Shown: positions 1 through 64,000 of the stretch, piece by piece
Layout of the letters: the number at the start of each line of letters is the position of its first letter
Position numbering within the stretch: position 1 is the stretch's first letter
Origin: Streptomyces mirabilis
GTDB lineage: Bacteria > Actinomycetota > Actinomycetes > Streptomycetales > Streptomycetaceae
Direction of reading: 5' to 3'
Assembly: GCF_018310535.1 (NCBI RefSeq)
Contig: NZ_CP074102.1
Span: forward strand, 3,224,001-3,288,000
DNA length: 64,000 nt
Notes under the pieces: model-generated
The model's database searches: none
The model's input: only the letters and a program-made list of their open reading frames with translations
What the model was told of the DNA's origin: nothing
Position numbers and translations under genes: made by a program

Positions 1-1216
1 GGCCCGGGAAGGGCTGGCGCTGGACGATCTCGTCGGGGAGACCGAGCTCCTGCCCGACCATCCGGACCTCGTCCTTGAACAGCTTGCGCAGCGGCTCGAC
101 GAGCTCGAACTCGAGGTCCTCGGGGAGACCGCCCACGTTGTGGTGGGACTTGATGTTGGCCGTGCCGGTGCCGCCACCGGACTCGACCACGTCCGGGTAG
201 AGCGTGCCCTGGACCAGGAAGGCGACGTCCTCGCCCTCCGCGGCCTCGGCGATGATCTCCGCCTGGGCCTGCTCGAAGACCCGGATGAACTCCCGGCCGA
301 TGATCTTCCGCTTCTCCTCGGGGTCCGAGACGCCCTTGAGCGCGGTGAGGAACCGCTCCTGCGCGTCCACGACCTTCAGCTGTACGCCGGTCGCGGCCAC
401 GAAGTCCTTCTCGACCTGCTCGGTCTCGCCCTTGCGCATCAGGCCGTGGTCGACGTACACGCAGGTCAGCTGGGAGCCGATGGCCTTCTGCACGAGGGCG
501 GCGGCGACGGCGGAGTCCACACCGCCGGAGAGGCCGCAGATGGCGCGCTTGTCGCCGACCTGCTCGCGGATGAGGGCGACCTGCTCGTCGATGACGTTGC
601 CGGTCGTCCAGTTCGGCGTGAGGCCCGCGCCGCGGTACAGGAAGTGCTCGAGCACCTGCTGGCCGTGCGTGGAGTGCATGACCTCCGGGTGGTACTGGAC
701 GCCGTACAGCTTCTTCTCGTCGTTCTCGAAGGCCGCGACCGGGACGACATCCGTGGACGCCGTGACCGTGAAGCCCTCCGGGGCGGCGCTGCACGCGTCA
801 CCGTGCGACATCCACACCGACTGCTCGTCCGGGGTGCCCTCGAAGAGGGTCGATCCGGACTTGGAGACGTGCAGGGGCGTACGGCCGTACTCGCGGGCGC
901 CGGTGTTGTCGACCGTGCCGCCGAGGGTCGTCGCCATCAGCTGGAAGCCGTAGCACATGCCGAAGACGGGGACGCCGGACTCGAAGATCGCTCGATCGAG
1001 ACGGGGGGCGGCCTCGGCGTACACCGACGAGGGGCCTCCGGAGAGGATGATCGCCGCCGGGTTCTTGGCGAGCATCTCCTGGACCGGCATGGTGCTCGGC
1101 ACGATCTCGCTGTAGACCCGGGCCTCGCGGACGCGACGGGCGATGAGCTGGGCGTACTGCGCACCGAAGTCGACGACCAGGACGGTGTCGGGGGCGGCGG
1201 GGGACGCTTCTGGCAC
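1..1216 (-). CDS. guaA: GMP synthase (glutamine-hydrolysing), 3' end outside window
   Basis: GuaA converts XMP to GMP with glutamine and ATP, the last step of guanylate synthesis in the cytoplasm. The 405 visible codons (about three quarters of the usual 525) show an N-terminal glutamine amidotransferase with the nucleophile motif [15 protein letters not shown] and the His-Glu pair in YHPEVMHS, then the ATP-pyrophosphatase P-loop [14 protein letters not shown]. The dimerisation domain continues past the left edge. The GTG start at 1216 follows a GGAAGG ribosome site and gives a normal N-terminus. Two other guanylate genes (guaB3, guaB) lie about 28 kb away in the same window. Identification is secure; only the C-terminus is unseen. 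Confidence 0.97.
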
Positions 1217-1364
1217 GGTTTGCCTTCCGGCGGTGAGCAGGGGGTGTGGGGTACCGAGTCTACCGGGGGTCCACGGGGGTGTGCCTGCACCGGGTTTCTC
1301 CGCCCCCGCCGCCCCTGCCCGTCCCACCCCCAGGGGCTCCGCCCCTTCGACCCCGCCAGGGGCT

Positions 1365-1424
1365 CCCCCCGGACCCCCACATCGCCCGAAGGGCTCGTGC
1401 TCGAACGCCGGACGGGCTGAAGAT
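1365..1424. repeat. Dispersed Streptomyces intergenic repeat, copy 1
   Basis: This stretch between guaA and the chorismate mutase leader ends in CTCGAACGCCGGACGGGCTG. A near-identical block with the same order of submotifs (GACCCCC, ATCG, CTCGT, CTCGAAC, CCGGACGGGCTGA) lies at 39469-39522. I recognise the ending as a very common Streptomyces intergenic repeat. The function is unknown. Confidence 0.6.
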
Positions 1425-1475
1425 GCACACAGCGCCACCCGCCCGGCGAGTCCGGGTCTCAGGATCCGAACCCGC

Positions 1476-1505
1476 TTGGACGTGGCACGGCCCTGCGGGC
1501 ATACT
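1476..1505 (+). promoter_or_regulatory. Promoter for a leaderless leader-peptide transcript
   Basis: TTGGAC at 1476-1481 and CATACT at 1500-1505 are separated by 18 nt, a good SigA/HrdB-type pair. The expected start point, seven bases after the -10, is exactly the A of the ATG at 1512. The transcript would therefore begin with the start codon of the leader peptide, with no room for a ribosome site. Confidence 0.6.
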
Positions 1506-1511
1506 GCTGCC

Positions 1512-1583
1512 ATGCTTTCGCAGGCGACCTTCCTGTTTACCTATGGCAACCGGCCCACCGGCTGCCATGGTCGTGCTGCTTGA
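1512..1583 (+). CDS. Putative Phe/Tyr attenuator leader peptide (23 aa)
   Basis: This 23-codon ORF lies between a promoter and a terminator hairpin, 107 nt ahead of chorismate mutase. Its codons 7-11 read FLFTY, so two Phe and one Tyr, the end products of the chorismate mutase branch, fall within five codons. It appears leaderless (the -10 ends at 1505). The codons TTT and TAT lie just before and inside the 5' arm of a hairpin at 1541-1570, and a terminator hairpin follows at 1604-1638. This is the layout of ribosome-mediated attenuation: stalling on uncharged Phe or Tyr tRNA would open the first hairpin. I see no equally strong antiterminator; 1551-1556 with 1614-1619 (6 bp) is the best candidate. 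Function is inferred, not shown. Confidence 0.55.
1541..1570 (+). promoter_or_regulatory. Leader hairpin 1 (pause structure) overlapping the leader peptide
   Basis: Bases 1541-1548 pair with 1563-1570 (8 bp, one G-U). After one A-C mismatch, 1550-1553 pair with 1558-1561 around a CCCA loop. The Tyr codon at 1542 is in the 5' arm, so ribosome position on the leader ORF would decide whether it forms. Confidence 0.55.
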
Positions 1584-1603
1584 GCAACTGACAAGCGACT
1601 TCC

Positions 1604-1638
1604 CAGGCGCCCCGGGCCGACAAGGCCCGGGGCGTCTG
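1604..1638 (+). terminator. Attenuator terminator before chorismate mutase
   Basis: An 11-bp perfect GC stem (1608-1618 with 1624-1634, loop GACAA) extends by a G-U, G-C, A-T and C-G pair to 1604-1638. It is followed by TCGTTTCC. It sits between the leader peptide and the coding gene, not at a gene end, which points to attenuation rather than ordinary termination. Confidence 0.6.
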
Positions 1639-1690
1639 TCGTTTCCGGGTCCTGCCGATCCGGGGCACCTCATCCCAAGAGGAGCCCACC

Positions 1691-1975
1691 ATGGCCGACG
1701 TACTCGACAAGACCGGCGCCCGTACCGACGAGGCCGCGGACGTGATCACCGGCGCCCGTGAACGCATCGACGCCCTCGACGACCGGATCATCGGCCTCGT
1801 CCAGGAACGGATGGCCGTGTCGAAGGTGATCCAGGAGGCCCGGATCGAGTCCGGTGGCCGCCGGGTGAACCTCTCGCGCGAGATGGAGATCCTCGCCCAT
1901 TTCAGGGACGCGCTCGGCAAGCCCGGCACATCGCTCGCCATGACGCTGCTGGAGCTGTGCCGCGGCCGCGTCTGA
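1691..1975 (+). CDS. aroQ: Chorismate mutase (AroQ type)
   Basis: Monofunctional all-helical chorismate mutase of 94 residues, converting chorismate to prephenate on the route to Phe and Tyr. The fold signature is clear: RERIDALDDRIIGLVQERMA (helix 1, catalytic Arg and Lys neighbourhood), VSKVIQEAR, then RVNLSREMEILAHFRDALG and a short C-terminal helix. The length is typical of the secreted-independent bacterial AroQ domain. ATG 1691 has a GAGGAG ribosome site. It is preceded by the leader peptide and attenuator described separately, so its expression may respond to Phe/Tyr supply. It stands alone, without aroF or pheA beside it. Confidence 0.92.
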   Translation: MADVLDKTGARTDEAADVITGARERIDALDDRIIGLVQERMAVSKVIQEARIESGGRRVNLSREMEILAHFRDALGKPGTSLAMTLLELCRGRV

Positions 1976-1978
1976 CCT

Positions 1979-2013
1979 CGTACGCAACGTACACAACGTA
2001 CGCACGTACGCAT
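1979..2013. repeat. 9-bp tandem repeat just after the aroQ stop
   Basis: Four units of CGTACGCAA type (1979-1987, 1988-1996, 1997-2004, 2005-2013) begin four bases after the chorismate mutase stop codon. They include several CGTACG palindromes. It is one of a set of stop-codon-associated short repeats in this window. Confidence 0.7.
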
Positions 2014-2440
2014 GCCCTCTCACCCGTACGGCGCGTGACCGAGGCGCCGCGGACTTCGTTGGTCCTGGTGTCCGTGTCAGCCAGGGGCGGGCCCGAAAGA
2101 ACCACGCGTGGCTCCACTGGGGCGATGAGACGTACGGATCGTGCCGTACGTCGTGGGACCTCACCCCAGGGGTGTGACCGGACGGCAGGGGACAGCAGCC
2201 CGGTCACTCAAGAGAACGGTCGGCTCCGGGGACGCCCGGAGCCGTCCGACGGAATCTGTTCAACGGGCCGAGCACACCCTCCAGGCTTTGGCTTCTGCTC
2301 CACTCCGCTCCACGGTCCCAAGTCCCGTACCCCGTGTCCGTCCCCGCCGTGTCCTCCCGTATCCGTACCAAGACCCGCGGCGCAACCCCCCGGCGCCGCT
2401 CCCCAGGCACCGGCGCCGACCTGACGTCGGTGCTGGCGAA
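2014..2440. other. Non-coding stretch between aroQ and the terminator
   Basis: I see no convincing gene on either strand here. Possible reading frames lack ribosome sites and have atypical third-position composition. The stretch ends at the strong bidirectional hairpin at 2441-2476. Confidence 0.5.
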
Positions 2441-2476
2441 GAAGGGCCCCGCGGTCTCCGTCCCGCGGGGCCCTTC
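2441..2476. terminator. Bidirectional terminator hairpin
   Basis: GAAGGGCCCCGCGG at 2441-2454 pairs perfectly over 14 bp with 2463-2476, with an 8-nt loop. It lies between the 3' ends of aroQ (plus) and the minus-strand gene that stops at 2526, so it can serve both. Confidence 0.75.
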
Positions 2477-2480
2477 GCAC

Positions 2481-2530
2481 GCCCGTCAGATCCCGTCAGG
2501 TCTCGTCAGATCCCATCGGATCCCATCAGG
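2481..2530. repeat. Five 10-bp tandem units across a stop codon
   Basis: Five consecutive 10-bp units of the form TCCCRTCRGR run in exact register from 2481 to 2530. The last unit contains the TGA (2526-2528 on the plus strand as TCA) of the minus-strand gene. Confidence 0.75.
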
Positions 2531-3806
2531 TGCGGGACAACGTGCCGCATGTCTTCGTGCCGGAGTGCTGGATGTCCCGGCTGCGGTCGTACGGGTCGGT
2601 CGTGGGCCCCGTCGGAGGCGCGCCGGTGGGGGCGGCCGAGTCGAACTGGGGGTGCAGGAAACCGTCGTAGACATCGCAGGCGGTGTTGCCGAGGTCCTGG
2701 TCGTACCGGATGATCGACAGCTTGCCGGGAGTGGCCCGGTACTTCCGCGGGTCGAGGAGTTCGAGGTCGAGGACGCGGCGCACGATGGTGCGGGCCACCT
2801 CGGTCGAGCCCCCGCCGGAACCCTCGGTCGGCGCCCCCGACGTCTCCGTCGCCCCCGGCGTCTTTGATGCCTGGTCGGCCTGGATCAGGGGGTAGACGAA
2901 GGTGTAGTCCATGTGGATGGCGACGGACCCGTGCGCGCCCGCCTTGAACGTCATCCGGCCACGGACCTTGACCACATCCCCGGCCGGCCGCACCTCGGCC
3001 GGGTCGAACCGGCTGAAGAGCATCAGCGGATCGTGCTTCTTGCCCGGCGCGCGCAGCCAGCTGTTCACGTCGTCGAGCATGCGGGGCTGCTTCGGGTCGA
3101 GGACGGCGAGCGCGCTCTCGGGGCGCTCGCCCCGCAGGGTTCCCGGGGCCAGGTTCGCGCCGACGAGCAGGGTCTTCGCCAGTTTCAGGGCGGCGGCCAC
3201 CTGCGCGCTCGTGAACGTACCGACCGGCGTCGCCTTCGGTACGACGATGGCGGCGGCGCCGTCGGCCCAGCGCTCGGCGGGCGAGCCGGCGAACGGCCTG
3301 TCGAGGGTGGGCGTGTCGGGCGCGGCGCTGGAGGGAGCGGCGGTCGGAGGCGCGGATTCGGCGGGCAGCGCGGCGGCGGACGCGCCCCCGGACGGCGTAC
3401 CGGACGACGCGTTGGACGACGTGCCGAAGGGGTCGCCGGGCAGCAGCGACGGCTTGACCGCCACCAGCGCCACGGCGATCGCGACGGGCACGCCGAGGAT
3501 CGCCCACAGCCGGCGCCGACGGGCCGCGCGCCCGTCCATCTCCCTCCCCCAAGCTCTCGACTTCGCTCGACCAGGGGAGACCCCCATGGCCGGACCCGTT
3601 CGCCACCCCTCCGGCTGGGCACCCTTGGCGTCGTTCTGCCGGAGCCGCTCGGTCACCATGCGCGCCCGGGCGGACGGCTCCTTCGGCGCCGAACTGCGGA
3701 TGTCACGTTCGGTGTCGCGGGCGAACCGCTCCCACACGTCGTCGGGGACGGAGGGTTGCTCGAACTCCCCGGACTCCCCCGCCCCTTCGGGCTGCTTGTC
3801 AGACAC
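2526..3806 (-). CDS. Single-pass membrane protein of unknown function
   Basis: A 426-residue protein I do not recognise as a named family. It starts with an acidic cytoplasmic part of about 95 residues, has one membrane segment (LWAILGVPVAIAVALVAVK, about residue 110-130), then a Pro/Ser/Ala linker. It ends in an extracellular domain with conserved-looking blocks (LNDVNSWLRAPG-like and a beta-rich VVKVRGRMTFK). I chose GTG 3806 because the upstream in-frame codons look like leader DNA (Cys/Leu/Ile-rich, unlike the protein) and VSDKQPEG begins normal coding. An oddity is that residues encoded by about 3545-3586 match a Streptomyces intergenic repeat (see that entry). No operon partner is evident; a LAETG protein diverges from it. 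Confidence 0.75.
   Translation of the reverse strand: MSDKQPEGAGESGEFEQPSVPDDVWERFARDTERDIRSSAPKEPSARARMVTERLRQNDAKGAQPEGWRTGPAMGVSPGRAKSRAWGREMDGRAARRRRLWAILGVPVAIAVALVAVKPSLLPGDPFGTSSNASSGTPSGGASAAALPAESAPPTAAPSSAAPDTPTLDRPFAGSPAERWADGAAAIVVPKATPVGTFTSAQVAAALKLAKTLLVGANLAPGTLRGERPESALAVLDPKQPRMLDDVNSWLRAPGKKHDPLMLFSRFDPAEVRPAGDVVKVRGRMTFKAGAHGSVAIHMDYTFVYPLIQADQASKTPGATETSGAPTEGSGGGSTEVARTIVRRVLDLELLDPRKYRATPGKLSIIRYDQDLGNTACDVYDGFLHPQFDSAAPTGAPPTGPTTDPYDRSRDIQHSGTKTCGTLSRT
3545..3586. repeat. Dispersed Streptomyces repeat embedded in a coding sequence
   Basis: The segment contains CTCTCGACTTCGCTCGACCA flanked by CCCCCAAG and GGGGAGACCCCC. I recognise this as a widespread Streptomyces intergenic repeat. 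Here it is read in frame (GVSPGRAKSRAWGRE) in the cytoplasmic part of the 2526-3806 protein, just before the basic residues that precede the membrane segment. Confidence 0.65.
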
Positions 3807-4019
3807 GAGGATCAGTTCTAAGTGGATCGAAAGGCTGCACACAAGGCACATCCGTGTGTGACACAGCCCACATAAGAATTCTGTGAATGAAGGCACAACC
3901 GTTCACGGGTTTCGCGGGTCACACCTGCTGAACCAACGGCCACACCCGCGCCCCACACGCGGAGGCCTCATCCCATACGAGTACCGTGACGACGCGGTAC
4001 CGGACTTTCCGAGGTCTTC

Positions 4020-5003
4020 ATGAAGCTTCGCCGTGCCATGGCCCTGGCGGCCGCAACGGCAGCAATAGCCCCTCTGGCGCTGCTTTCGGCGCCGGCCGCG
4101 TTCGCGGACGAGAGCCCCTCCCCCACCGCGACGGTGTCCGAGTCCGCGACCGAGTCCGCGTCGGCGACCCCGACCGAGACCACTCCCGCGCCCGCCGAGA
4201 CCACGTCCGCGTCGGCGACCGAGACCGCTCCGACTTCGAGCGCCTCCGCCACCGCCACCACCTCGACCTCCGCGACCCCCGCGCCGAGCACGTCGACGTC
4301 TCCCAAGCCGTCCGACACGCCGGAGCCCGAGCCGTCCGAGTGCCAAGACTCCAAGGTCGACGTCTCCATCTCCGGCCTGCCCGGCAAGATCGCGGCGGGC
4401 AGCGGTTGGCACAAGTTCTCCCTGAACGTGCTCAACAACTCCAAGTCCACGCTGAACGAGCTCGGCTTCTTCGCCGGCGCGTCCTCGGACAAGGCGGGCG
4501 ACGACCTCTTCCAGAGCAAGAAGGTCCAGCTCCAGGCGTACAACGAGGACACCAAGGCCTGGGAGGACGTCGACTCCGAGGGTTACGCGGTCGGTTACGT
4601 CGGCTACACCGACGAGCTCAAGCCCGACTACGAGGTCGACATCCCGCTCCGTATCAACGTGAAGTCCAGCGCCCCGGTCGGCGCCGGCTTCTCGCTCGGC
4701 GCCAGCATCTACGGCGACACGGACGGCCAGTGCACGGGCTTCGGCGAGGTCGCGTACAAGTTCCAGATCGTCTCCTCGGGTACCGACACCGACGGCACCA
4801 AGCCGCAGGAAGGCGGCAAGGTTCCGGTCTCGGACAAGCCGGCCGACAAGGGCAACACCCCTGAGGTCAACGGCAGCCTCGCCGAGACCGGCTCCAGCTC
4901 CGCCCTGCCGATGATCGCGCTCGCCGGTGGCATCGCCGTCGTCGCCGGTGCGGGTGCGGTGTTCGTGGTGCGGCGTCGCAAGTCGGGTGACGCGACCGCG
5001 TAA
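4020..5003 (+). CDS. LAETG-type sortase substrate, surface protein
   Basis: A 327-residue cell-wall protein. It has a Sec signal peptide (MKLRRAMALAAATAAIAPLA... ending AFA, about residue 29), a Ser/Thr/Glu/Ala-rich spacer (about 30-105), a folded domain with two Cys (SECQDSKV and TDGQCTGF) from about 108 to 250, and a C-terminal sorting signal. The sorting signal reads LAETG, a hydrophobic stretch, then RRRKSG. LAXTG is the motif of actinobacterial class E sortases, so the protein is probably linked covalently to peptidoglycan. No sortase gene is in this window. The ATG has GAGG at a suitable distance. A strong terminator follows at 5046. The folded domain's role is unknown to me. Confidence 0.88.
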   Translation: MKLRRAMALAAATAAIAPLALLSAPAAFADESPSPTATVSESATESASATPTETTPAPAETTSASATETAPTSSASATATTSTSATPAPSTSTSPKPSDTPEPEPSECQDSKVDVSISGLPGKIAAGSGWHKFSLNVLNNSKSTLNELGFFAGASSDKAGDDLFQSKKVQLQAYNEDTKAWEDVDSEGYAVGYVGYTDELKPDYEVDIPLRINVKSSAPVGAGFSLGASIYGDTDGQCTGFGEVAYKFQIVSSGTDTDGTKPQEGGKVPVSDKPADKGNTPEVNGSLAETGSSSALPMIALAGGIAVVAGAGAVFVVRRRKSGDATA

Positions 5004-5045
5004 GCGGCCGGCGACACACCCACGTAGGCAGCACGCCTCGTAAGA

Positions 5046-5087
5046 GAAGAAGGACCTGGGCTCGGAGGGGGGCACAGGTCCTTCTTC
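5046..5087 (+). terminator. Rho-independent-type hairpin after the LAETG gene
   Basis: GAAGAAGGACCTG at 5046-5058 pairs perfectly over 13 bp with 5075-5087. Its T-containing 3' arm (CCTTCTTC) is typical of Streptomyces terminators. It may serve both convergent genes. Confidence 0.75.
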
Positions 5088-5124
5088 GCGTTCACATGGG
5101 CCGTCTGCCCTTGGGTACTGCCTT

Positions 5125-5175
5125 ACGGCTGTACTGCTCATGGCTGTACTGCTACGGCTGTACCGCTTACGGCTT
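5125..5175. repeat. 14-15 bp tandem repeat across the GMC oxidoreductase stop
   Basis: Units ACGGCTGTACTGCTC (5125-5139), ATGGCTGTACTGCT (5140-5153), ACGGCTGTACCGCTT (5154-5168) and a partial ACGGCTT follow in tandem. The minus-strand stop TAA (5167-5169) lies inside the repeat. Confidence 0.75.
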
Positions 5176-6972
5176 CGGGGGCACCGCCGGCATCCCCAGG
5201 AACGGCAGCCGCAGCGCGCCGAAGGCGTCCGCGGGCACCGCCGGGTCACGGGGCTCGACCGGCTTCAGACGCTCGTACGCCGTTCCCTGCGCCGGACGCG
5301 GGTCCGCCTCGCCCTTGTTGGGCCAGTACGACATCGCGCGTTCGGCCTGGGCGGTGATGGTGAGGGACGGGTTCACCCCGAGGTTCGCGGAGACCGCGGC
5401 GCCGTCGACGACGGAGATGCCCGGGTGGCCGTACAGCCGGTGGTAGGGGTCGATCACACCGGTCTCCCGGGAGTCGCCGATCGGGCAGCCGCCCAGGAAG
5501 TGCGCCGTCAGCGGCGTTCCCATCAGCTCGCCCACGTTGCTGCCCGCGAAGCCGTTGATCTCCGCGGCGACGGCGGACGCCGCCTCGGACGCGGCCCTGA
5601 TCTGCTTGGGGTTGGGCGCGCCGTGGCCCTGCCGGGCCGTCAGCAGGCCCTTCCCCGCGCCCTTCGGCTTCAGGTAGGTCGTCAGGGAGTTGTCCAGCGA
5701 CTGCATCACCAACCCGATGATGGTCCGCTCGGACCATCGGCGGTTGGAGAGGGAGCGGAGCACCAGAAGGGGGTGCTTCACCGCGTTCGCCAGCCATCCC
5801 GCCACCCTCGACGAGCCCTCCGCGTACGGAACCTGGAGGATGGACAGGCCGCCCATGGCGTTCGAGCCCTTGCCGTAGCGGACGGGCTCGATGTGGGTGT
5901 TCTCGTCCGGGTGGATCGACGACGTGATGGCGACACCCTGGGTGAAGTCGGCCTTGAGCGTGCCGTGCGCCTTGCGGTAGCGGCGGTTGTCGGTCTGGGC
6001 GCCCACCAGCGCCTCCGAGTTGGTACGGGTCAGCTCGCCCAGCCTCGGGGAGAGGTACGGCAGTTGGCCGCCCGCCTTCATCCGGTGCAGCAGTGTCTGC
6101 GTGCCGTACGTACCCGCGGCGATGACGACCCTGCGCGCCTTGAACGTCCGCCCTTCGCCCTTGCGCTTCTCGTCCGTGGGCAGGGTGGCGACGGCGTATC
6201 CGCCCTGTGAGTCGTCGGTGACGGACACGACGGTGGTCATCGGGTGCACGACCGCGCCCGCCTTCTCCGCCAGGTACAGGTAGTTCTCGTTGAGGGTGTT
6301 CTTCGCGCCGTGCCGGCAGCCGGTCATGCACTCGCCGCACTCGGTGCACGCCTTGCGGGCGGGTCCGGCGCCCCCGAAGTAGGGGTCCTCCACCTCACCG
6401 CCGGGCCTGGCCTTCGCCGTGCCGTCCGCGTCCTGCCCATCGCCGAAGAAGACGCCAACAGGCGCCATGTGGAAGCTGTCGCCGACACCCATCCGCTGCG
6501 CGGCCGCCTTGAGATGGACGTCGGAGGGGGTCATCGTCGGGTTGAGCCGTACGCCGAGCATGCGGCGGGCCTGGTCGTAGTACGGCTTCAGCTCCGCCTG
6601 CCAGTCGGTGATGTCCTTCCACTGCGGGTCGTCGAAGAACGCCTTCGGCGGTACGTAGAGGGTGTTGGCGTAGTTCAAGGAGCCGCCGCCGACTCCGGCG
6701 CCCGCCAGCACCATGACGTTGCCCAGCAGATGGATGCGCTGGATGCCGTACATGCCGAGCGCCGGCGCCCACAGGTAGTTCTTGATGTCCCAGGAGTTCT
6801 TGGGCAACGCGTCGCGGGTGAAGCGACGGCCAGCTTCCAACATGCCTACGCGGTAGCCCTTTTCGGTGAGCCTGAGGGCCGTGACCGAGCCACCGAAGCC
6901 GGAGCCGACGACGATGACGTCGTAGTCGTACGCGGTGTCGTCCGGGTTGTGGACGGAGTTCTCCTGTGACAC
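5167..6972 (-). CDS. GMC-family FAD-dependent oxidoreductase (cholesterol-oxidase-like)
   Basis: A 601-residue flavoprotein. The N-terminal VIVVGSGFGGSVTALRLTEKG dinucleotide motif binds FAD, and a GMC fold follows with a C-terminal CPIGDS...HPGISVVDGA...NPSLTITAQAERA signature. Residues near 235-250 contain CTECGECMTGCRHGAKN, the Cys-rich segment seen in bacterial cholesterol-oxidase-type GMC proteins. No signal peptide is present, so it is probably cytoplasmic. The natural substrate is not evident. GTG 6972 is preceded by GAGGAGAGC. It lies 57 bp downstream of the succinate-semialdehyde dehydrogenase gene on the same strand, so the two are probably one transcript. Confidence 0.88.
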   Translation of the reverse strand: MSQENSVHNPDDTAYDYDVIVVGSGFGGSVTALRLTEKGYRVGMLEAGRRFTRDALPKNSWDIKNYLWAPALGMYGIQRIHLLGNVMVLAGAGVGGGSLNYANTLYVPPKAFFDDPQWKDITDWQAELKPYYDQARRMLGVRLNPTMTPSDVHLKAAAQRMGVGDSFHMAPVGVFFGDGQDADGTAKARPGGEVEDPYFGGAGPARKACTECGECMTGCRHGAKNTLNENYLYLAEKAGAVVHPMTTVVSVTDDSQGGYAVATLPTDEKRKGEGRTFKARRVVIAAGTYGTQTLLHRMKAGGQLPYLSPRLGELTRTNSEALVGAQTDNRRYRKAHGTLKADFTQGVAITSSIHPDENTHIEPVRYGKGSNAMGGLSILQVPYAEGSSRVAGWLANAVKHPLLVLRSLSNRRWSERTIIGLVMQSLDNSLTTYLKPKGAGKGLLTARQGHGAPNPKQIRAASEAASAVAAEINGFAGSNVGELMGTPLTAHFLGGCPIGDSRETGVIDPYHRLYGHPGISVVDGAAVSANLGVNPSLTITAQAERAMSYWPNKGEADPRPAQGTAYERLKPVEPRDPAVPADAFGALRLPFLGMPAVPPKP

Positions 6973-7029
6973 GTGCTGCTCTCCTCATTGAGAACGTGGT
7001 GCGGCCTGACGGAGCCCTAGCCGGGGCCC

Positions 7030-8667
7030 TTATCGCAGCCGGAGCGCCTTCATCACCCTCAGGCTGCGGCTCATGAACTCCGCGTACTTCTCGTCGTCCA
7101 TGCCGAGCGAGGGGGCCATCGGCAGCAGTCGCTGCTGGGCGACGGTCTGCGCCTCGGTGTACTTGAGGATGCCCTCGGAGCCGTGTCGACGGCCGAGGCC
7201 GGAGTCCTTCATGCCGCCCATCGGCGACTGGACACTGCCGTACGCGGGCGCGTATCCCTCGTTGACGTTCACCGTGCCGGTGCGCAGCCGCGCCGCGACC
7301 GCGCGTCCGCGCCGCCCGTCCTTCGTCCAGACGGAGGAGTTGAGGCCGTACGACGTGGAGTTGGCGAGTTCGACGACCTCGTCGTCCGTCTTGAAGCGGT
7401 AGAGGGAGACGACGGGCCCGAAGGTCTCCTCGTTGCAGACGGCCATGGGGGCCTCCACGCCGTCGAGGATGGTGGGCTCGTAGAAGTAGGGGCCGATGTC
7501 GGGGCGGGCGACGCCACCGGCGACGACCTTCGCGCCCTTCGCGACCGCCTCGTCCACATGTCGGGTCACGGTCTCCAGCTGCCGCTCCCCCACCAGCGAG
7601 CCCATGTCCGCGCCGTAGGCGAGGGAGGTGCCGAGCCGCATGGCCTTGGTCCGGGCGGCGAAGCGCTCCGCGAACGCGTCGGCGATGGACTCGTGGACGT
7701 ACAACCGCTCGATGGAGATGCAGAGCTGACCGGCGGAGGAGAAGCAGGCGCGGACGGCGCCCGCGGCGGCCTTGTCGATGTCGGCATCCGCCAGGACCAC
7801 CATCGCGTTCTTGCCGCCGAGTTCGAGGGAGACGCCGACGAGCCGGGCGGCGGCGCCCTGGGCGACCTCGCGGCCGGTCCGGGTGGACCCGGTGAAGGAG
7901 ACGTAGTCGGCGTGCTTGACGACTTCCGGCCCGACGACCGGCCCGTCCCCGATGACGACCTGGAAGACCTCGGCGGGCAGCCCGGCCTCGATGAGCAGGT
8001 CACGCGCCCACAGGGCGGTGAGGCAGGTCTCGGTGTCCGGCTTCATCACCACCGCGTTGCCCGCGACGAAGGCCGGGAGCGCGTCGCCGACGGAGAGTTC
8101 GAGGGGGTAGTTCCAGGGCGCGATCTGGCCCACGACACCGCGCGGGTGACGCAGTTCGGTGACCTTGGTGAGGGTGGGCATGGCCCCGGCGTGCCGCTTG
8201 GGTCGGAGGTAGGCGGGAGCCTTCCTGCCGTAGTGGCGGGCGGCCACGACGACGGCCTGCACCTCTTCGTGCGCGTGCAGCCGGGCCTTGCCGGTCTCCA
8301 GCTGGATGAGGTCGAGCACCTCGGCCTGGCGGGCGAGCACCAGGTCGTGGAAGCGGAGCAGGACGGCGGCGCGCTGCCGTACGGGCGTGGCACCCCAGGC
8401 GATCTGCGCCTTACGGGCCCGCTCGAAGGCCTCCTGTACGTCCTCGGGGGTGGACTCGGGCAGGTCGGCCAGCTTCTCGCCGGTGAACGGGGTGTGGTTG
8501 GCGGTCCGTCCGGAGCCGACGACACCCTTGGTGAGCTGCGCGACCAGCTCGGGCGTGACCACGTCGGCGGCGGTGCGGGCGCCCACGGGAGCGGGGGCGA
8601 GAGGGTTGGTGCCGGTCTTTTCCGACTTGACCGTGCCGGTGATTTCCGAGGCCTGCGAGTCCGTCAT
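7030..8667 (-). CDS. gabD: Succinate-semialdehyde dehydrogenase, NADP-type
   Basis: A 545-residue aldehyde dehydrogenase superfamily member. Visible motifs are the cofactor and loop segment PWNYPLELSVGDALPAFVAG, KPDTET, the FTGSTRTGREV glycine motif, the general-base region LELGGKNAMVV and the catalytic Cys in SAGQLCISIERLYV. The sequence is closest in my memory to actinobacterial GabD2-type enzymes that oxidise succinic semialdehyde to succinate, but the substrate assignment is by family only. ATG 8667 starts a short Ser/Thr/Lys-rich extension of about 45 residues before the conserved fold. It is followed by the GMC oxidoreductase. Two perfect palindromes at 8741-8778 are candidate operators. 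Confidence 0.88.
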   Translation of the reverse strand: MTDSQASEITGTVKSEKTGTNPLAPAPVGARTAADVVTPELVAQLTKGVVGSGRTANHTPFTGEKLADLPESTPEDVQEAFERARKAQIAWGATPVRQRAAVLLRFHDLVLARQAEVLDLIQLETGKARLHAHEEVQAVVVAARHYGRKAPAYLRPKRHAGAMPTLTKVTELRHPRGVVGQIAPWNYPLELSVGDALPAFVAGNAVVMKPDTETCLTALWARDLLIEAGLPAEVFQVVIGDGPVVGPEVVKHADYVSFTGSTRTGREVAQGAAARLVGVSLELGGKNAMVVLADADIDKAAAGAVRACFSSAGQLCISIERLYVHESIADAFAERFAARTKAMRLGTSLAYGADMGSLVGERQLETVTRHVDEAVAKGAKVVAGGVARPDIGPYFYEPTILDGVEAPMAVCNEETFGPVVSLYRFKTDDEVVELANSTSYGLNSSVWTKDGRRGRAVAARLRTGTVNVNEGYAPAYGSVQSPMGGMKDSGLGRRHGSEGILKYTEAQTVAQQRLLPMAPSLGMDDEKYAEFMSRSLRVMKALRLR

Positions 8668-8740
8668 GAGGCGCAGCGTATGACGGAGCGGGGGCTTTGG
8701 GTACCCGTTGGTAACTCGCTTTCACCGACTGCACACACCG

Positions 8741-8778
8741 TGCCAGTGGGCACTGGCAGCGAATGCCCTGATCAGGGC
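8741..8778. promoter_or_regulatory. Two adjacent perfect palindromes upstream of gabD
   Basis: TGCCAGTG-GG-CACTGGCA at 8741-8758 (8-bp arms) is followed six bases later by the 14-bp palindrome GCCCTGATCAGGGC at 8765-8778. They lie 74-111 bp upstream of the gabD start. No recognised regulator site matches; they look like operator or terminator elements. Confidence 0.5.
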
Positions 8779-9213
8779 GTTGTTCGGGAGCTCAGCGCCG
8801 TCTTGCCGACGTCGAGGCGTGCGCGGGCGCTCGTGAACAGCGAGGTGCCCCGGCGGCGTGCGCAGCATCCGAGGCACCCTTTATGCCCCACTTATGTTCC
8901 GCCCGTGTCCAACGATTACCGCAAGGGAAATTTCCCAGGAAAATCCTCTTCTGCCGCACCGCCCTTTCCCCCACCAATTATCCAGAGCGCTGCTTTCGGG
9001 AGAAAGCGTGAGCGAATCGGTCATTCGAGAAGTGAGCTGAACCACACTCGGGGCCCTCGCTTCACTGAGCATTCATGTTGAACGCACCGACGACTCACGG
9101 TATGTTCACATCCCTGTCGGCACCTTCTCCCACATATATGGATCTTGCTTACGCGGTTTCCCAAGTGGCCAGCAAACGAGGGGCGTGCCCCGTCTTGCCA
9201 GGAGAACGTGACG
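8779..9213. other. Intergenic region between gabD and a glycosyltransferase
   Basis: The region is relatively AT-rich from about 8880 to 9160 and has no convincing gene. It holds a perfect 12-bp palindrome GGGAAATTTCCC (8925-8936) and presumably the promoter of the plus-strand glycosyltransferase. I could not assign a clear -35/-10 pair. Confidence 0.5.
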
Positions 9214-11208
9214 ATGGCTGTGCCCACTGTTTCGGTGATTGTCGCTGCTTATAACGCGATGCCCTACCTGACACGGTGCATTACGTCCGTCGCCGATCAG
9301 AGCATCGGGCAGGACAAACTGGAGATCATCGTCGTAAACGACGGCTCCACGGACGGCACGGCCGCCGAACTCGAGCGGCTGTCCGACACGTATCCGGCCC
9401 TGATGCGGGTGATCCATCAGGAGAACTCCGGTGGCCCCTCCGCCCCGCGCAACCGCGGACTCGACCACGCGCGGGGACAGTTCGTTTTCTTCCTCGACGC
9501 CGATGACTACCTGGGGCCGGAGGCCCTGGAGCGCATGGTGGCGATGGCCGAGGAGAACGGCACGGATGTCGTCCTCGGCAAGATGGTCGGTGTGGGCGGA
9601 CGCGGCGCGCCCACCTCCATGTTCCGGCGCGACCAGCCGAAGACCGACGTCTTCTCCTCACGGGTCTACTGGACCCTGAACCCGATGAAGCTGTTCCGCC
9701 GCGAGCTCCTGGAACGGCACCACCTCCGCTTCCCGACCGATCTCAAGATCGGCGAGGACCAGATGTTCGTCGGCCCGGCGTATCTGCACGCCTCGGGGAT
9801 CTCCGTGCTGGCCTCGTACGACTGCCTGTACTGGGTGCAGCGGGACGACGACGGCAACATCACCCTGCAGACCGGGGGCTCCGAGCCCCGGCTGCGCTTC
9901 CTGCCGCGCATCGTCGACGTGATCCTGGAGAACGTCCCGGCCGGCCCGGGCCGCGACCACCTCGCGCACCGGCATCTGACCGTCGAGGTGCAGCAGCTCC
10001 TCGGTCATGTGGCGCGCGAACCCCGCGAGCTGCAGCAGAAGCAGCTGGACCGGCTGGCCGACGCGATCGCACCGCTGTGGCACGAGGGGCTGAACGAGCA
10101 GCTCTCGGCGATGGCCCGGCTCCGGCTCCACCTCGTACGGCACCGGATGCTCGACGAGGTGCTCGAACTGACCAGGTTCGAGAAGCAGCTGGCCAAGAGC
10201 GCGGCCGCCACCCCCGTACTGGTCGACGGCGGCCGGGCCTACGCCCGCTACCCCTTCCTCCGCGACCCCGCCCGCTCCGTCCCGGACAGCTGCTACGACG
10301 TCACCGACCAGCTCGGCCTGCGCCACCAGGTCACCCGCGCCGAACTGCACGGCACCACTCTCCACCTGGCCGGGTACGGGTACCTCCACCGCGTCGCCAC
10401 CGAGGACGTCACCACCGACCTCGTCCTGCGCGAGCGCGACAGCGGGACGGAGTACCGGCTCCCCGTCAAGCACACCGCCACTCCGGGGCTCGGCGCGCAC
10501 GAGGACGAGGGGGCGTACACCTACGAAGAGGCCGGATTCGAGACGACCGTCGACATCGACACCGCCGCGGGCGGCGCACCGCTCGGCGACGGGCTGTGGG
10601 ACATCTCCCTGGCCGTCGGCGCCCAGGGCCTGTCGCGTGAGGTGCGGATCGGCAGCAAGCGGGCCCTGGACGTCTCCGGCACGGCGGACACCCGTGTCGT
10701 GGACACCACCCGCGGCGTGCGCGCCGTCACCCTCTACACCACCAAGCCGCACGGCAACTTCACGCTCGACCTGGGCGAGAAGAAGAACCGGGTCCTGCCG
10801 CACCTCAAGTTCGGGGAGTCCCGCTGGAACGCCAGCAACCCCACCGAACTGCTGATCACCGGCCGCTGGACCCTCGGTGCCTACCCGGACAGCCCGCTGA
10901 CCCTGGCCCTCAGCAACGACAGTGGCGCCACCGCGGCCTTCCCCGTCGCACGCACCGCCCACGCCGACACCTTCACCGCCCGCGTGCCGGTCTCCGATCT
11001 CGCCGCCGGCGTCTGGACCGGCGAACTTCGACTCTCCGGTTGGTCCTTCGCCCTGCCGAAGATCCCGAAGGACCTGGAAGCGAGCAAGTGGCGCCGCCGG
11101 GGTCTGCCCTGGTACGCGAAGTCGGCTTCCGGCTCCGGCGGGCGCTTCGCCCTGCTGGTCACGAAGACCGACCTGGTCAAGGCAGTCGCGGGCAAGCTGA
11201 AGGCGTGA
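9214..11208 (+). CDS. Family 2 glycosyltransferase with C-terminal beta-rich region
   Basis: A 664-residue protein. The first 300 residues are a GT-A fold: VSVIVAAYNAMPYLTRC, VVNDGSTDGT, NSGGPSAPRNRGLDHARG, the metal-binding FFLDADDYL and LKIGEDQMFVGPAYL. This matches the glycosyltransferases that decorate or build teichoic acid-type polymers. The C-terminal half (about 330-664) is a beta-rich, Asp/Thr-rich region of the sort used for membrane or polymer binding. ATG 9214 is chosen because AGGAGA lies nine bases upstream; an upstream ATG at 9145 has no ribosome site. No signal peptide. It is followed by a lipoprotein with its own promoter. Substrate unknown. Confidence 0.85.
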   Translation: MAVPTVSVIVAAYNAMPYLTRCITSVADQSIGQDKLEIIVVNDGSTDGTAAELERLSDTYPALMRVIHQENSGGPSAPRNRGLDHARGQFVFFLDADDYLGPEALERMVAMAEENGTDVVLGKMVGVGGRGAPTSMFRRDQPKTDVFSSRVYWTLNPMKLFRRELLERHHLRFPTDLKIGEDQMFVGPAYLHASGISVLASYDCLYWVQRDDDGNITLQTGGSEPRLRFLPRIVDVILENVPAGPGRDHLAHRHLTVEVQQLLGHVAREPRELQQKQLDRLADAIAPLWHEGLNEQLSAMARLRLHLVRHRMLDEVLELTRFEKQLAKSAAATPVLVDGGRAYARYPFLRDPARSVPDSCYDVTDQLGLRHQVTRAELHGTTLHLAGYGYLHRVATEDVTTDLVLRERDSGTEYRLPVKHTATPGLGAHEDEGAYTYEEAGFETTVDIDTAAGGAPLGDGLWDISLAVGAQGLSREVRIGSKRALDVSGTADTRVVDTTRGVRAVTLYTTKPHGNFTLDLGEKKNRVLPHLKFGESRWNASNPTELLITGRWTLGAYPDSPLTLALSNDSGATAAFPVARTAHADTFTARVPVSDLAAGVWTGELRLSGWSFALPKIPKDLEASKWRRRGLPWYAKSASGSGGRFALLVTKTDLVKAVAGKLKA

Positions 11209-11239
11209 CCGCCATCACCTCGGGCGGCGCTTTACCAAC

Positions 11240-11269
11240 TTGACGTTTCCTTGACCTTTACCACATAGT
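11240..11269 (+). promoter_or_regulatory. Promoter of the lipoprotein gene
   Basis: TTGACG at 11240-11245 and CATAGT at 11264-11269 have an 18-nt spacer in an AT-rich patch. The predicted start near 11276 gives a leader of about 77 nt that contains a hairpin. Confidence 0.5.
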
Positions 11270-11295
11270 CCTTTCACCTCATGTACACGGCAGGT

Positions 11296-11322
11296 ACCGG
11301 CCGCGCCTCAGGCGCGGCCGGT
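11296..11322 (+). terminator. 12-bp hairpin in the lipoprotein 5' leader
   Basis: ACCGGCCGCGCC (11296-11307) pairs perfectly with 11311-11322 around a 3-nt loop. It lies 87 bp after the glycosyltransferase stop and 30 bp before the lipoprotein start. It could terminate the first gene or shape the second's leader; no T tract follows. Confidence 0.5.
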
Positions 11323-11352
11323 CGTGTCCGCGCACCGAAGGACTTCCTCAGA

Positions 11353-12195
11353 ATGAAGAGATCCGCGCTGTCGCGCCCCGGCGTCGCAGTGGTCGCGTCG
11401 ACGCTCGCGCTCGCCCTGGCCACGGGCTGTTCCGACTCCGGTTCGGATTCCGGCTCCGGCTCCGGTGGCAAGGCGACGGGCGGCAAGGGGGCGGCGGCCG
11501 CGGTCAAGGCCCTGAGCGACGCCGAGTTGAAGAAGCTGATCGTCGGCAAGGGCGACCTCGCCGGATACCGCTTCGCGGCGGCCGACCAGTCCGAGCGGTT
11601 CGCCTCCTCCAAGGAGGAGATCACCGTCGTCGACGAGAAGTGCGCGCCGCTCGCCTATGTCCTCACCGGCTTCGCGCCGGGCGACTCGACCGCGTACGTC
11701 AACACCATGGCCAAGCCGGTGGAGGCCAAGCCCAGCGCGTCCTCCACCAAGAGCATGGAGGACATGACGGAGAAGGAGCTCGACGAGGCGCTGAACTCGA
11801 TCACCGACACCCTCGGCGGGACAGTCACCATTGTCTCGCTCTCCTCGTACGAGGGCGACGGCGCCCAGAAGGTCATGTCCTCCGTCTCCGACGCGGTCAA
11901 GGGCTGCGCGGGCGGGTTCAAGGCGACGTCGAAGGGCGCGAAGGACGACCCCCAGAAGTTCACCAAGGTCGAGGCGGAGAAGGCCTCGGGCAGCGGCGAC
12001 GAGTCGGTCGCCTTCGCCGTGACCGGCGAAGCGGACGGTGACAAGATCGTCGTACACGCCGAGGCGGTGCGTCATGGCGGCACGGTGGCCACGTACTACT
12101 CGCTGAACCTGGCCGCGTTCCTCGCCGACGGGAAGCCCAAGGAGTACGGCATCCCGGCCGACCTCATCAAGGCCCAGGCCGCCAAGCTCGCCTGA
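11353..12195 (+). CDS. Secreted lipoprotein of unknown function
   Basis: A 280-residue lipoprotein. The signal peptide MKRSALSRPGVAVVASTLAL is followed by the lipobox LATGCS (Cys about residue 26) and a Gly/Ser linker. A mature domain with alternating Lys/Asp/Glu surface residues includes LSDAELKKLIVGKGDLAGY and SSYEGDGAQKVMSSVSDAVKGC. I do not recognise the family beyond DUF-type actinobacterial lipoproteins. ATG 11353 gives a proper signal peptide; an ATG at 11281 would add unlikely residues. It is convergent with the first kinase gene, only 15 bp between stops, so it may act near that kinase cluster, but this is only positional. Confidence 0.82.
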   Translation: MKRSALSRPGVAVVASTLALALATGCSDSGSDSGSGSGGKATGGKGAAAAVKALSDAELKKLIVGKGDLAGYRFAAADQSERFASSKEEITVVDEKCAPLAYVLTGFAPGDSTAYVNTMAKPVEAKPSASSTKSMEDMTEKELDEALNSITDTLGGTVTIVSLSSYEGDGAQKVMSSVSDAVKGCAGGFKATSKGAKDDPQKFTKVEAEKASGSGDESVAFAVTGEADGDKIVVHAEAVRHGGTVATYYSLNLAAFLADGKPKEYGIPADLIKAQAAKLA

Positions 12196-12210
12196 GCCCT
12201 CGCCAGTCCC

Positions 12211-13830
12211 TTACAGCCGGTCGACGTCCAGGTTCGCGATCGCCGTCCTGGCGACTTCACGGCCGCGTGCCGTGAAGTCGCCCTTGCCCGGATAGCTGAT
12301 CGTGAACTTGTACATGTCGCCCTTGGACGACTTGTAGTAGAAGATCTTCACCTCGCGCGGGCGCGGGTTCTGGCTGTCGGTGGTCGTGTAGACGACGGTG
12401 TTCTCGGCGGCCTGCCTGCCGTGGTACTTCGCGTTCTCCGGGGCTGTCCGCGGGGCCTCGGGCATGCTCAGCTCGTACGCGCCGCTGCCCTTGAAGTCGT
12501 CGTTGTCGGCGTACATCTCGGCGGCCGAGGAGTCCTTGATCCGGTGGCTCGTGTCCTCGGACTTCTTGATCAGGGTCAGGCCGATCCAGATGCTGCCGCT
12601 CCAGTCGGTGTACGTGACCCAGTGCCCCTTGTCCGACGTCCGGTCCGGCGTCGATCTCTGGTAGCCCGCGGGCGCCGCCAGTGTCGCGGCGACGTCCGTC
12701 TCGTGGTGCTTCTTCCAGCCGTCGGGCAGCGGCCCCGCGAACGGGTTCGCGAACACCAGGTACGCCGCCACCGCCGCCGCGACGACCACCGCGCCGAGGC
12801 CGATGAACAGGGGCGTGCGGCGCACGCGCAGACCCTGGCCGCCCGGACCCGCGATCTGCACCACCTGCGTCGGCTCCGGGGCGGGTGGCGCGGCGGCCTC
12901 CTCCAGCATCCGTCGGACCCGGTCCGCGCCGGGGCGGCGGGACGGCTCCTTGTCCAGCAGCCCGTTGATGGCCTCCGCCAGCGGACCCCGCGCCGAAGCG
13001 GGCGCCGCCGGCGTGGAGTTGAGGACCGACTGGAGCGTCGCGGGCGTGTTGCTGCGACGGAAGGGCGACACGCCCTCCGTGGCCGCGTACAGAACGACAC
13101 CGAGCGACCAGAGGTCGGAGGCCGGGCCCGGACGCTGGCCCAGCACCCGCTCCGGCGCGATGTACTCCGGCGACCCGACGAAGCCACCGGTGGCCGTCAG
13201 ATTCGTCTCGCCCTCGATCTGCGCGATGCCGAAGTCGGTGAGGACGACCCGGCCGTGCGGGCCGAGCAGCACGTTGTCGGGCTTGACGTCCCGGTGCAGG
13301 ATGCCCGCCGCGTGTGCGGCCTCCAGCGCGCCGAGCACCTCCAGACCGATACGCGCCGCCTCACGCACCCCGAGCGTGCCCTCCTGGAGGGCTGCGCCCA
13401 GCGAACGGCCCCGCACCAGCTCCATGACGATCCAGGGCTGTCCGTCCACGACCGCGACGTCGTGGACGTTCACCACCGCCGGGTGATCGAGCCGGGCCGC
13501 GGCGCGCGCCTCGCGACGCATCCGCTCGAAGACATTGGCGCGTTCACGCTCGGGAAGGTGGTCCGGGACGCGCGGCTCCTTGACGGCGACCTCACGGTCC
13601 ACCGTCTCGTCCTTGGCCCGCCAGACCGTCCCCATCCCACCGTGACCGAGCTTGCCGAGCAGCCGGTAGCGGCCCGCGACGAGCCGCCCGGTGCCGGGGT
13701 CGGGATCGGGCGCGGGCACCGGATCGGGCGCGGACTCGACCGTCGGCTCCGGGGCGACCCGGGTCGGCGGTTGCAGAACGAAACTCGTCGGCTCGTCGGA
13801 CCCGTAAGGGACTCCCCCGTTGTTCCTCAT
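12211..13830 (-). CDS. Receptor Ser/Thr protein kinase 1 (Hanks type, active)
   Basis: A 539-residue membrane kinase. The kinase domain (about 54-310) has the glycine loop GKLGHGGMGTVW, VAVKE (Lys84), HRDVKPDN (Asp181), TDFGIAQ, APE and DLWSLG, all intact. A short linker leads to one membrane helix (about 341-361). The extracellular domain of about 175 residues opens with LPDGWKKHHETDVAATLAAP and ends in a region like those of the four neighbouring kinases. ATG 13830 is chosen (MRNNGGVPYG); upstream codons look non-coding. It is the last of five kinase genes in the same direction. From memory this corresponds to the SCO4775-4779 group, some members of which phosphorylate spore-wall proteins. 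Substrates here are unknown. Confidence 0.92.
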   Translation of the reverse strand: MRNNGGVPYGSDEPTSFVLQPPTRVAPEPTVESAPDPVPAPDPDPGTGRLVAGRYRLLGKLGHGGMGTVWRAKDETVDREVAVKEPRVPDHLPERERANVFERMRREARAAARLDHPAVVNVHDVAVVDGQPWIVMELVRGRSLGAALQEGTLGVREAARIGLEVLGALEAAHAAGILHRDVKPDNVLLGPHGRVVLTDFGIAQIEGETNLTATGGFVGSPEYIAPERVLGQRPGPASDLWSLGVVLYAATEGVSPFRRSNTPATLQSVLNSTPAAPASARGPLAEAINGLLDKEPSRRPGADRVRRMLEEAAAPPAPEPTQVVQIAGPGGQGLRVRRTPLFIGLGAVVVAAAVAAYLVFANPFAGPLPDGWKKHHETDVAATLAAPAGYQRSTPDRTSDKGHWVTYTDWSGSIWIGLTLIKKSEDTSHRIKDSSAAEMYADNDDFKGSGAYELSMPEAPRTAPENAKYHGRQAAENTVVYTTTDSQNPRPREVKIFYYKSSKGDMYKFTISYPGKGDFTARGREVARTAIANLDVDRL

Positions 13831-13933
13831 GGGTCCATCCCTATCGCGGCACGCTCTCCGGCATCCAGACCCGTCGCGCACCGGTCACAGACCCGTGACG
13901 CGGACCATCCCTTATCTCCCGTTTATCTGCCGT

Positions 13934-15622
13934 CTACGAGGCCACGAAGGTGTCCAACGCCACGTCGAAGTACTCCTTCGCCTCCGTCACCTTGCCGACC
14001 GGCGCCGACACCCACACGTCGTACATCCGGCCGCCTTCCTCCCAGCAGAGGTCGTACGTGTGCCGCGCGCCCTCCGCCTTGGTGAAGCCGTTCCAGGTGA
14101 ACTCCCAGAGCGCGGCGGGCTGTCCGTCGTGCGTGGTCGAGGTGACGGTGCCGTCGTGGTAGCCCGGGTTCGTGGACGGCCCGTCGGCGTCGGCGCGCCG
14201 CATCACCGCGAGCGGGCCGCCCGCCTCGGGGTCGGTCGCCTTGATGCCGAGGCGGAAGGTCTGGCCCGGCGACAGGTAGAAGATCCGCTCGCCCTCCGGA
14301 TCGCGTGTGAAGCCGTCCGGCACGGCGAGCGAGAACCCGTCCGGGTCATGGACCGTCCGGTAGCCCGAGGGCGCCGTGCCGGAGGCGGCGGTCGGCTTCT
14401 GCTGCCGGGTGACGGTGACCGTCGGGGCGGGGCTCGGTGAGGCCGAAGACCCCGGAGCTGCGGACGCGCTCGGGGAGTGCGACGCGCTCACGGACGTGCC
14501 CGGCGCCGAACTGGCGGACGGAGTCGACGTACCGCCTCCACCGCCTCCGTCGTGGTTCACCAGCAGCACCGCCGACACACCGGCCCCGGCCACGGCGGCG
14601 ACCAGCGCCGCGACGACGAGCATGGTCCGCGCCGACCGCTTCGGGGCACGGCCGGGCGCGGCGGCAGGAGGAGGAACCGGCGGAGGGGAGGAGTGCGTGG
14701 CCTGTTGGGCGGGCGATTTCCGCTTCGGTACGTCCCGTTGCGTGGGCGTGTAGCCGGCCGACGCGGCCCTCGGCGTACGGCCCGTCTCCAGGAACGCCTT
14801 GAGCAGCCGCTCCGCCTCCAACGCGTCGAGCCGCCGCTCCGGATCGCGCTCCAGCAGCCCCCGTACGACGGGCAGCAGGGGTGCGGCCTGCGCGGGCGGG
14901 CGGATCTCGTCCATGACGACGGCGTGCAGGATGCCGCCCAACGAGTCACGGCGAAAGGGCGATTCGCCGCTCAGGACCGTGCAGAGCAGCGCGCCGAGCG
15001 ACCACAGATCGGACTCGGGACCGGTCCTGACCCCGGACATCCGCTCGGGCGCGGTGTATTCGGGCGAGCCGACGAACGACCCGCTCTCGGTGAGGGTCGT
15101 GGCGCCCGCGACCTGGGCGATGCCGAAGTCGGTGAGCACGACACGGTCGGTGCCCGCCTCCATCAGGACGTTGGCGGGCTTGAGGTCACGGTGCAGGACA
15201 CCCGCGTCGTGCGCGCGGCGCAGCGCGCCGAGGAGGGCGAGGCCGATCCGGGCGGCCTCGCGCGCGTCGACAGGACCGTCGGCGGAGATCCGTTCGGCGA
15301 GCGAGCCGCCGTCGATCAGCTCCATGACGATGTAGGGCCGTTCGTCCTCCTCGACCACGTCGTGCACGACGATGATGTGCGGGTGGTGCAGCTGGGCGAC
15401 CGCGCGGGCCTCGCGCAGGGTGCGGTCGCGCTGCGTCCGGGCCTCGTCGTCGGAGAGCGAGTCGTCGAGGGCGAGCTCCTTCACCGCGACCTGCCGGGCG
15501 AGCAGCTGGTCGGTGGCGCGCCAGACGACGCCCATGCCGCCCCGGCCGATCCTGGCCTCCAGCCGGTAACGGCCGCCGATCACACGGACGTTCTCCCCCT
15601 CGGTCCCCATACGCCCCATCAT
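13934..15622 (-). CDS. Receptor Ser/Thr protein kinase 2 (Hanks type, active)
   Basis: A 562-residue membrane kinase. The kinase domain begins almost at the N-terminus: IGRGGMGVVW, VAVKEL (Lys48), HRDLKPAN (Asp146), TDFGIAQ, APE, DLWSLG. A Pro/Ser juxtamembrane stretch precedes the membrane helix (about 333-355). Then come a Gly/Ser/Thr/Ala linker and an ectodomain from about 416, which has HDPDGFSLAVPDGF and WEFTWNGF segments that parallel the other kinases. ATG 15622 and ATG 15619 are adjacent; ATG 15610 (MGTEGEN) is an equally possible start. By position it would be the PkaI-equivalent of S. coelicolor, as I remember that cluster; I cannot verify this. Confidence 0.92.
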   Translation of the reverse strand: MMGRMGTEGENVRVIGGRYRLEARIGRGGMGVVWRATDQLLARQVAVKELALDDSLSDDEARTQRDRTLREARAVAQLHHPHIIVVHDVVEEDERPYIVMELIDGGSLAERISADGPVDAREAARIGLALLGALRRAHDAGVLHRDLKPANVLMEAGTDRVVLTDFGIAQVAGATTLTESGSFVGSPEYTAPERMSGVRTGPESDLWSLGALLCTVLSGESPFRRDSLGGILHAVVMDEIRPPAQAAPLLPVVRGLLERDPERRLDALEAERLLKAFLETGRTPRAASAGYTPTQRDVPKRKSPAQQATHSSPPPVPPPAAAPGRAPKRSARTMLVVAALVAAVAGAGVSAVLLVNHDGGGGGGTSTPSASSAPGTSVSASHSPSASAAPGSSASPSPAPTVTVTRQQKPTAASGTAPSGYRTVHDPDGFSLAVPDGFTRDPEGERIFYLSPGQTFRLGIKATDPEAGGPLAVMRRADADGPSTNPGYHDGTVTSTTHDGQPAALWEFTWNGFTKAEGARHTYDLCWEEGGRMYDVWVSAPVGKVTEAKEYFDVALDTFVAS

Positions 15623-15720
15623 GCCGCACCGGACGGACGCGCTCCGGGCACCGGACCGCGCGATGGCTGTTATCCGGCCTTGTCAGACCGGTTGCGGCCA
15701 GTTCGTGTCCGTCCGGCCCG

Positions 15721-17478
15721 TCAGGTCTTGGGGAGCCAGCTGCGGAGAATCACGTCGAACTGCCGGCGCGCCGTGTCCCAGTCCGCCGCGGGCGAGGACA
15801 TGTAGATCGCGTACTCGACACCCTCGCGGCTGAGGTACGTCTGCTCGATCGCCCGCCGCTTGCCGGGGAACGGCGTCTGCTTCTCCAGCGCGGTCCAGGT
15901 GAAGTCCCACAGGGAGCCCGGGCAGTCGCGGAACGTGTTGGACTGCAGTTGCACCCGGTGGTAGTCGACCAGCTTGGTCAACTGCTCCTCCAGGTCCTGC
16001 TGGTGTGCGAACGGTGTGGGAAAGTCCGGCGAGTCGTCGATGGCGATGCGGACGAAGTGCTTGCCGCCGTCGGGCGTGTAGTCGACCTGGTTGCCGTTGG
16101 CCTGCCGCTGCCAGGTCTTGTCGGGCAAGGAGATGGTGAAGCCCTCGACGTCGTCCCGCTGCACCCAGGAATCGGGCACGGCGCCGGACGGCTCCTGAGT
16201 GCTCGAAGTCGCGGTCGGGGTGCTCCCGGGCTTGGTGGTGCCGGGGTTCGCGGTGCCGGGCGAGGCACTGTTGTGGGTGTCGTCGGTCCGTGCGCCGTTC
16301 AGGTAGTTCATGGCCACGGCGCCGCCACCGCCGATCAGGGCGGCGAGTACGACGACGAGGGCGATCGTACGACCGCGGCGCCGTCTCCCGGACGCGCCCC
16401 CCGTGCCGGTACCGTCGCCCATGGGCCCGGGCACCGGCGCATGAAGCGTCGGCGTCGCCCCGTGCGCGCCCGATCCGTGCGCCACGGACCCGTGCGACGC
16501 CGTCTCGTGCGCCCCCGGTCCGTGGGGCGCGGCGCCGTGGGATCCCCTCCCACGGGGCGCCGTCCCGTAGGCCGCCGCCGGCTGCGCGCCCATCCCCATG
16601 GTGCCCGTGTCCACATGCTGTTGCGTCGGCACATACGCCTGCGCCGCAATCGGCCTGCGCCCCTCCGCGGCCTCGGCGAGCATCTGCTCGGCCTCCTCCG
16701 CACCGGGCCGCACGGCCGGGTCCTTGTGCAGCAGCGCGGTGATGACGGGCCCGAGCGGACCGGCGTGCTGCGGCGGCGCGGGCTCCTCGTCGACCACGGC
16801 CTGCATGGTGGTCAGCGGCGAGGTCCGCCGGAACGGCGACCGCCCCTCCACCGCCGTGTACAGCGTCGCGCCGAGCGCCCACAGGTCGGCGGACGGACCG
16901 GGGTCGTGCCCGCGCACCCGCTCGGGCGCCAGGTAGTCGACCGAGCCGACGATCTCGCCGGTACGCGTGATGGTCGTGTCGCCCTCGACCTGCGCGATCC
17001 CGAAGTCGGTGAGCAGTACTCGTCGGTCGGAGGACAGCAGTACGTTCCCGGGCTTCACGTCACGGTGCAGTACGCCGGCGGAGTGCGCGGCGCGCAGGGC
17101 GCGCAGCACCCACAGCCCGATCCGCGCCGCCTCGGTCGGTTCGACGCGCCCCTGCTCCTTGACCTCGTCGGCCAGTGAGTTGCCCTCGACCAGCTCCATG
17201 ACGATCCAGGGCCGGTTGTCGTGATCCAGGACGTCGTGCACGGTGACGACGGCCGAGTGGTTGATCCGGGCGGCGGCCCGCGCCTCGGCGTGGGTGCGCG
17301 CCAACAGAACGGCCCGGTCACTCTCCGTCACATACAGCGCGGCCGTCAGCTCCTTGATCGCGACGGCACGGTGCAGCACTTCGTCGTGCGCGCGCCACAC
17401 GCGGCCCATGCCACCGCTGCCGATGGATTCGACAAGTCGGTAGCGGCCCGCGAGGAGCAGGCCCTGCATCTGATTCAC
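15721..17478 (-). CDS. Receptor Ser/Thr protein kinase 3 (Hanks type, active)
   Basis: A 585-residue membrane kinase. Kinase motifs: IGSGGMGRVW, VAIKEL (Lys42), HRDVKPGN (Asp140), TDFGIAQ, APE, DLWALG. Residues about 305-345 form a linker with His every four to five residues (for example GSHGAAPHGPGAHETASHG), then a membrane helix (about 371-392). The ectodomain (about 435-585) has DVEGFTISLPDKTW and a Cys at FRDCPGSLWDFTW. GTG 17478 is preferred over the ATG three codons later because GGGGAAAC precedes it; longer upstream readings lack coding character. The His-rich linker could bind metal, but that is speculation. Confidence 0.92.
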   Translation of the reverse strand: MNQMQGLLLAGRYRLVESIGSGGMGRVWRAHDEVLHRAVAIKELTAALYVTESDRAVLLARTHAEARAAARINHSAVVTVHDVLDHDNRPWIVMELVEGNSLADEVKEQGRVEPTEAARIGLWVLRALRAAHSAGVLHRDVKPGNVLLSSDRRVLLTDFGIAQVEGDTTITRTGEIVGSVDYLAPERVRGHDPGPSADLWALGATLYTAVEGRSPFRRTSPLTTMQAVVDEEPAPPQHAGPLGPVITALLHKDPAVRPGAEEAEQMLAEAAEGRRPIAAQAYVPTQQHVDTGTMGMGAQPAAAYGTAPRGRGSHGAAPHGPGAHETASHGSVAHGSGAHGATPTLHAPVPGPMGDGTGTGGASGRRRRGRTIALVVVLAALIGGGGAVAMNYLNGARTDDTHNSASPGTANPGTTKPGSTPTATSSTQEPSGAVPDSWVQRDDVEGFTISLPDKTWQRQANGNQVDYTPDGGKHFVRIAIDDSPDFPTPFAHQQDLEEQLTKLVDYHRVQLQSNTFRDCPGSLWDFTWTALEKQTPFPGKRRAIEQTYLSREGVEYAIYMSSPAADWDTARRQFDVILRSWLPKT

Positions 17479-17633
17479 GTTTCCCCGCAATGGTATTGAC
17501 AGGGTCAGACTAAAGAGCGGTCCCCGCGCAGGGAACCGGCGGGGTCGTACGGAGACCGCACTGTGACGGTTCTCCCTTCGGGGTACGGGAGGGAACCATT
17601 CAGCGTTCAGCGGTTCATGACTACGGGAATTGC

Positions 17634-20525
17634 TCAGCCGGTGACTTGGTACGTCGCCGACGCCTGCTCGTACAGTCTCGTGACCTCGTCCCGTTCGGCC
17701 TCCGGGCCGCGGACCTGCACCACGTGGTAGTGCCCGCCGACGATGATCGCGAGATTGCGGACGTACAGTGACTGCCCGGCGGAGTTCTGCCAGGTGAACT
17801 GCCCCTCCGCCATGGTCCGTCCGCCCACGTCGATCCGCCGCATCCCGCTGGACGTGGCCCACGTCGAGTCGCGGAACGGCTGCAACTCGCTCTCGGTCTC
17901 CCGCTGGTACGTCAGCGGATCGCTGCCGTACTTGCCGGTGCTGTCCCGTCCGGGTACGACGATGAGCTCGAAGTCGCCCTGGGAGTAGACCACCTGGCCG
18001 CGCCCGTTCTTGGGCGTGCGGTTCCAGCCGTTGGCCACGGCGACCTGGAAGCCCTCGGAGTCCTTGCGCAGGGTGAAGCCCTGGCCGACCGCCGGGTCGT
18101 TGGACTGCGAGGTCGTCGAACTGGCGCCGCCAGAAGGGTTCGTGTCCGTGCCGGGAGAGGTCTGGTCGGGGCGCGGCCGGCTGCTGGCGCTGCCGTCGGC
18201 GCCCGTGCCCGCGGTGTTCCCGGGTGCCGGGCTCACCTGGCCCGCGGAGCCGGTCCGTCCGCCGTTCGCGTCGCTGTTCGGGTCGGTCTTTTTCGGCATG
18301 AAGACCATCGCGTACGCGACCGCCGCGGCCAGCAGGAGCAGGACCAGCAGGACCAGGTTCCGGCCCAGCTTGCGCGGCTTGGCCGTCTCCGTCGACCTGG
18401 CCGGCCTCGCCTGCCGGTCGGGCTTCGCGCGCTTGTGGCGGGCGTGTGCGCTGGTCGCGGGCAGTCTGGCCCGGCGCCTGCGGACGAGCTCGCCCCTGCG
18501 CCGTACGATCGGCAGCCGGCTGGGGTCGACGGGCGGCGCCGCGACGACGTGCGCGCCCGCCTCGGGCTCCGGCGCGGACCGCACCAGCGAGCGCAGCCAG
18601 CCGCTCAGCTCCTCGAAGTCCAGCCGCTCGGTGGGGTCCTGACGCAGCAGCGACTCCACGACGGGCCGCAGCGGCCCGCACTCCTCGGCGAACGCGGGCG
18701 GCTCCGCGCAGACCAGCTGCACCAGCTCCGCGGTGTTGTCCTCCGGGTAGGGAGCGTGTCCCTGCACGGCCCGGAAGAGCAGGGCGCCCAGCGCCCACAG
18801 ATCGGTCTGGGGGCCGATCGGCGCCGCCAACTGCCAGTTCTCGTGCACCGGCCCGGCCTGCTCCGGGGCCCATCGCTCGGTCACCGGACCGACGACGGCC
18901 ATCCGCGCCTGCCGGGCCCGCTCCGCGGCGAGCGCGGTGGCGGGACCGCGCCGCGGGGGCGCACCGGCGACCAGCTCGTCCCAACGGCCGTTGGGAGTCG
19001 GGGCGGGGGTGGACTGCTGTCCGGGCACGAGGGCGGGGGTGCCGTGGTTCTGGATGCCGTGGTTCTGGGCGCCGTGGGGGCCCTGGGTGCCCTGGGTGGC
19101 GTGGGGGCCCTGGGTGGCGTGGGGGCCCTGGGTGCCGTGAAGGTCCTGGGGTCCCGGGGGCACCGGGGCGCCGCTGTGGCCACTTCCAGGACCGGTCGCG
19201 GGGCCGGGGAGCGCCGGGCGCCCCTGACCGCCGTTGCCGCCGGGGCCGGGACCACCGAAGCCAGGGCCGTTGCCGCCGGGGCCGGTTCCGGGGCGCGGCT
19301 GCGCGCCGGGCCAGGCGCCCGCACGCCCGCCGCCGACGCCGTACGGGTCGGCGATCTGACCGGGGGGCGGGGTCTCGGGCCGCTGCTCCACACCCTGCCC
19401 GGAGCCCTGGGCCCCCGGCACGGAGCCGTCGGCCGGTGGGGCAGGACGGGGCGCAGGCAGTGCCGCCGGACCGCCCCGCTGCTGCTCATGCACGCGCGCC
19501 GCGGCCCGGGCTCCGGCCCGGTACGCGGCGATGGCCCCGGCCCGGGCCGCCCGGGCGTCGCCTCCGGCCTCCAGCGCCCTGCGCGCCAGGGCCGCCCCGC
19601 CTTCGGCGGGCGGCTCCCCCACAGGTGTGGTGTTCTCGGCCCGCGCCTCGATCGCGGCCCGCCGCGCGGCCTCGGCATCGGCCCCCTGCACACTGGCGAC
19701 CACCGCACCGAACGAGGCTCCGGGACCCCCGCCGGACGCACCACCGGCGGGCAGCCCTCCGGTCACTGCACCGGGCGCGGCGCCGCGCGTACGGGCCGCG
19801 CCACGCGGGACGCCGGTGACCGTGCCCGTACCCGCTCGTGAATCCGCACCGGGACCCGTGTGGGGCGAACCGGCGCCGACGCCTCCCTCACCCCCGGGAC
19901 CCTCGAAGTCCTGTACCGGCACCGGGTCGTACCCGCACAGTGCCTCCTCCGCGGCGCCGGCGGCCAGGCCGGTCAGCATCACACGGCCGTCGTCGCAGAC
20001 GAGCACCGTGCGCACGGTGATGTTGCGGTGGACCCATCCGTGCGCGTGCAGCACCCTCAGCGCGGTGACGACGTCGGCGGCGACCTCGGCTGCCCGATAG
20101 GGGCTCAGCGGCTTCTCGGCGAGGAGCGCGGCCAGCGACCGCGCGGGCACCAGCTCACTCACTATCCACAAGGACCCGCCTTCGGCGAACACGTCGAAGA
20201 CCTGGTCGAGCCGGGGATGGTCGGGAATCTGCGCGGCGGCCTGCGCCGCCTCGATCGCCCGTCGTACGGCGGGTTCGGTGGGCCTGCGCGTGGTCCGTGC
20301 GGAGGCGCGCCGCACCCCGCCGTCCCGCGCCACGAACCCTTCGGGCAGCCCGTCCGCGTCGAGCATCTCCGCCTCGACGACCTCCGGCAACGGCACTTGC
20401 CGGACGAGGACTTCCTGTCCGCTGTAGGTGTCGAAGGCCCGGCTCTCGGCGAGTTCGTACTCGTCGGAGGGCGGCAGCGGCAGGCGGTAACGGTCGGCGA
20501 GTACCCGTCCCGCATAGTCGTCCAC
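17634..20525 (-). CDS. Receptor pseudokinase with giant activation-segment insert
   Basis: A 963-residue kinase-fold protein without catalytic residues. The N-lobe (about 9-135) has no glycine-rich loop, and the VAIK lysine position reads VLVRQV. The catalytic loop is VHRNITVRTVL (HRN for HRD) and DFG is replaced by TGL (about 185-187). Between that point and the APE-equivalent RWAPEQAG (about 551) sits about 340 residues rich in Gly, Pro, Ala and Gln, including TQGPHA repeats. The C-lobe then resumes (QTDLWALGALLFRAVQGH). A basic stretch, one membrane helix (about 723-743) and an ectodomain (about 815-963, DSEGFQVAVANGW) follow. GTG 20525 has GGGGGAGG four bases upstream. Probably a signalling scaffold for the adjacent active kinases. 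Confidence 0.88.
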   Translation of the reverse strand: MDDYAGRVLADRYRLPLPPSDEYELAESRAFDTYSGQEVLVRQVPLPEVVEAEMLDADGLPEGFVARDGGVRRASARTTRRPTEPAVRRAIEAAQAAAQIPDHPRLDQVFDVFAEGGSLWIVSELVPARSLAALLAEKPLSPYRAAEVAADVVTALRVLHAHGWVHRNITVRTVLVCDDGRVMLTGLAAGAAEEALCGYDPVPVQDFEGPGGEGGVGAGSPHTGPGADSRAGTGTVTGVPRGAARTRGAAPGAVTGGLPAGGASGGGPGASFGAVVASVQGADAEAARRAAIEARAENTTPVGEPPAEGGAALARRALEAGGDARAARAGAIAAYRAGARAAARVHEQQRGGPAALPAPRPAPPADGSVPGAQGSGQGVEQRPETPPPGQIADPYGVGGGRAGAWPGAQPRPGTGPGGNGPGFGGPGPGGNGGQGRPALPGPATGPGSGHSGAPVPPGPQDLHGTQGPHATQGPHATQGTQGPHGAQNHGIQNHGTPALVPGQQSTPAPTPNGRWDELVAGAPPRRGPATALAAERARQARMAVVGPVTERWAPEQAGPVHENWQLAAPIGPQTDLWALGALLFRAVQGHAPYPEDNTAELVQLVCAEPPAFAEECGPLRPVVESLLRQDPTERLDFEELSGWLRSLVRSAPEPEAGAHVVAAPPVDPSRLPIVRRRGELVRRRRARLPATSAHARHKRAKPDRQARPARSTETAKPRKLGRNLVLLVLLLLAAAVAYAMVFMPKKTDPNSDANGGRTGSAGQVSPAPGNTAGTGADGSASSRPRPDQTSPGTDTNPSGGASSTTSQSNDPAVGQGFTLRKDSEGFQVAVANGWNRTPKNGRGQVVYSQGDFELIVVPGRDSTGKYGSDPLTYQRETESELQPFRDSTWATSSGMRRIDVGGRTMAEGQFTWQNSAGQSLYVRNLAIIVGGHYHVVQVRGPEAERDEVTRLYEQASATYQVTG
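19018..19150. repeat. Tandem repeats encoding the TQGPHA-type stretch
   Basis: Repeated blocks of GGGGGCCCTGGGTGGCGTG type (about 18-21 bp) encode the Gln-Gly-Pro-His repeats in the activation-segment insert of the pseudokinase. The array is likely to vary in length between strains. Confidence 0.7.
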
Positions 20526-20751
20526 GATGCCTCCCCCGGCCGCCCGGTGGTCAATTCCGTTCGCCTTGCGCCCCGTTACGGCTTCGTACGGTCCGCAACC
20601 ACTCACGATACGTGCCGGAGGCAAGCCGCAATGTCGGGATGCGAGATGTCACCGGCCCGTGACCGACCCCTACAACAGACACCCCGGGCGAACCGGCCCG
20701 AACCTCACGGCATGGGCACGCGCCTCACGACGTGGGTTCGGGCCCCTGGCC

Positions 20752-23022
20752 TCACGACTTCGGCTGGAACGTCTTCGTCAGCGTCTGCCACGTGTCCTTG
20801 CGCAGCTGACTGTCCCAGTCGGATGCCTTCGCCGTGTACATCAGCCCGTACCCGAGATGATCATTCACGACGAATCCGCGGTCGATCGACCGGTACTTCG
20901 TGCCACCGTCCTGATAGGTGAACTCCCAGTCGGCCGTGTTCCAACCGCGATAGTCCACCTGCTCTATGCGCACCCGCTTGTACTGCGAGCGCACCATGTA
21001 CCCCTCTTGGTTCTTCCAGTCCGCCACAGGGTCACTCTTGGGCGTGGTCGTCCAGCCGACGAGGAGCTTCTGCCCGTCGGGACCGGTGAAGCGGGCTCCC
21101 GCGTCATCCGTCGACTGGTACTTCCACCCCTTGGGCAGCCCGATCTTGAACCCCTGGCCGGCCGTGTACGTCGACACGGCGGTGGAGCCCGAGGAGCCCG
21201 ACTCCTTGCCGTCGCCGCTCGTCCCGTTCGTGGCGGCGGCGCTGCCCGACGCGTCGGTGTTCGGCGTGCTGCCCGAACTCCCGTCCCCGGCCGACCCGGT
21301 GGCACCGTCCGTGTTGTCACCGCTGTCGGTGTGAGAGCCGCTGGTCGCGCCCTTGCCGCCACTGCCCGCGGTCACCCCGCTGGACGCTGCCGCCTTGGTG
21401 TCACCGCTCTTGCCGTTCTTCGACCCGCTGTCGTCACCGCCGCCGAGGGTCAGGGCCAGCACGGTCCCGATCACGGCGAGCGCCACGACCACCGCGATGA
21501 TCACCAGGGTCCGCCGCGGCACCACATCGGTGAGCGGCGCCCGCGGCACGGGCCGCGGCGGCCGCTCGGGCGCCACGGGCCACCCGGAGGCCGCCCTGGC
21601 CTCGCCGGCCGAACCGGTGGAGGCGGCACCCCCCGAACCCGCCGAGCCGAGAGCCCCCTTCGAGCCATCGGAACCGGAGGCCGAGCCCACTGGCGCGCCG
21701 TCACGCACGCCCGGCTTCGGGGAGCCCTCCGCCGCCTTGCCGCCCTGGCCGGGCGTGACCGTCCCGGACTTCCCCGCAGCCGCGGCGGGCTTCGACACAT
21801 CCACGCGCGGCGGAGCCGGAGGAGCCTTCGGAGCGACGGGAGGCGCCCCCTCCGCGCCCACCGAACCGGAAGCCTCGGTACCGCCGGCACCACCCGCACC
21901 GCCCGGAGCGCCGGACTTCGCACGGGCCGTCGCCGCAGCGGTGGCCGCCGCCGTGGCCGCACCGGCGACCGAGGCGGCCTTGCGCACGGAACGCAGCGCC
22001 CCGCGCAGTCGCTCCCCGGCCTCCTCGCCCCGCTTGGCCCCGGAACCGCCCGAGCCGCCCGAGCCGCCCGAGCCACCCGAACTCTTCTTGCCCCGGCCCT
22101 CGTCCGGCACCGGCGGCAGCGCCACGACCTTCGTCGCGTCCGCCGGCTCCGGCACGGTCTCCTTGGGCTCGGGGGCGTAGATCACCTCGCTGAGCATCGC
22201 CCGGGCGCGCTCGTTGTCGAGCCGCTGCGCGGGGTCCTTCACGAGCAGCCCGTAAATCACGTTCTCCAGCGGGCCCGCGTTCTTCGGCTGCTCCACCGGC
22301 TCGGTCATCACCGCGGTGAGCGTCGCGATCGCGGAACCCTTGTCGTACGGCGGCACACCCTCGACCGACGCGTACAACAGCCCGCCCAGCGACCACAGGT
22401 CGGCCGCGGGGCCGGGCTTGTGCCCGCGCGCCCGCTCCGGCGAGATGTACGAGGGCGCGCCCACGAGCATGCCGGTCGAGGTGATGGACGGGTCGCCCTC
22501 GACCTGCGCGATGCCGAAGTCGGTCAGCACCACCCGGCCGTCGTCGGAGATCAGCACGTTCGACGGCTTCACATCGCGGTGCAGGATGCCCTCGCGGTGC
22601 GCGGAACGCAGCACGTCGAGTATCGCGAGCCCCACCTCGGCAGCGCGCTTCGGCGTGAGCAGGCCGTCCTCGCGGATGACCTCGGCGAGCGACTTGCCCT
22701 CGACGAGCTCCATCACGATCCACGGCCGGTTGTCCTCGTCGACCACATCGAAGACCGTCACCGCGCCGTTGTTGCGAATCCGGGCGATCGCCTTGGCCTC
22801 ACGCAGGGTGCGCGTGATCAGCCGCCGTTTCTCGTCGTCATCGATGCTCGACGGGAACCGCAGCTCCTTGACGGCGACCGTGCGGCCCAGCGTTTCGTCC
22901 TGGGCCCGCCACACCGTGCCCATGCCGCCGCGGCCGAGAACATCTCCCAGCCGGTAGCGCCCGGCGAGGAGACGTTCGCTCTTGTCCTGACGGGATGCTC
23001 CCGCCCGCTCCGCCTCCGACAT
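20752..23022 (-). CDS. Receptor Ser/Thr protein kinase 5 (Hanks type, active)
   Basis: A 756-residue membrane kinase and the first gene of the cluster. Motifs: LGRGGMGTVW, VAVKEL (Lys52), HRDVKPSN (Asp150), TDFGIAQ, SPE (for APE) and DLWSLG. A very long cytoplasmic linker (about 285-500) contains Gly-Gly-Ser repeats and an Ala/Thr helix. The membrane helix (about 505-526) is followed by a second Gly/Ser/Asn linker and an ectodomain (about 625-756: GFKIGLPKGWKYQ, WEFTYQDGG, ASDWDSQLRKDTWQ). ATG 23022 is chosen because GAGGGG sits five bases upstream. A peptidase gene diverges from it, so the 184-bp gap holds both promoters. Confidence 0.92.
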   Translation of the reverse strand: MSEAERAGASRQDKSERLLAGRYRLGDVLGRGGMGTVWRAQDETLGRTVAVKELRFPSSIDDDEKRRLITRTLREAKAIARIRNNGAVTVFDVVDEDNRPWIVMELVEGKSLAEVIREDGLLTPKRAAEVGLAILDVLRSAHREGILHRDVKPSNVLISDDGRVVLTDFGIAQVEGDPSITSTGMLVGAPSYISPERARGHKPGPAADLWSLGGLLYASVEGVPPYDKGSAIATLTAVMTEPVEQPKNAGPLENVIYGLLVKDPAQRLDNERARAMLSEVIYAPEPKETVPEPADATKVVALPPVPDEGRGKKSSGGSGGSGGSGGSGAKRGEEAGERLRGALRSVRKAASVAGAATAAATAAATARAKSGAPGGAGGAGGTEASGSVGAEGAPPVAPKAPPAPPRVDVSKPAAAAGKSGTVTPGQGGKAAEGSPKPGVRDGAPVGSASGSDGSKGALGSAGSGGAASTGSAGEARAASGWPVAPERPPRPVPRAPLTDVVPRRTLVIIAVVVALAVIGTVLALTLGGGDDSGSKNGKSGDTKAAASSGVTAGSGGKGATSGSHTDSGDNTDGATGSAGDGSSGSTPNTDASGSAAATNGTSGDGKESGSSGSTAVSTYTAGQGFKIGLPKGWKYQSTDDAGARFTGPDGQKLLVGWTTTPKSDPVADWKNQEGYMVRSQYKRVRIEQVDYRGWNTADWEFTYQDGGTKYRSIDRGFVVNDHLGYGLMYTAKASDWDSQLRKDTWQTLTKTFQPKS

Positions 23023-23206
23023 GCGTCCCCTCATGCAACCCGCCCTGACAGAGCCTTCATTGTCCCTCACCCGACAAGCGCTCAGCGCCCAGGGGGCCCT
23101 TCGGCCGACAAGTCCTCGGCGACCGGCACGCCCCTCACCTGCGGACCACCCGCTCGTGCACACAGGTCCGTCCCCCATGATGTGCCGCAACAAGGAAGGA
23201 ACGCCG

Positions 23207-24367
23207 ATGCCTGCGCCCCGGACACCTCGGACACTCCTGGTCATACCCGTGTCTCTGGCCGTCCTCGTCCTGGCCCCGATCGGCCTGCCGCGCCTGATGC
23301 CGACCGCCGGTCCTTCCCACTCCACCACACCCTCGGCCGCCCGTCACACCCCCAGGTCCGCGGCCTCGACGGGCTCACACTCCCCCGCCGCCCCGGCAAC
23401 GGGCGCCACCCGCGCCTTCCGCCGTCTGCTCCCCCTTCTCGTCACCCGCGGCAAGGCTCCCGCCGCTGCGCTGCTGGCCGGTGAAGCCTCAGGCGCACGC
23501 TTCGCCCGCGCCGGCGACGGCATCGCCCGCGGCGACCACTTCCGCGCGGGCAGCATCACCAAGACGTTCATCGCGACCGTGGTGCTGCAACTCGCCGCCG
23601 AGCACCGGCTGTCCCTGTCCGACACCCTGGACGCTCACCTTCCGGGTCTGGTGCGCGGCGCGGGCAACGACGGCCGGCGTCTGACGCTGCGCTCCCTGCT
23701 CACCCACACCAGCGGCCTGTACGACTTCACCGATGACACCAAGGGCGCCGTCCCCCTCACCCCACTCCAGGCCGTCCGCATCGCACTCACCCACCCCCCG
23801 GCCGCCCGCGGCCGCTTCGCCTACTCGAACACCAACTACATCCTGCTCGGCATGGTCATCCGCCAGGTCACCGGCCACTCGTACGCCACCGAAGCCGAGC
23901 GCCGGGTCATCAACCCCCTTCGTCTGACGGGCACCTCCTTCCCCGGCACCCGCACCTCGCTGCCCTCCCCGCACGGCCGCGCCTACTCCAGCGACGGCAC
24001 CGACGTGACCGCCCTCGACCCGCGCGTGGCCGGCGCGGCGGGTGAGCTGGTCACCACGCTCACCGACCTGAACCGCTTCTACGCGGCCCTGCTCGCCGGC
24101 GACCTGCTCCCGCCCCGCCAGCTGCGCGAGATGCTCGACACCCGCACCGCACAAGGCCTGTACGGCATGGGTCTGTATCCGGTGAAGCTGTCGTGCGGTA
24201 CCACCGTGTGGGGGCACAACGGCCATATATCCGGCAGCTACGTGCGCACCGCGGCTACCGTCGACGGCCGTCGTGTCCTCACCTTCCGGGTGAACACGGA
24301 CGGGATCGAGGACCCTGACCTGGAACCCGAACTGCTCGCCGCCGAGTTCTGCTCCCGCACCCAGTAG
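23207..24367 (+). CDS. Secreted serine beta-lactamase-fold peptidase (D-Ala-D-Ala carboxypeptidase-like)
   Basis: A 386-residue exported serine hydrolase. N-terminal signal or anchor (TLLVIPVSLAVLVLAPIGL), a Ser/Thr/Pro linker, then the penicillin-binding fold: SITKTF gives the SxxK nucleophile, YSNTN the YxN motif and WGHNGH the HxG motif near the C-terminus. This class hydrolyses D-Ala-D-Ala peptides, esters or beta-lactams. ATG 23207 has AAGGAAGGA upstream; longer starts give non-signal-like residues. It is divergent from kinase 5. A link to peptidoglycan fits the proposed cell-wall role of the kinases, but this rests on position and family alone. Confidence 0.88.
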   Translation: MPAPRTPRTLLVIPVSLAVLVLAPIGLPRLMPTAGPSHSTTPSAARHTPRSAASTGSHSPAAPATGATRAFRRLLPLLVTRGKAPAAALLAGEASGARFARAGDGIARGDHFRAGSITKTFIATVVLQLAAEHRLSLSDTLDAHLPGLVRGAGNDGRRLTLRSLLTHTSGLYDFTDDTKGAVPLTPLQAVRIALTHPPAARGRFAYSNTNYILLGMVIRQVTGHSYATEAERRVINPLRLTGTSFPGTRTSLPSPHGRAYSSDGTDVTALDPRVAGAAGELVTTLTDLNRFYAALLAGDLLPPRQLREMLDTRTAQGLYGMGLYPVKLSCGTTVWGHNGHISGSYVRTAATVDGRRVLTFRVNTDGIEDPDLEPELLAAEFCSRTQ

Positions 24368-24465
24368 AACGGCCGGGTTTCGAGCAGAGATCCCAGCTCA
24401 CGACACCCGTTCGAGTGACATTCACGGGACCTCCCGGGCAGGCCCTCATAGGCAGCGGGACACGA

Positions 24466-26172
24466 TCAGCGCGGCACGATGTCCGGCGCCCCCAGCCGCG
24501 CCGCGTCCGCCGTCTGGTCGTCCGGCTGGCGCTGGGACTCCCGCTCGGCCTCGACCCGCTTCTCGTAGTGCTCCACCTCGCGCTCGATCTGGTCCTTGTC
24601 CCAGCCGAGGACCGGCGCCATCAGCTCGGCGGCCTCGCGGGCGCTGCGCGTACCGCGGTCGAAGGTCTCGATGGAGATACGGGTGCGCCGGGTGAGCACG
24701 TCGTCCAGGTGCCGGGCTCCCTCGTGCGAGGCGGCGTAGACGATCTCGGCCTTGAGGTAGTCCTCGGCGGCCGGAAGGGGCTCGCCCAGCGCGGGGTTGG
24801 CGGCGATGAGCTCGAGTATCTCCTCGGCCAGCACACCGAACCGGTTCAGCAGATGCTCCACGCGGACCACATGGAGTCCGGTGCGCTGCGCGATCCGCGC
24901 CCGCGCGTTCCACAGCGCCCTGTACCCCTCGGCCCCGAGCAGGGGAATGTCCTCGGTGACGCATTCGGCGACCCGCTGGTCGAGACCGTGCACCGCCTCG
25001 TCGACCGCGTCCTTGGCCATCACCCGGTAGGTCGTGTACTTGCCGCCCGCCACGACCACCAGTCCCGGCACCGGATGGGCCACGGTGTGCTCGCGCGAGA
25101 GCTTGCTGGTGGCGTCCGACTCGCCCGCGAGCAGCGGCCGCAGTCCCGCGTACACACCCTCCACGTCGTCGCGGGTCAGGGGCACCGAGAGCACCGAGTT
25201 CACATGCTCCAGCAGATAGTCGATGTCGGCGCTGGAGGCCGCGGGGTGGGCCTTGTCGAGGTTCCAGTCGGTGTCCGTGGTGCCGATGATCCAGTGCCGG
25301 CCCCAGGGGATCACGAAGAGGACGGACTTCTCGGTGCGCAGGATCAGACCCGTCGCGGCGTTGATCCGGTCCTTCGGCACGACCAGGTGGATGCCCTTGG
25401 AGGCCCGTACGTGGAACTGGCCTCTCTCGCCCACCATGGCCTGGGTGTCGTCGGTCCACACGCCCGTGGCGTTGACGATCTGCTTGGCGCGGATCTCGTA
25501 CTCCCCGCCGCCCTCGACGTCCTGCACCCTGGCGCCGACCACGCGCTCGCCCTCGCGCAGGAATCCGGTCACGCGGGCACGGTTGGCGACCTTCGCGCCG
25601 TACGCCGCCGCTGTGCGCACCAACATGGCCACGTAGCGGGCGTCGTCCACCTGCGCGTCGTAGTACTGCAACGCGCCGACCAGCGCGTCCTTCTTCAAGG
25701 CGGGTGCTATGCGCAGGGCGTGGCTGCGCGTCAGATGGCGGTGGGCGGGCAGTCCTCGTCCGTGTCCGCTCGTCATCGACATGGCGTCGTACAGCGCGAC
25801 GCCCGATCCCGCGTACAGCCGCTCCCAGCCCTTGTGCTGGAGCGGATAGAGGAAGGGCACCGGCTTCACCAGGTGCGGTGCGAGCCGCTCCAGAAGGAGT
25901 CCACGCTCCTTCAGGGCCTCGCGCACGAGGGCGAAGTCGAGCATCTCGAGATAGCGCAGGCCGCCGTGGATCAGCTTGCTTGACCTGCTGGAGGTGCCCG
26001 ACGCCCAGTCGCGCGCCTCGACCAGGCCCGTGGACAGGCCGCGCGTCACGGCGTCGAGCGCCGTCCCCGCACCGACCACGCCCGCGCCCACCACCAGCAC
26101 ATCCAGCTCACGCTCGGCCATTCCCGCCAGGGACTCGGCGCGCTCCGCCGGCCCCAGTTTCGCTGTCCTCAC
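24466..26172 (-). CDS. glpD: Aerobic glycerol-3-phosphate dehydrogenase
   Basis: A 568-residue FAD enzyme that oxidises sn-glycerol-3-phosphate to dihydroxyacetone phosphate at the membrane and feeds electrons to quinones. The FAD motif is VLVVGAGVVGAGTALDAVTRGL. Family blocks SSRSSKLIHGGLRYLEMLDF, VNATGVWTDD, IPWGRHWIIGTTDTDW and VVAGGKYTTYRVMAKDAVDEA are all present, and the length is standard. GTG 26172 is preceded by GGGAGGCAGCG. No glpF or glpK is adjacent, so this is a stand-alone copy. Confidence 0.95.
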   Translation of the reverse strand: MRTAKLGPAERAESLAGMAERELDVLVVGAGVVGAGTALDAVTRGLSTGLVEARDWASGTSSRSSKLIHGGLRYLEMLDFALVREALKERGLLLERLAPHLVKPVPFLYPLQHKGWERLYAGSGVALYDAMSMTSGHGRGLPAHRHLTRSHALRIAPALKKDALVGALQYYDAQVDDARYVAMLVRTAAAYGAKVANRARVTGFLREGERVVGARVQDVEGGGEYEIRAKQIVNATGVWTDDTQAMVGERGQFHVRASKGIHLVVPKDRINAATGLILRTEKSVLFVIPWGRHWIIGTTDTDWNLDKAHPAASSADIDYLLEHVNSVLSVPLTRDDVEGVYAGLRPLLAGESDATSKLSREHTVAHPVPGLVVVAGGKYTTYRVMAKDAVDEAVHGLDQRVAECVTEDIPLLGAEGYRALWNARARIAQRTGLHVVRVEHLLNRFGVLAEEILELIAANPALGEPLPAAEDYLKAEIVYAASHEGARHLDDVLTRRTRISIETFDRGTRSAREAAELMAPVLGWDKDQIEREVEHYEKRVEAERESQRQPDDQTADAARLGAPDIVPR

Positions 26173-26287
26173 CGCTGCCTCCCGCTGTCTGTAGCGCTGG
26201 CCGCACCTGTCCGGCTACGCCCGGCTCACGTCCCCCTGCCCCAAAGTCTGACCGTGATGTCCGTCATCGGCCACCACGCACCCCCGG

Positions 26288-26385
26288 CCTGTGGACAACA
26301 CTCCCGGAAACTCGCCCACCCAATACCGTAAATCGGTCATATTTACTCCTAGTCTGACATTGCGCTCGCCCGTTCTGTCCACAGG
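26288..26385. promoter_or_regulatory. Inverted pair of DnaA-box-like sites around an AT-rich patch
   Basis: The divergent glpD / sugar dehydrogenase region has CCTGTGGACA at 26288-26297 and its exact inverse TGTCCACAGG at 26376-26385. The first extends to a perfect TTGTCCACA DnaA box on the minus strand (26290-26298); the second reads CTGTCCACA. Between them is the AT-rich GTAAAT-N7-ATTTAC (26328-26346). Significance is unproven. Confidence 0.4.
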
Positions 26386-26433
26386 GCTTGCGCACCTGTC
26401 CCGTTTCGGTTACTGGGAAGGACGGCCCACGCC

Positions 26434-27642
26434 ATGCCCGCAGATCTCGCCGTCATCGGACTCGGACATCTCGGCCTGCCCCTGGCCCAGGCCGCCGTCG
26501 CCGCCGGCATCCCCACGCTCGGCTACAAGACCGGGCCGGAAGGCGGCTCACTCACCCCGGCCGAACTGCGCCGGATGCTCTCGGGGGGCTTCCGGCCCAC
26601 CACCAACCCCGCCGAACTCGGCCGCGTCCGCACCGCCGTCATCTGCGCCCCGACCCCACCCGGCCCGGACGGCACCCCCGACCTGGGCCAAGTGGCCTCG
26701 GCCGCCCGCACCCTGGCCGAACGGCTGCGCCCGCACACCACCGTGATCCTGGAGTCGCCGGTCCACCCCGGCACCACCGAGGGCTTCCTGCGCCCGCTCC
26801 TCGAAGAGGGCTCGGGCCTGCGCGCGGGGCGCGACTTCCACCTCGCGTACTCGCCCAGCCGCGTCGATCCCGGCAACCGCGGCTTCACCCCCGCCAACAC
26901 CCCCAAGGTCATCGGCGGCCTCACCCCCGCCTGCACCGAGTCGGTCGCCGCCTTCTACGGACGCCTCACCGACAAGGTCGTACGCGCGCGTGGCCCCCGC
27001 GAGGCGGAGACCGTGCAACTCCTGGAGAACAACTACCGGCACGTCAACATCGCCCTGGTCAACGAGATGGCCGTGCTCTGCCACGACCTGGGCGTCGACG
27101 TGTGGGACGTCATCCGCTGCGCCGAGACCAAGCCGTTCGGATTCCAGGCGTTCCGGCCTGGACCCGGCGTCGGCGGCCACGGCATCGCCCAGGACCTGGC
27201 GGGCCACTCGGGCCGCACCCTCCGAATGGTCGAACTGGCCCAGCAGGTCAACAGCCACATGCCGCGGTACGTCATCCAGCGCGCCGCCACGCTCCTCAAC
27301 GAGCACGGGAAATCGGCCCGCGCCGCACGCGTGCTCCTCCTCGGCGTCACCTACAAGCCCGACCTCGCCGACCAACAGGGCACGCCCGCCCACGAGATCG
27401 CCCTGCGTCTGATGGAGCTCGGCGCGACCGTCAGCTACCACGACCCGCACGTCCCGGCCTGGAACGTCCTCGGCCGCCCCGTCCCGCGCGCCGACTCCCT
27501 CTACGAGGCCGCCGCCGACGCCGACCTGACGATCCTGCTCCAGCAGCACCGCACGTACGACCTCCAGGGGCTCTCCGTGAAGGCCCAGCTCCTCCTCGAC
27601 ACCAGGGGAGCGACCCCGACCGGAGCCGCGCACCGACTCTGA
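26434..27642 (+). CDS. UDP-sugar dehydrogenase homologue lacking the catalytic Cys
   Basis: A 402-residue member of the UDP-glucose/UDP-ManNAc dehydrogenase superfamily by overall order: GLGHLGLPLAQ (Rossmann), CAPTPPGPDG, ESPVHPGTTEG, YSPSRVDPGNRG, NNYRHVNIALVNEMAVL, PGVGGHG, GVTYKPDLADQQGTPA. Key residues are missing. The catalytic Cys of GGHCIP reads GGHGIAQD, the NAD-ribose Asp after strand 2 reads GYKTG, and the R-E-SP motif reads QQGTPA. It may be a pseudoenzyme or have another activity. ATG 26434 gives a clean N-terminus. The neighbours give no sugar pathway. Confidence 0.8.
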   Translation: MPADLAVIGLGHLGLPLAQAAVAAGIPTLGYKTGPEGGSLTPAELRRMLSGGFRPTTNPAELGRVRTAVICAPTPPGPDGTPDLGQVASAARTLAERLRPHTTVILESPVHPGTTEGFLRPLLEEGSGLRAGRDFHLAYSPSRVDPGNRGFTPANTPKVIGGLTPACTESVAAFYGRLTDKVVRARGPREAETVQLLENNYRHVNIALVNEMAVLCHDLGVDVWDVIRCAETKPFGFQAFRPGPGVGGHGIAQDLAGHSGRTLRMVELAQQVNSHMPRYVIQRAATLLNEHGKSARAARVLLLGVTYKPDLADQQGTPAHEIALRLMELGATVSYHDPHVPAWNVLGRPVPRADSLYEAAADADLTILLQQHRTYDLQGLSVKAQLLLDTRGATPTGAAHRL

Positions 27643-27765
27643 CCCCGGCGAAACCCCTGGACGGGATGTCACTGCCGACTGCTACTGTGCGTCAGCTCTC
27701 GCACACCAGTGCGCCCGCGTCCCGGGCGCTCCCAGGTGTGCGCTCACATCCCTGGGGGGAACCAC

Positions 27766-28368
27766 ATGAGTCAGTCGTCTCCGCCGCCGTCCGGTCCACC
27801 GGTCGACAACCCGTACGCGGACCAGAACCCGTACGCCGGCCGGCCGGGCCAGCCGCCCGCGCCGCCGCAGGAAGCCGCCCAGGCCGGGTTCCCGCAGCAG
27901 GGTGCCCCGCAGGGCGCACCCCAGCCGGGCTTCCCGATGGCTCCCGTCGCCCCGGCCGCTCCGGTGCGCGACAAGCTCGGGCTCGGCCTCGCGGCCGCCG
28001 TCGGTGCCGCCCTGGTCGCGGCGGGCGTCTACGGAGTCATCATCGGCCTCACCAAGCACGAGATCGGCTGGGCGGCCGTCGGTGTCGGCTTCGTGATCGG
28101 CCTCGCCGCGGGCCGCGTCGGCGGGCGCAACCCGATCCTGCCGATCGCCAGCCTGATCCTTTCGGTGGCCTCGGTCTACCTCGGCCAGCTGGTCGGCGAG
28201 GCCATGATCGGAGCCAAGGAGGTCGGCGTCGGCTTCAACGAGGTCTTCTTCCAGCACTTCAGCGTGGTCCAGGAAGCCTGGAAGGCCGAGGCCGACCCGC
28301 TGACCTTCCTCTTCTTCGCCATCGCCGCGTACGCGGCCTTCTCCGGCGCCAAGAAGGCCGGTCAGTAA
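27766..28368 (+). CDS. Small multi-pass membrane protein, Pro/Gln-rich N-terminus
   Basis: A 200-residue protein of unknown function. The first 65 residues are Pro/Gln/Gly-rich and include NPYADQNPYAG and QAGFPQQGAPQGAPQPGFP repeats typical of cytoplasmic tails of Streptomyces membrane proteins. Hydrophobic segments follow at about 68-90 (GLGLAAAVGAALVAAGVYGVIIGL), 100-118 and 125-145, then an amphipathic stretch (FQHFSVVQEAWKAEADPL) and a last hydrophobic end. ATG 27766 has GGGGGAACC upstream. It stands alone before a terminator. Confidence 0.8.
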   Translation: MSQSSPPPSGPPVDNPYADQNPYAGRPGQPPAPPQEAAQAGFPQQGAPQGAPQPGFPMAPVAPAAPVRDKLGLGLAAAVGAALVAAGVYGVIIGLTKHEIGWAAVGVGFVIGLAAGRVGGRNPILPIASLILSVASVYLGQLVGEAMIGAKEVGVGFNEVFFQHFSVVQEAWKAEADPLTFLFFAIAAYAAFSGAKKAGQ

Positions 28369-28386
28369 CCCCGCCCGGTATGCGTG

Positions 28387-28418
28387 AGGGCCCGCCCACC
28401 TCATGGTGGACGGGCCCT
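28387..28418. terminator. Terminator between the membrane protein and guaB3
   Basis: A 14-bp stem with one mismatch (28387-28400 with 28405-28418), loop TCAT, sits between convergent genes. Confidence 0.7.
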
Positions 28419-28450
28419 TCGGCGTCGTACGAGCCGCCGTACCGCTACCG

Positions 28451-29575
28451 CTAGCGCTTGTGCTGGGAGTCCGCGACCGTCACCTCGACGCGCTGGAACT
28501 CCTTGAGCTCGCTGTAGCCGGTGGTGGCCATGGCGCGGCGGAGGGCGCCGAAGATGTTCATGGAGCCGTCGGGGATGTGCGAGGGCCCGGTGAGGATCTC
28601 CTCGATGGTGCCGACGGTGCCGAGGTCGACCTTCTTGCCGCGCGGCAGCTCCTCGTTGACCGCTTCCATGCCCCAGTGGTGGCCCCTGCCGGGCGCGTCC
28701 GTGGCGCGGGCCAGTGGGGAGCCCATCATCACCGAGTCGGCGCCGCAGGCGATCGCCTTGGGGAGGTCGCCGGACCAGCCGACACCGCCGTCCGCGATCA
28801 CGTGCACATAGCGGCCGCCGGACTCGTCCATGTAGTCGCGGCGGGCCGCTGCCACGTCGGCGACGGCGGTCGCCATCGGGACCTGGATGCCCAGCACGTT
28901 GCGCGTGGTGTGCGCGGCACCGCCGCCGAAGCCGACCAGGACACCGGCCGCGCCCGTGCGCATCAGGTGCAGCGCCGCCGTGTACGTGGCGCAGCCGCCG
29001 ACGATCACGGGGACGTCGAGCTCGTAGATGAACTGCTTCAGGTTCAGCGGTTCGGCGGCACCGGAGACGTGCTCCGCGGAGACCGTCGTACCGCGGATGA
29101 CGAAGATGTCCACGCCCGCGTCGACGACGGCCTTGGAGAACTGGGCCGTGCGCTGCGGCGACAGGGCGGCCGCGGTGACGACGCCCGAATCGCGCACCTC
29201 CTTGATGCGCTGCCCGATCAGCTCTTCCTTGATGGGAGCGGCGTAGATCTCCTGGAGGCGGCGGGTCGCGGTGTCCGCGTCCAGCTCGGCGATCTCGTCG
29301 AGCAACGGCTGCGGGTCCTCGTACCGCGTCCACAGTCCTTCGAGGTTCAGTACGCCCAGGCCGCCCAGCTCGCCGATGCGGATCGCGGTGGCCGGGGAGA
29401 CGACCGAGTCCATCGGGGCGGCCAGGAACGGCAGCTCGAAGCGGTAGGCGTCGATCTGCCAGGCGATCGAGACCTCCTTCGGGTCTCGCGTACGGCGGCT
29501 CGGGACGACGGCGATGTCGTCGAAGGCGTACGCCCGGCGGCCGCGCTTGCCGCGCCCGATCTCGATCTCAGTCAC
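28451..29575 (-). CDS. GuaB3-type IMP dehydrogenase family protein
   Basis: A 374-residue protein, the IMP dehydrogenase barrel without CBS domains. It has RRTRDPKEVSIAWQIDAYRF, APMDSVVSP, GGLGVLNLEG, GGGAAHTTRNVLGIQVPMAT and IADGGVGWSGDLPKAIACGADSVMMGSPLA. At the position where guaB carries the catalytic Cys (GSICTTR) this protein has His (AAHTTR), typical of actinobacterial GuaB3. Family activity is debated (IMP dehydrogenase or GMP reductase). GTG 29575. It follows guaB on the same strand but a terminator hairpin separates them. Confidence 0.9.
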   Translation of the reverse strand: MTEIEIGRGKRGRRAYAFDDIAVVPSRRTRDPKEVSIAWQIDAYRFELPFLAAPMDSVVSPATAIRIGELGGLGVLNLEGLWTRYEDPQPLLDEIAELDADTATRRLQEIYAAPIKEELIGQRIKEVRDSGVVTAAALSPQRTAQFSKAVVDAGVDIFVIRGTTVSAEHVSGAAEPLNLKQFIYELDVPVIVGGCATYTAALHLMRTGAAGVLVGFGGGAAHTTRNVLGIQVPMATAVADVAAARRDYMDESGGRYVHVIADGGVGWSGDLPKAIACGADSVMMGSPLARATDAPGRGHHWGMEAVNEELPRGKKVDLGTVGTIEEILTGPSHIPDGSMNIFGALRRAMATTGYSELKEFQRVEVTVADSQHKR

Positions 29576-29634
29576 GTGTGTGGCCTTTCCCTCTTCGCTT
29601 CTGCGCCTCCCAGTATCCCCGACACCTACGACAA

Positions 29635-29663
29635 GGGCGGCCCCGGAACCTCCGGGACCGCCC
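29635..29663 (-). terminator. Hairpin between guaB and guaB3
   Basis: GGGCGG and CCCGGA arms (29635-29647) pair with TCCGGG and CCGCCC (29651-29663), with one A-C mismatch and an ACC loop. It lies 39 bp beyond the guaB stop. Confidence 0.65.
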
Positions 29664-29673
29664 TCACGTACGT

Positions 29674-31249
<1,576 letters not shown>

Positions 31250-31448
31250 CTAACGGGAAGCAAGGCTCTCCCATTCCACGGTTCGGACCGCCCTTGGGCT
31301 TCGTAGGTTCGTACGGGCGGGGTGGCGATGCCGTTCAGTTGTGGGCCGGGGTCCGGTCCCCGCGGGAGAACGACGCGAGCCCCACGCCCGAGGAAAAACC
31401 GGTCCGCCCCTTGGGAGGGCTGACCCGCCGCGCCGGCCGACACGTCCC

Positions 31449-31476
31449 CAGAGGTCCCGGTGGCCGGAGACCTCTG
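31449..31476 (-). terminator. Hairpin downstream of shbA
   Basis: CAGAGGTC (31449-31456) pairs with GACCTCTG (31469-31476), and CCGG/CCGG pairs inside around a TGG loop. It lies just past the shbA stop. Confidence 0.65.
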
Positions 31477-31484
31477 AGACCCGT

Positions 31485-32150
31485 CTACTGCTCCGCCAGC
31501 GCCCGCAACCGGCTCAGTGCGCGGTGCTGGGCCACCCGTACGGCGCCCGGTGACATTCCCAACATCTGGCCCGTCTCCTCGGCCGTGAGGCCCACCGCGA
31601 TGCGCAGCAGGAGCAGCTCGCGCTGGTTTTCGGGGAGGTTGGCCAGGAGTTTCTTGGCCCACTCGGCGTCGCTGCTGAGGAGAGCGCGCTCCTCCGGGCC
31701 GAGGGAGTCGTCGGGGCGCTCGGGCATCTCGTCCGAGGGAACCGCCGTCGAACCGGGGTGGCGCATCGCGGCGCGCTGCAGGTCGGCGACCTTGTGCGCG
31801 GCGATGGCGAAGACGAACGCCTCGAAGGGGCGCCCGGTGTCCTTGTAGCGCGGCAGTGCGAGGAGCACCGCTACGCAGACCTCCTGGGCCAGGTCCTCGA
31901 CGAAGTGCCGCGCGTCGCCCGGAAGCCGGGAGAGGCGGGTGCGGCAGTAGCGCAACGCCAAGGGATGTACATGCGCGAGCAGGTCGTGCGTGGCCTGCTC
32001 GTCGCCGTCGACCGCGCGATGGACGAGCGCACCGATCACCGTCGTCTCGTCGTCGCGCATCGGTCCATGGTGCCTTGGCGTCGTCTTGTCCGTGGCACCG
32101 CGTCCGTAGTTGTGCACCGAAGCGTTATGAGCAGGTGCGCCGGAACTCAT
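31485..32150 (-). CDS. shbA: ECF-type sigma factor ShbA
   Basis: A sigma-70 factor with regions 2 and 4 only: region 2 [38 protein letters not shown] (given here in part by position, about 60-110) and region 4 [21 protein letters not shown] with [19 protein letters not shown]. In Streptomyces ShbA directs transcription of hrdB, the principal sigma gene, so it controls growth-phase vegetative transcription. I recognise it by sequence and by its place between guaB and bldM. The start is uncertain: ATG 32150 (221 aa, GGGAGGG upstream) is used here, but conservation begins at ATG 32060 ([10 protein letters not shown], 191 aa). Confidence 0.9.
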
Positions 32151-32264
32151 CTCCGTCGCCCTCCCCTTCCGCTCGACCGACTCGTCCCCGAGGAACTCCA
32201 CACCTCAAGCATGCGGCATCCGCGGCGAAACGAGCAGCGGGCACTCGGCGGGCCCTTTTGTCGG

Positions 32265-32290
32265 CCCCGCCCACCATGAGGTAGGCGGGG
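32265..32290 (-). terminator. Hairpin downstream of bldM
   Basis: CCCCGCC (32265-32271) pairs with GGCGGGG (32284-32290). On the minus strand it is followed by CGACAAAAGGG. It separates bldM from shbA. Confidence 0.6.
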
Positions 32291-32316
32291 TGCGTCGTAC
32301 CCCCGCGACGGCTCAC

Positions 32317-32928
32317 CTAACGAACCAGACCCCACCGGAAACCGAGCGCCACGGCGTGCGCGCGGTCCGAAGCGCCGAGCTTCTTGAAGAGCCGCCGGGC
32401 GTGCGTCTTCACGGTGTCCTCGGAGAGGAACAGCTCGCGGCCGATCTCGGCGTTGGAGCGACCGTGACTCATGCCTTCCAGCACCTGGATCTCACGCGCC
32501 GTGAGCGTCGGCGCCGCGCCCATCTCGGCCGACCGCAGTCTGCGCGGGGCGAGCCGCCAGGTGGGGTCGGCGAGCGCCTGGGTCACGGTCGCGCGCAGCT
32601 CCGCGCGGGAGGCGTCCTTGTGCAGATAGCCGCGGGCCCCGGCGGCGACGGCGAGCGCCACACCGTCCAGATCCTCGGCCACGGTGAGCATGATGATGCG
32701 CGCACCGGGGTCGGCGGACAGCAGCCGCCGAACGGTCTCGACGCCACCCAGTCCGGGCATGCGTACGTCCATCAGAATCAGGTCCGAGCGGTCGGCACCC
32801 CAGCGGCGGAGGACTTCCTCGCCGTTGGCTGCCGTCGTCACGCGCTCGACGCCGGGCACGGTCGCCACCGCACGGCGGAGCGCCTCTCGGGCAAGCGGGG
32901 AGTCGTCGCAGACGAGGACGGATGTCAT
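32317..32928 (-). CDS. bldM: Response regulator BldM (aerial development)
   Basis: A 203-residue atypical response regulator. Receiver domain (1-120) with CDDS acid pocket, LILMDVRMPGLGG (Asp54) and HKDASRAEL; a LuxR/NarL helix-turn-helix (about 138-198) with LTAREIQVLEGMSHGRSNAE and LFLSEDTVKTHARRLFKKL. BldM is needed for aerial hyphae and spores. It acts as homodimer or with WhiI, and no cognate kinase is encoded nearby. ATG 32928 has GGAGGGCGG. The upstream region has a sigma-BldN-type promoter. It is divergent from whiD. The sequence matches my memory of the S. coelicolor protein almost residue for residue. Confidence 0.97.
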   Translation of the reverse strand: MTSVLVCDDSPLAREALRRAVATVPGVERVTTAANGEEVLRRWGADRSDLILMDVRMPGLGGVETVRRLLSADPGARIIMLTVAEDLDGVALAVAAGARGYLHKDASRAELRATVTQALADPTWRLAPRRLRSAEMGAAPTLTAREIQVLEGMSHGRSNAEIGRELFLSEDTVKTHARRLFKKLGASDRAHAVALGFRWGLVR

Positions 32929-33060
32929 GGCCGCCCTCCGCAGCTGATGCGCGTCACCTTGAGCCTCCAGGCTGGTACGAATCGTCATCTGTGCGGTCGA
33001 CACTCGCCGACGGAACTGCCGTCTGCCCGAGCGCTTGTTCCTTCAACCGCCTCCGCACTC

Positions 33061-33088
33061 TCAACGATGGTCACTCGAAAGAGTTACG
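33061..33088 (-). promoter_or_regulatory. Sigma-BldN-dependent promoter of bldM (p1)
   Basis: On the minus strand CGTAAC (33083-33088) and CGTTGA (33061-33066) are separated by 16 nt. This is the motif I know for bldMp1, the established target of sigma-BldN. The leader would be about 125 nt. The 389-bp bldM-whiD gap also holds the whiD promoter, which I cannot assign firmly. Confidence 0.75.
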
Positions 33089-33317
33089 GGGCAGTCGGTC
33101 GTCTTCGGCACTCTACGTGAGGGCGTGGATACGACGCAGACATGCGCACGGACCCTCAACGTTTCATCACAACCTATGCCCCATTCAGCCTGTTTTCTTC
33201 CCATTTGCTGGTGTCTGCGGCTAGATTCGCAATGAGTCATATTTTCATCTCCTTAGATCGTAGATGTACGGTCGGTGGGCACAGAGCGGCCCAGAACGGC
33301 AACAAGGGGACAAAGCA

Positions 33318-33650
33318 ATGGCAGATTTCTCCCGCCTTCCCGGTCCGAACGCGGACCTCTGGGACTGGCAGCTCCTCGCGGCCTGCCGCGGGGTCGACAG
33401 CTCGCTCTTCTTCCACCCGGAGGGCGAGCGCGGTGCGGCACGGAGCGCTCGCGAGAACTCGGCCAAAGAGGTCTGCATGCGATGCCCGGTACGAGCCCAG
33501 TGCGCGGCGCACGCCTTGGCGGTGCGCGAACCGTACGGCGTATGGGGCGGCCTGACCGAGGACGAGCGCGAGGAACTCATGGGGCGGGCGCGCAACCGGC
33601 TGGTGGCGGCGTCGACCACCGGGAGCGGCGATCCCTCTTCGAACAACTGA
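33318..33650 (+). CDS. whiD: WhiB-like iron-sulphur regulator WhiD
   Basis: A 110-residue Wbl protein. Four cysteines at 23, 53, 56 and 62 (ACRG, EVCMRCPVRAQC) bind a [4Fe-4S] cluster, and GVWGGLTEDERE is the G(V/I)WGG turn. WhiD acts late in sporulation in Streptomyces; Wbl proteins work by binding region 4 of the principal sigma factor. ATG 33318 gives the known N-terminus MADFSRLPG. It is divergent from bldM and followed by a good terminator. Confidence 0.95.
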   Translation: MADFSRLPGPNADLWDWQLLAACRGVDSSLFFHPEGERGAARSARENSAKEVCMRCPVRAQCAAHALAVREPYGVWGGLTEDEREELMGRARNRLVAASTTGSGDPSSNN

Positions 33651-33680
33651 AGGAACGTTTCTTCTTTTCAGTCCACCGTC

Positions 33681-33709
33681 GGGCACGCGCACGCGTGCCC
33701 ATGCTTTTT
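33681..33709 (+). terminator. Rho-independent terminator of whiD
   Basis: GGGCACGCG (33681-33689) pairs perfectly with CGCGTGCCC (33692-33700), then ATGCTTTTT. It is one of the few hairpins in the window with a clear T tract. Confidence 0.75.
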
Positions 33710-33710
33710 G

Positions 33711-33750
33711 GCGGCGTCAGCCGCTTTGGGGCGGCGTCAGCGGCTCGCGG
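33711..33750. repeat. 20-bp direct repeat across the LysR gene stop
   Basis: GCGGCGTCAGCCGCTTTGGG (33711-33730) is followed at once by GCGGCGTCAGCGGCTCGCGG. The minus-strand stop TGA (33737-33739) is in the second copy. Confidence 0.7.
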
Positions 33751-34633
33751 CCCGCGCCAGTTGGTGGAGCGTCGCCGCCACCGCCGGCACCTGTGCCAGG
33801 TCCGGCAGGGTGAGCGCGACGATCTCGCGCCGCACCGGCGGCTCCACCGTCACGGTGCGTGCACCCTTGGGGCGTACGGACTCGATCGCGAGCTCCGGCA
33901 GGACCGCGACCCCGAGACCCGCGCCGACCAGCCCGACCACGGCCGGGTAGTCGTCGGTGGCGAAGTCGATGCGGGGCACGAAGCCCGCTGCGCGGCAGAC
34001 CTCCACCAGTTGTCCGCGGCAGCGCGGGCAGCCCGCGATCCACGGTTCCCCGGCGAGTTCGGCGATCGCGACCGACCCGGCCCGCGCGAGCCGGTGCCTC
34101 TCGGGGACCAGCCCGACGAGCCGGTCCCGCAGCAGGGGCCGTACGACCAGGTCGTCCCACTCCTCGGCACCCGCGGCTCCCTCGTAGCGGAACGCGAGGG
34201 CGATGTCGCAGTCACCGGCCCGGAGCTTCTCGACGGACTCCGGCGGCTCGGCCTCCTCCAGGGAGACCCGGGTGCCGGGATGCGCGGCGCGCAGCGCGGC
34301 GAGGGCCGTGGGGACGAGCGTGGAACTGCCGCTGGGGAAGGAGACGAGCCGGACCCGGCCCGCGCGCAGGCCCGCGATCGCGGCGACCTCCTCCTCGGCG
34401 GCGGTCAGGCCCGCGATGATGCCCGCCGCGTGCCGGACCAGCGCCTCGCCCGCCTGGGTGAGGCGCATCTCGCGGCCCGTGCGGATGAGCAGCGGGGTGC
34501 CGACGGACGATTCGAGCGCCTTCATCTGCTGGCTGACGGCGGGCTGGGTGCAGCCCAGTTCACGTCCCGCCGCCGAGAAGGAGCCGGTGGCGGCGACGGC
34601 GCGCAGGACACGGAGATGACGGGCCTCGATCAC
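33737..34633 (-). CDS. LysR-family transcriptional regulator
   Basis: A 298-residue LysR protein. N-terminal winged helix (HLRVLRAVAATGSFSAAGRE then TQPAVSQQMKALE), a linker helix, and the two-lobe effector domain (about 90-290) with LVSFPSGSSTLVPTALAAL and GLVGAGLGVAVLPELAI. GTG 34633 is preferred: a -10 TATGCT (34640-34645 on the plus strand) lies six bases upstream, so the message looks leaderless, and the conserved domain begins five residues in. The longer ATG 34696 reading is unlikely. It is divergent from the MOSC gene, a possible target; the effector is unknown. Confidence 0.87.
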   Translation of the reverse strand: MIEARHLRVLRAVAATGSFSAAGRELGCTQPAVSQQMKALESSVGTPLLIRTGREMRLTQAGEALVRHAAGIIAGLTAAEEEVAAIAGLRAGRVRLVSFPSGSSTLVPTALAALRAAHPGTRVSLEEAEPPESVEKLRAGDCDIALAFRYEGAAGAEEWDDLVVRPLLRDRLVGLVPERHRLARAGSVAIAELAGEPWIAGCPRCRGQLVEVCRAAGFVPRIDFATDDYPAVVGLVGAGLGVAVLPELAIESVRPKGARTVTVEPPVRREIVALTLPDLAQVPAVAATLHQLARAASR

Positions 34634-34639
34634 CTTTCG

Positions 34640-34645
34640 AGCATA
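34640..34645 (-). promoter_or_regulatory. -10 element of a leaderless LysR message
   Basis: TATGCT on the minus strand ends seven bases before the GTG. The -35 is weak. Confidence 0.45.
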
Positions 34646-34712
34646 AGTGGTCCTTGGGTACAGCGGTGAATATTGCTTCGCCGCTTTGGTCCTCATCGCC
34701 TAGCGTGCTGCC

Positions 34713-35381
34713 ATGAAGCTTCTGTCCTTGAACATCGGCCGCCCGCGGGCGGTCCCGTACACGGACCAGCCCGAGGGTGTGACCGGCATCGACAAGCGGC
34801 CGGTGGACGGGCCGGTGCGGGTGGCGGCACCCGGGCCCAAGGGGGTCGGCGCGAGCGGCCTCGCCGGGGACGCGGTGTGCGACCTGCGCCATCACGGCGG
34901 TAACGACCAGGCGGTGTACGCGGTCGCCCGCGAGGACCTCGACGACTGGGGGCGCGAGCTCGGCCGGCCGCTGGCGAGCGGCGCGTTCGGCGAGAACCTG
35001 ACGACTCAGGGACTCGACGTGTCCGGCGCTCGGATCGGCGAGCGCTGGCGCGTCGGCTCCGAGGTGGTCCTCGAAGTCACCTGCGGGCGCATCCCCTGCC
35101 GTACGTTCCAGGAGCACCTCGGCGAGCAGCGCTGGGTGAAGCGGTTCACCCAGAAGGGCGCGCCCGGCGCCTATCTGCGGGTGATCGAGCCGGGCGAGAT
35201 CCGGGCGGGCGACCCGATCGAGGTCGTGCACCGGCCCGACCACGAGGTGACGGTCGCCCTCGCCTTCCGCGCCGAGACGACCGAACGGGCGCTGCTGGCA
35301 AAGGTGTTGGCCGCGGGCGACGCGCTGCACCCGGAGTTGCTGGCGATGGCGGAGAAGTACGTGGCGCGGCACAGCGACTAG
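34713..35381 (+). CDS. MOSC domain protein (YiiM-like)
   Basis: A 222-residue MOSC domain protein. It shows the family blocks GVGASGLAGDAVCDLRHHGG, DQAVYAVAREDLDDWGREL, GAFGENLTTQGLDVSGARIG and the conserved Cys in CGRIPCRTFQEHLG. MOSC proteins transfer sulphur or bind molybdenum cofactor; YiiM-type members detoxify N-hydroxylated compounds. No partner reductase is fused or adjacent. -10 TAGCGT at 34701-34706 ends seven bases before the ATG, so it is probably leaderless. It is divergent from the LysR gene. Confidence 0.88.
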   Translation: MKLLSLNIGRPRAVPYTDQPEGVTGIDKRPVDGPVRVAAPGPKGVGASGLAGDAVCDLRHHGGNDQAVYAVAREDLDDWGRELGRPLASGAFGENLTTQGLDVSGARIGERWRVGSEVVLEVTCGRIPCRTFQEHLGEQRWVKRFTQKGAPGAYLRVIEPGEIRAGDPIEVVHRPDHEVTVALAFRAETTERALLAKVLAAGDALHPELLAMAEKYVARHSD

Positions 35382-35499
35382 CCGCTCGAAGCAGGGGCGC
35401 GGGACGGGGGCGTCCGGGGTGTGCGGGGAACTCGTGGAGCAAGCTCGGGCGTTGGGTGGCGGAGCGCGGCGCGCCTGGTCAGGTCACTAGCCTTGGGCC

Positions 35500-36273
35500 A
35501 TGACAACGGCTCTGATTACGGGATCGACCGCGGGCATCGGCGCCGCCTTCGCACGGCGGCTGGCGGCTGACGGGCACAACCTCGTGCTGGTGGCGCGCGA
35601 CACCAAGCGGCTGGGCGAGCAGGCGACCGAACTGCACGACCGGCACGGCATCGAGGCGGAGGTGCTGACCGCCGACCTGGCGACGGACGAGGGCATCGAG
35701 GCGGTGGCCGCCCGCCTCTCCGACCGCAAGAACCCGGTCGACCTGCTGATCAACAACGCGGGCTTCGGCAACAAGGGCCACTATCTCGAGGTGTCGATGG
35801 CCGACGAGCTGACGATGCTCAAGGTGCACTGCGAGGCGGTGCTGCGGTTGACCTCGGCGGCGACCGAGGCCATGCGGGAGCGCGGCCGGGGCGGAGTGGT
35901 CAACGTCGCGTCGGTGGCCGCGTTCGTGCCGCGGGGTACGTACGGGGCGTCCAAGGCGTGGGTCGTGCAGTTCACGCAGGGCGCGGCGCGGGATCTGGCG
36001 GGCAGCGGCGTACGGCTGATGGCGCTGGCTCCCGGCTTTGTCCGCACCGAGTTCCACCAGCGGGCCGGGATGGGCACGGACAACATCCCGAACTGGATGT
36101 GGCTCGACGCGGACAAGCTGGTCGCGGCGGCGCTCGCGGACCTGGCCCGCGGCAAGTCGCTGTCCATCCCCGACCCCCGCTACAAGGCGCTGATGGGCCT
36201 GGTGAAGGTGGCGCCGCGAGGACTGCTGGGCGGGATCACGTCGAAGACGGGCCGGAAGTACGGCCCCCAGTAA
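35500..36273 (+). CDS. Short-chain dehydrogenase/reductase
   Basis: A 257-residue SDR. TALITGSTAGIGAAFARRLA binds NADP(H), followed by ADLA, the NNAG motif (LLINNAGFGNKG), NVASVAAF with the catalytic Ser and YGASKAW with Tyr and Lys. The C-terminus has PGFVRTEF. The substrate is unknown; short-chain dehydrogenases of this sequence type often act on acyl or steroid-like ketones. -10 TAGCCT (35488-35493) ends seven bases before ATG 35500, so the message appears leaderless. No strong ribosome site is visible. Confidence 0.9.
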   Translation: MTTALITGSTAGIGAAFARRLAADGHNLVLVARDTKRLGEQATELHDRHGIEAEVLTADLATDEGIEAVAARLSDRKNPVDLLINNAGFGNKGHYLEVSMADELTMLKVHCEAVLRLTSAATEAMRERGRGGVVNVASVAAFVPRGTYGASKAWVVQFTQGAARDLAGSGVRLMALAPGFVRTEFHQRAGMGTDNIPNWMWLDADKLVAAALADLARGKSLSIPDPRYKALMGLVKVAPRGLLGGITSKTGRKYGPQ

Positions 36274-36357
36274 GGGCCACCGCGCAGTGGGTGGTGTCGT
36301 CCCTCCGGTGGGAAACTGAGGGTGTTCAACCGGACCCAGGGGGCCGGAGGCGACGCC

Positions 36358-37065
36358 ATGACATTCGTACAGCTAATCGATTGCAGGACCAGCCGGTTCG
36401 ACGAGATGAACCAGCTGATGGACACATGGGTCGAGAAGACCAGGGGCAAGCGGACCGCGACGCACAGTGTGATCGGCAAGGACCGTTCCGACGCGACCCA
36501 CTTCATAGAGATCGTGGAGTTCCCCTCGTTCGAGGAGGCGATGCGGAACTCGAACCTCCCCGAGACCGAACGGATCTTCCAGGAGATGGTGGCGCTCTGC
36601 GACGAGCTGCCGACGTTCACCGACCTGGACGTGGTGCGGGACGAGCAGTTGTACGCGGCCAACATCCGCAGGTTCTTCGAGACGCTCGCGACGCCGGGTG
36701 AACTGCCGCCGCTCAACGGTCTGATGACGGAGAGCTACCACGACCACGATCCGGCCAACGCGCAGGACACCATCGGCCTCGACGCGATGCGGCGCGAGAT
36801 CGAGATGTGGCGCGGCGGTTTCGATTTCACGTTCACCGTCGAGGACCAGCTCACCCAGGGCGACCGGGTCTGCACCCGGTGGACCTGGAACGGCACCCAC
36901 AAGGGCGACTTCATGGGAATCCCGGCGACCGGGAAGCAGGTCACCATGACCGGTACGACCGTCTTCCGTTGCCAGGAGGACGGGAAGATCGCCGAGGGCT
37001 GGTGGCAGTACGACCAGCTGGGGCTGCTGGGTCAGCTGGGGGCGCTGGACGCGCTGGAGCAGTAG
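36358..37065 (+). CDS. Two-domain protein: ABM-like plus SnoaL-like ester cyclase
   Basis: A 235-residue protein. The N-terminal half (about 1-95, MTFVQLIDCRTSRFDEMN through FPSFEEAMRNS) resembles a small alpha/beta-barrel monooxygenase-type domain. The C-terminal half (about 100-230) has the SnoaL/ester-cyclase features YHDHDP, GGFDFTFTVEDQLTQGDRV, GTHKGDFMGIPATGK and WWQYDQLGLLGQLG. Such proteins are often stand-alone and uncharacterised; I see no polyketide cluster here, so a polyketide cyclase role is not supported. ATG 36358 has GGAGGCGACGCC. A strong terminator follows, shared with groEL1. Confidence 0.83.
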   Translation: MTFVQLIDCRTSRFDEMNQLMDTWVEKTRGKRTATHSVIGKDRSDATHFIEIVEFPSFEEAMRNSNLPETERIFQEMVALCDELPTFTDLDVVRDEQLYAANIRRFFETLATPGELPPLNGLMTESYHDHDPANAQDTIGLDAMRREIEMWRGGFDFTFTVEDQLTQGDRVCTRWTWNGTHKGDFMGIPATGKQVTMTGTTVFRCQEDGKIAEGWWQYDQLGLLGQLGALDALEQ

Positions 37066-37117
37066 TACCGGTCGGTGCCGGTGGTGCGGGACCTGGCAGG
37101 TGGTACCGAGTACGGGA

Positions 37118-37149
37118 GAAGCCCCCGTTCCGTGCGGAACGGGGGCTTC
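37118..37149. terminator. Bidirectional terminator after groEL1
   Basis: GAAGCCCCCGTTCC (37118-37131) pairs perfectly over 14 bp with 37136-37149 around GTGC. It lies between convergent genes. Confidence 0.8.
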
Positions 37150-37165
37150 TTCGGGAGTACGAGAC

Positions 37166-38797
<1,632 letters not shown>

Positions 38798-38917
38798 TCA
38801 GCCCTCTCGGAAAACTGGGGTGAACGAACCGCGCCCCCGACGCCCGGCTGGTTATGGTCGCGGGGGCCAGGGGCGCAGTTCACTGCAAAACTGGGTGAAA
38901 CGGTGAAGCTCGGTGAA

Positions 38918-39226
38918 CTACTTCTCGATGATCGCGAGCACGTCGCGAGCCGAGAGGACGAGGTACTCCTCGCCGTTGTACTTCACCTCGGTGCCGCCGT
39001 ACTTGCTGTACAGCACGATGTCGCCGGTGCTGACGTCGAGCGGCAGGCGCTCGCCGTTCTCGAAGCGGCCCGGGCCCACGGCGAGGACGACGCCCTCCTG
39101 GGGCTTCTCCTTCGCAGTGTCCGGGATGACCAGGCCGGAAGCCGTGGTCTGCTCGGCGTCCAGCGGCTGGACCACAACACGGTCCTCGAGCGGCTTGATG
39201 GCAACCTTGGAGCTGGTGGTCGTCAC
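38918..39226 (-). CDS. groES: Co-chaperonin GroES
   Basis: A 102-residue lid protein of the GroEL chaperonin. [22 protein letters not shown] (mobile loop follows), [53 protein letters not shown] by position. First gene of the groES-groEL1 operon. Its leader of about 120 nt contains one of two CIRCE elements, so it is repressed by HrcA and induced by heat. Confidence 0.97.
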
Positions 39227-39323
39227 GATCCGACCTCCCCCTTCGGAGATCTCACGGGGTTAACTGTCTGAGGTGGCGACCAGGTGGATCCGTCGTCGCG
39301 GGTGCCGGACCTGCCCGTCGCTA

Positions 39324-39350
39324 TTGGCACTCTCCAGGGGGGAGTGCCAG
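39324..39350 (-). promoter_or_regulatory. CIRCE element 1 (HrcA operator)
   Basis: TTGGCACTC-N9-GAGTGCCAG, close to the CIRCE consensus TTAGCACTC-N9-GAGTGCTAA. It overlaps the predicted transcription start of groES. Confidence 0.85.
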
Positions 39351-39355
39351 GGCCG

Positions 39356-39385
39356 AGACTATGACCGCGATTAGCACTCGGTCAA
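39356..39385 (-). promoter_or_regulatory. groES promoter
   Basis: On the minus strand TTGACC (39380-39385) and TAGTCT (39356-39361) have an 18-nt spacer. The -35 lies inside the spacer of CIRCE element 2. Confidence 0.75.
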
Positions 39386-39397
39386 GCGGAGTGCCAA
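39371..39397 (-). promoter_or_regulatory. CIRCE element 2 (HrcA operator)
   Basis: TTAGCACTC-N9-GAGTGCCAA, a near-perfect CIRCE site covering the -35 of the groES promoter. Confidence 0.9.
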
Positions 39398-39468
39398 AGC
39401 GTCCGGCGTGGCGTGGGGTTTTGGGCACCCGGCGTGCGTGTCGGCGCGCCCGTGGGCTGCCGCCCCCA

Positions 39469-39552
39469 GACCCCCGCCATCGGTCTGAACGGCCTCGTCC
39501 TCGAACACCGGACGGGCTGATCGATGCCTCCCCGAGTTGATGCCTCCCCGAG
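39469..39552. repeat. Dispersed repeat copy 2 and a tandem GATGCCTCCCCGAG pair
   Basis: The first part (39469-39522) is the second copy of the repeat at 1365-1424. Then GATGCCTCCCCGAG occurs twice (39523-39536 and 39539-39552), ending nine bases before the stop codon of the minus-strand deacetylase. I see no gene in 39398-39560. Confidence 0.6.
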
Positions 39553-39560
39553 CCGAACGG

Positions 39561-40340
39561 TCAGAGGTAGTTCTCCAGGCGCGCCGGTGTGAAGCCCTCC
39601 GCCTGGATGCGTCGCAGGAGTCTGACCGTCGCCTCCGTGAGGTTGGGCTCCTCGAAGCCGGAGAGGATGTCACCCGGTCGCAGACGGTGGGCGTCGGGCC
39701 CCCGGCCGAGGACGACGGCCACGACCCCGCAGTCGGCGGCGGCGTGCAGCGTGGTGGTGTCGTAGGCGCCGTAGGGGGGACGGAAGAGCCGGGGGCGGAT
39801 GCCGAAACGGGCCTTGAGCTTCTCCTGCTGGCCGCAGATCTCGGCCCGCTGGCCCGCGTACGGCAGTCCGCGCAGCGAGGCGTGGTGGAGGGTGTGGTTC
39901 TGCACGCTCGCACCGACCGTCCGCAGTTGGGCGAAGTGCCCGTACCCCGGCCCGACGACACTGTCCGTGAGGAACATGCTGACCGGCAGCCGCAGTTCAC
40001 GGACCATGTCGACGAACCGCGGATCGCGCTCGGCACCGTCGTCGTACGTCAGAAAGACCACTTTGTCGCGAGTGGGTACGCGGTCCACGACGGGGGCCAG
40101 TCCCGGCGCCGCGCCGCGGAGGGCGGGCCGGGCGGGCTGCTGCGGCGGGGCGGCGAGCGGGGTGGGCAGCCCCCAGTGGCGGTACGTCGCCGGGGTCGGC
40201 CCGTTCGGCCTGGACCTGCGCACCTCCTGCGCGGCCTTCTTGCCCAGCCGTTCGATCGGGTCGACGGACTGGGCACAGCCGGTGCAGCCGGTCAGGAGCG
40301 CCGCGGTGAGCGCCCCCGCGACCAGCGCCCGCGTTCTCAC
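39561..40340 (-). CDS. Polysaccharide deacetylase lipoprotein 2
   Basis: A 259-residue NodB-domain lipoprotein. Signal peptide and lipobox LLTGCTG (Cys about 19); catalytic motifs FLTYDDG (metal Asp), HTLHHASL (His-X3-His) and RPPYGAYD. The family removes acetyl groups from peptidoglycan or other N-acetylated glycans outside the membrane. GTG 40340 overlaps the stop of deacetylase 1 by four bases (GTGA), implying translational coupling. It is a tandem paralogue of that gene: both share HWGL, VPT(R/K)DKVVFLT and an ARLE(N/D)YL C-terminus. Confidence 0.88.
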   Translation of the reverse strand: MRTRALVAGALTAALLTGCTGCAQSVDPIERLGKKAAQEVRRSRPNGPTPATYRHWGLPTPLAAPPQQPARPALRGAAPGLAPVVDRVPTRDKVVFLTYDDGAERDPRFVDMVRELRLPVSMFLTDSVVGPGYGHFAQLRTVGASVQNHTLHHASLRGLPYAGQRAEICGQQEKLKARFGIRPRLFRPPYGAYDTTTLHAAADCGVVAVVLGRGPDAHRLRPGDILSGFEEPNLTEATVRLLRRIQAEGFTPARLENYL

Positions 40341-41266
40341 AGGTAGTCCTCCAGCCGTGCCACCGCGTACCCCTTGTCGGTGACCAGCTTCAGGAAGCGG
40401 CGGATCATGTCGGGCATGGTGCCGTCCCAGTCCTCTTTGCCGCGGAAGTGGGTGAGGACGATGTCGCCGGGGTGCAGGTCGCGGTCCCAGTCGCGGTACT
40501 CCCAGTGGTCGACGAAGACCTCCTCGTCCCAGATGGGCGCGTACTTGATGCCGCAGGACTTGGCGGCGCGCAGGGTGTCCTGGTTGTAGTTGCCGTAGGG
40601 CGGCCTGAGGACCTTCGGGCGCTTGCCGAACTGCTTCTCCATGATGTCCTGCATGCCGCAGATCTCGTGCCGCTGCTCCTCGTACGACAGCCCGGGCAGG
40701 TAGGGGTGGGTGAGGGTGTGGTTGTTGAGGGTGACGCCCTGGTCACGCATCTTCCGGAAGTACCCGTAGTCGTCCTTGACCAGGTAGTTGCTCAGGAAGG
40801 CGGTGTACGGGATCTTCAGGTCGCTCATCATCCTGAGGAACGCGGGGTCCTTCTCGGAGCCGTCGTCGATGGTGAGGAAGACGACCTTGTCCTTGGTGGG
40901 GACGGTCGTGAAGACCGGCGGCAGGCCGAGCTCTTCCTGATCGGTGACCTCGAAGCCGTCGCGGGGTCTGATGACCGGCTTTCTCGCCGGGGCCGGCGGC
41001 GCGGCCAGCGGGACCTTCGTGAGCCCCCAGTGCTTGGCCGCGGCGGCCCGGGCGGCCTGCTGCTCGCGGAGTCTGGCGGCGTAGGAGTCGAGGGCGCGGG
41101 CCGGGGGCGCGTGCAGCGCCTGCTGGGGCCCCTGGGCCGAACGGGCGCCGTTGGTGTCGTCGTCGGCGCAACCGGACGCGAGGGCGGCGACGGCGAGGAC
41201 GGCGACCCCGCCCCATACGCGCGCCCTCTTTGCGTTGTTTTTGTACTTTTGTCGTACTGATCGCAT
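40337..41266 (-). CDS. Polysaccharide deacetylase lipoprotein 1
   Basis: A 309-residue NodB-domain lipoprotein. The N-terminus MRSVRQKYKNNAKRARVW is unusually Lys/Asn-rich (AT-rich codons) before a signal segment and lipobox LASGCAD. Catalytic motifs FLTIDDGS, NHTLTHPYL, RPPYGNYN and DIVLTHF. ATG 41266 has AAGGA at a workable distance; upstream in-frame codons look non-coding. First of a translationally coupled tandem pair. Likely acts on cell-wall glycan; exact substrate unknown. Confidence 0.9.
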   Translation of the reverse strand: MRSVRQKYKNNAKRARVWGGVAVLAVAALASGCADDDTNGARSAQGPQQALHAPPARALDSYAARLREQQAARAAAAKHWGLTKVPLAAPPAPARKPVIRPRDGFEVTDQEELGLPPVFTTVPTKDKVVFLTIDDGSEKDPAFLRMMSDLKIPYTAFLSNYLVKDDYGYFRKMRDQGVTLNNHTLTHPYLPGLSYEEQRHEICGMQDIMEKQFGKRPKVLRPPYGNYNQDTLRAAKSCGIKYAPIWDEEVFVDHWEYRDWDRDLHPGDIVLTHFRGKEDWDGTMPDMIRRFLKLVTDKGYAVARLEDYL

Positions 41267-41376
41267 GGTGTCGGATCCTTGCAGGCCACCGCGCGTCCGG
41301 GGCTCCGACACCGCGACCGGGGACGCACCGTCCACCGACTGGCCCACACCCGCCCGCGCTGACCGACAATGGGCCG

Positions 41377-42564
41377 GTGAACGACGTCTCCTTCGCCTCC
41401 CTCCTCACCCCCGAGGGCCGCGCCCTGCTCGACGAGGTGCGCGGCACCGAACCGGCCCAGGAGCTGGCCGTCGCCACCCGGCTGCGCCGCGACCACCCGG
41501 CCGAACTGGTCTCGGCCGCGCTCGGGCAGGCGCGGCTGCGGCAGCGGGCGGCGGCGAAGTTCGGCGCCGAGGACGCGGAGCGGATGTTCTTCACCCCGAA
41601 CGGGGTCGAGCAGTCGACGCGCACCACGGTCGCCACCCATCGCGCGCGGCGGCTGCGGTCCCTGGGCGTGCGCTCGGTCGCCGACCTGTGCTCCGGCATC
41701 GGCGGCGACGCGATCGCGCTGGCCCGTGCCGGAATCCGCGTCCTCGCCGTCGACCGCGACCCGCTGACGGTGGTGGTGGCGCGCGCGAACGCCGAGGCGC
41801 TCGGGCTCGCCGACCTCATCGAGGTGCGCGAGGCCGATGTCACGGAGGTCGACACGCAGGCGTACGACGCGGTCTTCGTGGACCCGGCGCGGCGCGGCGG
41901 ACGCGGCCGGATCTTCGACCCGGAGGCGTACTCGCCCCCGCTCTCCTGGGCGATCGCGACGGCTCTGAAGGCCCCGCTCGCCGCCCTGAAGATCGCCCCG
42001 GGCATCCCCCACGAGGCGGTCCCCGCCGAGGCCGAGGCCGAGTGGATCTCGGACGCCGGTGACGTGAAGGAGGCGGTGCTGTGGTTCGGCACCGAGCCGG
42101 GGCTGGTGCGGGCCACCCTGCTGCCCGGCCCGCGCGAGCTGCGCGGCCGCGGCCTCCCCGACCCCGCGGTGCGCGAGGTCGGGCGCTACCTGTACGAGCC
42201 CGACGGCGCCGTCATCCGCGCCCATCTGGTCGCCGAGGTCGCCGAGGAAGTCGACGGCGGACTCGTCGACGAGACGATCGCGTACGTCACGGCGGACGAA
42301 CTGCGCCCGACGCCGTACGCCTCCGCCTACGAGATCACCGACCGACTCCCCTTCAACGTGAAGAAGTTGAAGGCGCTGCTGCGGGAGCGGGGGGTCGGGG
42401 TGCTGACGGTGAAGAAGCGGGGGTCGGCGGTCGAGCCGGAGGAACTCCGCAAGAAGGCCCTGCCCAAGTCGCACGGCCCGCACTCGGCCACCGTCTTCCT
42501 GACCAGGGTCGCGGGGGCACCGACGATGCTGCTCGGCCACCCGGTCCGGCGGCACGCCTCCTAG
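41377..42564 (+). CDS. THUMP-like SAM-dependent methyltransferase
   Basis: A 395-residue class I methyltransferase. Motif I VADLCSGIGGDAIALARAG, the acidic AVDRDPLTVVVARANA, and VFVDPARRGGRGR in motif IV position; the C-terminal part (FNVKKLKALLRERGVGVLTVKKRG, about 325-395) is the THUMP-like domain. The family is thought to modify RNA, but no target is established. GTG 41377 is chosen because GACAAT ends seven bases upstream, giving a leaderless message, and because coding character starts there. It is divergent from the deacetylases. Confidence 0.87.
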   Translation: MNDVSFASLLTPEGRALLDEVRGTEPAQELAVATRLRRDHPAELVSAALGQARLRQRAAAKFGAEDAERMFFTPNGVEQSTRTTVATHRARRLRSLGVRSVADLCSGIGGDAIALARAGIRVLAVDRDPLTVVVARANAEALGLADLIEVREADVTEVDTQAYDAVFVDPARRGGRGRIFDPEAYSPPLSWAIATALKAPLAALKIAPGIPHEAVPAEAEAEWISDAGDVKEAVLWFGTEPGLVRATLLPGPRELRGRGLPDPAVREVGRYLYEPDGAVIRAHLVAEVAEEVDGGLVDETIAYVTADELRPTPYASAYEITDRLPFNVKKLKALLRERGVGVLTVKKRGSAVEPEELRKKALPKSHGPHSATVFLTRVAGAPTMLLGHPVRRHAS

Positions 42565-42612
42565 CGGCAGTCCCCCTGGCAGCAGTCCTCCTGCCGGCAG
42601 TCCTCTAGCCGC
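42565..42612. repeat. About 15-bp tandem repeat between convergent stops
   Basis: Units of GCGGCAGTCCCCCTG, GCAGCAGTCCTCCTGC, CGGCAGTCCTCTAGC and CGCAGTCCCG run across the 40-bp gap. The ECF sigma TAG (42605-42607) is inside the array. Confidence 0.7.
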
Positions 42613-43921
42613 AGTCCCGCGCCCGCGTCTCCAGCAGCTCGCGTTCCCGTTCGTTGCGGGCCAGGCCCGCGGCTCGTTCGAACTCCGCGCGGGCCTGCGC
42701 CGTACGGCCGAGGCGGGCCAGCAGGTCGCCGCGGACGCTGGGCAGCAGGTGGTAGTCGCGCAGGGTCGGTTCACCGGTCAGACGGTCGACGATCTCCAGC
42801 GCCACGGCGGGGCCCTCGGCCATGGAGACGGCGACGGCGCGGTTCAACTCGACCACGGGAGACGGGGAACGGGTCGCCAGCAGCCCGTACAGGGTGGCGA
42901 TCTGCCGCCAGTCCGTGTCCTCGTACGCGTACGCCTGGGCGTGGCAGGCGGCGATGGCGGCCTGGAGGGCGTACGGGCCGGGGGGTCCGGTGGTGACGGC
43001 GCTCGCCCGGCCGAGGGCGGCGAAGCCGCGGCGGATCAGCAGGCGGTTCCAGCGGCGCCGGTTCTGGTCCTTGAGGAGGACGGGCTCGCCCGAGGGGCCG
43101 GTGCGGGCGGCGGCGCGGGACTCCTGGAGCTCCAGCAGGGACACCAGCCCGTGCACTTCGGGCTCCTTGGGCATCAACTCGGCGAGCACGCGTGCCAGTC
43201 GCAGCGCGTCCTCGCACAGGGCGGGGCGCAGCAGGTCGTCGCCCGCCGTGGCCGCGTACCCCTCGTTGAAGACCAGGTAGATGACCTCGAGTACGGACCC
43301 GAGGCGGGCCTCGCGGTCCGGGCCGTAGGGGACCTCGAAGGGGACGTCCTTCGTCGCCAGGGTCCGCTTGGCGCGCACGATGCGCTGGGCGACGGTCGCC
43401 TCCGGGGCGAGGAAGGCGCGGGCGATCTCGGGGGTGGTCAGACCGCCGACCAGGCGCAGGGTGAGGGCGATACGGGCCTCGGCGGAGAGGACGGGGTGGC
43501 AGGCGGTGAAGACGAGCCGCAGCAGGTCGTCGTCGATGTCGTCCGGGTCGGAGGGTTCGTCGAGGTGGTGCGGGGCGGTCACCGAAAGGTCCCGCCCCAC
43601 CTCCTCCAGCTTGCGCGCGTACTGCTCCCTGCGGCGTACGAGATCGATCGCACGACGCTTGGCCGTGGTCGTCAGCCACGCGCCCGGGTTGTCCGGGACG
43701 CCGTCCCGCGGCCACTGCTCCAGCGCCGCGACCAGGGCGTCCTGCGCGAGCTCCTCGGCGATGCCGACGTCACGGACGATGCGGGAGACGCCGGCGATGA
43801 TGCGGGGCGACTCGATCCGGAAGATCGTCTCGACGGCTTCGACGGCTTCGCCGGCACCTCTGGTGGCCCCGGACAGGTCCGGCGGCGTGACGGGCGTGAC
43901 GGTGGGCTGTTGCTCTTCCAC
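42605..43921 (-). CDS. ECF sigma factor, ECF42 type
   Basis: A 438-residue sigma factor, much longer than usual ECFs. Regions 2 and 4 occupy about 30-195 (ISRIVRDVGIAEELAQDALV, LTTTAKRRAIDLVRRREQYA, LTLRLVGGLTTPEIARAFLA). The C-terminal half is a helical TPR-like domain (NRAVAVSMAEGPAVALEIVD, LPSVRGDLLARLGRTAQARA) characteristic of ECF42. ECF42 genes pair with DGPF/YciI genes instead of anti-sigma factors, and such a gene lies upstream here. GTG 43921. The two genes are separated by a MITE-like insertion. Confidence 0.9.
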   Translation of the reverse strand: MEEQQPTVTPVTPPDLSGATRGAGEAVEAVETIFRIESPRIIAGVSRIVRDVGIAEELAQDALVAALEQWPRDGVPDNPGAWLTTTAKRRAIDLVRRREQYARKLEEVGRDLSVTAPHHLDEPSDPDDIDDDLLRLVFTACHPVLSAEARIALTLRLVGGLTTPEIARAFLAPEATVAQRIVRAKRTLATKDVPFEVPYGPDREARLGSVLEVIYLVFNEGYAATAGDDLLRPALCEDALRLARVLAELMPKEPEVHGLVSLLELQESRAAARTGPSGEPVLLKDQNRRRWNRLLIRRGFAALGRASAVTTGPPGPYALQAAIAACHAQAYAYEDTDWRQIATLYGLLATRSPSPVVELNRAVAVSMAEGPAVALEIVDRLTGEPTLRDYHLLPSVRGDLLARLGRTAQARAEFERAAGLARNERERELLETRARDCG

Positions 43922-43965
43922 AACCCACCATCAGACACCCACGGCGGCCGCAGGCCAAGGAATGG

Positions 43966-44156
43966 CTAGGGCCTTTCCGGCGGATCAAGTCGGAGGGAAG
44001 CAACGGTGCCTCACTAGCGCAGGTGAGCGGGGCTTGGTGCGTGCAGCTGCAAGGCGGAGGAGGGCGTCGACGCGGAGCGTCGGCAACCGACGACAACGCC
44101 GCAGATGTGCGTGCCAAGCCCCGCGTCTGCGGCGTGATCCGCCGGACAGGCCCTAG
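43966..44156. mobile_element. MITE-like element with CTAG ends
   Basis: A 191-bp non-coding element. Its 22-bp ends, CTAGGGCCTTTCCGGCGGAT at 43966 and TCCGCCGGACAGGCCCTAG ending at 44156, are inverted repeats, with CTAG at both extremes. Inside are further inverted segments (GGGGCTTGG near 44026 with CCAAGCCCC near 44113; GCGTCGACGC). I recognise the outer sequence as a common Streptomyces element. There is no transposase. The right-hand CTAG provides the TAG stop of the DGPF gene. Confidence 0.75.
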
Positions 44157-44509
44157 CCCTCGGCGATCTCCCGCACCTCGCAGGTCACCGTCCAGTGCTC
44201 CTCGTGCACCTTCAGGAACCGCTTGGTCCACTCCAGGGCCTCGGCCATGTCCTTGCACTGCATGAGCGCGTACCCGCCGACGACCTCCTTGGACTCGGTG
44301 AAGGGCCCGTCGGTGACGGACAGCTGCCCGCCCGACCAGTGCACCCGCTTGCCCTGGGCGGACGGCGTCAGCCCGGCGGTGTCGAGCATGACCCCCGCCT
44401 TGGTGATCTCCTCGATCAGCTCGCCCATCCGCTGCATCAGCTCCGGGCTCGGGCCCTCGGCGGGCGCGGTGCTCTCGTCGATCTGGACCAGCGACAGGTA
44501 ACGCGGCAT
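44153..44509 (-). CDS. DGPF/YciI-family protein, partner of ECF42
   Basis: A 118-residue protein with the signature motif VTDGPFTESKEVVGGYAL and MPRYLSLVQIDES start. DGPF proteins are the usual targets and genetic partners of ECF42 sigma factors; their biochemical role is uncertain. ATG 44509 has GAGGAG. An ECF42-type promoter lies upstream (TGTCGA-N17-CGAC). The stop codon is formed by the end of the MITE-like element, so the native C-terminus may be shortened or altered by a few residues. Confidence 0.88.
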   Translation of the reverse strand: MPRYLSLVQIDESTAPAEGPSPELMQRMGELIEEITKAGVMLDTAGLTPSAQGKRVHWSGGQLSVTDGPFTESKEVVGGYALMQCKDMAEALEWTKRFLKVHEEHWTVTCEVREIAEG

Positions 44510-44570
44510 GGTGACTCCTCGTATCCGTGGTGCCTCGGAGGCGGGGCTTCTCCCTGCCTCTCACCCGTGC

Positions 44571-44597
44571 GTCGAACGGGAGACACCGGTTTCGACA
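44571..44597 (-). promoter_or_regulatory. Candidate ECF42-dependent promoter
   Basis: On the minus strand TGTCGA (44592-44597) and CGAC (44571-44574) are 17 nt apart. This matches the ECF42 promoter signature (TGTCGA and CGA/TC) that I recall from S. venezuelae work. It lies 62 bp before the DGPF start. Confidence 0.65.
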
Positions 44598-44652
44598 CCG
44601 TCCCCGGATTTCTCTGGATTTTTTTCTCCCGGCGGGGTTCGGCGGCTGCGGC

Positions 44653-45133
44653 TCAGTCGGCGAAGTCCTTGAGCTTCTGTGTATCCAGCGTGAACCCGAC
44701 CGGATCCGGCAGCTCGATCACCGCTCCGAACGCCCGGGTGGTGAGAGAGCGGTAGACGCCGCCCTCGGGGTCGCAGTGCACGGTCACGCTGTCCGTGTCC
44801 CGGTCGACGAGGAGGTAGACGGGGATGCCGGCGGCCGCGTATCCGTCGGGCTTCTCGATCCGGTCACGCCGGTCGGCGTCCCGGTCGTGCGAGGTGACCT
44901 CGACGACCATCAGGACACCCGCGGGCTCGGCCCACTCGCCCTTTCCGGCGAAGTACTCCTCGGGCGCCAGTGCTCCGTCCGGCCGGGCGCGCCCCTTGCG
45001 GTACGCCTGGACTTGGAGACCTTGTTCCGGGAAGAGAAAAAGTTCGGGGCGGTACTGCATGCACCGCTTGAGGCCCTGCGTACCGGGACCCGCATGGAGA
45101 AGACGGAGAAAGGAGCAGGCACATGACGACCTT
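44653..45133 (-). pseudogene. Uma2-family nuclease-fold gene, 3' part with frameshift
   Basis: From 45069 down to 44653 the minus strand encodes the C-terminal three quarters of an Uma2 protein: RCMQYRPELFLFPEQGLQV, RARPDGALAPEEYFAG, MVVEVTSHDRDADRRDR, AAAGIPVYLLVDRD and DPVGFTLDTQKLKDFAD. The PD-(D/E)xK residues (Asp, Glu, Thr) are in place. Upstream, 45113-45133 reads KVVMCLL in another frame, apparently the preceding WLL segment, with 43 unmatched bases between. The true N-terminus is found inverted at 45186-45230. Probably non-functional. Confidence 0.6.
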
Positions 45134-45230
45134 GCAGCACGGTCCGCCCGTGACCGGGGCAGGATGGAGGGGAGGAGGCGACGCCATGACCCCCAGCACT
45201 GCCGACCGTCCCCAGATGCTCGTCGAGGAG
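45134..45230 (+). pseudogene. Inverted 5' end of an Uma2 gene
   Basis: The plus strand has GGAGGCGACGCC followed by ATG 45186 and MTPSTADRPQMLVEE. I recognise this as the ribosome site and N-terminus of Streptomyces Uma2 genes, but homology stops at about 45230. The rest of an Uma2 gene lies on the opposite strand just to the left, so this piece has been inverted. Confidence 0.55.
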
Positions 45231-45412
45231 AGGTCCGACTCGTCGGCGAGCCGGTCGATGTACGTCGCGATCGACGCCTCGCGGGTGGGCAGATGCGCGA
45301 AGTCGCGACCCGTACGGGGGGTTTGATCGGGCGCCGACCGCTTTCCGTAACCCGGATTGGCCAGTGGATGGGCGGAGGGGCGCGGGGCAGCACTAAGCTG
45401 GACGGTAGCCAT
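45231..45412 (-). pseudogene. Truncated helix-turn-helix gene, 5' fragment
   Basis: Starting at ATG 45412 the minus strand encodes MATVQLSAAPRPSAHPLANP, GYGKRSAPDQ and DFAHLPTREASIATYIDRLA. I know this as the N-terminus of a Streptomyces helix-turn-helix protein family. The similarity ends at 45231, exactly where the inverted Uma2 fragment begins, so the DNA-binding region is lost. Confidence 0.55.
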
Positions 45413-45441
45413 GGATCGACTGCTTTCGATCTAGTTGGTCA

Positions 45442-45476
45442 GACCCCCGCGCGGTGCTCTAACACCCACGGGGGTC
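45442..45476. other. GC stem-loop
   Basis: GACCCCCG (45442-45449) pairs with CGGGGGTC (45469-45476), and GGTG/CACC pairs inside around CTCTAA. Part of a 314-bp stretch (45413-45726) without a gene. It could be a terminator or small RNA element. Confidence 0.4.
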
Positions 45477-45578
45477 GATGCTTTTCCTGGCGCACGCCAC
45501 ACGTCCGCCACGCTCCGCCGCGGCCCGATCACGAAAAGTCATCACCCCTGGCCGGAGCGGTACTTGGGCCGCCGGACA

Positions 45579-45593
45579 GGGAGGGTGGGTGGG
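45579..45593 (+). other. Short-loop G-quadruplex motif
   Basis: GGGAGGGTGGGTGGG: four G3 tracts with single-base loops, predicted to be very stable. It lies 134 bp upstream of the methyltransferase start on the coding strand. Confidence 0.55.
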
Positions 45594-45726
45594 TCGAGCC
45601 TCCCGCCCAATCCATACAAAAGCGTCTCGAATCCCGACCCCCGAAGCTCAAGTCCCGGCGAACGGGGCGCAGACGTGCTCGCGGAAGTGCGGGGCTGACC
45701 CGGGAGCCGTGTGGGCAGGTTCCCGT

Positions 45727-46332
45727 ATGCCCTTCGATCACAACGACCACTACCACCGGCTGTTGCTGCGGAAGTTACCGAAGCACGGTCGTATCGCCCT
45801 CGACGTCGGCTGTGGCACCGGGCGTTTCGCGCGGCGGCTGGCGGCGCGGGGCTATGAGGTCGATGCCGTCGATCCGTCCGCCGAGGTGATCGCCGCGGCG
45901 CGGCGGATCGGGGGCGGCCCCCGGTTCCGGCGGACGGACGTCGTCTCCGCCGGGCTGCCGAAGGGGCACTACGACGTCATCACCTGTCTGGCGAGCCTGC
46001 ACCACATGCCGTTCGGCACGGTGACCAGGTTCCGCGAGGCGCTCGCGCCCGGCGGGGTGCTGCTGGTGCTGGGCTGCTACGCCGGGATCACCTGGTGGGA
46101 TCTCGCAGCCGTGCCCGCCAATGCCGTGGCACGGGCGGGGGTGGCGATGGGTGAGCGGCTGCGCGGAAGCGAAGCCGTGCCACTGCGGGCGCCGGTGCGC
46201 GAGCCGCGGATGTCGCTGGCGGACGTCCGGAGCGAAGCGGACCGGCTGCTGCCCGGCTCCCGCGTCCGCCAACTCCTCTACTGGCGTTATCTGTTGACGT
46301 ACCGGGTCGGCGGGGTCGACCGGCTCACTTGA
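45727..46332 (+). CDS. Class I SAM-dependent methyltransferase
   Basis: A 201-residue small-molecule-type methyltransferase: IALDVGCGTGRFARRLAARG (motif I), VDAVDPSAEVIAAARR, then YDVITCLASLHHMPF and LAPGGVLLVLGCYAG. No membrane segment or extra domain. ATG 45727 is the best start by domain position (MPFDHNDHYHR), although no good ribosome site is visible; GTG 45709 is an alternative. The 3' end overlaps the convergent LCP gene by eight bases. Substrate unknown. Confidence 0.85.
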   Translation: MPFDHNDHYHRLLLRKLPKHGRIALDVGCGTGRFARRLAARGYEVDAVDPSAEVIAAARRIGGGPRFRRTDVVSAGLPKGHYDVITCLASLHHMPFGTVTRFREALAPGGVLLVLGCYAGITWWDLAAVPANAVARAGVAMGERLRGSEAVPLRAPVREPRMSLADVRSEADRLLPGSRVRQLLYWRYLLTYRVGGVDRLT

Positions 46333-47440
46333 GCGAGGTCCACAGGTCGCTCGCCTCCGGCTCGTCGGCCACCACCCGGTTCGGGTTCGACGGAGCCGTC
46401 ACCACCGGCATGGTGATCGTCTTGACCTTGTCGGAGGAGAGGGACTTCAGGCTCTGGCCGAGCTTCATCAGTTCGCCCAGCGAGTCGAGCCCCGTGTCCG
46501 TCGTCAGACTGCCGGTGACGGCGTCGGCGACCTTGTAGAGCTTGGCGGGGTCGGTCAGCAGGGACGTCGACGCCATCTGTTCCAGCAGTGCCTTCACCAG
46601 CTTCTGCTGGAGGCCTATGCGGCCGAGGTCGCTGCCGTCGCCTATGCCGTGCCGGGTGCGGGCCAGCGCCAGGGCCTGGGTGCCGCCCAGATGGTGCGTG
46701 CCCGCCTTCAGGTGCAGATGGCTCTTGTCGTCGTCGATGTTCTGGTCCGTTGTCACGGTGACGCCGCCGAGCGCGTCCACCAGCTTCGCGAAGCCGGAGA
46801 AGTCGATCTCGATGTAGTGGTCCATGCGGACGTCCGTGAGGGACTCGACGGTCTTCACCGCGCAGACCGGACCGCCCACCGAGTACGCGCTGTTGAACAT
46901 CGCGTTGTACGCCACCGAGGTCGTCCCGCCGGACGAGGTCGGGCACGACGGGCGGGTCACCAGGGTGTCCCGGGGGATGCTCACCACCGTCGCCTTGGTG
47001 CGCCCCTCGTCGACATGGACGACCATCGCCGTGTCGGAGCGGGCGCCCGAGCTGTCGCCGCCCCCGAGCGCGGCGTTCGCCTTCCCGCTGCGCGAGTCGG
47101 AGCCGAGGACCAGGATGTTCAGGGCGCCGCTCGGCAGCGGGGCGGCCGAGGCGGAGGCGGACGCCGACGGGGTCGACACCGCCTTCGCCGGACGGTCGTC
47201 GCCCAGCGCGCTGTTGATGTCCACGCTCTTGATGTTGTGGTTCAGGTGCCAGTACGCCCAGCCCGCCCCGGCCGCGGAGAGCACGAGGACGCCGGCGAGC
47301 GTGATGCCGGCGGCTTTCAGCAGACCTCTCCGCCGTCCGGCACGTCTCGCGGCGCCCTCGTTCCCGTCTCCGCTCTCGACCCCGTTCCCGTCCCCGCGCC
47401 CGGCCTCACGTCCGCCCCCACGCTCCTCTTCTGCAGTCAC
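46325..47440 (-). CDS. LytR-CpsA-Psr family cell-wall ligase
   Basis: A 371-residue LCP protein. Basic N-terminus, one membrane helix (AAGITLAGVLVLSAAGAGWAY, about 43-65), a Ser/Ala linker, then the LCP domain: LNILVLGSDSRSG, ARSDTAMVVHVD, VVSIPRDTLV and LARTRHGIGDGSDLGRIGLQ with catalytic Arg/Asp residues. LCP enzymes attach teichoic acid or other glycopolymers to peptidoglycan outside the membrane. GTG 47440 is preceded by TCCTCCGC and a TACGTT -10-like element. It is convergent with the methyltransferase. Confidence 0.9.
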   Translation of the reverse strand: MTAEEERGGGREAGRGDGNGVESGDGNEGAARRAGRRRGLLKAAGITLAGVLVLSAAGAGWAYWHLNHNIKSVDINSALGDDRPAKAVSTPSASASASAAPLPSGALNILVLGSDSRSGKANAALGGGDSSGARSDTAMVVHVDEGRTKATVVSIPRDTLVTRPSCPTSSGGTTSVAYNAMFNSAYSVGGPVCAVKTVESLTDVRMDHYIEIDFSGFAKLVDALGGVTVTTDQNIDDDKSHLHLKAGTHHLGGTQALALARTRHGIGDGSDLGRIGLQQKLVKALLEQMASTSLLTDPAKLYKVADAVTGSLTTDTGLDSLGELMKLGQSLKSLSSDKVKTITMPVVTAPSNPNRVVADEPEASDLWTSLK

Positions 47441-47525
47441 GCGGAGGAACGTAAGTCCGAATTATTACGAGCAGGAACCTCTTCTGGGGTTTCCTTCGGA
47501 AAATCTCAGACTTCTCACGCCACCC

Positions 47526-48881
47526 TCAGCCCAGCGTCACCGTGGGCACCGGATTGCTCCCGCTCCATGACGCGTTGAACCCGAACGTCACTGATCCGCC
47601 GTTCGGTACCGTTCCGTTGTAGGAGGCGTTCGCGCACGTCACCGCCGCACCGGACTGGGTGCAGTCGGCGTTCCAGGCCTGGGTGATCCGCTGGCCCGCG
47701 CCGTACGTCCAGTTCACCTTCCACGACGACAGCGCGGCCCCGGAACAGGCGATCCTCACCTGCCCCGTGAACCCCGTGTTCCACTGGCTCTGGACGCTGT
47801 ACGTCGCCGTGCAGGCACCCGTGGGCGGTGGCGTCGAGGTCCCGCCCAGCGAGCCCGCGATCGCGTAGTACGCCGGTTTCGGCACGTAGTTCTCGTCGTA
47901 CGGGGTCGCCGCGCCGTACCCGGAGAAGACGTCCGGGATCCAGGAGTCGGAGTCGGTGAAGCCCCAGACGGTGACGCCGTAGCACCGGGACACCGCGACG
48001 CACGCGTCGAACACCGCCTTGTAGTCGGCGGCCTGCTGCGTCAGCTTCGCGCTGTCGGAGGGGACCTGCATACGGATGTCCAGCTCCGTGATCGCCACGT
48101 CGACTCCGAGGTCGGCGAAGCGCTGGATGTTCTGCTGGAGCGTGGACGGCACCTGGCCGAGGATGAGGTGGGCCTGGAGGCCGACCCCGTCGATCGGGAC
48201 GCCGCGCTCCTTCAGCGACTTGACCAGGTTGTAGAGGGCGGTGCTCTTGGCGTTGACGCCTTCGACGTTGTAGTCGTTGATGTAGAGCTTGGCGCCCGGG
48301 TCGGCCGCGTGCGCCCAGGTCAGGGCCTGGGCGATGTAGTCGGAGCCGAGGCCGTTGTACCAGAGGGTCGAACGGTAGGTGCCGTCCTCGTTGAAGGGCT
48401 CGTTCACCACGTCCCAGGCGGCCAGCTTGCCCTTGTATCGGGTGACCTCGGTGGTGATGTGGTCCTGGAGCAGCGAGCTGAGCTGGGCGGACGTCCAGGT
48501 GCCGTTCGTCAGCCAGCTCGGGTTCTGGCTGTGCCAGACCAGGGTGTGGCCGCGCACCTGCTGGTTGTGGGCCTGCGCGAAGGCCACGATCTGGTCGGCC
48601 TCGGCCCAGTTGTAGGTGCCCCGGGTGGGCTCGACGGTCTCCCACTTCATGGCGTTGCCGGGAGTGAGCGAGCTGAACTGGGCCCCGGCGATGTCGCCGT
48701 ACGTCCCCGTGAGCTTGGACCCGGTGACGGCGGTGCCGATCACCTTGCCCTTCGCGGCGGCCAGGTCGCGCAGCGGGGTGTCGGCCGCGTGGGCGGCGGG
48801 GGCCGCGACCAGCAGGGCGCCGAGGGTGGCGATGCCGGTGAGAACGGAACCCAGGGATAAGCCTGTTCTCAGAGATCTCAT
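47526..48881 (-). CDS. Secreted GH10 endo-1,4-beta-xylanase with CBM2
   Basis: A 451-residue exported xylanase. Signal peptide (to about residue 33, AAHA), GH10 barrel with GNAMKWETVEPTRG, HTLVWHSQNP, WDVVNEPFNEDG (acid/base Glu) and VAITELDIRM (nucleophile Glu), a short Pro-rich linker, then a CBM2 (about 353-451, CTATYSVQSQWNTGFTGQV to WSGSNPVPTVTLG) that binds cellulose or xylan. ATG 48881. A CGAAA-N-TTTCG operator lies just upstream and a LacI regulator gene 87 bp further. It supplies xylooligosaccharides to the transport and GH3 genes next door. Confidence 0.95.
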   Translation of the reverse strand: MRSLRTGLSLGSVLTGIATLGALLVAAPAAHAADTPLRDLAAAKGKVIGTAVTGSKLTGTYGDIAGAQFSSLTPGNAMKWETVEPTRGTYNWAEADQIVAFAQAHNQQVRGHTLVWHSQNPSWLTNGTWTSAQLSSLLQDHITTEVTRYKGKLAAWDVVNEPFNEDGTYRSTLWYNGLGSDYIAQALTWAHAADPGAKLYINDYNVEGVNAKSTALYNLVKSLKERGVPIDGVGLQAHLILGQVPSTLQQNIQRFADLGVDVAITELDIRMQVPSDSAKLTQQAADYKAVFDACVAVSRCYGVTVWGFTDSDSWIPDVFSGYGAATPYDENYVPKPAYYAIAGSLGGTSTPPPTGACTATYSVQSQWNTGFTGQVRIACSGAALSSWKVNWTYGAGQRITQAWNADCTQSGAAVTCANASYNGTVPNGGSVTFGFNASWSGSNPVPTVTLG

Positions 48882-48891
48882 GCGGGTGCCT

Positions 48892-48904
48892 CCGAAAGTT
48901 TCGG
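48892..48904. promoter_or_regulatory. Xylanase operator CCGAAAGTTTCGG
   Basis: A perfect 13-bp palindrome centred on G 48898, 11 bp upstream of the xylanase start. It contains CGAAA-N-TTTCG, a motif known upstream of Streptomyces xylanase genes as a repressor site. Confidence 0.75.
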
Positions 48905-48968
48905 TCTTGCAACCGATTGGCTTCGGAGGAGTGTGGAGCGGGATGCCCCACTCGTCAATACGTCCACT

Positions 48969-50030
48969 TCACGCCGAGCCGACCGCCGGAGCCGCCCCCG
49001 TACTGCTGCGCACCACCAGGCTCGTGGCCAGTTCCACTCTGGTCCCCGCCGCCGGCCGCTCCTCGCGCCCCAGCTCCAGCACCAGCCTGGCCGCCGCCTC
49101 CGCCATCTCCGTCAGGGGCTGCCGTACGGTCGTCAGCGGCGGCCCGACCCAGCGCGTCACCGGCAGATCGTCGAACCCCACGACGCTCAGGTCCTCCGGG
49201 ATGCGCAGGCCCAGCTCGCGGGCGGCCTCGTACAGGCCGAGCGCCTGGAGGTCGTTGCCGGTGAAGACGGCCGTCGGGCGGTCGGGGCGGCGCAGCAGGT
49301 CGAGGCCCAGCCGATAGCCGTCCTCGTGGTGGAAGTTCCCGACTCTGATCAGCTCCGGGTCCACCGGCAGTCCCGCCGTCTCCAGCGCCGCCCGGTATCC
49401 GTCGACGCGCGCGCGGCTGCACATCATCCGCGAGGGCCCGCTGATCGCGCCGATCCGCCGGTGCCCCAGGTCGACGAGATGGCGGGTCGCGGCCAGCCCG
49501 CCGTGCCAGTTGGTGGCGCCGATGGACGGCACCTCGTCGCCCGGGTCGCCCGCCGGGTCCATCACCACGAACGGGATGGACCTGCTGGTCAGCAGCGCGC
49601 GCTGGGACTCGTCCAGCCGGGACAGCACGAGGATCACGCCGTGCGGGCGACGGGCGGCGACCTGGTCGGCCCAGGTCCGCCCGGGGGTCAGCCGTCCCGC
49701 GCTCTCCGAGAGGACGACGCTCAGCCCCTCGTCCCGCGCCACGTTCTCGACACCCCGGATGACCTCCATCGCCCAGGCGCTCTCCAACTCGTGGAAGACC
49801 AGGTCGATGAGGGGTGAGCGGGTCGCCTCGGCCCGGCGGCGCCGGTAGCCGTACGCACGCAGCAGCTCCTCGACACGGGTGCGGGTGGCCGGGGCGACAT
49901 CGGCCCGGCCGTTGAGCACCTTCGAAACAGTCGGAGCGGAGACGCCTGCCTCGCGGGCGATCTCGGCGAGGGTCGCGGTCCCCGAGGACCGTTCCGCCAT
50001 CCGCTTCTCCACGGGCTTCGCGGGATTCAT
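48969..50030 (-). CDS. LacI-family regulator of the xylan locus
   Basis: A 353-residue repressor: LacI helix-turn-helix (TLAEIAREAGVSAPTVSKVL, NGRADVAPATR) and hinge, then a periplasmic-binding-like effector domain (LIDLVFHELESAWAMEVIRG through LSVVGFDDLPVTRWVGPPLT). It sits between the xylanase and the beta-xylosidase genes, on the same strand, and resembles the second LacI protein at 55906-56946. A xylooligosaccharide effector is likely from context. ATG 50030. Confidence 0.88.
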   Translation of the reverse strand: MNPAKPVEKRMAERSSGTATLAEIAREAGVSAPTVSKVLNGRADVAPATRTRVEELLRAYGYRRRRAEATRSPLIDLVFHELESAWAMEVIRGVENVARDEGLSVVLSESAGRLTPGRTWADQVAARRPHGVILVLSRLDESQRALLTSRSIPFVVMDPAGDPGDEVPSIGATNWHGGLAATRHLVDLGHRRIGAISGPSRMMCSRARVDGYRAALETAGLPVDPELIRVGNFHHEDGYRLGLDLLRRPDRPTAVFTGNDLQALGLYEAARELGLRIPEDLSVVGFDDLPVTRWVGPPLTTVRQPLTEMAEAAARLVLELGREERPAAGTRVELATSLVVRSSTGAAPAVGSA

Positions 50031-50142
50031 GGGCGCGATCGTATCCCCGGGTGCACGCCGGGCGACCCCTCTCCGACCTCAGGAAGGTCCGTAACATTCG
50101 AGAACTGGCAGGAAAAATTCGGCGACGGCGCGAACCGGCGGC

Positions 50143-52371
50143 TCACTTCACGCGCACCTCGCACCGCATCCGCCGCTCCCGGCCCACCACCCGTTCGGGC
50201 CCGGTCAGCGTCACCGGCACCGCGTACCGCACCCCGCCCTCGGCGCTGGACACCCCCAACCGCAGCTCCAGCTCCCCCGGTTCGACGATCCGGTCGCCGT
50301 CCGGGCCGGTGTACGCGGCCAGGTCCGCCGGGATCGTGAAATGGACCTCCGCCGACGCGCCCGCCTCCAGCGGCACCCGCGCGTAGCCCACCAGCCGGGC
50401 CACCGGCCGCGCCACCTTGCCGACCGGGTCGTGGAGATAGAGCTGCACGACCTCGGTACCGGCCCGCTCTCCCGTGTTGCGGACGGTCAGCCGCAGGGTC
50501 GTCTCGCCGTCCGTCGGGAACGCGGTGTCGTCGACCGACGGCGCCTGCCAGTCGTACGTCGTGTACGACAGCCCGTGTCCGAACGGGAACAGCGGCGTCG
50601 GGTCGAGGTTGCTGGCCCCGCTGCGCTGCCCGAGCGGCGGCGCGAGATACGTCCACGGCTGTCCGGCCCGCTCGCGCGGCACGCTCACCGGAAGCCGCCC
50701 CGACGGGTTCACCCGCCCGGACAGCACCCCGGCCACCGCGGGGCCCCCCTCCTGTCCCGCGAAGAACGCCTGCACCACCGCCGCGCACCGGTCCGCCCAG
50801 CGCCCGAGCGCGTACGGCCGACCCGAGAGCAGTACCAGCACGACCGGTGTCCCGGAGGCCAGCGTCTTGTCGACCAACTCTCCCTGTCCCTCGGGCAGTT
50901 GGAGATCGGCCGCGTCGCACCCCTCGCCCGAGGTGCCCCGCCCGAACAGCCCCGAGCGGTCGCCGACCGCGACCACACACACGTCGGCGGCCACCGGATC
51001 GTCGGTGAACTCCACGTCCGGCAGCTCGGCGCGCAGCGCCTCCAGCAGCGTCGGCACGCCCACCCCCATCTCGACCTCGGGGTGGTCGAGGAGGACATGG
51101 CGGGGGAAGGTGTAGCAGCCGAGCATGGCCGCGGGATCGTCGGCCAACGGACCGAGCACGGCGATCCGCCGCACCCCGGACGCCAGCGGCAACGTGCCCC
51201 CGTTGGCGAGCAGGACGACCGACTCCTCCGCCAACTGCCGGGCCAGCTCTCGCATGTGCGGCGGATCGAGGTCGACGGATCCTGAGTCCGCGGGCTCCGC
51301 CGCCCAGTCTGGATCCAGCAGCCCCAGTTCGCACTTCTGCGTCAGCACCCGCAGCGCGGCCCGGTCCACGAACTCCTCGTCGAGGGGCCCGGCGCCGTAG
51401 CAGCGCACGGCGGGCAGCTCGACGTCCACGCCCGCCGCGAGCGCGAGCCCGGCGGCCCCCGCGGGCGAGTCGGTGAGTCCGTGCGCGGTCTCCAGGAAGG
51501 ACACCCCGAAGTAGTCGGCCACGACCGTGCCGGTGAACTGCCACTCCTCCCGCAGGAGTTCGGTGAGCAGTCGGCGGTGCGCGTGGGCGGGCAGCCCGTC
51601 GAGGTCGTTGTACGAGGCCATCACCGACCGCGCCCCGCCCTCCCGTACGGCCATCTCGAACGGCGGCAGGATGACGTCCGCCAGTTCGCGCGGGCCGAGC
51701 GAGGCGGGCGCGTGGTTGCGGGCGCCGCGGGAGGCCGAGTAGCCGGCGAAGTGCTTGAGGGTGGCGACGACACCCGCCGCCTCCAGGCCCTGGACATAGG
51801 CGGTGCCGACGGTCGCCACGAGGTAGGGGTCCTCGCCGATCGACTCCTCCGTACGGCCCCAGCGGGGATCGCGTACGACGTCGAGGACCGGGGCGAGGCC
51901 CTGGTGGACGCCGACCGAGCGCATCGAGGCGCCGATCGCCGCCGCCATCTCCTTCACCAGAGCAGGGTCGAAGCTCGCGCCCCAGGCGAGCGGGGTCGGG
52001 AAGACGGTCGCCTGCCAGGCCGTGAACCCGGTGAGGCACTCCTCGTGGGCGAGCGCCGGCAGCCGGAAGCGGTTCGCGGAGCGGATGCGTTCCTGGAGGG
52101 AGGCGAGGCGGGCGGCGCCCTCGGCCGGGTCGACCGGCGCGGTGCCGAAGGGGCGGGTCAGCTGGCCGAGCCCGTGCGGGAGCAGCCGCGTCAGGTCGAT
52201 GTCCTCGGACAGCGCGTGCTGCAGCGGCGCCATGTCCCCGCCCGGGGTCTCGTTCGAGCCGGGCCACACGCTGTAGAGCTGGGCGACTTTCTCTTCCGTG
52301 GTCATACGGGCGAGCAGGTCGGCGGCGCGGACGCCTGCGGGCAGAGCGGTGTCCTGCCAGGGGTCGGTCAT
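50143..52371 (-). CDS. bxlA: GH3 beta-xylosidase/beta-glucosidase
   Basis: A 742-residue intracellular glycosidase. Family 3 barrel (about 30-330) with KHFAGYSASRGARNHAP, VMASYNDLDG and the nucleophile Asp in VVADYFGVSFLE; second domain (about 370-590) with PLADDPAAMLGCY; C-terminal fibronectin-III-like domain (from about 640). No signal peptide, which fits hydrolysis of imported xylooligosaccharides. ATG 52371 has AGGAG four bases upstream. It is the fourth gene of a binding protein-permease-permease-glycosidase operon, the same order as bxlEFG-bxlA in Streptomyces. Confidence 0.9.
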   Translation of the reverse strand: MTDPWQDTALPAGVRAADLLARMTTEEKVAQLYSVWPGSNETPGGDMAPLQHALSEDIDLTRLLPHGLGQLTRPFGTAPVDPAEGAARLASLQERIRSANRFRLPALAHEECLTGFTAWQATVFPTPLAWGASFDPALVKEMAAAIGASMRSVGVHQGLAPVLDVVRDPRWGRTEESIGEDPYLVATVGTAYVQGLEAAGVVATLKHFAGYSASRGARNHAPASLGPRELADVILPPFEMAVREGGARSVMASYNDLDGLPAHAHRRLLTELLREEWQFTGTVVADYFGVSFLETAHGLTDSPAGAAGLALAAGVDVELPAVRCYGAGPLDEEFVDRAALRVLTQKCELGLLDPDWAAEPADSGSVDLDPPHMRELARQLAEESVVLLANGGTLPLASGVRRIAVLGPLADDPAAMLGCYTFPRHVLLDHPEVEMGVGVPTLLEALRAELPDVEFTDDPVAADVCVVAVGDRSGLFGRGTSGEGCDAADLQLPEGQGELVDKTLASGTPVVLVLLSGRPYALGRWADRCAAVVQAFFAGQEGGPAVAGVLSGRVNPSGRLPVSVPRERAGQPWTYLAPPLGQRSGASNLDPTPLFPFGHGLSYTTYDWQAPSVDDTAFPTDGETTLRLTVRNTGERAGTEVVQLYLHDPVGKVARPVARLVGYARVPLEAGASAEVHFTIPADLAAYTGPDGDRIVEPGELELRLGVSSAEGGVRYAVPVTLTGPERVVGRERRMRCEVRVK

Positions 52372-52413
52372 GTAACTCCTCACATCCACAGGGGCATCGG
52401 GAGGGGCCGGCAC

Positions 52414-53310
52414 TCAGCCCTTGGTCGCGCCGAGCGTGATGCCGCCGATGAGCTGTCGTTCGGCGACCGCGTAGAAGGCCAGGGCGGGCGCCATGGCGAG
52501 GACCAGATAGGCGAAGATGCGGGCCACGTCGGAGGCGTACTGGCCCTGGAACTGCTGGATGCCGACGGGGACCGTCCACCAGGTGGGTTCGCTGAAGACG
52601 AGCAGGGGGAGCAGGAAGTTGTTCCAACTGCCCACGATGGCGAGGACGGAGACGGTGCCGAGCGCCGGGCGGGCCAGCGGCAGCAGGATGCGCCAGAAGA
52701 AGCCGAACGAGGAGCAGCCGTCGAGGGTGGCCGCCTCCTCCAGCTCTCCGGGGATCTCCCGGAAGAAGCCGCGCAGGATGACGATCGTCATGGGCAGGCC
52801 GAAGGCGGCCTGGGGCAGGATCACGCCCCACGGGTTGTCCAGCAGCCCGAAGGTGCGCAGCAGGATGAACAGCGGCAGGATCGCCACCGCGAAGGGGAAC
52901 ATCAGCCCCATCGTGAAGACGGTGAACAGCACTTCCCTGCCCCGGAAGGCGAACCGCGCGAGCGCGTAGGCGGCGAGCGCCGACGCCCCCACGGTCAGCA
53001 GGGCGGTGGCGACCGCGATGAGGGTGCTGCTGCCGACGGACCGCCAGAACGGACCCGAACCGAGCAGCGAGGTGTAGTTCGAGGTCACCCAGGGGTGGGG
53101 AAGGCCGAAGGTGTTGCTGGAGAGCTGGTCGGTGGACTTGAAGCCGGAGACGAGGGCGTACAGCAGCGGGGTCACCATGACGGCGCCGACCAGCCACAGG
53201 ATCACGTACACGGGCAGCGAGCGCAGCCTGCGACGGCGTACGACACTCTTCGGGACCGTGCTCTCAGGGACCGTGCTTTCCGGGACCGTGCTCTTCACGA
53301 CCGCGCTCAT
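52414..53310 (-). CDS. bxlG: ABC transporter permease, sugar type (BxlG-like)
   Basis: A 298-residue MalG-type permease with six hydrophobic segments and the cytoplasmic loop EEAATLDGCSSFGFFWRILLPLARP that contacts the ATPase. The N-terminus has a three-fold STVPE repeat (residues 7-20) encoded by 15-bp tandem DNA repeats at about 53252-53297. ATG 53310 overlaps the stop of the preceding permease by four bases. No ATPase gene is adjacent; Streptomyces uses the shared MsiK for such systems. Confidence 0.9.
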   Translation of the reverse strand: MSAVVKSTVPESTVPESTVPKSVVRRRRLRSLPVYVILWLVGAVMVTPLLYALVSGFKSTDQLSSNTFGLPHPWVTSNYTSLLGSGPFWRSVGSSTLIAVATALLTVGASALAAYALARFAFRGREVLFTVFTMGLMFPFAVAILPLFILLRTFGLLDNPWGVILPQAAFGLPMTIVILRGFFREIPGELEEAATLDGCSSFGFFWRILLPLARPALGTVSVLAIVGSWNNFLLPLLVFSEPTWWTVPVGIQQFQGQYASDVARIFAYLVLAMAPALAFYAVAERQLIGGITLGATKG

Positions 53311-54323
53311 CGGCCTGCTCGCATGGTGGTGATGGCTCCTTCGGTGTCACGACGCAGCACGAAACGCTGGTAGGCGAGGGCGAAGACGAGGCTGATCAGG
53401 AACATCGCCACGCTGATCGCGCTGGCGTAGCCCATCTGGTAGCGCTTGAAGCCGTACTGGAACATGCTGATGACCATGGTTTCGGAGTGGTGGTCGGGAC
53501 CGCCCGCGGAGATCACCCAGACCAGGTCGAAGAGCTGGATGGCGCCGATCACGGACAGGAACACGCTGATCCGCAGGGTCGGCGCGAGCAGCGGGAGCGT
53601 GACGTGGCGGAAGCGCTGCCAGCTGCCGGCGCCGTCGATGCGTGCCGCCTCGTGCAGCTCCGCCGGGATGCCCTGGAGGCCTGCCAGGTAGAGCATCATG
53701 TGGAAGCCGAAGTACTTCCAGGTCATGACCAGGAAGAGGGTGGGCAGGACGGTGTTCTGACCCGCGAACCAGAGCCCGCCCAGGCCGTCGAGACCGACCG
53801 CGCCGAGGACCTTGTCGGCGAGTCCGCCGCCCGGCGCGAAGATCATGCTGAACAGCACGCCGGTGATGACCTCGGACAGGATGTACGGCGCGAAGAACAA
53901 CATCCGGTAGACGGCCCGGCCGCGCAGTCTCTGGTTGAGCAGCACGGCCATGGCGAGCGCGAACGGCAGCTGGAGGACCAGGGAGAAGGCGACGAGCAGG
54001 ACGCCGCGCCACAGGTCCCCGAGGAACACCGGGTCCTGGAAGAGCCGGGTGTAGTTGTCGAACCCCACGGAGTCGGTGGGCGAGCCGAACCCGCCCCAGT
54101 TGAAGAAGCTGACGTAGAAGGCGTAGCCCATCGGCAGGAGGACGAGCATCCCGAACAGGGCGAGCGCCGGAATGGTGAAGACGAAGGCCGCGAACCAGTC
54201 GCGCACGCGCCGCAGGACGGGACGGCGGGGCCCTGGGCCCGGTGAAACGGCCGTCACGCCGGTCGACTTGCCGAGATCGGGCACATACGTCGACGCGGTC
54301 GAGGTCGAGGTCGAGTGCGTCAT
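53307..54323 (-). CDS. bxlF: ABC transporter permease, sugar type (BxlF-like)
   Basis: A 338-residue MalF-type permease, with a long cytoplasmic N-terminus (about 40 residues), six hydrophobic segments and the EAA-type loop LHEAARIDGAGSWQRFRHVTLPLLAP. It overlaps the next permease by four bases and follows the binding-protein gene by nine bases, so the three are coupled. Confidence 0.9.
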   Translation of the reverse strand: MTHSTSTSTASTYVPDLGKSTGVTAVSPGPGPRRPVLRRVRDWFAAFVFTIPALALFGMLVLLPMGYAFYVSFFNWGGFGSPTDSVGFDNYTRLFQDPVFLGDLWRGVLLVAFSLVLQLPFALAMAVLLNQRLRGRAVYRMLFFAPYILSEVITGVLFSMIFAPGGGLADKVLGAVGLDGLGGLWFAGQNTVLPTLFLVMTWKYFGFHMMLYLAGLQGIPAELHEAARIDGAGSWQRFRHVTLPLLAPTLRISVFLSVIGAIQLFDLVWVISAGGPDHHSETMVISMFQYGFKRYQMGYASAISVAMFLISLVFALAYQRFVLRRDTEGAITTMRAGR

Positions 54324-54332
54324 CGCCGGCCG

Positions 54333-55643
54333 CTAGCTCTTCTCGCTCTTGGCGACCTGGGTCACCGAACGTGTGACCTGCTCGGGCGACTTGGAGCCGG
54401 CGATGAGCGCGGCGACACTGTCGTTGATCTCCTGGCCGACGGCGGGGGCGTACGCCTGGTCGAGGTAGAGCTGGAAGCCGGTGGCGTTGTTCAGGGCGTC
54501 CGACACGGCGGTGAGGTTGGGGTCGGTCAGCGCGGGGCGTGCGTCCTTGGACACCGGTATCAGGCCGGTCTCCTTGACGAGGGTCTCGGCGAACTGCTTC
54601 TCCGCGAAGAACTTCAGGAACTCCACCGCCGCGTCCGGCGCCCCCTTGCGCACCGCGTGGCCGCCGCCCCCGCCGAACACCTCGGTGAGCGCGCCCTTTC
54701 CGCCCTCCACGGAGGGGAAGGAGAAGAAGCCCAGGTCGTCGCCGATGCCCTTGCCCGAGTCCTTCTCGACGGTCGGCGCCCACTGGCCCATCAGCTCCAT
54801 GGCCGCCTTGCCGTTGCCCATCAGGGCCGCCTCACCGTTGGGATCGGAGTAGGCCCCGCCGAGGAAACCCCTCTGGAAGGGTTCGAGCGCGACGAGGTCC
54901 TTGAGGTGCTGGCCGGCCGTGACGAACCCCTCGCCGGTGAAGTCGGCGTCGGTGGCGGCCTTCTGCATCGCCTCCAGTCCGGCGACGCGCATCGACAGAT
55001 ACGCCCAGTAGTACATGCCGGGCCACTTCTCCTTGCCGGCCAGCGCGATGGGCGTGATCCCGGCGCTCTTGAGGGCCCTGATGGTGTCGAGATAGCCGGA
55101 CCAGGTGGTGGGCGGGGTGTCGATCTTGGCCTTCTTGAAGAGCGCCTTGTTGTACCAGAAGCCGACCATGCCGATGTCGAACGGGACCGCGTACGTCTTC
55201 TTGTCGAACTGGTAGGCCGCCAGCGAGGCGGGCACATAGTCCTTCGTCCAGGAGGCGGTCTTGTCGGTCAGGTCCTCGACCAGACCCGCGTCGATCTGCT
55301 GCTTGAGGACCCCGCCGCCCCAGGTGTGGAAGACGTCCGGAAGCTTTCCGGAGGTGGTCAGCGCGGTCATCTTCGACTTGTACGCCTCGTTCTCCAGCGT
55401 GACGACCTTGACCTTCACGTCCGGGTGCGCGGCCTCGAAGTCCTTGGCGCGCTGGGCCCACAACTTCTTCGCGGGCTGGGTGGTGGTGATGTTCCACCAC
55501 TCGATCGTGGTCTTGCCCGAACTGTTCCCGCTGTCGGAGGAGCCGCACGCGCTCAGGGCGGCCGCGCCCAGTCCGGTCGCCGCGGATGCCGCCAGGAACC
55601 TCCGGCGGGAGAAAGAGGTGTAGGTGTCGCCCAACGCTCGCAT
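54333..55643 (-). CDS. bxlE: Sugar-binding lipoprotein (BxlE-like), Tat-type signal
   Basis: A 436-residue solute-binding protein for an ABC importer. The N-terminus carries twin arginines (SRRRFLAASAATG) and the lipobox LSACGS, so it is probably a Tat-exported lipoprotein. The body has ASP-type features of CUT1 binding proteins (IEWWNITTTQPAKKLW, GKLPDVFHTWGGG, YAVPFDIGMVGFWYNK, NGKAAMELMGQW). First gene of the bxl operon. A 16-bp palindrome lies 21 bp upstream. Confidence 0.9.
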   Translation of the reverse strand: MRALGDTYTSFSRRRFLAASAATGLGAAALSACGSSDSGNSSGKTTIEWWNITTTQPAKKLWAQRAKDFEAAHPDVKVKVVTLENEAYKSKMTALTTSGKLPDVFHTWGGGVLKQQIDAGLVEDLTDKTASWTKDYVPASLAAYQFDKKTYAVPFDIGMVGFWYNKALFKKAKIDTPPTTWSGYLDTIRALKSAGITPIALAGKEKWPGMYYWAYLSMRVAGLEAMQKAATDADFTGEGFVTAGQHLKDLVALEPFQRGFLGGAYSDPNGEAALMGNGKAAMELMGQWAPTVEKDSGKGIGDDLGFFSFPSVEGGKGALTEVFGGGGGHAVRKGAPDAAVEFLKFFAEKQFAETLVKETGLIPVSKDARPALTDPNLTAVSDALNNATGFQLYLDQAYAPAVGQEINDSVAALIAGSKSPEQVTRSVTQVAKSEKS

Positions 55644-55663
55644 CGCACACCTTCCGGAAGAGA

Positions 55664-55679
55664 GCCGATAATTATCGGC
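55664..55679. promoter_or_regulatory. 16-bp perfect palindrome upstream of bxlE
   Basis: GCCGATAATTATCGGC, AT-rich core, 21 bp before the bxlE start. LacI-family operators usually have a central CG; this one has AATT, so its regulator is uncertain, but position and symmetry make it a strong operator candidate. Confidence 0.55.
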
Positions 55680-55767
55680 CGAGTGCGCCGGAAGTTACGG
55701 GTGCGGGACAGCCGTGTCAACGCCCCTGACAAATATCGAGAGTTCTTCGAGTGCGGGCCGGTGGGGG

Positions 55768-55846
55768 CTGGTCGCGCAGTTCCCCGCGCCCCTTCGGTCG
55801 CGCAGTTCCCCGCGCCCCTGAAGGGGCGCGGGGAACTGCGCGACCG
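55768..55846. repeat. Repeat GCGCAGTTCCCCGCGCCCCT: direct and inverted copies
   Basis: Copy 1 is at about 55774-55793, copy 2 at about 55800-55819, and copy 3 follows inverted. Copies 2 and 3 make a 25-bp perfect stem (55795-55819 with 55822-55846, loop GA). A further copy lies at 60321-60342. The stem can act as a terminator for bxlR. I recognise this as a common Streptomyces element. Confidence 0.75.
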
Positions 55847-55905
55847 GCCACGAATCACCCGCAGCCGCCGAACCGCCCTCAGACACCCCGCCCCTGAGGC
55901 GCCTC

Positions 55906-56946
55906 TCAACCCCGTCGCGCCGTACTCGCCCGAACAACCAGCTCGGTAGCCAGCTCAACCCTCGGAGAGACCGGGTCCTCGCCCAGCGCCAGCCGGAGCA
56001 CCGTGCGCGTGGCCAGCTTCCCCATGTCCGCCAGCGGCTGCCGCACCGTCGTGAGCGGCGGCGCCGACCACCGGACCTCCGGCAGATCGTCGAACCCGAC
56101 GACACTCATGTCCTCGGGCACCCGCAACCCCCGCCGACGCAACGCCTCGATCGCCCCGAGCGCCATCTGGTCACTCGCCGCGAACAGCGCGGTCGGCGGT
56201 TCCTCCAGGTCGAGCAGCGTGTTGCAGCCGTCGAAGCCGGCCTGGTGGTAGAAGTCCCCCGGTACGATCAGCGCGTCGTCGACCGCGACGCCCGCCCCGT
56301 CCAGCGCCGCCCGGTACCCGTCGAGCCGCGCCCGCGAGCACAGCAACCGCACCGGCCCCGCGACAAAGCCGATCCGCCGGTGCCCGAGCCCGAGCAGATG
56401 CTCCGTCGCCGCCATCCCGCCCGCCCAGTTGGCGGCGCCGACGGTCGGTATGTCCAGGGTCGGGGACCCCGCAGGATCGACCACGACCAGCGGCACCCCG
56501 AGCCGCCGCAACTCCTCGTGCAGCCGGGGTTCGAGGACCGAGGTCACGAGGATCACGCCGTCCGAGGCGCGGGCGCGCAGATTGGTCATCCACTGCCGGG
56601 CCGAGCCCGACGCACCGTGGATGGCGGACACCACCGTGCCCACTCCGGAGGCGTGCGCGACCTCCTCGACCCCTCGGATGATCTCCACCGCCCAGGGGCT
56701 GTCGAGGTCGTTGAAGACCAGGTCGATCAGGGCCGCCCGGTCTCCGGGCGCGGACGACCTGCGCTGGTAGCCGTGGCGCCGCAGCAGGTCCTCGATGCGG
56801 GCCCGGGTCTCCGGCGAGACGTCGGAGCGGCCGTTGACGACACGCGACACGGTGGGCACCGAGACGCCGGCCTGCCGGGCGATCTCGGTGATCGTCACCT
56901 TGTTCTTGATGCTCTCCCGGGCCACTGCGCCCACCTCCGTCGACAC
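55906..56946 (-). CDS. bxlR: LacI-family regulator (BxlR-like)
   Basis: A 346-residue repressor with helix-turn-helix VTITEIARQAGVSVPTVSRV, NGRSDVSPETR and an effector domain (LIDLVFNDLDSPWAVEIIRG to FDDLPEVRWSAPPLTTV). It is the gene immediately upstream of the bxlE operon, 262 bp away and in the same direction, the place of bxlR in known Streptomyces operons. It is a close paralogue of the LacI gene at 48969-50030. ATG 56946. Confidence 0.87.
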   Translation of the reverse strand: MSTEVGAVARESIKNKVTITEIARQAGVSVPTVSRVVNGRSDVSPETRARIEDLLRRHGYQRRSSAPGDRAALIDLVFNDLDSPWAVEIIRGVEEVAHASGVGTVVSAIHGASGSARQWMTNLRARASDGVILVTSVLEPRLHEELRRLGVPLVVVDPAGSPTLDIPTVGAANWAGGMAATEHLLGLGHRRIGFVAGPVRLLCSRARLDGYRAALDGAGVAVDDALIVPGDFYHQAGFDGCNTLLDLEEPPTALFAASDQMALGAIEALRRRGLRVPEDMSVVGFDDLPEVRWSAPPLTTVRQPLADMGKLATRTVLRLALGEDPVSPRVELATELVVRASTARRG

Positions 56947-57032
56947 GTCGAACCGCCCCTCTACCGTTCCACACCCACGGACGAAACTTTGCAGGAGTCT
57001 TCCGGAAAAGCGAGGTCGGCGTGAAGCCCAGC

Positions 57033-57056
57033 CGGAAACGAAGACGGAAACGAAGA
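57033..57056. repeat. 12-bp tandem repeat beside a stop codon
   Basis: GGAAACGAAGAC is repeated twice in tandem and ends two bases before the stop codon of the minus-strand gene at 57059. Confidence 0.65.
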
Positions 57057-57058
57057 CG

Positions 57059-57310
57059 TCAGGAGACCGACTCGAACCGCCACCGATGGACCGCCCGGGT
57101 CACCAAGTCCCCGTCCGGCTCCGGGAGTTCGGGGAGCTCGGCGTCGTAGGCCGCATCCCACCAGGTGATGACGAGCACCCGGTCCTGCGGCGCGCGCAGG
57201 ATCTCCCGCCGCAGCGGCTGCGTCGCCGACTCCTGTCCCCGTACCCAGGCGAGCAGTTCCTCGCCCCGCCCGGGGACGGCCCGCGCCTCCCACATCAACG
57301 CGACGGTCAC
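57059..57310 (-). CDS. Small protein of unknown function downstream of tsaD
   Basis: An 83-residue protein beginning [20 protein letters not shown], with [20 protein letters not shown] and a Trp/Arg end ([10 protein letters not shown]). The first half resembles a small antibiotic-monooxygenase-type alpha/beta domain, but I would not name it. GTG 57310 overlaps the tsaD stop by four bases (GTGA), so it is translated from the tsa operon. Confidence 0.75.
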
Positions 57311-58416
57311 GAGTACAGGTTCTCCTTCGAGACCTCGTGCACATGATCATGATCATGGCCGTGCTCGTGTGAACGACCGGGCACATGCGGGTCCGTCACC
57401 GGCAGTGAGGAGTCGGCCGACAGGTCCCAGTCGGAGGTGGCCCGGTTCCGGGAGACCATCTCCGCGCCCAGCGCGGCCACCATCGCCCCGTTGTCCGTGC
57501 ACAGCTTCGGCCGTGGCACCCGCAGCCGGATCCCCGCGGCCTCGCAGCGCTCCTGGGCCAGCGCCCGCAGCCGTGAGTTGGCGGCCACGCCACCGCCGAT
57601 CATCAGGTGGTCGACGCCCTCGTCCTTGCAGGCCCGTACGGCCTTGCGGGTCAGCACGTCGACGACCGCTTCCTGGAAGGAGGCCGACACGTCACGCACC
57701 GGCACCTCCTCACCCGCCGCCCGCTTGGCCTCGATCCAGCGGGCAACGGACGTCTTCAGCCCGGAGAAGGAGAAGTCGTACGCCGGGTCGCGCGGGCCGG
57801 TCAGGCCGCGCGGGAACGCGATCGCCGAGGGGTCGCCCTCGCGCGCGTACCGGTCGATGACCGGACCACCGGGGAAGCCCAGGTTCAGCACGCGCGCGAT
57901 CTTGTCGAAGGCCTCGCCGGCCGCGTCGTCGATGGTCGCGCCCAGCGGGCGGACGTCCGAGGTGATGTCGGTCGACAGCAGCAGCGAGGAGTGACCGCCG
58001 GAGACCAGCAGGGCCATCGTCGGCTCCGGCAGCGGGCCGTGCTCCAACTGGTCCACACAGATGTGGGAGGCGAGGTGGTTGACGCCGTAGAGGGGCTTGC
58101 CCAGCGCGTAGGCGTACGCCTTGGCGGCGGTGACGCCGACGAGGAGGGCGCCGGCGAGGCCGGGACCGGCGGTGACCGCAATGCCGTCCAGGTCCTTCGC
58201 GCTCACCCCCGCGTCCTTGAGCGCCCGGTCGATGGTCGGCACCATCGCCTCCAGGTGGGCGCGGGAGGCGACCTCGGGCACGACGCCGCCGAAGCGGGCG
58301 TGCTCGTCGACGCTGGACGCGATGGCGTCCGCGAGCAGCGTGGTACCGCGGACGATGCCGACTCCGGTCTCGTCGCAGGAGGTCTCGATACCCAGGACCA
58401 GCGGTTCGTCAGCCAT
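57307..58416 (-). CDS. tsaD: tRNA threonylcarbamoyladenosine synthesis protein TsaD
   Basis: A 369-residue ASKHA-fold enzyme of the t6A pathway; with TsaB and TsaE it transfers threonylcarbamoyl to A37 of ANN-reading tRNAs. Motifs: [27 protein letters not shown] (metal His), [31 protein letters not shown] and [13 protein letters not shown]. The last 30 residues are an unusual His-rich extension ([13 protein letters not shown]). ATG 58416 overlaps rimI by eight bases. Confidence 0.95.
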
Positions 58417-58936
58417 TGCTCTCTGTTCCTTGTACGCCGTTTACTGAGGGTGGACCCGCGGTGGAGCCGCTGTCGGACGCGGTGTGCAGCCGCATGACCA
58501 GGGCGTCGACGTTGCCCGGCTGGTAGTAGCCGCGGCGGAAGCCGATGGGCTCGAAGCCGAAGCGCTCGTACAGCTTCTGCGCGCGGACGTTGTCCACGCG
58601 GCACTCGAGCATGACCTCGGCGCACTCGAACGCGGTCGCGGCCCGCACCAGCTCGGTCAGCAGCCGGGCGCCGAGGCCGGTGCCCCACTGATCACGTCGT
58701 ACGGCGATGGTCTGTACGTCGCCCAGGTCGCCGGAGGCGGCGAGCCCTGCGTATCCGACGAGCCGGCCGCTCTCCGTCGCGACCACGTACCGGCGCGTCG
58801 CCCCGGGCCCGCGGGCGTGGGCCAGCTCGGACCAGAACATCCCCCGCGACCAGGCGTCCTCGGGGAAGAGGTCCTTCTCCAGCTCCAGTACGGGATCGAT
58901 GTCCCACCAGCGCATCTCGCGCAGCTCGGCGGTCAC
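58409..58936 (-). CDS. rimI: Ribosomal-protein-alanine N-acetyltransferase RimI
   Basis: A 175-residue GNAT acetyltransferase: [20 protein letters not shown], the acetyl-CoA loop [18 protein letters not shown] and [17 protein letters not shown]. RimI acetylates the N-terminus of ribosomal protein S18 and in many bacteria is encoded between tsaB and tsaD, as here. GTG 58936 overlaps the tsaB stop (GTGA) and its own stop overlaps tsaD, so the three are tightly coupled. A Ser/Gly/Thr tail of about 20 residues follows the domain. Confidence 0.92.
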
Positions 58937-59595
58937 TTCGGGGTGACCACCTTGTAGTTCTTGGGCACCTGGGCGTCCGGGCGGCGCAGGTAGAGCGGCC
59001 GGGGCGCCACGAGCTCCTCGCCCGCGGCGAGTTTCTCCGCAGCCAGGGACGCGAGCGCACCAGCCGAGACATTCTCGGGCGCACGGGCGTCCGGGAAGGT
59101 GTCGGGATAGAGCAGCGCACCCGCGCCCACGGCGGGCAGACCGGCAACCGTCTCGGCGATGTCGGCGGGCCGGTCGACGGCGGGCTCGGAGGCACGCGTA
59201 CGGGGGTCGTCGTACAGCGCCCAGTACACCTCCTTGCGCCGGGCGTCCGTCGCGACGACGAACGGCCCCTCGACGCCGGTGCCGTCGGCGGCGTACGCGA
59301 GCCCGTCGAGGGTGCACAGGCCGTGCACGGGCACGCCGAGCACGAGGCCGAAGGTGTCGGCGGTCATGAGGCCGACACGCAGCCCCGTGTACGGGCCGGG
59401 GCCTACGCCCACGACGATGCCGGTGACGGCGTCCAGCTTGAGGCCTGCCTCGGCGAGCACCCGGTCGACGGCCGGCAGCAGCAGCTCTCCGTGCCGGCGC
59501 GCGTCCACCTGGCTCGACGAGGCGATGACGGACGTGCCGTCGTGCAGGGCGACGGTCACGGCGGGGGTGGCGGTATCCAGAGCGAGCAAGAGCAC
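58933..59595 (-). CDS. tsaB: tRNA t6A synthesis protein TsaB
   Basis: A 220-residue ASKHA-fold partner of TsaD. LLLALDTATPAVTVALHDG, RHGELLLPAVDRVLAEAG, GVGPGPYTGLRVGLMTA and VVATDARRKEVYWALYD are the family blocks. First gene of tsaB-rimI-tsaD. GTG 59595 has TAGGCT six bases upstream and no ribosome site, so the message is probably leaderless. Confidence 0.93.
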   Translation of the reverse strand: MLLLALDTATPAVTVALHDGTSVIASSSQVDARRHGELLLPAVDRVLAEAGLKLDAVTGIVVGVGPGPYTGLRVGLMTADTFGLVLGVPVHGLCTLDGLAYAADGTGVEGPFVVATDARRKEVYWALYDDPRTRASEPAVDRPADIAETVAGLPAVGAGALLYPDTFPDARAPENVSAGALASLAAEKLAAGEELVAPRPLYLRRPDAQVPKNYKVVTPK

Positions 59596-59601
59596 GCAAA
59601 C

Positions 59602-59607
59602 AGCCTA
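59602..59607 (-). promoter_or_regulatory. -10 element of a leaderless tsaB message
   Basis: TAGGCT on the minus strand ends seven bases before the GTG of tsaB. No clear -35. Confidence 0.45.
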
Positions 59608-59717
59608 CGGCGCCCGAGCGCGACGCACGGCCGCCCCGGTCTGCGTGGTGGCGGCTGCTACCGTCACCACAAAGGACGTAATGGACACGAACGCGGTACG
59701 AGAGGCGGGTACACAAG

Positions 59718-60272
59718 GTGGCTAGGAGCAGCTCGGGATTCGTGGCCGGGCTCACCGCGGCGGCTGTCGCAGTGGTCGGCTTCCTCGCCTACCAGGCGTC
59801 CGCGAACGTGCCCGACACCCTGAGCAAGCCCCTCGCGGGCGCGACCCCCAAGGTCCCCACCACGAAGGCGCCCCGGGACAAGAAGAACCCGGTGGCGCTG
59901 CCGACCCTCTCCGGCAGGGGTGAGCGGGTCGTCTACTCGGTCGACGACGACCGCGTGTGGCTGGTCGCAGCGAACAACAGGACCGAGCGCACCTTCAAGG
60001 TCACCCCCGGCACGGTGGACCCCGCGGTCGGCAGCTACGCCGTCACCTCCCGCTCCAAGGCCGTCACCGGATCGGACGGCGCCCAGATCGAGCACGTCGT
60101 CCGCTTCGCCCTCGTGGACGGCGTGACGATCGGCTTCAGCTCCGCCACAGACGGCTCCACGGGTTCCCCCGACTCCACCAAGAAACTCGGCGGCATCCGG
60201 GAGTCCCGCAAGGACGGCACCGCGATGTGGAACTTCGCGACGATCGGCGTGAAGGTGGTCGTCATCCGCTAG
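59718..60272 (+). CDS. Membrane-anchored or secreted protein of unknown function
   Basis: A 184-residue protein with one N-terminal hydrophobic segment (SGFVAGLTAAAVAVVGFLAYQ, about 6-26), a Pro/Lys linker and a beta-rich domain (GERVVYSVDDDRVWLVAANN, TFKVTPGTVDPAVGSYAV, AMWNFATIGVKVVVI). I do not recognise the family. GTG 59718 is adjacent to ACAAGG. It is divergent from tsaB. A GCGCCCC hairpin (60310-60327) follows as probable terminator. Confidence 0.75.
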   Translation: MARSSSGFVAGLTAAAVAVVGFLAYQASANVPDTLSKPLAGATPKVPTTKAPRDKKNPVALPTLSGRGERVVYSVDDDRVWLVAANNRTERTFKVTPGTVDPAVGSYAVTSRSKAVTGSDGAQIEHVVRFALVDGVTIGFSSATDGSTGSPDSTKKLGGIRESRKDGTAMWNFATIGVKVVVIR

Positions 60273-60309
60273 TCGGCGGACCTGTACTCATCAGCGGACC
60301 TGCGCAGGA

Positions 60310-60342
60310 GCGCCCCGAAAGGGGCGCGGGGAACTGCGCGAC
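60310..60342 (+). terminator. Hairpin plus repeat copy downstream of 59718 gene
   Basis: GCGCCCC (60310-60316) pairs with GGGGCGC (60321-60327) around GAAA. The 3' arm continues as GGGGCGCGGGGAACTGCGCG, a copy of the repeat at 55768-55846. Confidence 0.65.
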
Positions 60343-60390
60343 AAGCCCCCACCGGGCCCGCGGCCGAAGAACCGTCCTCCAGCGAAGCGC

Positions 60391-60564
60391 TCACGCCGCC
60401 TTGCGGGGCCGCTCAGCCGCACGCGGCGCCTCCGGCATGGGCGCCCGGGGCGGCCTGGACACCGCGTCGGCGGCCGCACACGACGCCAACAGATCCCGCA
60501 TCGACACCCCACCGCACGGCTGCGGCACCGGCCGCACCGGCACGTCACGTTCCGAAGCCGACAT
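60391..60564 (-). CDS. 57-aa small protein, unknown
   Basis: A small ORF with AGGAGGCGTCC directly before ATG 60564. The product (starting MSASERDVPV, with the block CGGVSMRDLLASCAAADAVS and a Pro/Arg/Ala C-terminus) has no membrane segment and two Cys. I recall similar short proteins annotated as hypothetical in other Streptomyces. A 16-bp palindrome lies 33 bp upstream, suggesting regulated expression. Confidence 0.65.
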   Translation of the reverse strand: MSASERDVPVRPVPQPCGGVSMRDLLASCAAADAVSRPPRAPMPEAPRAAERPRKAA

Positions 60565-60596
60565 GGACGCCTCCTGGGGATTCGGGGGCAAGCGTG

Positions 60597-60612
60597 GTTA
60601 GGTAGACCTAAC
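60597..60612. promoter_or_regulatory. Palindrome GTTAGGTAGACCTAAC upstream of the 57-aa gene
   Basis: Seven-base arms around AG. The TTAGGT...ACCTAA arms recall the DmdR/IdeR iron box, but the spacing is five bases shorter than the usual 19-bp box. Confidence 0.45.
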
Positions 60613-60715
60613 TACGGACTGAGGTCCATGTGACCACGGCCGAGACGCCGAACGCAACATCTTGCCGACGACTTGTCGGAACCTTCACGTCCCCCGGAAC
60701 CCTCACCCAGGGTGA

Positions 60716-61249
60716 TCAGGCCGCGAGCACGCTCAGATCGGTCGTCGCCCAGCGCTCCCCGAGCCCGGTGAGCGTGACGTGCCGTACCTCGTCCGTGGTG
60801 TCGCCGACGGCCCGGTGGATGACGACGTCGAGCCGGTCGTCGGTCAGCTCCTCGACCTTGCCCTCGCCCCACTCCACGACGATCACCGAGTCGGAGAGCG
60901 ACACGTCGAGGTCGAGGTCCTCCATCTCGTCGAGGCCACCGCCCAGCCGGTACGCGTCCACGTGCACGAGCGGGGGACCGTCACCCAGGGAGGGATGCAC
61001 ACGGGCGATGACGAACGTCGGCGAGGTGACCGCGCCCCGTACGCCGAGCCCCTCGCCGAGCCCGCGCGTCAGCGTCGTCTTGCCCGCGCCGAGCTCCCCG
61101 TTCAGCATCACGAGATCACCCGCGCGCAGCAGCTTGGCCAGGTGAAGGCCCAACTCCCGCATCTGCTCGGGCGAGTTGACGGTGATCCGGACGTTCACGC
61201 CCTCGGCGGCGGGCTCAGCCGGGTTGTGCGCTGCTGCTGGTGCTTCCAT
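60716..61249 (-). CDS. tsaE: tRNA t6A synthesis ATPase TsaE
   Basis: A 177-residue ATPase that completes the TsaBDE cycle. Walker A in NGELGAGKTTLTRGLGEGLG, then VTSPTFVIARVH, VHVDAYRL and the Trp-Glu of IVVEWGEGKVEEL. ATG 61249 overlaps the end of the upstream hydrolase gene by 35 bp. It is separated from tsaB by two short genes, so the tsa genes are in two transcripts. Confidence 0.93.
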   Translation of the reverse strand: MEAPAAAHNPAEPAAEGVNVRITVNSPEQMRELGLHLAKLLRAGDLVMLNGELGAGKTTLTRGLGEGLGVRGAVTSPTFVIARVHPSLGDGPPLVHVDAYRLGGGLDEMEDLDLDVSLSDSVIVVEWGEGKVEELTDDRLDVVIHRAVGDTTDEVRHVTLTGLGERWATTDLSVLAA

Positions 61250-62453
61250 AGCCACCCACGGTAGCCCCTGCCGGGACGGCGCCCGCACGCATCAGGAGGT
61301 CGGCGAGACGGTCTATGACCACCTCGGGGTGCTCCAGCATGACCAGGTGCCCGGCGTCCGGGACGAGCACCAGTTCGGCGTCCGGCAGCAGATCCGCGAT
61401 CGCCTCGCTGTGCTCACTCGGTGTCACCATGTCGCCGACCCCGGCCAGCACCAGCACCGGCAGTTCGGCGAAGTACGCGAGCGCCTCGGTCTTGTCGTGC
61501 TCGGTGAACGCCGGGTAGAACTCCGCGACGACGTCGATCGGAGTGCCCTCGATCATTCGTTCGGCGAACCGCACGATGGCCGGGTCGACGTCCCGGGACG
61601 CGAACGAGTACCGCTTGATGATCCCCGCGAACAGGTCGGCCGTGGCCCGCCGCCCCCGCTCCACCAGGGCGGCCTGCTGACCGAGCGCCTTCAGCACACC
61701 GGGCAGCACCCGCCGCACCGCGTTGACGCCCGCGACGGGCAGCCCGAAGTTGACCTCGCCGAGCCGCCCCGACGACGTACCGACGAGCGCGACGGCGACG
61801 ACCCGCTCGCGGACGAGGTCCGGGTACTGGTCGGCCAGCGCCATGACGGTCATCCCGCCCATGGAGTGCCCCACCAGCACGATCGGCCCCTCGGGCACGG
61901 CCGCGTCGATGACGGCCTTCAGGTCCTGGCCCAGCTGGTCGATGGAGACGGGTGTGCCGTCCTGCGTCTGCGCGACCCCGCGCCCGGAGCGGCCGTGACT
62001 GCGCTGGTCCCAGTGCACCGTGCGCACCACACCGCGCAGCGCGGCCCGCTGGAAGTGCCAGGAGTCCTGGTTGAGGCAGTACCCGTGGCTGAAGACGACG
62101 GTGACGGGGGCCGGAGCCTTGCGCCCGAAGAGCCGCCGCCGGCGCGGGGTGAAGGTGACGTCCTGCTCGATGTCGTCCACCTCGTAGTACAGCTCGGTGC
62201 CGTCGTCGGCGTACGCCTTGCCGGGCGTGCCGCGCAGCGAGCCGTACGGGCCCGTCGAGTCGAGCGCGAGGCGGGCCTTGCTGCGCATGCCGCGGCCCAC
62301 CGTGAGCCGCTCTATGGCGACTCCGGCGGCGGCGCCCGCGGCGACCACGCCTATGGCGACGCCGGCGATGCCGGCCTTGCGCCAGTTCCCGGCGGCGGAG
62401 GCGACGGCCGCCGCGGCGACGTCCGCGACGGCCTCCGCGCTGCTCTCGCTCAC
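61215..62453 (-). CDS. Alpha/beta hydrolase with N-terminal membrane segment
   Basis: A 412-residue hydrolase. The N-terminal 60 residues have Ala-rich helices and one hydrophobic stretch (AGIAGVAIGVVAAGAAAGVAI). The catalytic domain has VVFSHGYCLNQDSWHFQR (oxyanion HG), VHWDQRSHGRSG, the nucleophile elbow VLVGHSMGGMTVMAL, and a late Asp-His pair (GVGDMVTPSEHS, PDAGHLVMLEHP). GTG 62453. Gene order alr-hydrolase-tsaE is conserved in Streptomyces as I remember it. Substrate unknown. Confidence 0.88.
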   Translation of the reverse strand: MSESSAEAVADVAAAAVASAAGNWRKAGIAGVAIGVVAAGAAAGVAIERLTVGRGMRSKARLALDSTGPYGSLRGTPGKAYADDGTELYYEVDDIEQDVTFTPRRRRLFGRKAPAPVTVVFSHGYCLNQDSWHFQRAALRGVVRTVHWDQRSHGRSGRGVAQTQDGTPVSIDQLGQDLKAVIDAAVPEGPIVLVGHSMGGMTVMALADQYPDLVRERVVAVALVGTSSGRLGEVNFGLPVAGVNAVRRVLPGVLKALGQQAALVERGRRATADLFAGIIKRYSFASRDVDPAIVRFAERMIEGTPIDVVAEFYPAFTEHDKTEALAYFAELPVLVLAGVGDMVTPSEHSEAIADLLPDAELVLVPDAGHLVMLEHPEVVIDRLADLLMRAGAVPAGATVGGYGSTSSSAQPG

Positions 62454-62590
62454 GTACCGCTCCTCTTCGCCGGGGTGTCGTTCACTTCAGAAGGTGGTGC
62501 TGGGGGTGGTGCCGGAGGTACCACTGATGGTGCAACTATGTCCTGTTGCCCTGTTGTCCTGCACGGGGCACCCCCTGTACTCCTTGCGGG

Positions 62591-63745
62591 TTACCCGCCT
62601 TGTTCCTTATTCACGTATACGCGCGGCACTCGGGTTCCGATCCGGGTGACGATTTCGTACGCGATCGTGCCCGCGGCCCGCGCCCAGTCCTCGGCGGTCG
62701 GCTCGCCCCGGTCGCCCGGACCGAACAGGATCGCCTCCGAACCGGGCACCGGCTCGTCCCCGCCCAGGTCGACCACGAACTGGTCCATCGCGACCCGCCC
62801 CGCGACCGTCCGCCACTTGCCGCCCACCAGCACCGGCCCGGTGCCGGAGGCGTGGCGCGGAACTCCGTCCGCGTACCCGACGGGGACGAGGCCGAGGGTG
62901 GTGGCACCCGGGGTGACGTAGTGATGCCCGTAACTGACCCCGTGGCCCCCCGGTACGTGCTTCACCAGCGCGAGGGACGCGCTCAGCGTCATCACCGGGC
63001 GCAGCCCGAAGTCGGCCGGGGTGCCGATCTCGGGGCTGGGCGAGATGCCGTAGAGCGCGATCCCCGTCCGTACGAGGTCGAAGTGGCTCTCGGGGAGGGT
63101 GAGCGTGGCCGGCGAGTTGGCGATGTGCCGCACCTCGGGGCGCACGCCCCGCTCCTCGGCGTACGTCACCATCGCGCGGAAAAGGTTCAGTTGGGCCTGG
63201 ACGGAGGGATGCCCGGGTTCGTCGGCGCAGGCGAAGTGCGACCACAGACCGGTGATGTCGATCAGCCCGCGTTCCTCGGCACGCAACGCCTCGCTCACGA
63301 GTTCGGGCCAGTCGCCGGGCTGGCAGCCGGAGCGCCCGAGCCCGGTGTCCGCCTTGAGCTGGACCCGGGCGGGCATCCCGGCCGCCTCGGCGGCGGCGGT
63401 GACCTCCCGCAGGGCCCACATCCCGCTCACCGACACGTCGAGGTCGGCCTCGACGGCCTCCCGCCACGGCCCGCCCGGCGTCCACAGCCAGCACATGATC
63501 CGGCTGTCGGTCAGGCCCGCCGCGCGCAGGGCGAGGGCCTCCTCGGGGGTGGCGGTGCCGAGCCAGGTGGCGCCCGCCTCCAGCGCCGCGCGGGCGCACG
63601 GGACCGCGCCGTGGCCGTACGCGTCGGACTTGACCACGGCCATCAAGGCCGCGGACGGCGCGTGGGCGCGCAGGGTCCGCACGTTGGCCCGCAGGGCGGC
63701 CAGGTCGATCTCTGCGCGGGCGCGCAGGGGTGCTGTGTCGTTCAT
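62591..63745 (-). CDS. alr: Alanine racemase
   Basis: A 384-residue PLP enzyme making D-alanine for peptidoglycan. The PLP lysine is in AVVKSDAYGHGAV; further blocks are KADTGLGRSG, HIANSPATL, VRTGIALYG, the catalytic Tyr in GVSYGHHYVT and GRVAMDQFVVDLG. Length is standard. ATG 63745. A 137-bp gap separates it from the hydrolase. Confidence 0.95.
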   Translation of the reverse strand: MNDTAPLRARAEIDLAALRANVRTLRAHAPSAALMAVVKSDAYGHGAVPCARAALEAGATWLGTATPEEALALRAAGLTDSRIMCWLWTPGGPWREAVEADLDVSVSGMWALREVTAAAEAAGMPARVQLKADTGLGRSGCQPGDWPELVSEALRAEERGLIDITGLWSHFACADEPGHPSVQAQLNLFRAMVTYAEERGVRPEVRHIANSPATLTLPESHFDLVRTGIALYGISPSPEIGTPADFGLRPVMTLSASLALVKHVPGGHGVSYGHHYVTPGATTLGLVPVGYADGVPRHASGTGPVLVGGKWRTVAGRVAMDQFVVDLGGDEPVPGSEAILFGPGDRGEPTAEDWARAAGTIAYEIVTRIGTRVPRVYVNKEQGG

Positions 63746-63791
63746 CGCGCCCCCAGTGTCTCAGAGGGGCCCGAGGGCCCCGGGAGGACGG

Positions 63792-64000
63792 TCAGGTACC
63801 GGCCCTGCGGCCCCACACGTACACGTGGTCGCCCGTCTTGGTGACGTTCCACAGGGAGCGGGCGTCGGCGAGGCGCAGATTGACACAGCCGTACGAGCCG
63901 TTCGGGTCGTAGATGCTGCCGTAGATGGCGTGGAAGGCCTCTCCGCCGCTGAAGAACTGGCTGTACGGCATCGGGCTGTTGTACAGCGTCGACCAGTGGT
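63792..64000 (-). CDS. L,D-transpeptidase (YkuD), C-terminal part
   Basis: The last 69 codons of a gene running off the right edge. It encodes YSQFFSGGEAFHAIYG, then GSYGCVNLRLADARSLWNVT and VYVWG, the YkuD catalytic segment with His, Ser-x-Gly-Cys. This family makes 3-3 peptidoglycan cross-links. The upstream part is outside the window. Confidence 0.93.
   Translation of the reverse strand, partial: HWSTLYNSPMPYSQFFSGGEAFHAIYGSIYDPNGSYGCVNLRLADARSLWNVTKTGDHVYVWGRRAGT

Follow-up and report, generated by a model that had tools for sequence, protein, structure and literature searches.

An RNA element directly upstream of the chorismate mutase (CM) gene of Streptomyces mirabilis is, judging from sequence comparison and predicted folds, very probably a ribosome-mediated transcription attenuator, governing CM in response to charged tRNA-Phe and tRNA-Tyr. 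This reading is carried by an open reading frame (ORF) with Phe and Tyr codons, by conserved and mutually exclusive helices, by covariation in the terminator and in hairpin P2, and by a match between the codons of the leader and the pathway branch of the downstream gene. Such an element would provide Phe- and Tyr-specific control in bacteria that rank among the major antibiotic producers and draw on aromatic amino acids for many secondary metabolites.

Organization of the leader region

The window (the whole stretch of DNA analyzed) comprised 64,000 nucleotides, and all parts of the element lie on its forward strand. A −35 box, TTGGAC (1476 to 1481), which is partly conserved in relatives, and a −10 box, CATACT (1500 to 1505), are separated by an 18-nt spacer, and the latter lies 6 nt 5′ of an ATG at 1512. 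This ATG opens a leader ORF of 23 codons plus TGA (1512 to 1583) in which codons 7 to 11 (1530 to 1544) are TTC CTG TTT ACC TAT, encoding Phe, Leu, Phe, Thr, and Tyr (FLFTY). The promoter boxes, the ORF, and FLFTY had been proposed in a first-pass annotation and were read directly in the sequence. TTGGAC and CATACT place the predicted transcription start on the leader ATG, which would make the ORF leaderless.

Hairpin P1 (AUGGCA..CCGG/CCGG..UGCCAU; 1543 to 1568) begins inside the TAT codon, as the same annotation had it, and was paired in 97% of alignment cells. Hairpin P2 (GCUUG/CAAGC; 1577 to 1597), paired in 71% of cells, holds the leader stop codon. A GC-rich terminator hairpin follows (1604 to 1638), for which folding gave 15 bp (1604 to 1618 with 1624 to 1638) rather than the 11 bp originally described and which is succeeded by a weak U tract (UCGUUU). 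Folding also placed the antiterminator elsewhere than had been suggested: the pairing of 1551 to 1556 with 1614 to 1619 gave way to a much stronger one between the 3′ arm of P1 (1558 to 1570) and the 5′ arm of the terminator (1603 to 1615), with P2 as its inner part. In the window, this antiterminator pairs CCGG (1558 to 1561) with 1612 to 1615, UGCC (1563 to 1566) with 1606 to 1609, and UGG (1568 to 1570) with 1603 to 1605. A leader ORF with control codons is thus followed by a terminator, weak in its U tract, between leader and gene.

GAGGAG (1679 to 1684), the likely ribosome-binding site of CM, lies outside the terminator. The CM gene (1691 to 1975) encodes 94 amino acids, matched NF005894 and PF01817, and yields a homologue of proteins with solved structures, namely, Rv0948c and other intracellular chorismate mutases. 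The divergent neighbor, on the minus strand up to about 1219, may be a GMP synthase, whose N terminus it resembles.

In the proposed mechanism, the leader ATG would be the first codon transcribed, and a ribosome would load onto this leaderless transcript. A shortage of charged Phe- or Tyr-tRNA would hold the ribosome at TTC, TTT, or TAT, where it would cover the 5′ arm of P1 and leave the 3′ arm able to pair with the 5′ arm of the terminator around P2, permitting read-through into CM. If both charged tRNAs were plentiful, the ribosome would reach the stop codon in P2 and hinder the antiterminator, the 15-bp terminator would form, and transcription would end. The transcription start, translation of the leader, efficiency of termination, and response to starvation are predicted parts of this scheme.

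Specificity of the signal

None of 200 shuffles of the leader region folded as well as the native sequence (z = −5.7). On both strands of the window, the leader was the sole ORF of its type (7 to 45 codons, a suitably placed −10-like box, and at least three Phe or Tyr residues per 7 codons), and the same scan of 110 kb (both strands) downstream of CM in relatives returned no matches. No Rfam family, Phe_leader and T-box included, matched anywhere in the window at its gathering score, and the subthreshold matches within the leader were all far under their cutoffs. A search of the S. mirabilis genome with the RNA model for a second element identified a single genuine match, at 99 bits, followed by scores of 27 bits (opposite strand, same place) and 26 bits. 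A similar scan found no aromatic leader at this genome's type II DAHP synthase, prephenate dehydratase, or second CM-family gene.

Conservation in Streptomyces and the host family

The named loci were the best 80 of 526 loci encoding CM relatives, with 78 titled Streptomyces and two titled “Actinobacteria bacterium.” A leader was present upstream of CM in 78 of the 80, and the remaining two (L013 and L022) were cut off by a contig end. The pattern found 77 of these 78 leaders; L043 has TTC for TTT. The consensus was approximately MLTHxTFVFTYGxRPxGCHGRAA. In an alignment of 79 sequences, identity to the window averaged 0.96 in P1, 0.97 from P1 to the terminator, and 0.94 in the terminator, compared with 0.58 in the promoter region, 0.75 in codons 1 to 6, and 0.86 at CM positions 1725 to 1970; leader DNA from P1 through the terminator was therefore more conserved than the gene itself.

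Across the host family, CM matches were found in 93 of 121 genomes (101 places), of which 11 were left out (contig end, gene in two pieces, or weak second copies). A leader preceded CM in 87 of the 90 places examined. Each of the 30 best places had an RNA-model match of 73 to 111 bits, some of them from the same genomes as named loci (e.g., L084 and L009), and 57 of the 60 examined among the other 71 places had a leader. No leader was found at L191, L192, and L193 (3 of the 90), two of which are divergent and one a second copy. RNA model R1, built from 66 sequences, matched strongly in 27 of 28 genus genomes searched, including that of S. mirabilis; the exception, G116, also lacked a CM match.

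Leader starts were picked among in-frame ATG or GTG codons near a −10-like box, with the box required and a 6- or 7-nt spacing not required. Among the 132 leaders measured, 87 nevertheless had 6 nt and 45 had 7 nt between the −10 box and the start codon. The core motif F[TSIF]Y was present in 132 of 134 host-family leaders with a settled start (named loci and fetched places): FTYG in 116, FSYG in 14, and FIYG, FFYG, FSHG, and FTQG in one each. The Tyr codon is replaced in L162 (FSHG) and L190 (FTQG), yet both RNA elements continue to match the model. At the position two codons ahead of the core, 102 of the 134 leaders have Phe and 16 have Tyr. The peptide tail is frameshifted in L023, L039, L145, L146, L150, and L156; in L023 and L039, the tail differs because of a +1 insertion in the loop of P1, which indicates that this part of the leader is kept as RNA and not as peptide.

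The core Phe codon was TTT in 132 and the core Tyr codon TAT in 131 of 135 elements. Both codons are rare in the window, where TTT accounts for 11 of 444 Phe codons and TAT for 29 of 370 Tyr codons (40 long uncurated frames). The choice of TAT (1542 to 1544) is partly explained by its pairing within P1. In contrast to the core TTT (1536 to 1538), TTC is used in 101 of the 102 leaders with Phe two codons ahead of the core.

Covariation and alternative folds

The covariation alignment comprised 74 model matches from 77 sources, three leaderless places having dropped out, and it was fitted to the structure and hence biased toward it. Standard pairs occupied 92% of cells; shuffles reached 88.0%, and sliding the structure left no more than 46%. 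Two-sided changes occurred in 13 pairs, compared with 9.4 in shuffles. The terminator and P2 covary, with two-sided changes in 8 of 15 and 4 of 5 pairs, respectively, and in 1 of 9 pairs of P1. The antiterminator arms showed no two-sided changes, as expected if every arm serves two alternative helices, so covariation lends the antiterminator no independent support; over the whole antiterminator structure, 82.8% of cells were paired, compared with 82.0% in shuffles.

Transcripts ending at the terminator loop were folded with the 5′ arm of P1 masked, as by a ribosome at TTT or TAT, and the antiterminator was counted as formed at 5 or more expected base pairs. Seven of 135 elements, in which the script found no terminator, were left out. 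The antiterminator was predicted in 128 of 128 stalled folds (means of 11.3 expected pairs at TTT and 10.4 at TAT) and in 44 of 128 folds with no ribosome; the window had 9 to 10 expected pairs stalled and 0.2 unstalled. When the ribosome was modeled as a blocked stretch, leaving out ten of the 135 elements with stems under 12 bp, the antiterminator formed in 124 of 125 sequences with the ribosome at the Tyr codon, in 47 at the stop codon, and in 44 with none, and the window had 9.1, 3.7, and 0.2 expected pairs, respectively. In silico, stalling thus released an antiterminator that excludes the terminator.

In a shuffle control on 55 of the 135 sequences (60 shuffles per sequence, region before the terminator only), 10.8 antiterminator pairs were observed against 2.9 in shuffles, and the observed number was reached in 64 of 3,300 shuffles overall and in 2 of 60 for the window. 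The stalled folds had modest minimum free energy z-scores, averaging −1.5, with 19 of 55 sequences below −2 and the window at +0.6. P1 is conserved, yet the equilibrium folds of 44 of 125 sequences reach the antiterminator without a stall; in these models, this weakens the simple picture for about a third of the relatives, unless P1 forms first cotranscriptionally.

The first-pass annotation had made its proposal depend on conservation, and the Phe/Tyr codons and hairpins were kept in relatives, with covariation in the terminator and P2. Its suggestion that CM may be under Phe/Tyr attenuation through a leaderless leader gains support from this conservation and from folding.

Leaders upstream of CM in other families

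A class-wide search with the RNA model gave matches in 155 of 296 genomes at an E value of ≤0.01; many weak matches covered the terminator only or both strands and were left uncounted. Of 20 chosen places that were opened, 14 lay before a DAHP-synthase frame and one before CM (L231, with KFFYG, which added family f46). The matches at L234, L243, L244, L245, and L247 were rejected as leaders, being only hairpins.

With the RNA model and an ORF scan, leaders rich in Phe and Tyr were found upstream of CM in nine other families, six of them by a strict scan for a promoter-like box, adjacent aromatics, and a hairpin of at least 8 bp. Among 42 CM places outside the genus, 8 were left out, and the strict scan found a leader at 14 of the remaining 34, in six families. 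Reading by eye added eleven (six in f4, four in f18, and one in f12), bringing the count to 25 of 34, with the start codon unsettled in two of these (L257 and L258). No leader was visible at 9 of the 34 places, one of which was cut off at 133 bases. The leaders included MFDQRFFYYG and MSDRRSYFYYG (f37), MTRSAYFYG and MTRSAFFFYG (f31), MTSAATRFFYG (f35), MSTQRFYG (f21), MLRSRDFFYALTG (f14), and SFYGGRARSPLCR (f18), and their aromatic runs differed (RFFYYG, YFYYG, YFYG, FFFYG, RFFYG, RFYG, and DFFYALTG).

The f4 leader (L251, L263, L266, L269, and L128) reads RFFYGYR(S/P)AVPV, and the scan found no hairpin of at least 8 bp with it; the same sensing may lead to another outcome in f4. Inspection by eye showed a GAGCCCC/GGGGCTC hairpin in L251 and L263.

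Leaders upstream of DAHP synthase

In family f17, the same RNA model matched upstream of a DAHP-synthase frame (L230, L232, L233, L235 to L242, L246, L248, and L249), with leaders such as MQRNFWRFYGYRP or MRTAWSFWYGDG. In this family, a homologue of the element apparently sits on a different gene. The f17 leaders carry Phe, Trp, and Tyr, as in FWRFYGY, WSFWYG, and FWFWYG.

A set independent of the RNA model was obtained by a class-wide TIGR01361 search, which gave 58 DAHP-synthase places in 53 of 118 genomes; 8 places were left out, and L291 and L299 have little upstream DNA. The strict scan found an aromatic leader at 16 of the 30 best places and none at the other 14. Trp was present in the cluster of 14 of these 16 leaders, compared with 0 of 14 CM leaders (Fisher test, P = 8e-7, kinship ignored). 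A second batch yielded aromatic leaders at 5 of 20 places, all five with Trp, and none at 15; pooled, Trp was present in 19 of 21 DAHP-synthase leaders and 0 of 14 CM leaders (P = 5e-8, kinship ignored). Within f14 alone, the counts were 4 of 4 and 0 of 4 (P = 0.03). The places without a leader by scan included L276 and L279. At L314, an ORF encoding WWFTYGDAP lies behind a −10-like box, but the scan gave no 8-bp hairpin, and the place was not counted.

Some leaders depart from this division: among the 134 host-family CM leaders, Trp occurs just before the core in two (L142 and L167) and after the core in 21. Elsewhere, a single Trp lies a few codons ahead of the cluster in L260, and the DAHP-synthase leaders L280 and L289 lack Trp.

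DAHP synthase feeds Phe, Tyr, and Trp, and CM feeds Phe and Tyr only, so the codon sets of the leaders match the pathway. As far as sequences can tell, this match is the strongest single argument that the leader codons are what is read. It appears somewhat probable that one class-wide element family sits on DAHP synthase or CM with its control codons rewritten to match, Phe plus Tyr plus Trp in the one case and Phe plus Tyr in the other. If so, the leader codons would read out the end products for which a gene answers, and one leader would sense three amino acids simultaneously. Leader codons that change with the position of the target gene in the pathway provide a natural comparison set.

Alternative explanations

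The attenuator might respond to some other cue, such as general translation stress, antibiotic stalling, or an effect of the peptide, with the Phe and Tyr codons incidental. The FTYG core is nearly invariant in the host family and the rare TTT and TAT are kept in it, so selection might act on sequence rather than on the amino acid. This explanation is nonetheless improbable, given that other families keep Phe/Tyr identity though order and sequence change, that Phe and Tyr are exchanged two codons before the core (102 and 16 of 134), and that leaders before DAHP synthase usually contain Trp as well. Control at the level of translation instead of transcription is slightly less probable still. 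Mycobacteria are said to have leaderless cysteine-responsive attenuators that act on translation, attributed to Canestrari and coworkers in 2020, but the likely ribosome-binding site of CM lies about 40 nt past the terminator stem and outside every conserved helix found.

High nucleotide conservation and a strong hairpin would also be compatible with a small regulatory RNA or a functional micropeptide as the product of the leader, the hairpin merely ending the transcript. The variable N terminus of the peptide and its frameshifted tail in several loci speak against a micropeptide or small-RNA role, as does the position of the element directly 5′ of CM (or of DAHP synthase, in another family) in the opened places called real, and we regard this as the least probable of the alternatives. 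Attenuation that senses charged tRNA-Phe and tRNA-Tyr remains the preferred reading.

Relation to known attenuators

The kind of element is already known (trp, ilv, and aroR of Corynebacterium), and the CM element is a new addition with an unusually wide comparative record. The suggestion of the first-pass annotation that the element may be undescribed holds for CM within the literature searched; it does not hold for the kind, since aroR, before aroF, was already known in Corynebacterium glutamicum. In the texts and parts of texts searched, no report of a leader before CM in Actinobacteria was found, although this does not prove absence from print, and no paper was found for SCO4784, which we take to be the locus tag of the CM gene of Streptomyces coelicolor.

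Neshat and coworkers are said to have described the C. glutamicum attenuators as leaderless in 2014. The AroR leader, with Phe-Tyr-Phe, controls aroF, which encodes DAHP synthase (Neshat et al. 2014, as cited in the relevant part of PMC11802643). Like the CM element, aroR is an actinobacterial leader with Phe/Tyr codons before an aromatic-pathway gene, and its transcription rises on Phe limitation; unlike it, the target here is CM and not DAHP synthase, and aroR is described there as unaffected by Tyr availability (PMC11802643). An aroR-type leader lies directly before DAHP synthase, whereas the gene in the window is CM.

The phe leaders of Escherichia coli respond to Phe and possess a normal ribosome-binding site; in contrast, the element here has a start codon predicted at the transcription start, conserved Tyr codons, and a free-standing CM as its target. 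The E. coli pheL-pheA and pheST leaders contain Phe codons, and pheA, encoding a CM-prephenate dehydratase, is under attenuation according to the section of PMC11802643 on these operons. In the accessible part of Seliverstov et al. 2005 (PMC1262725), no conserved RNA structures are reported upstream of actinobacterial Phe or Tyr operons. The mycobacterial ilvB1 attenuator is treated in part of PMC13236596. About 21% of S. coelicolor mRNAs are leaderless according to PMC4895711, the main text of which contains no word starting with “attenuat.” Table 4 of the 2021 reannotation of Streptomyces lividans TK24 lists eight leaders, none of them a Phe/Tyr leader or before CM (PMC8079986). The leaders given there for the same genus, including trpL, leuL, and ilvL, resemble the CM element in being mostly leaderless and followed by hairpins, some of which lack a U-rich tract (PMC8079986).
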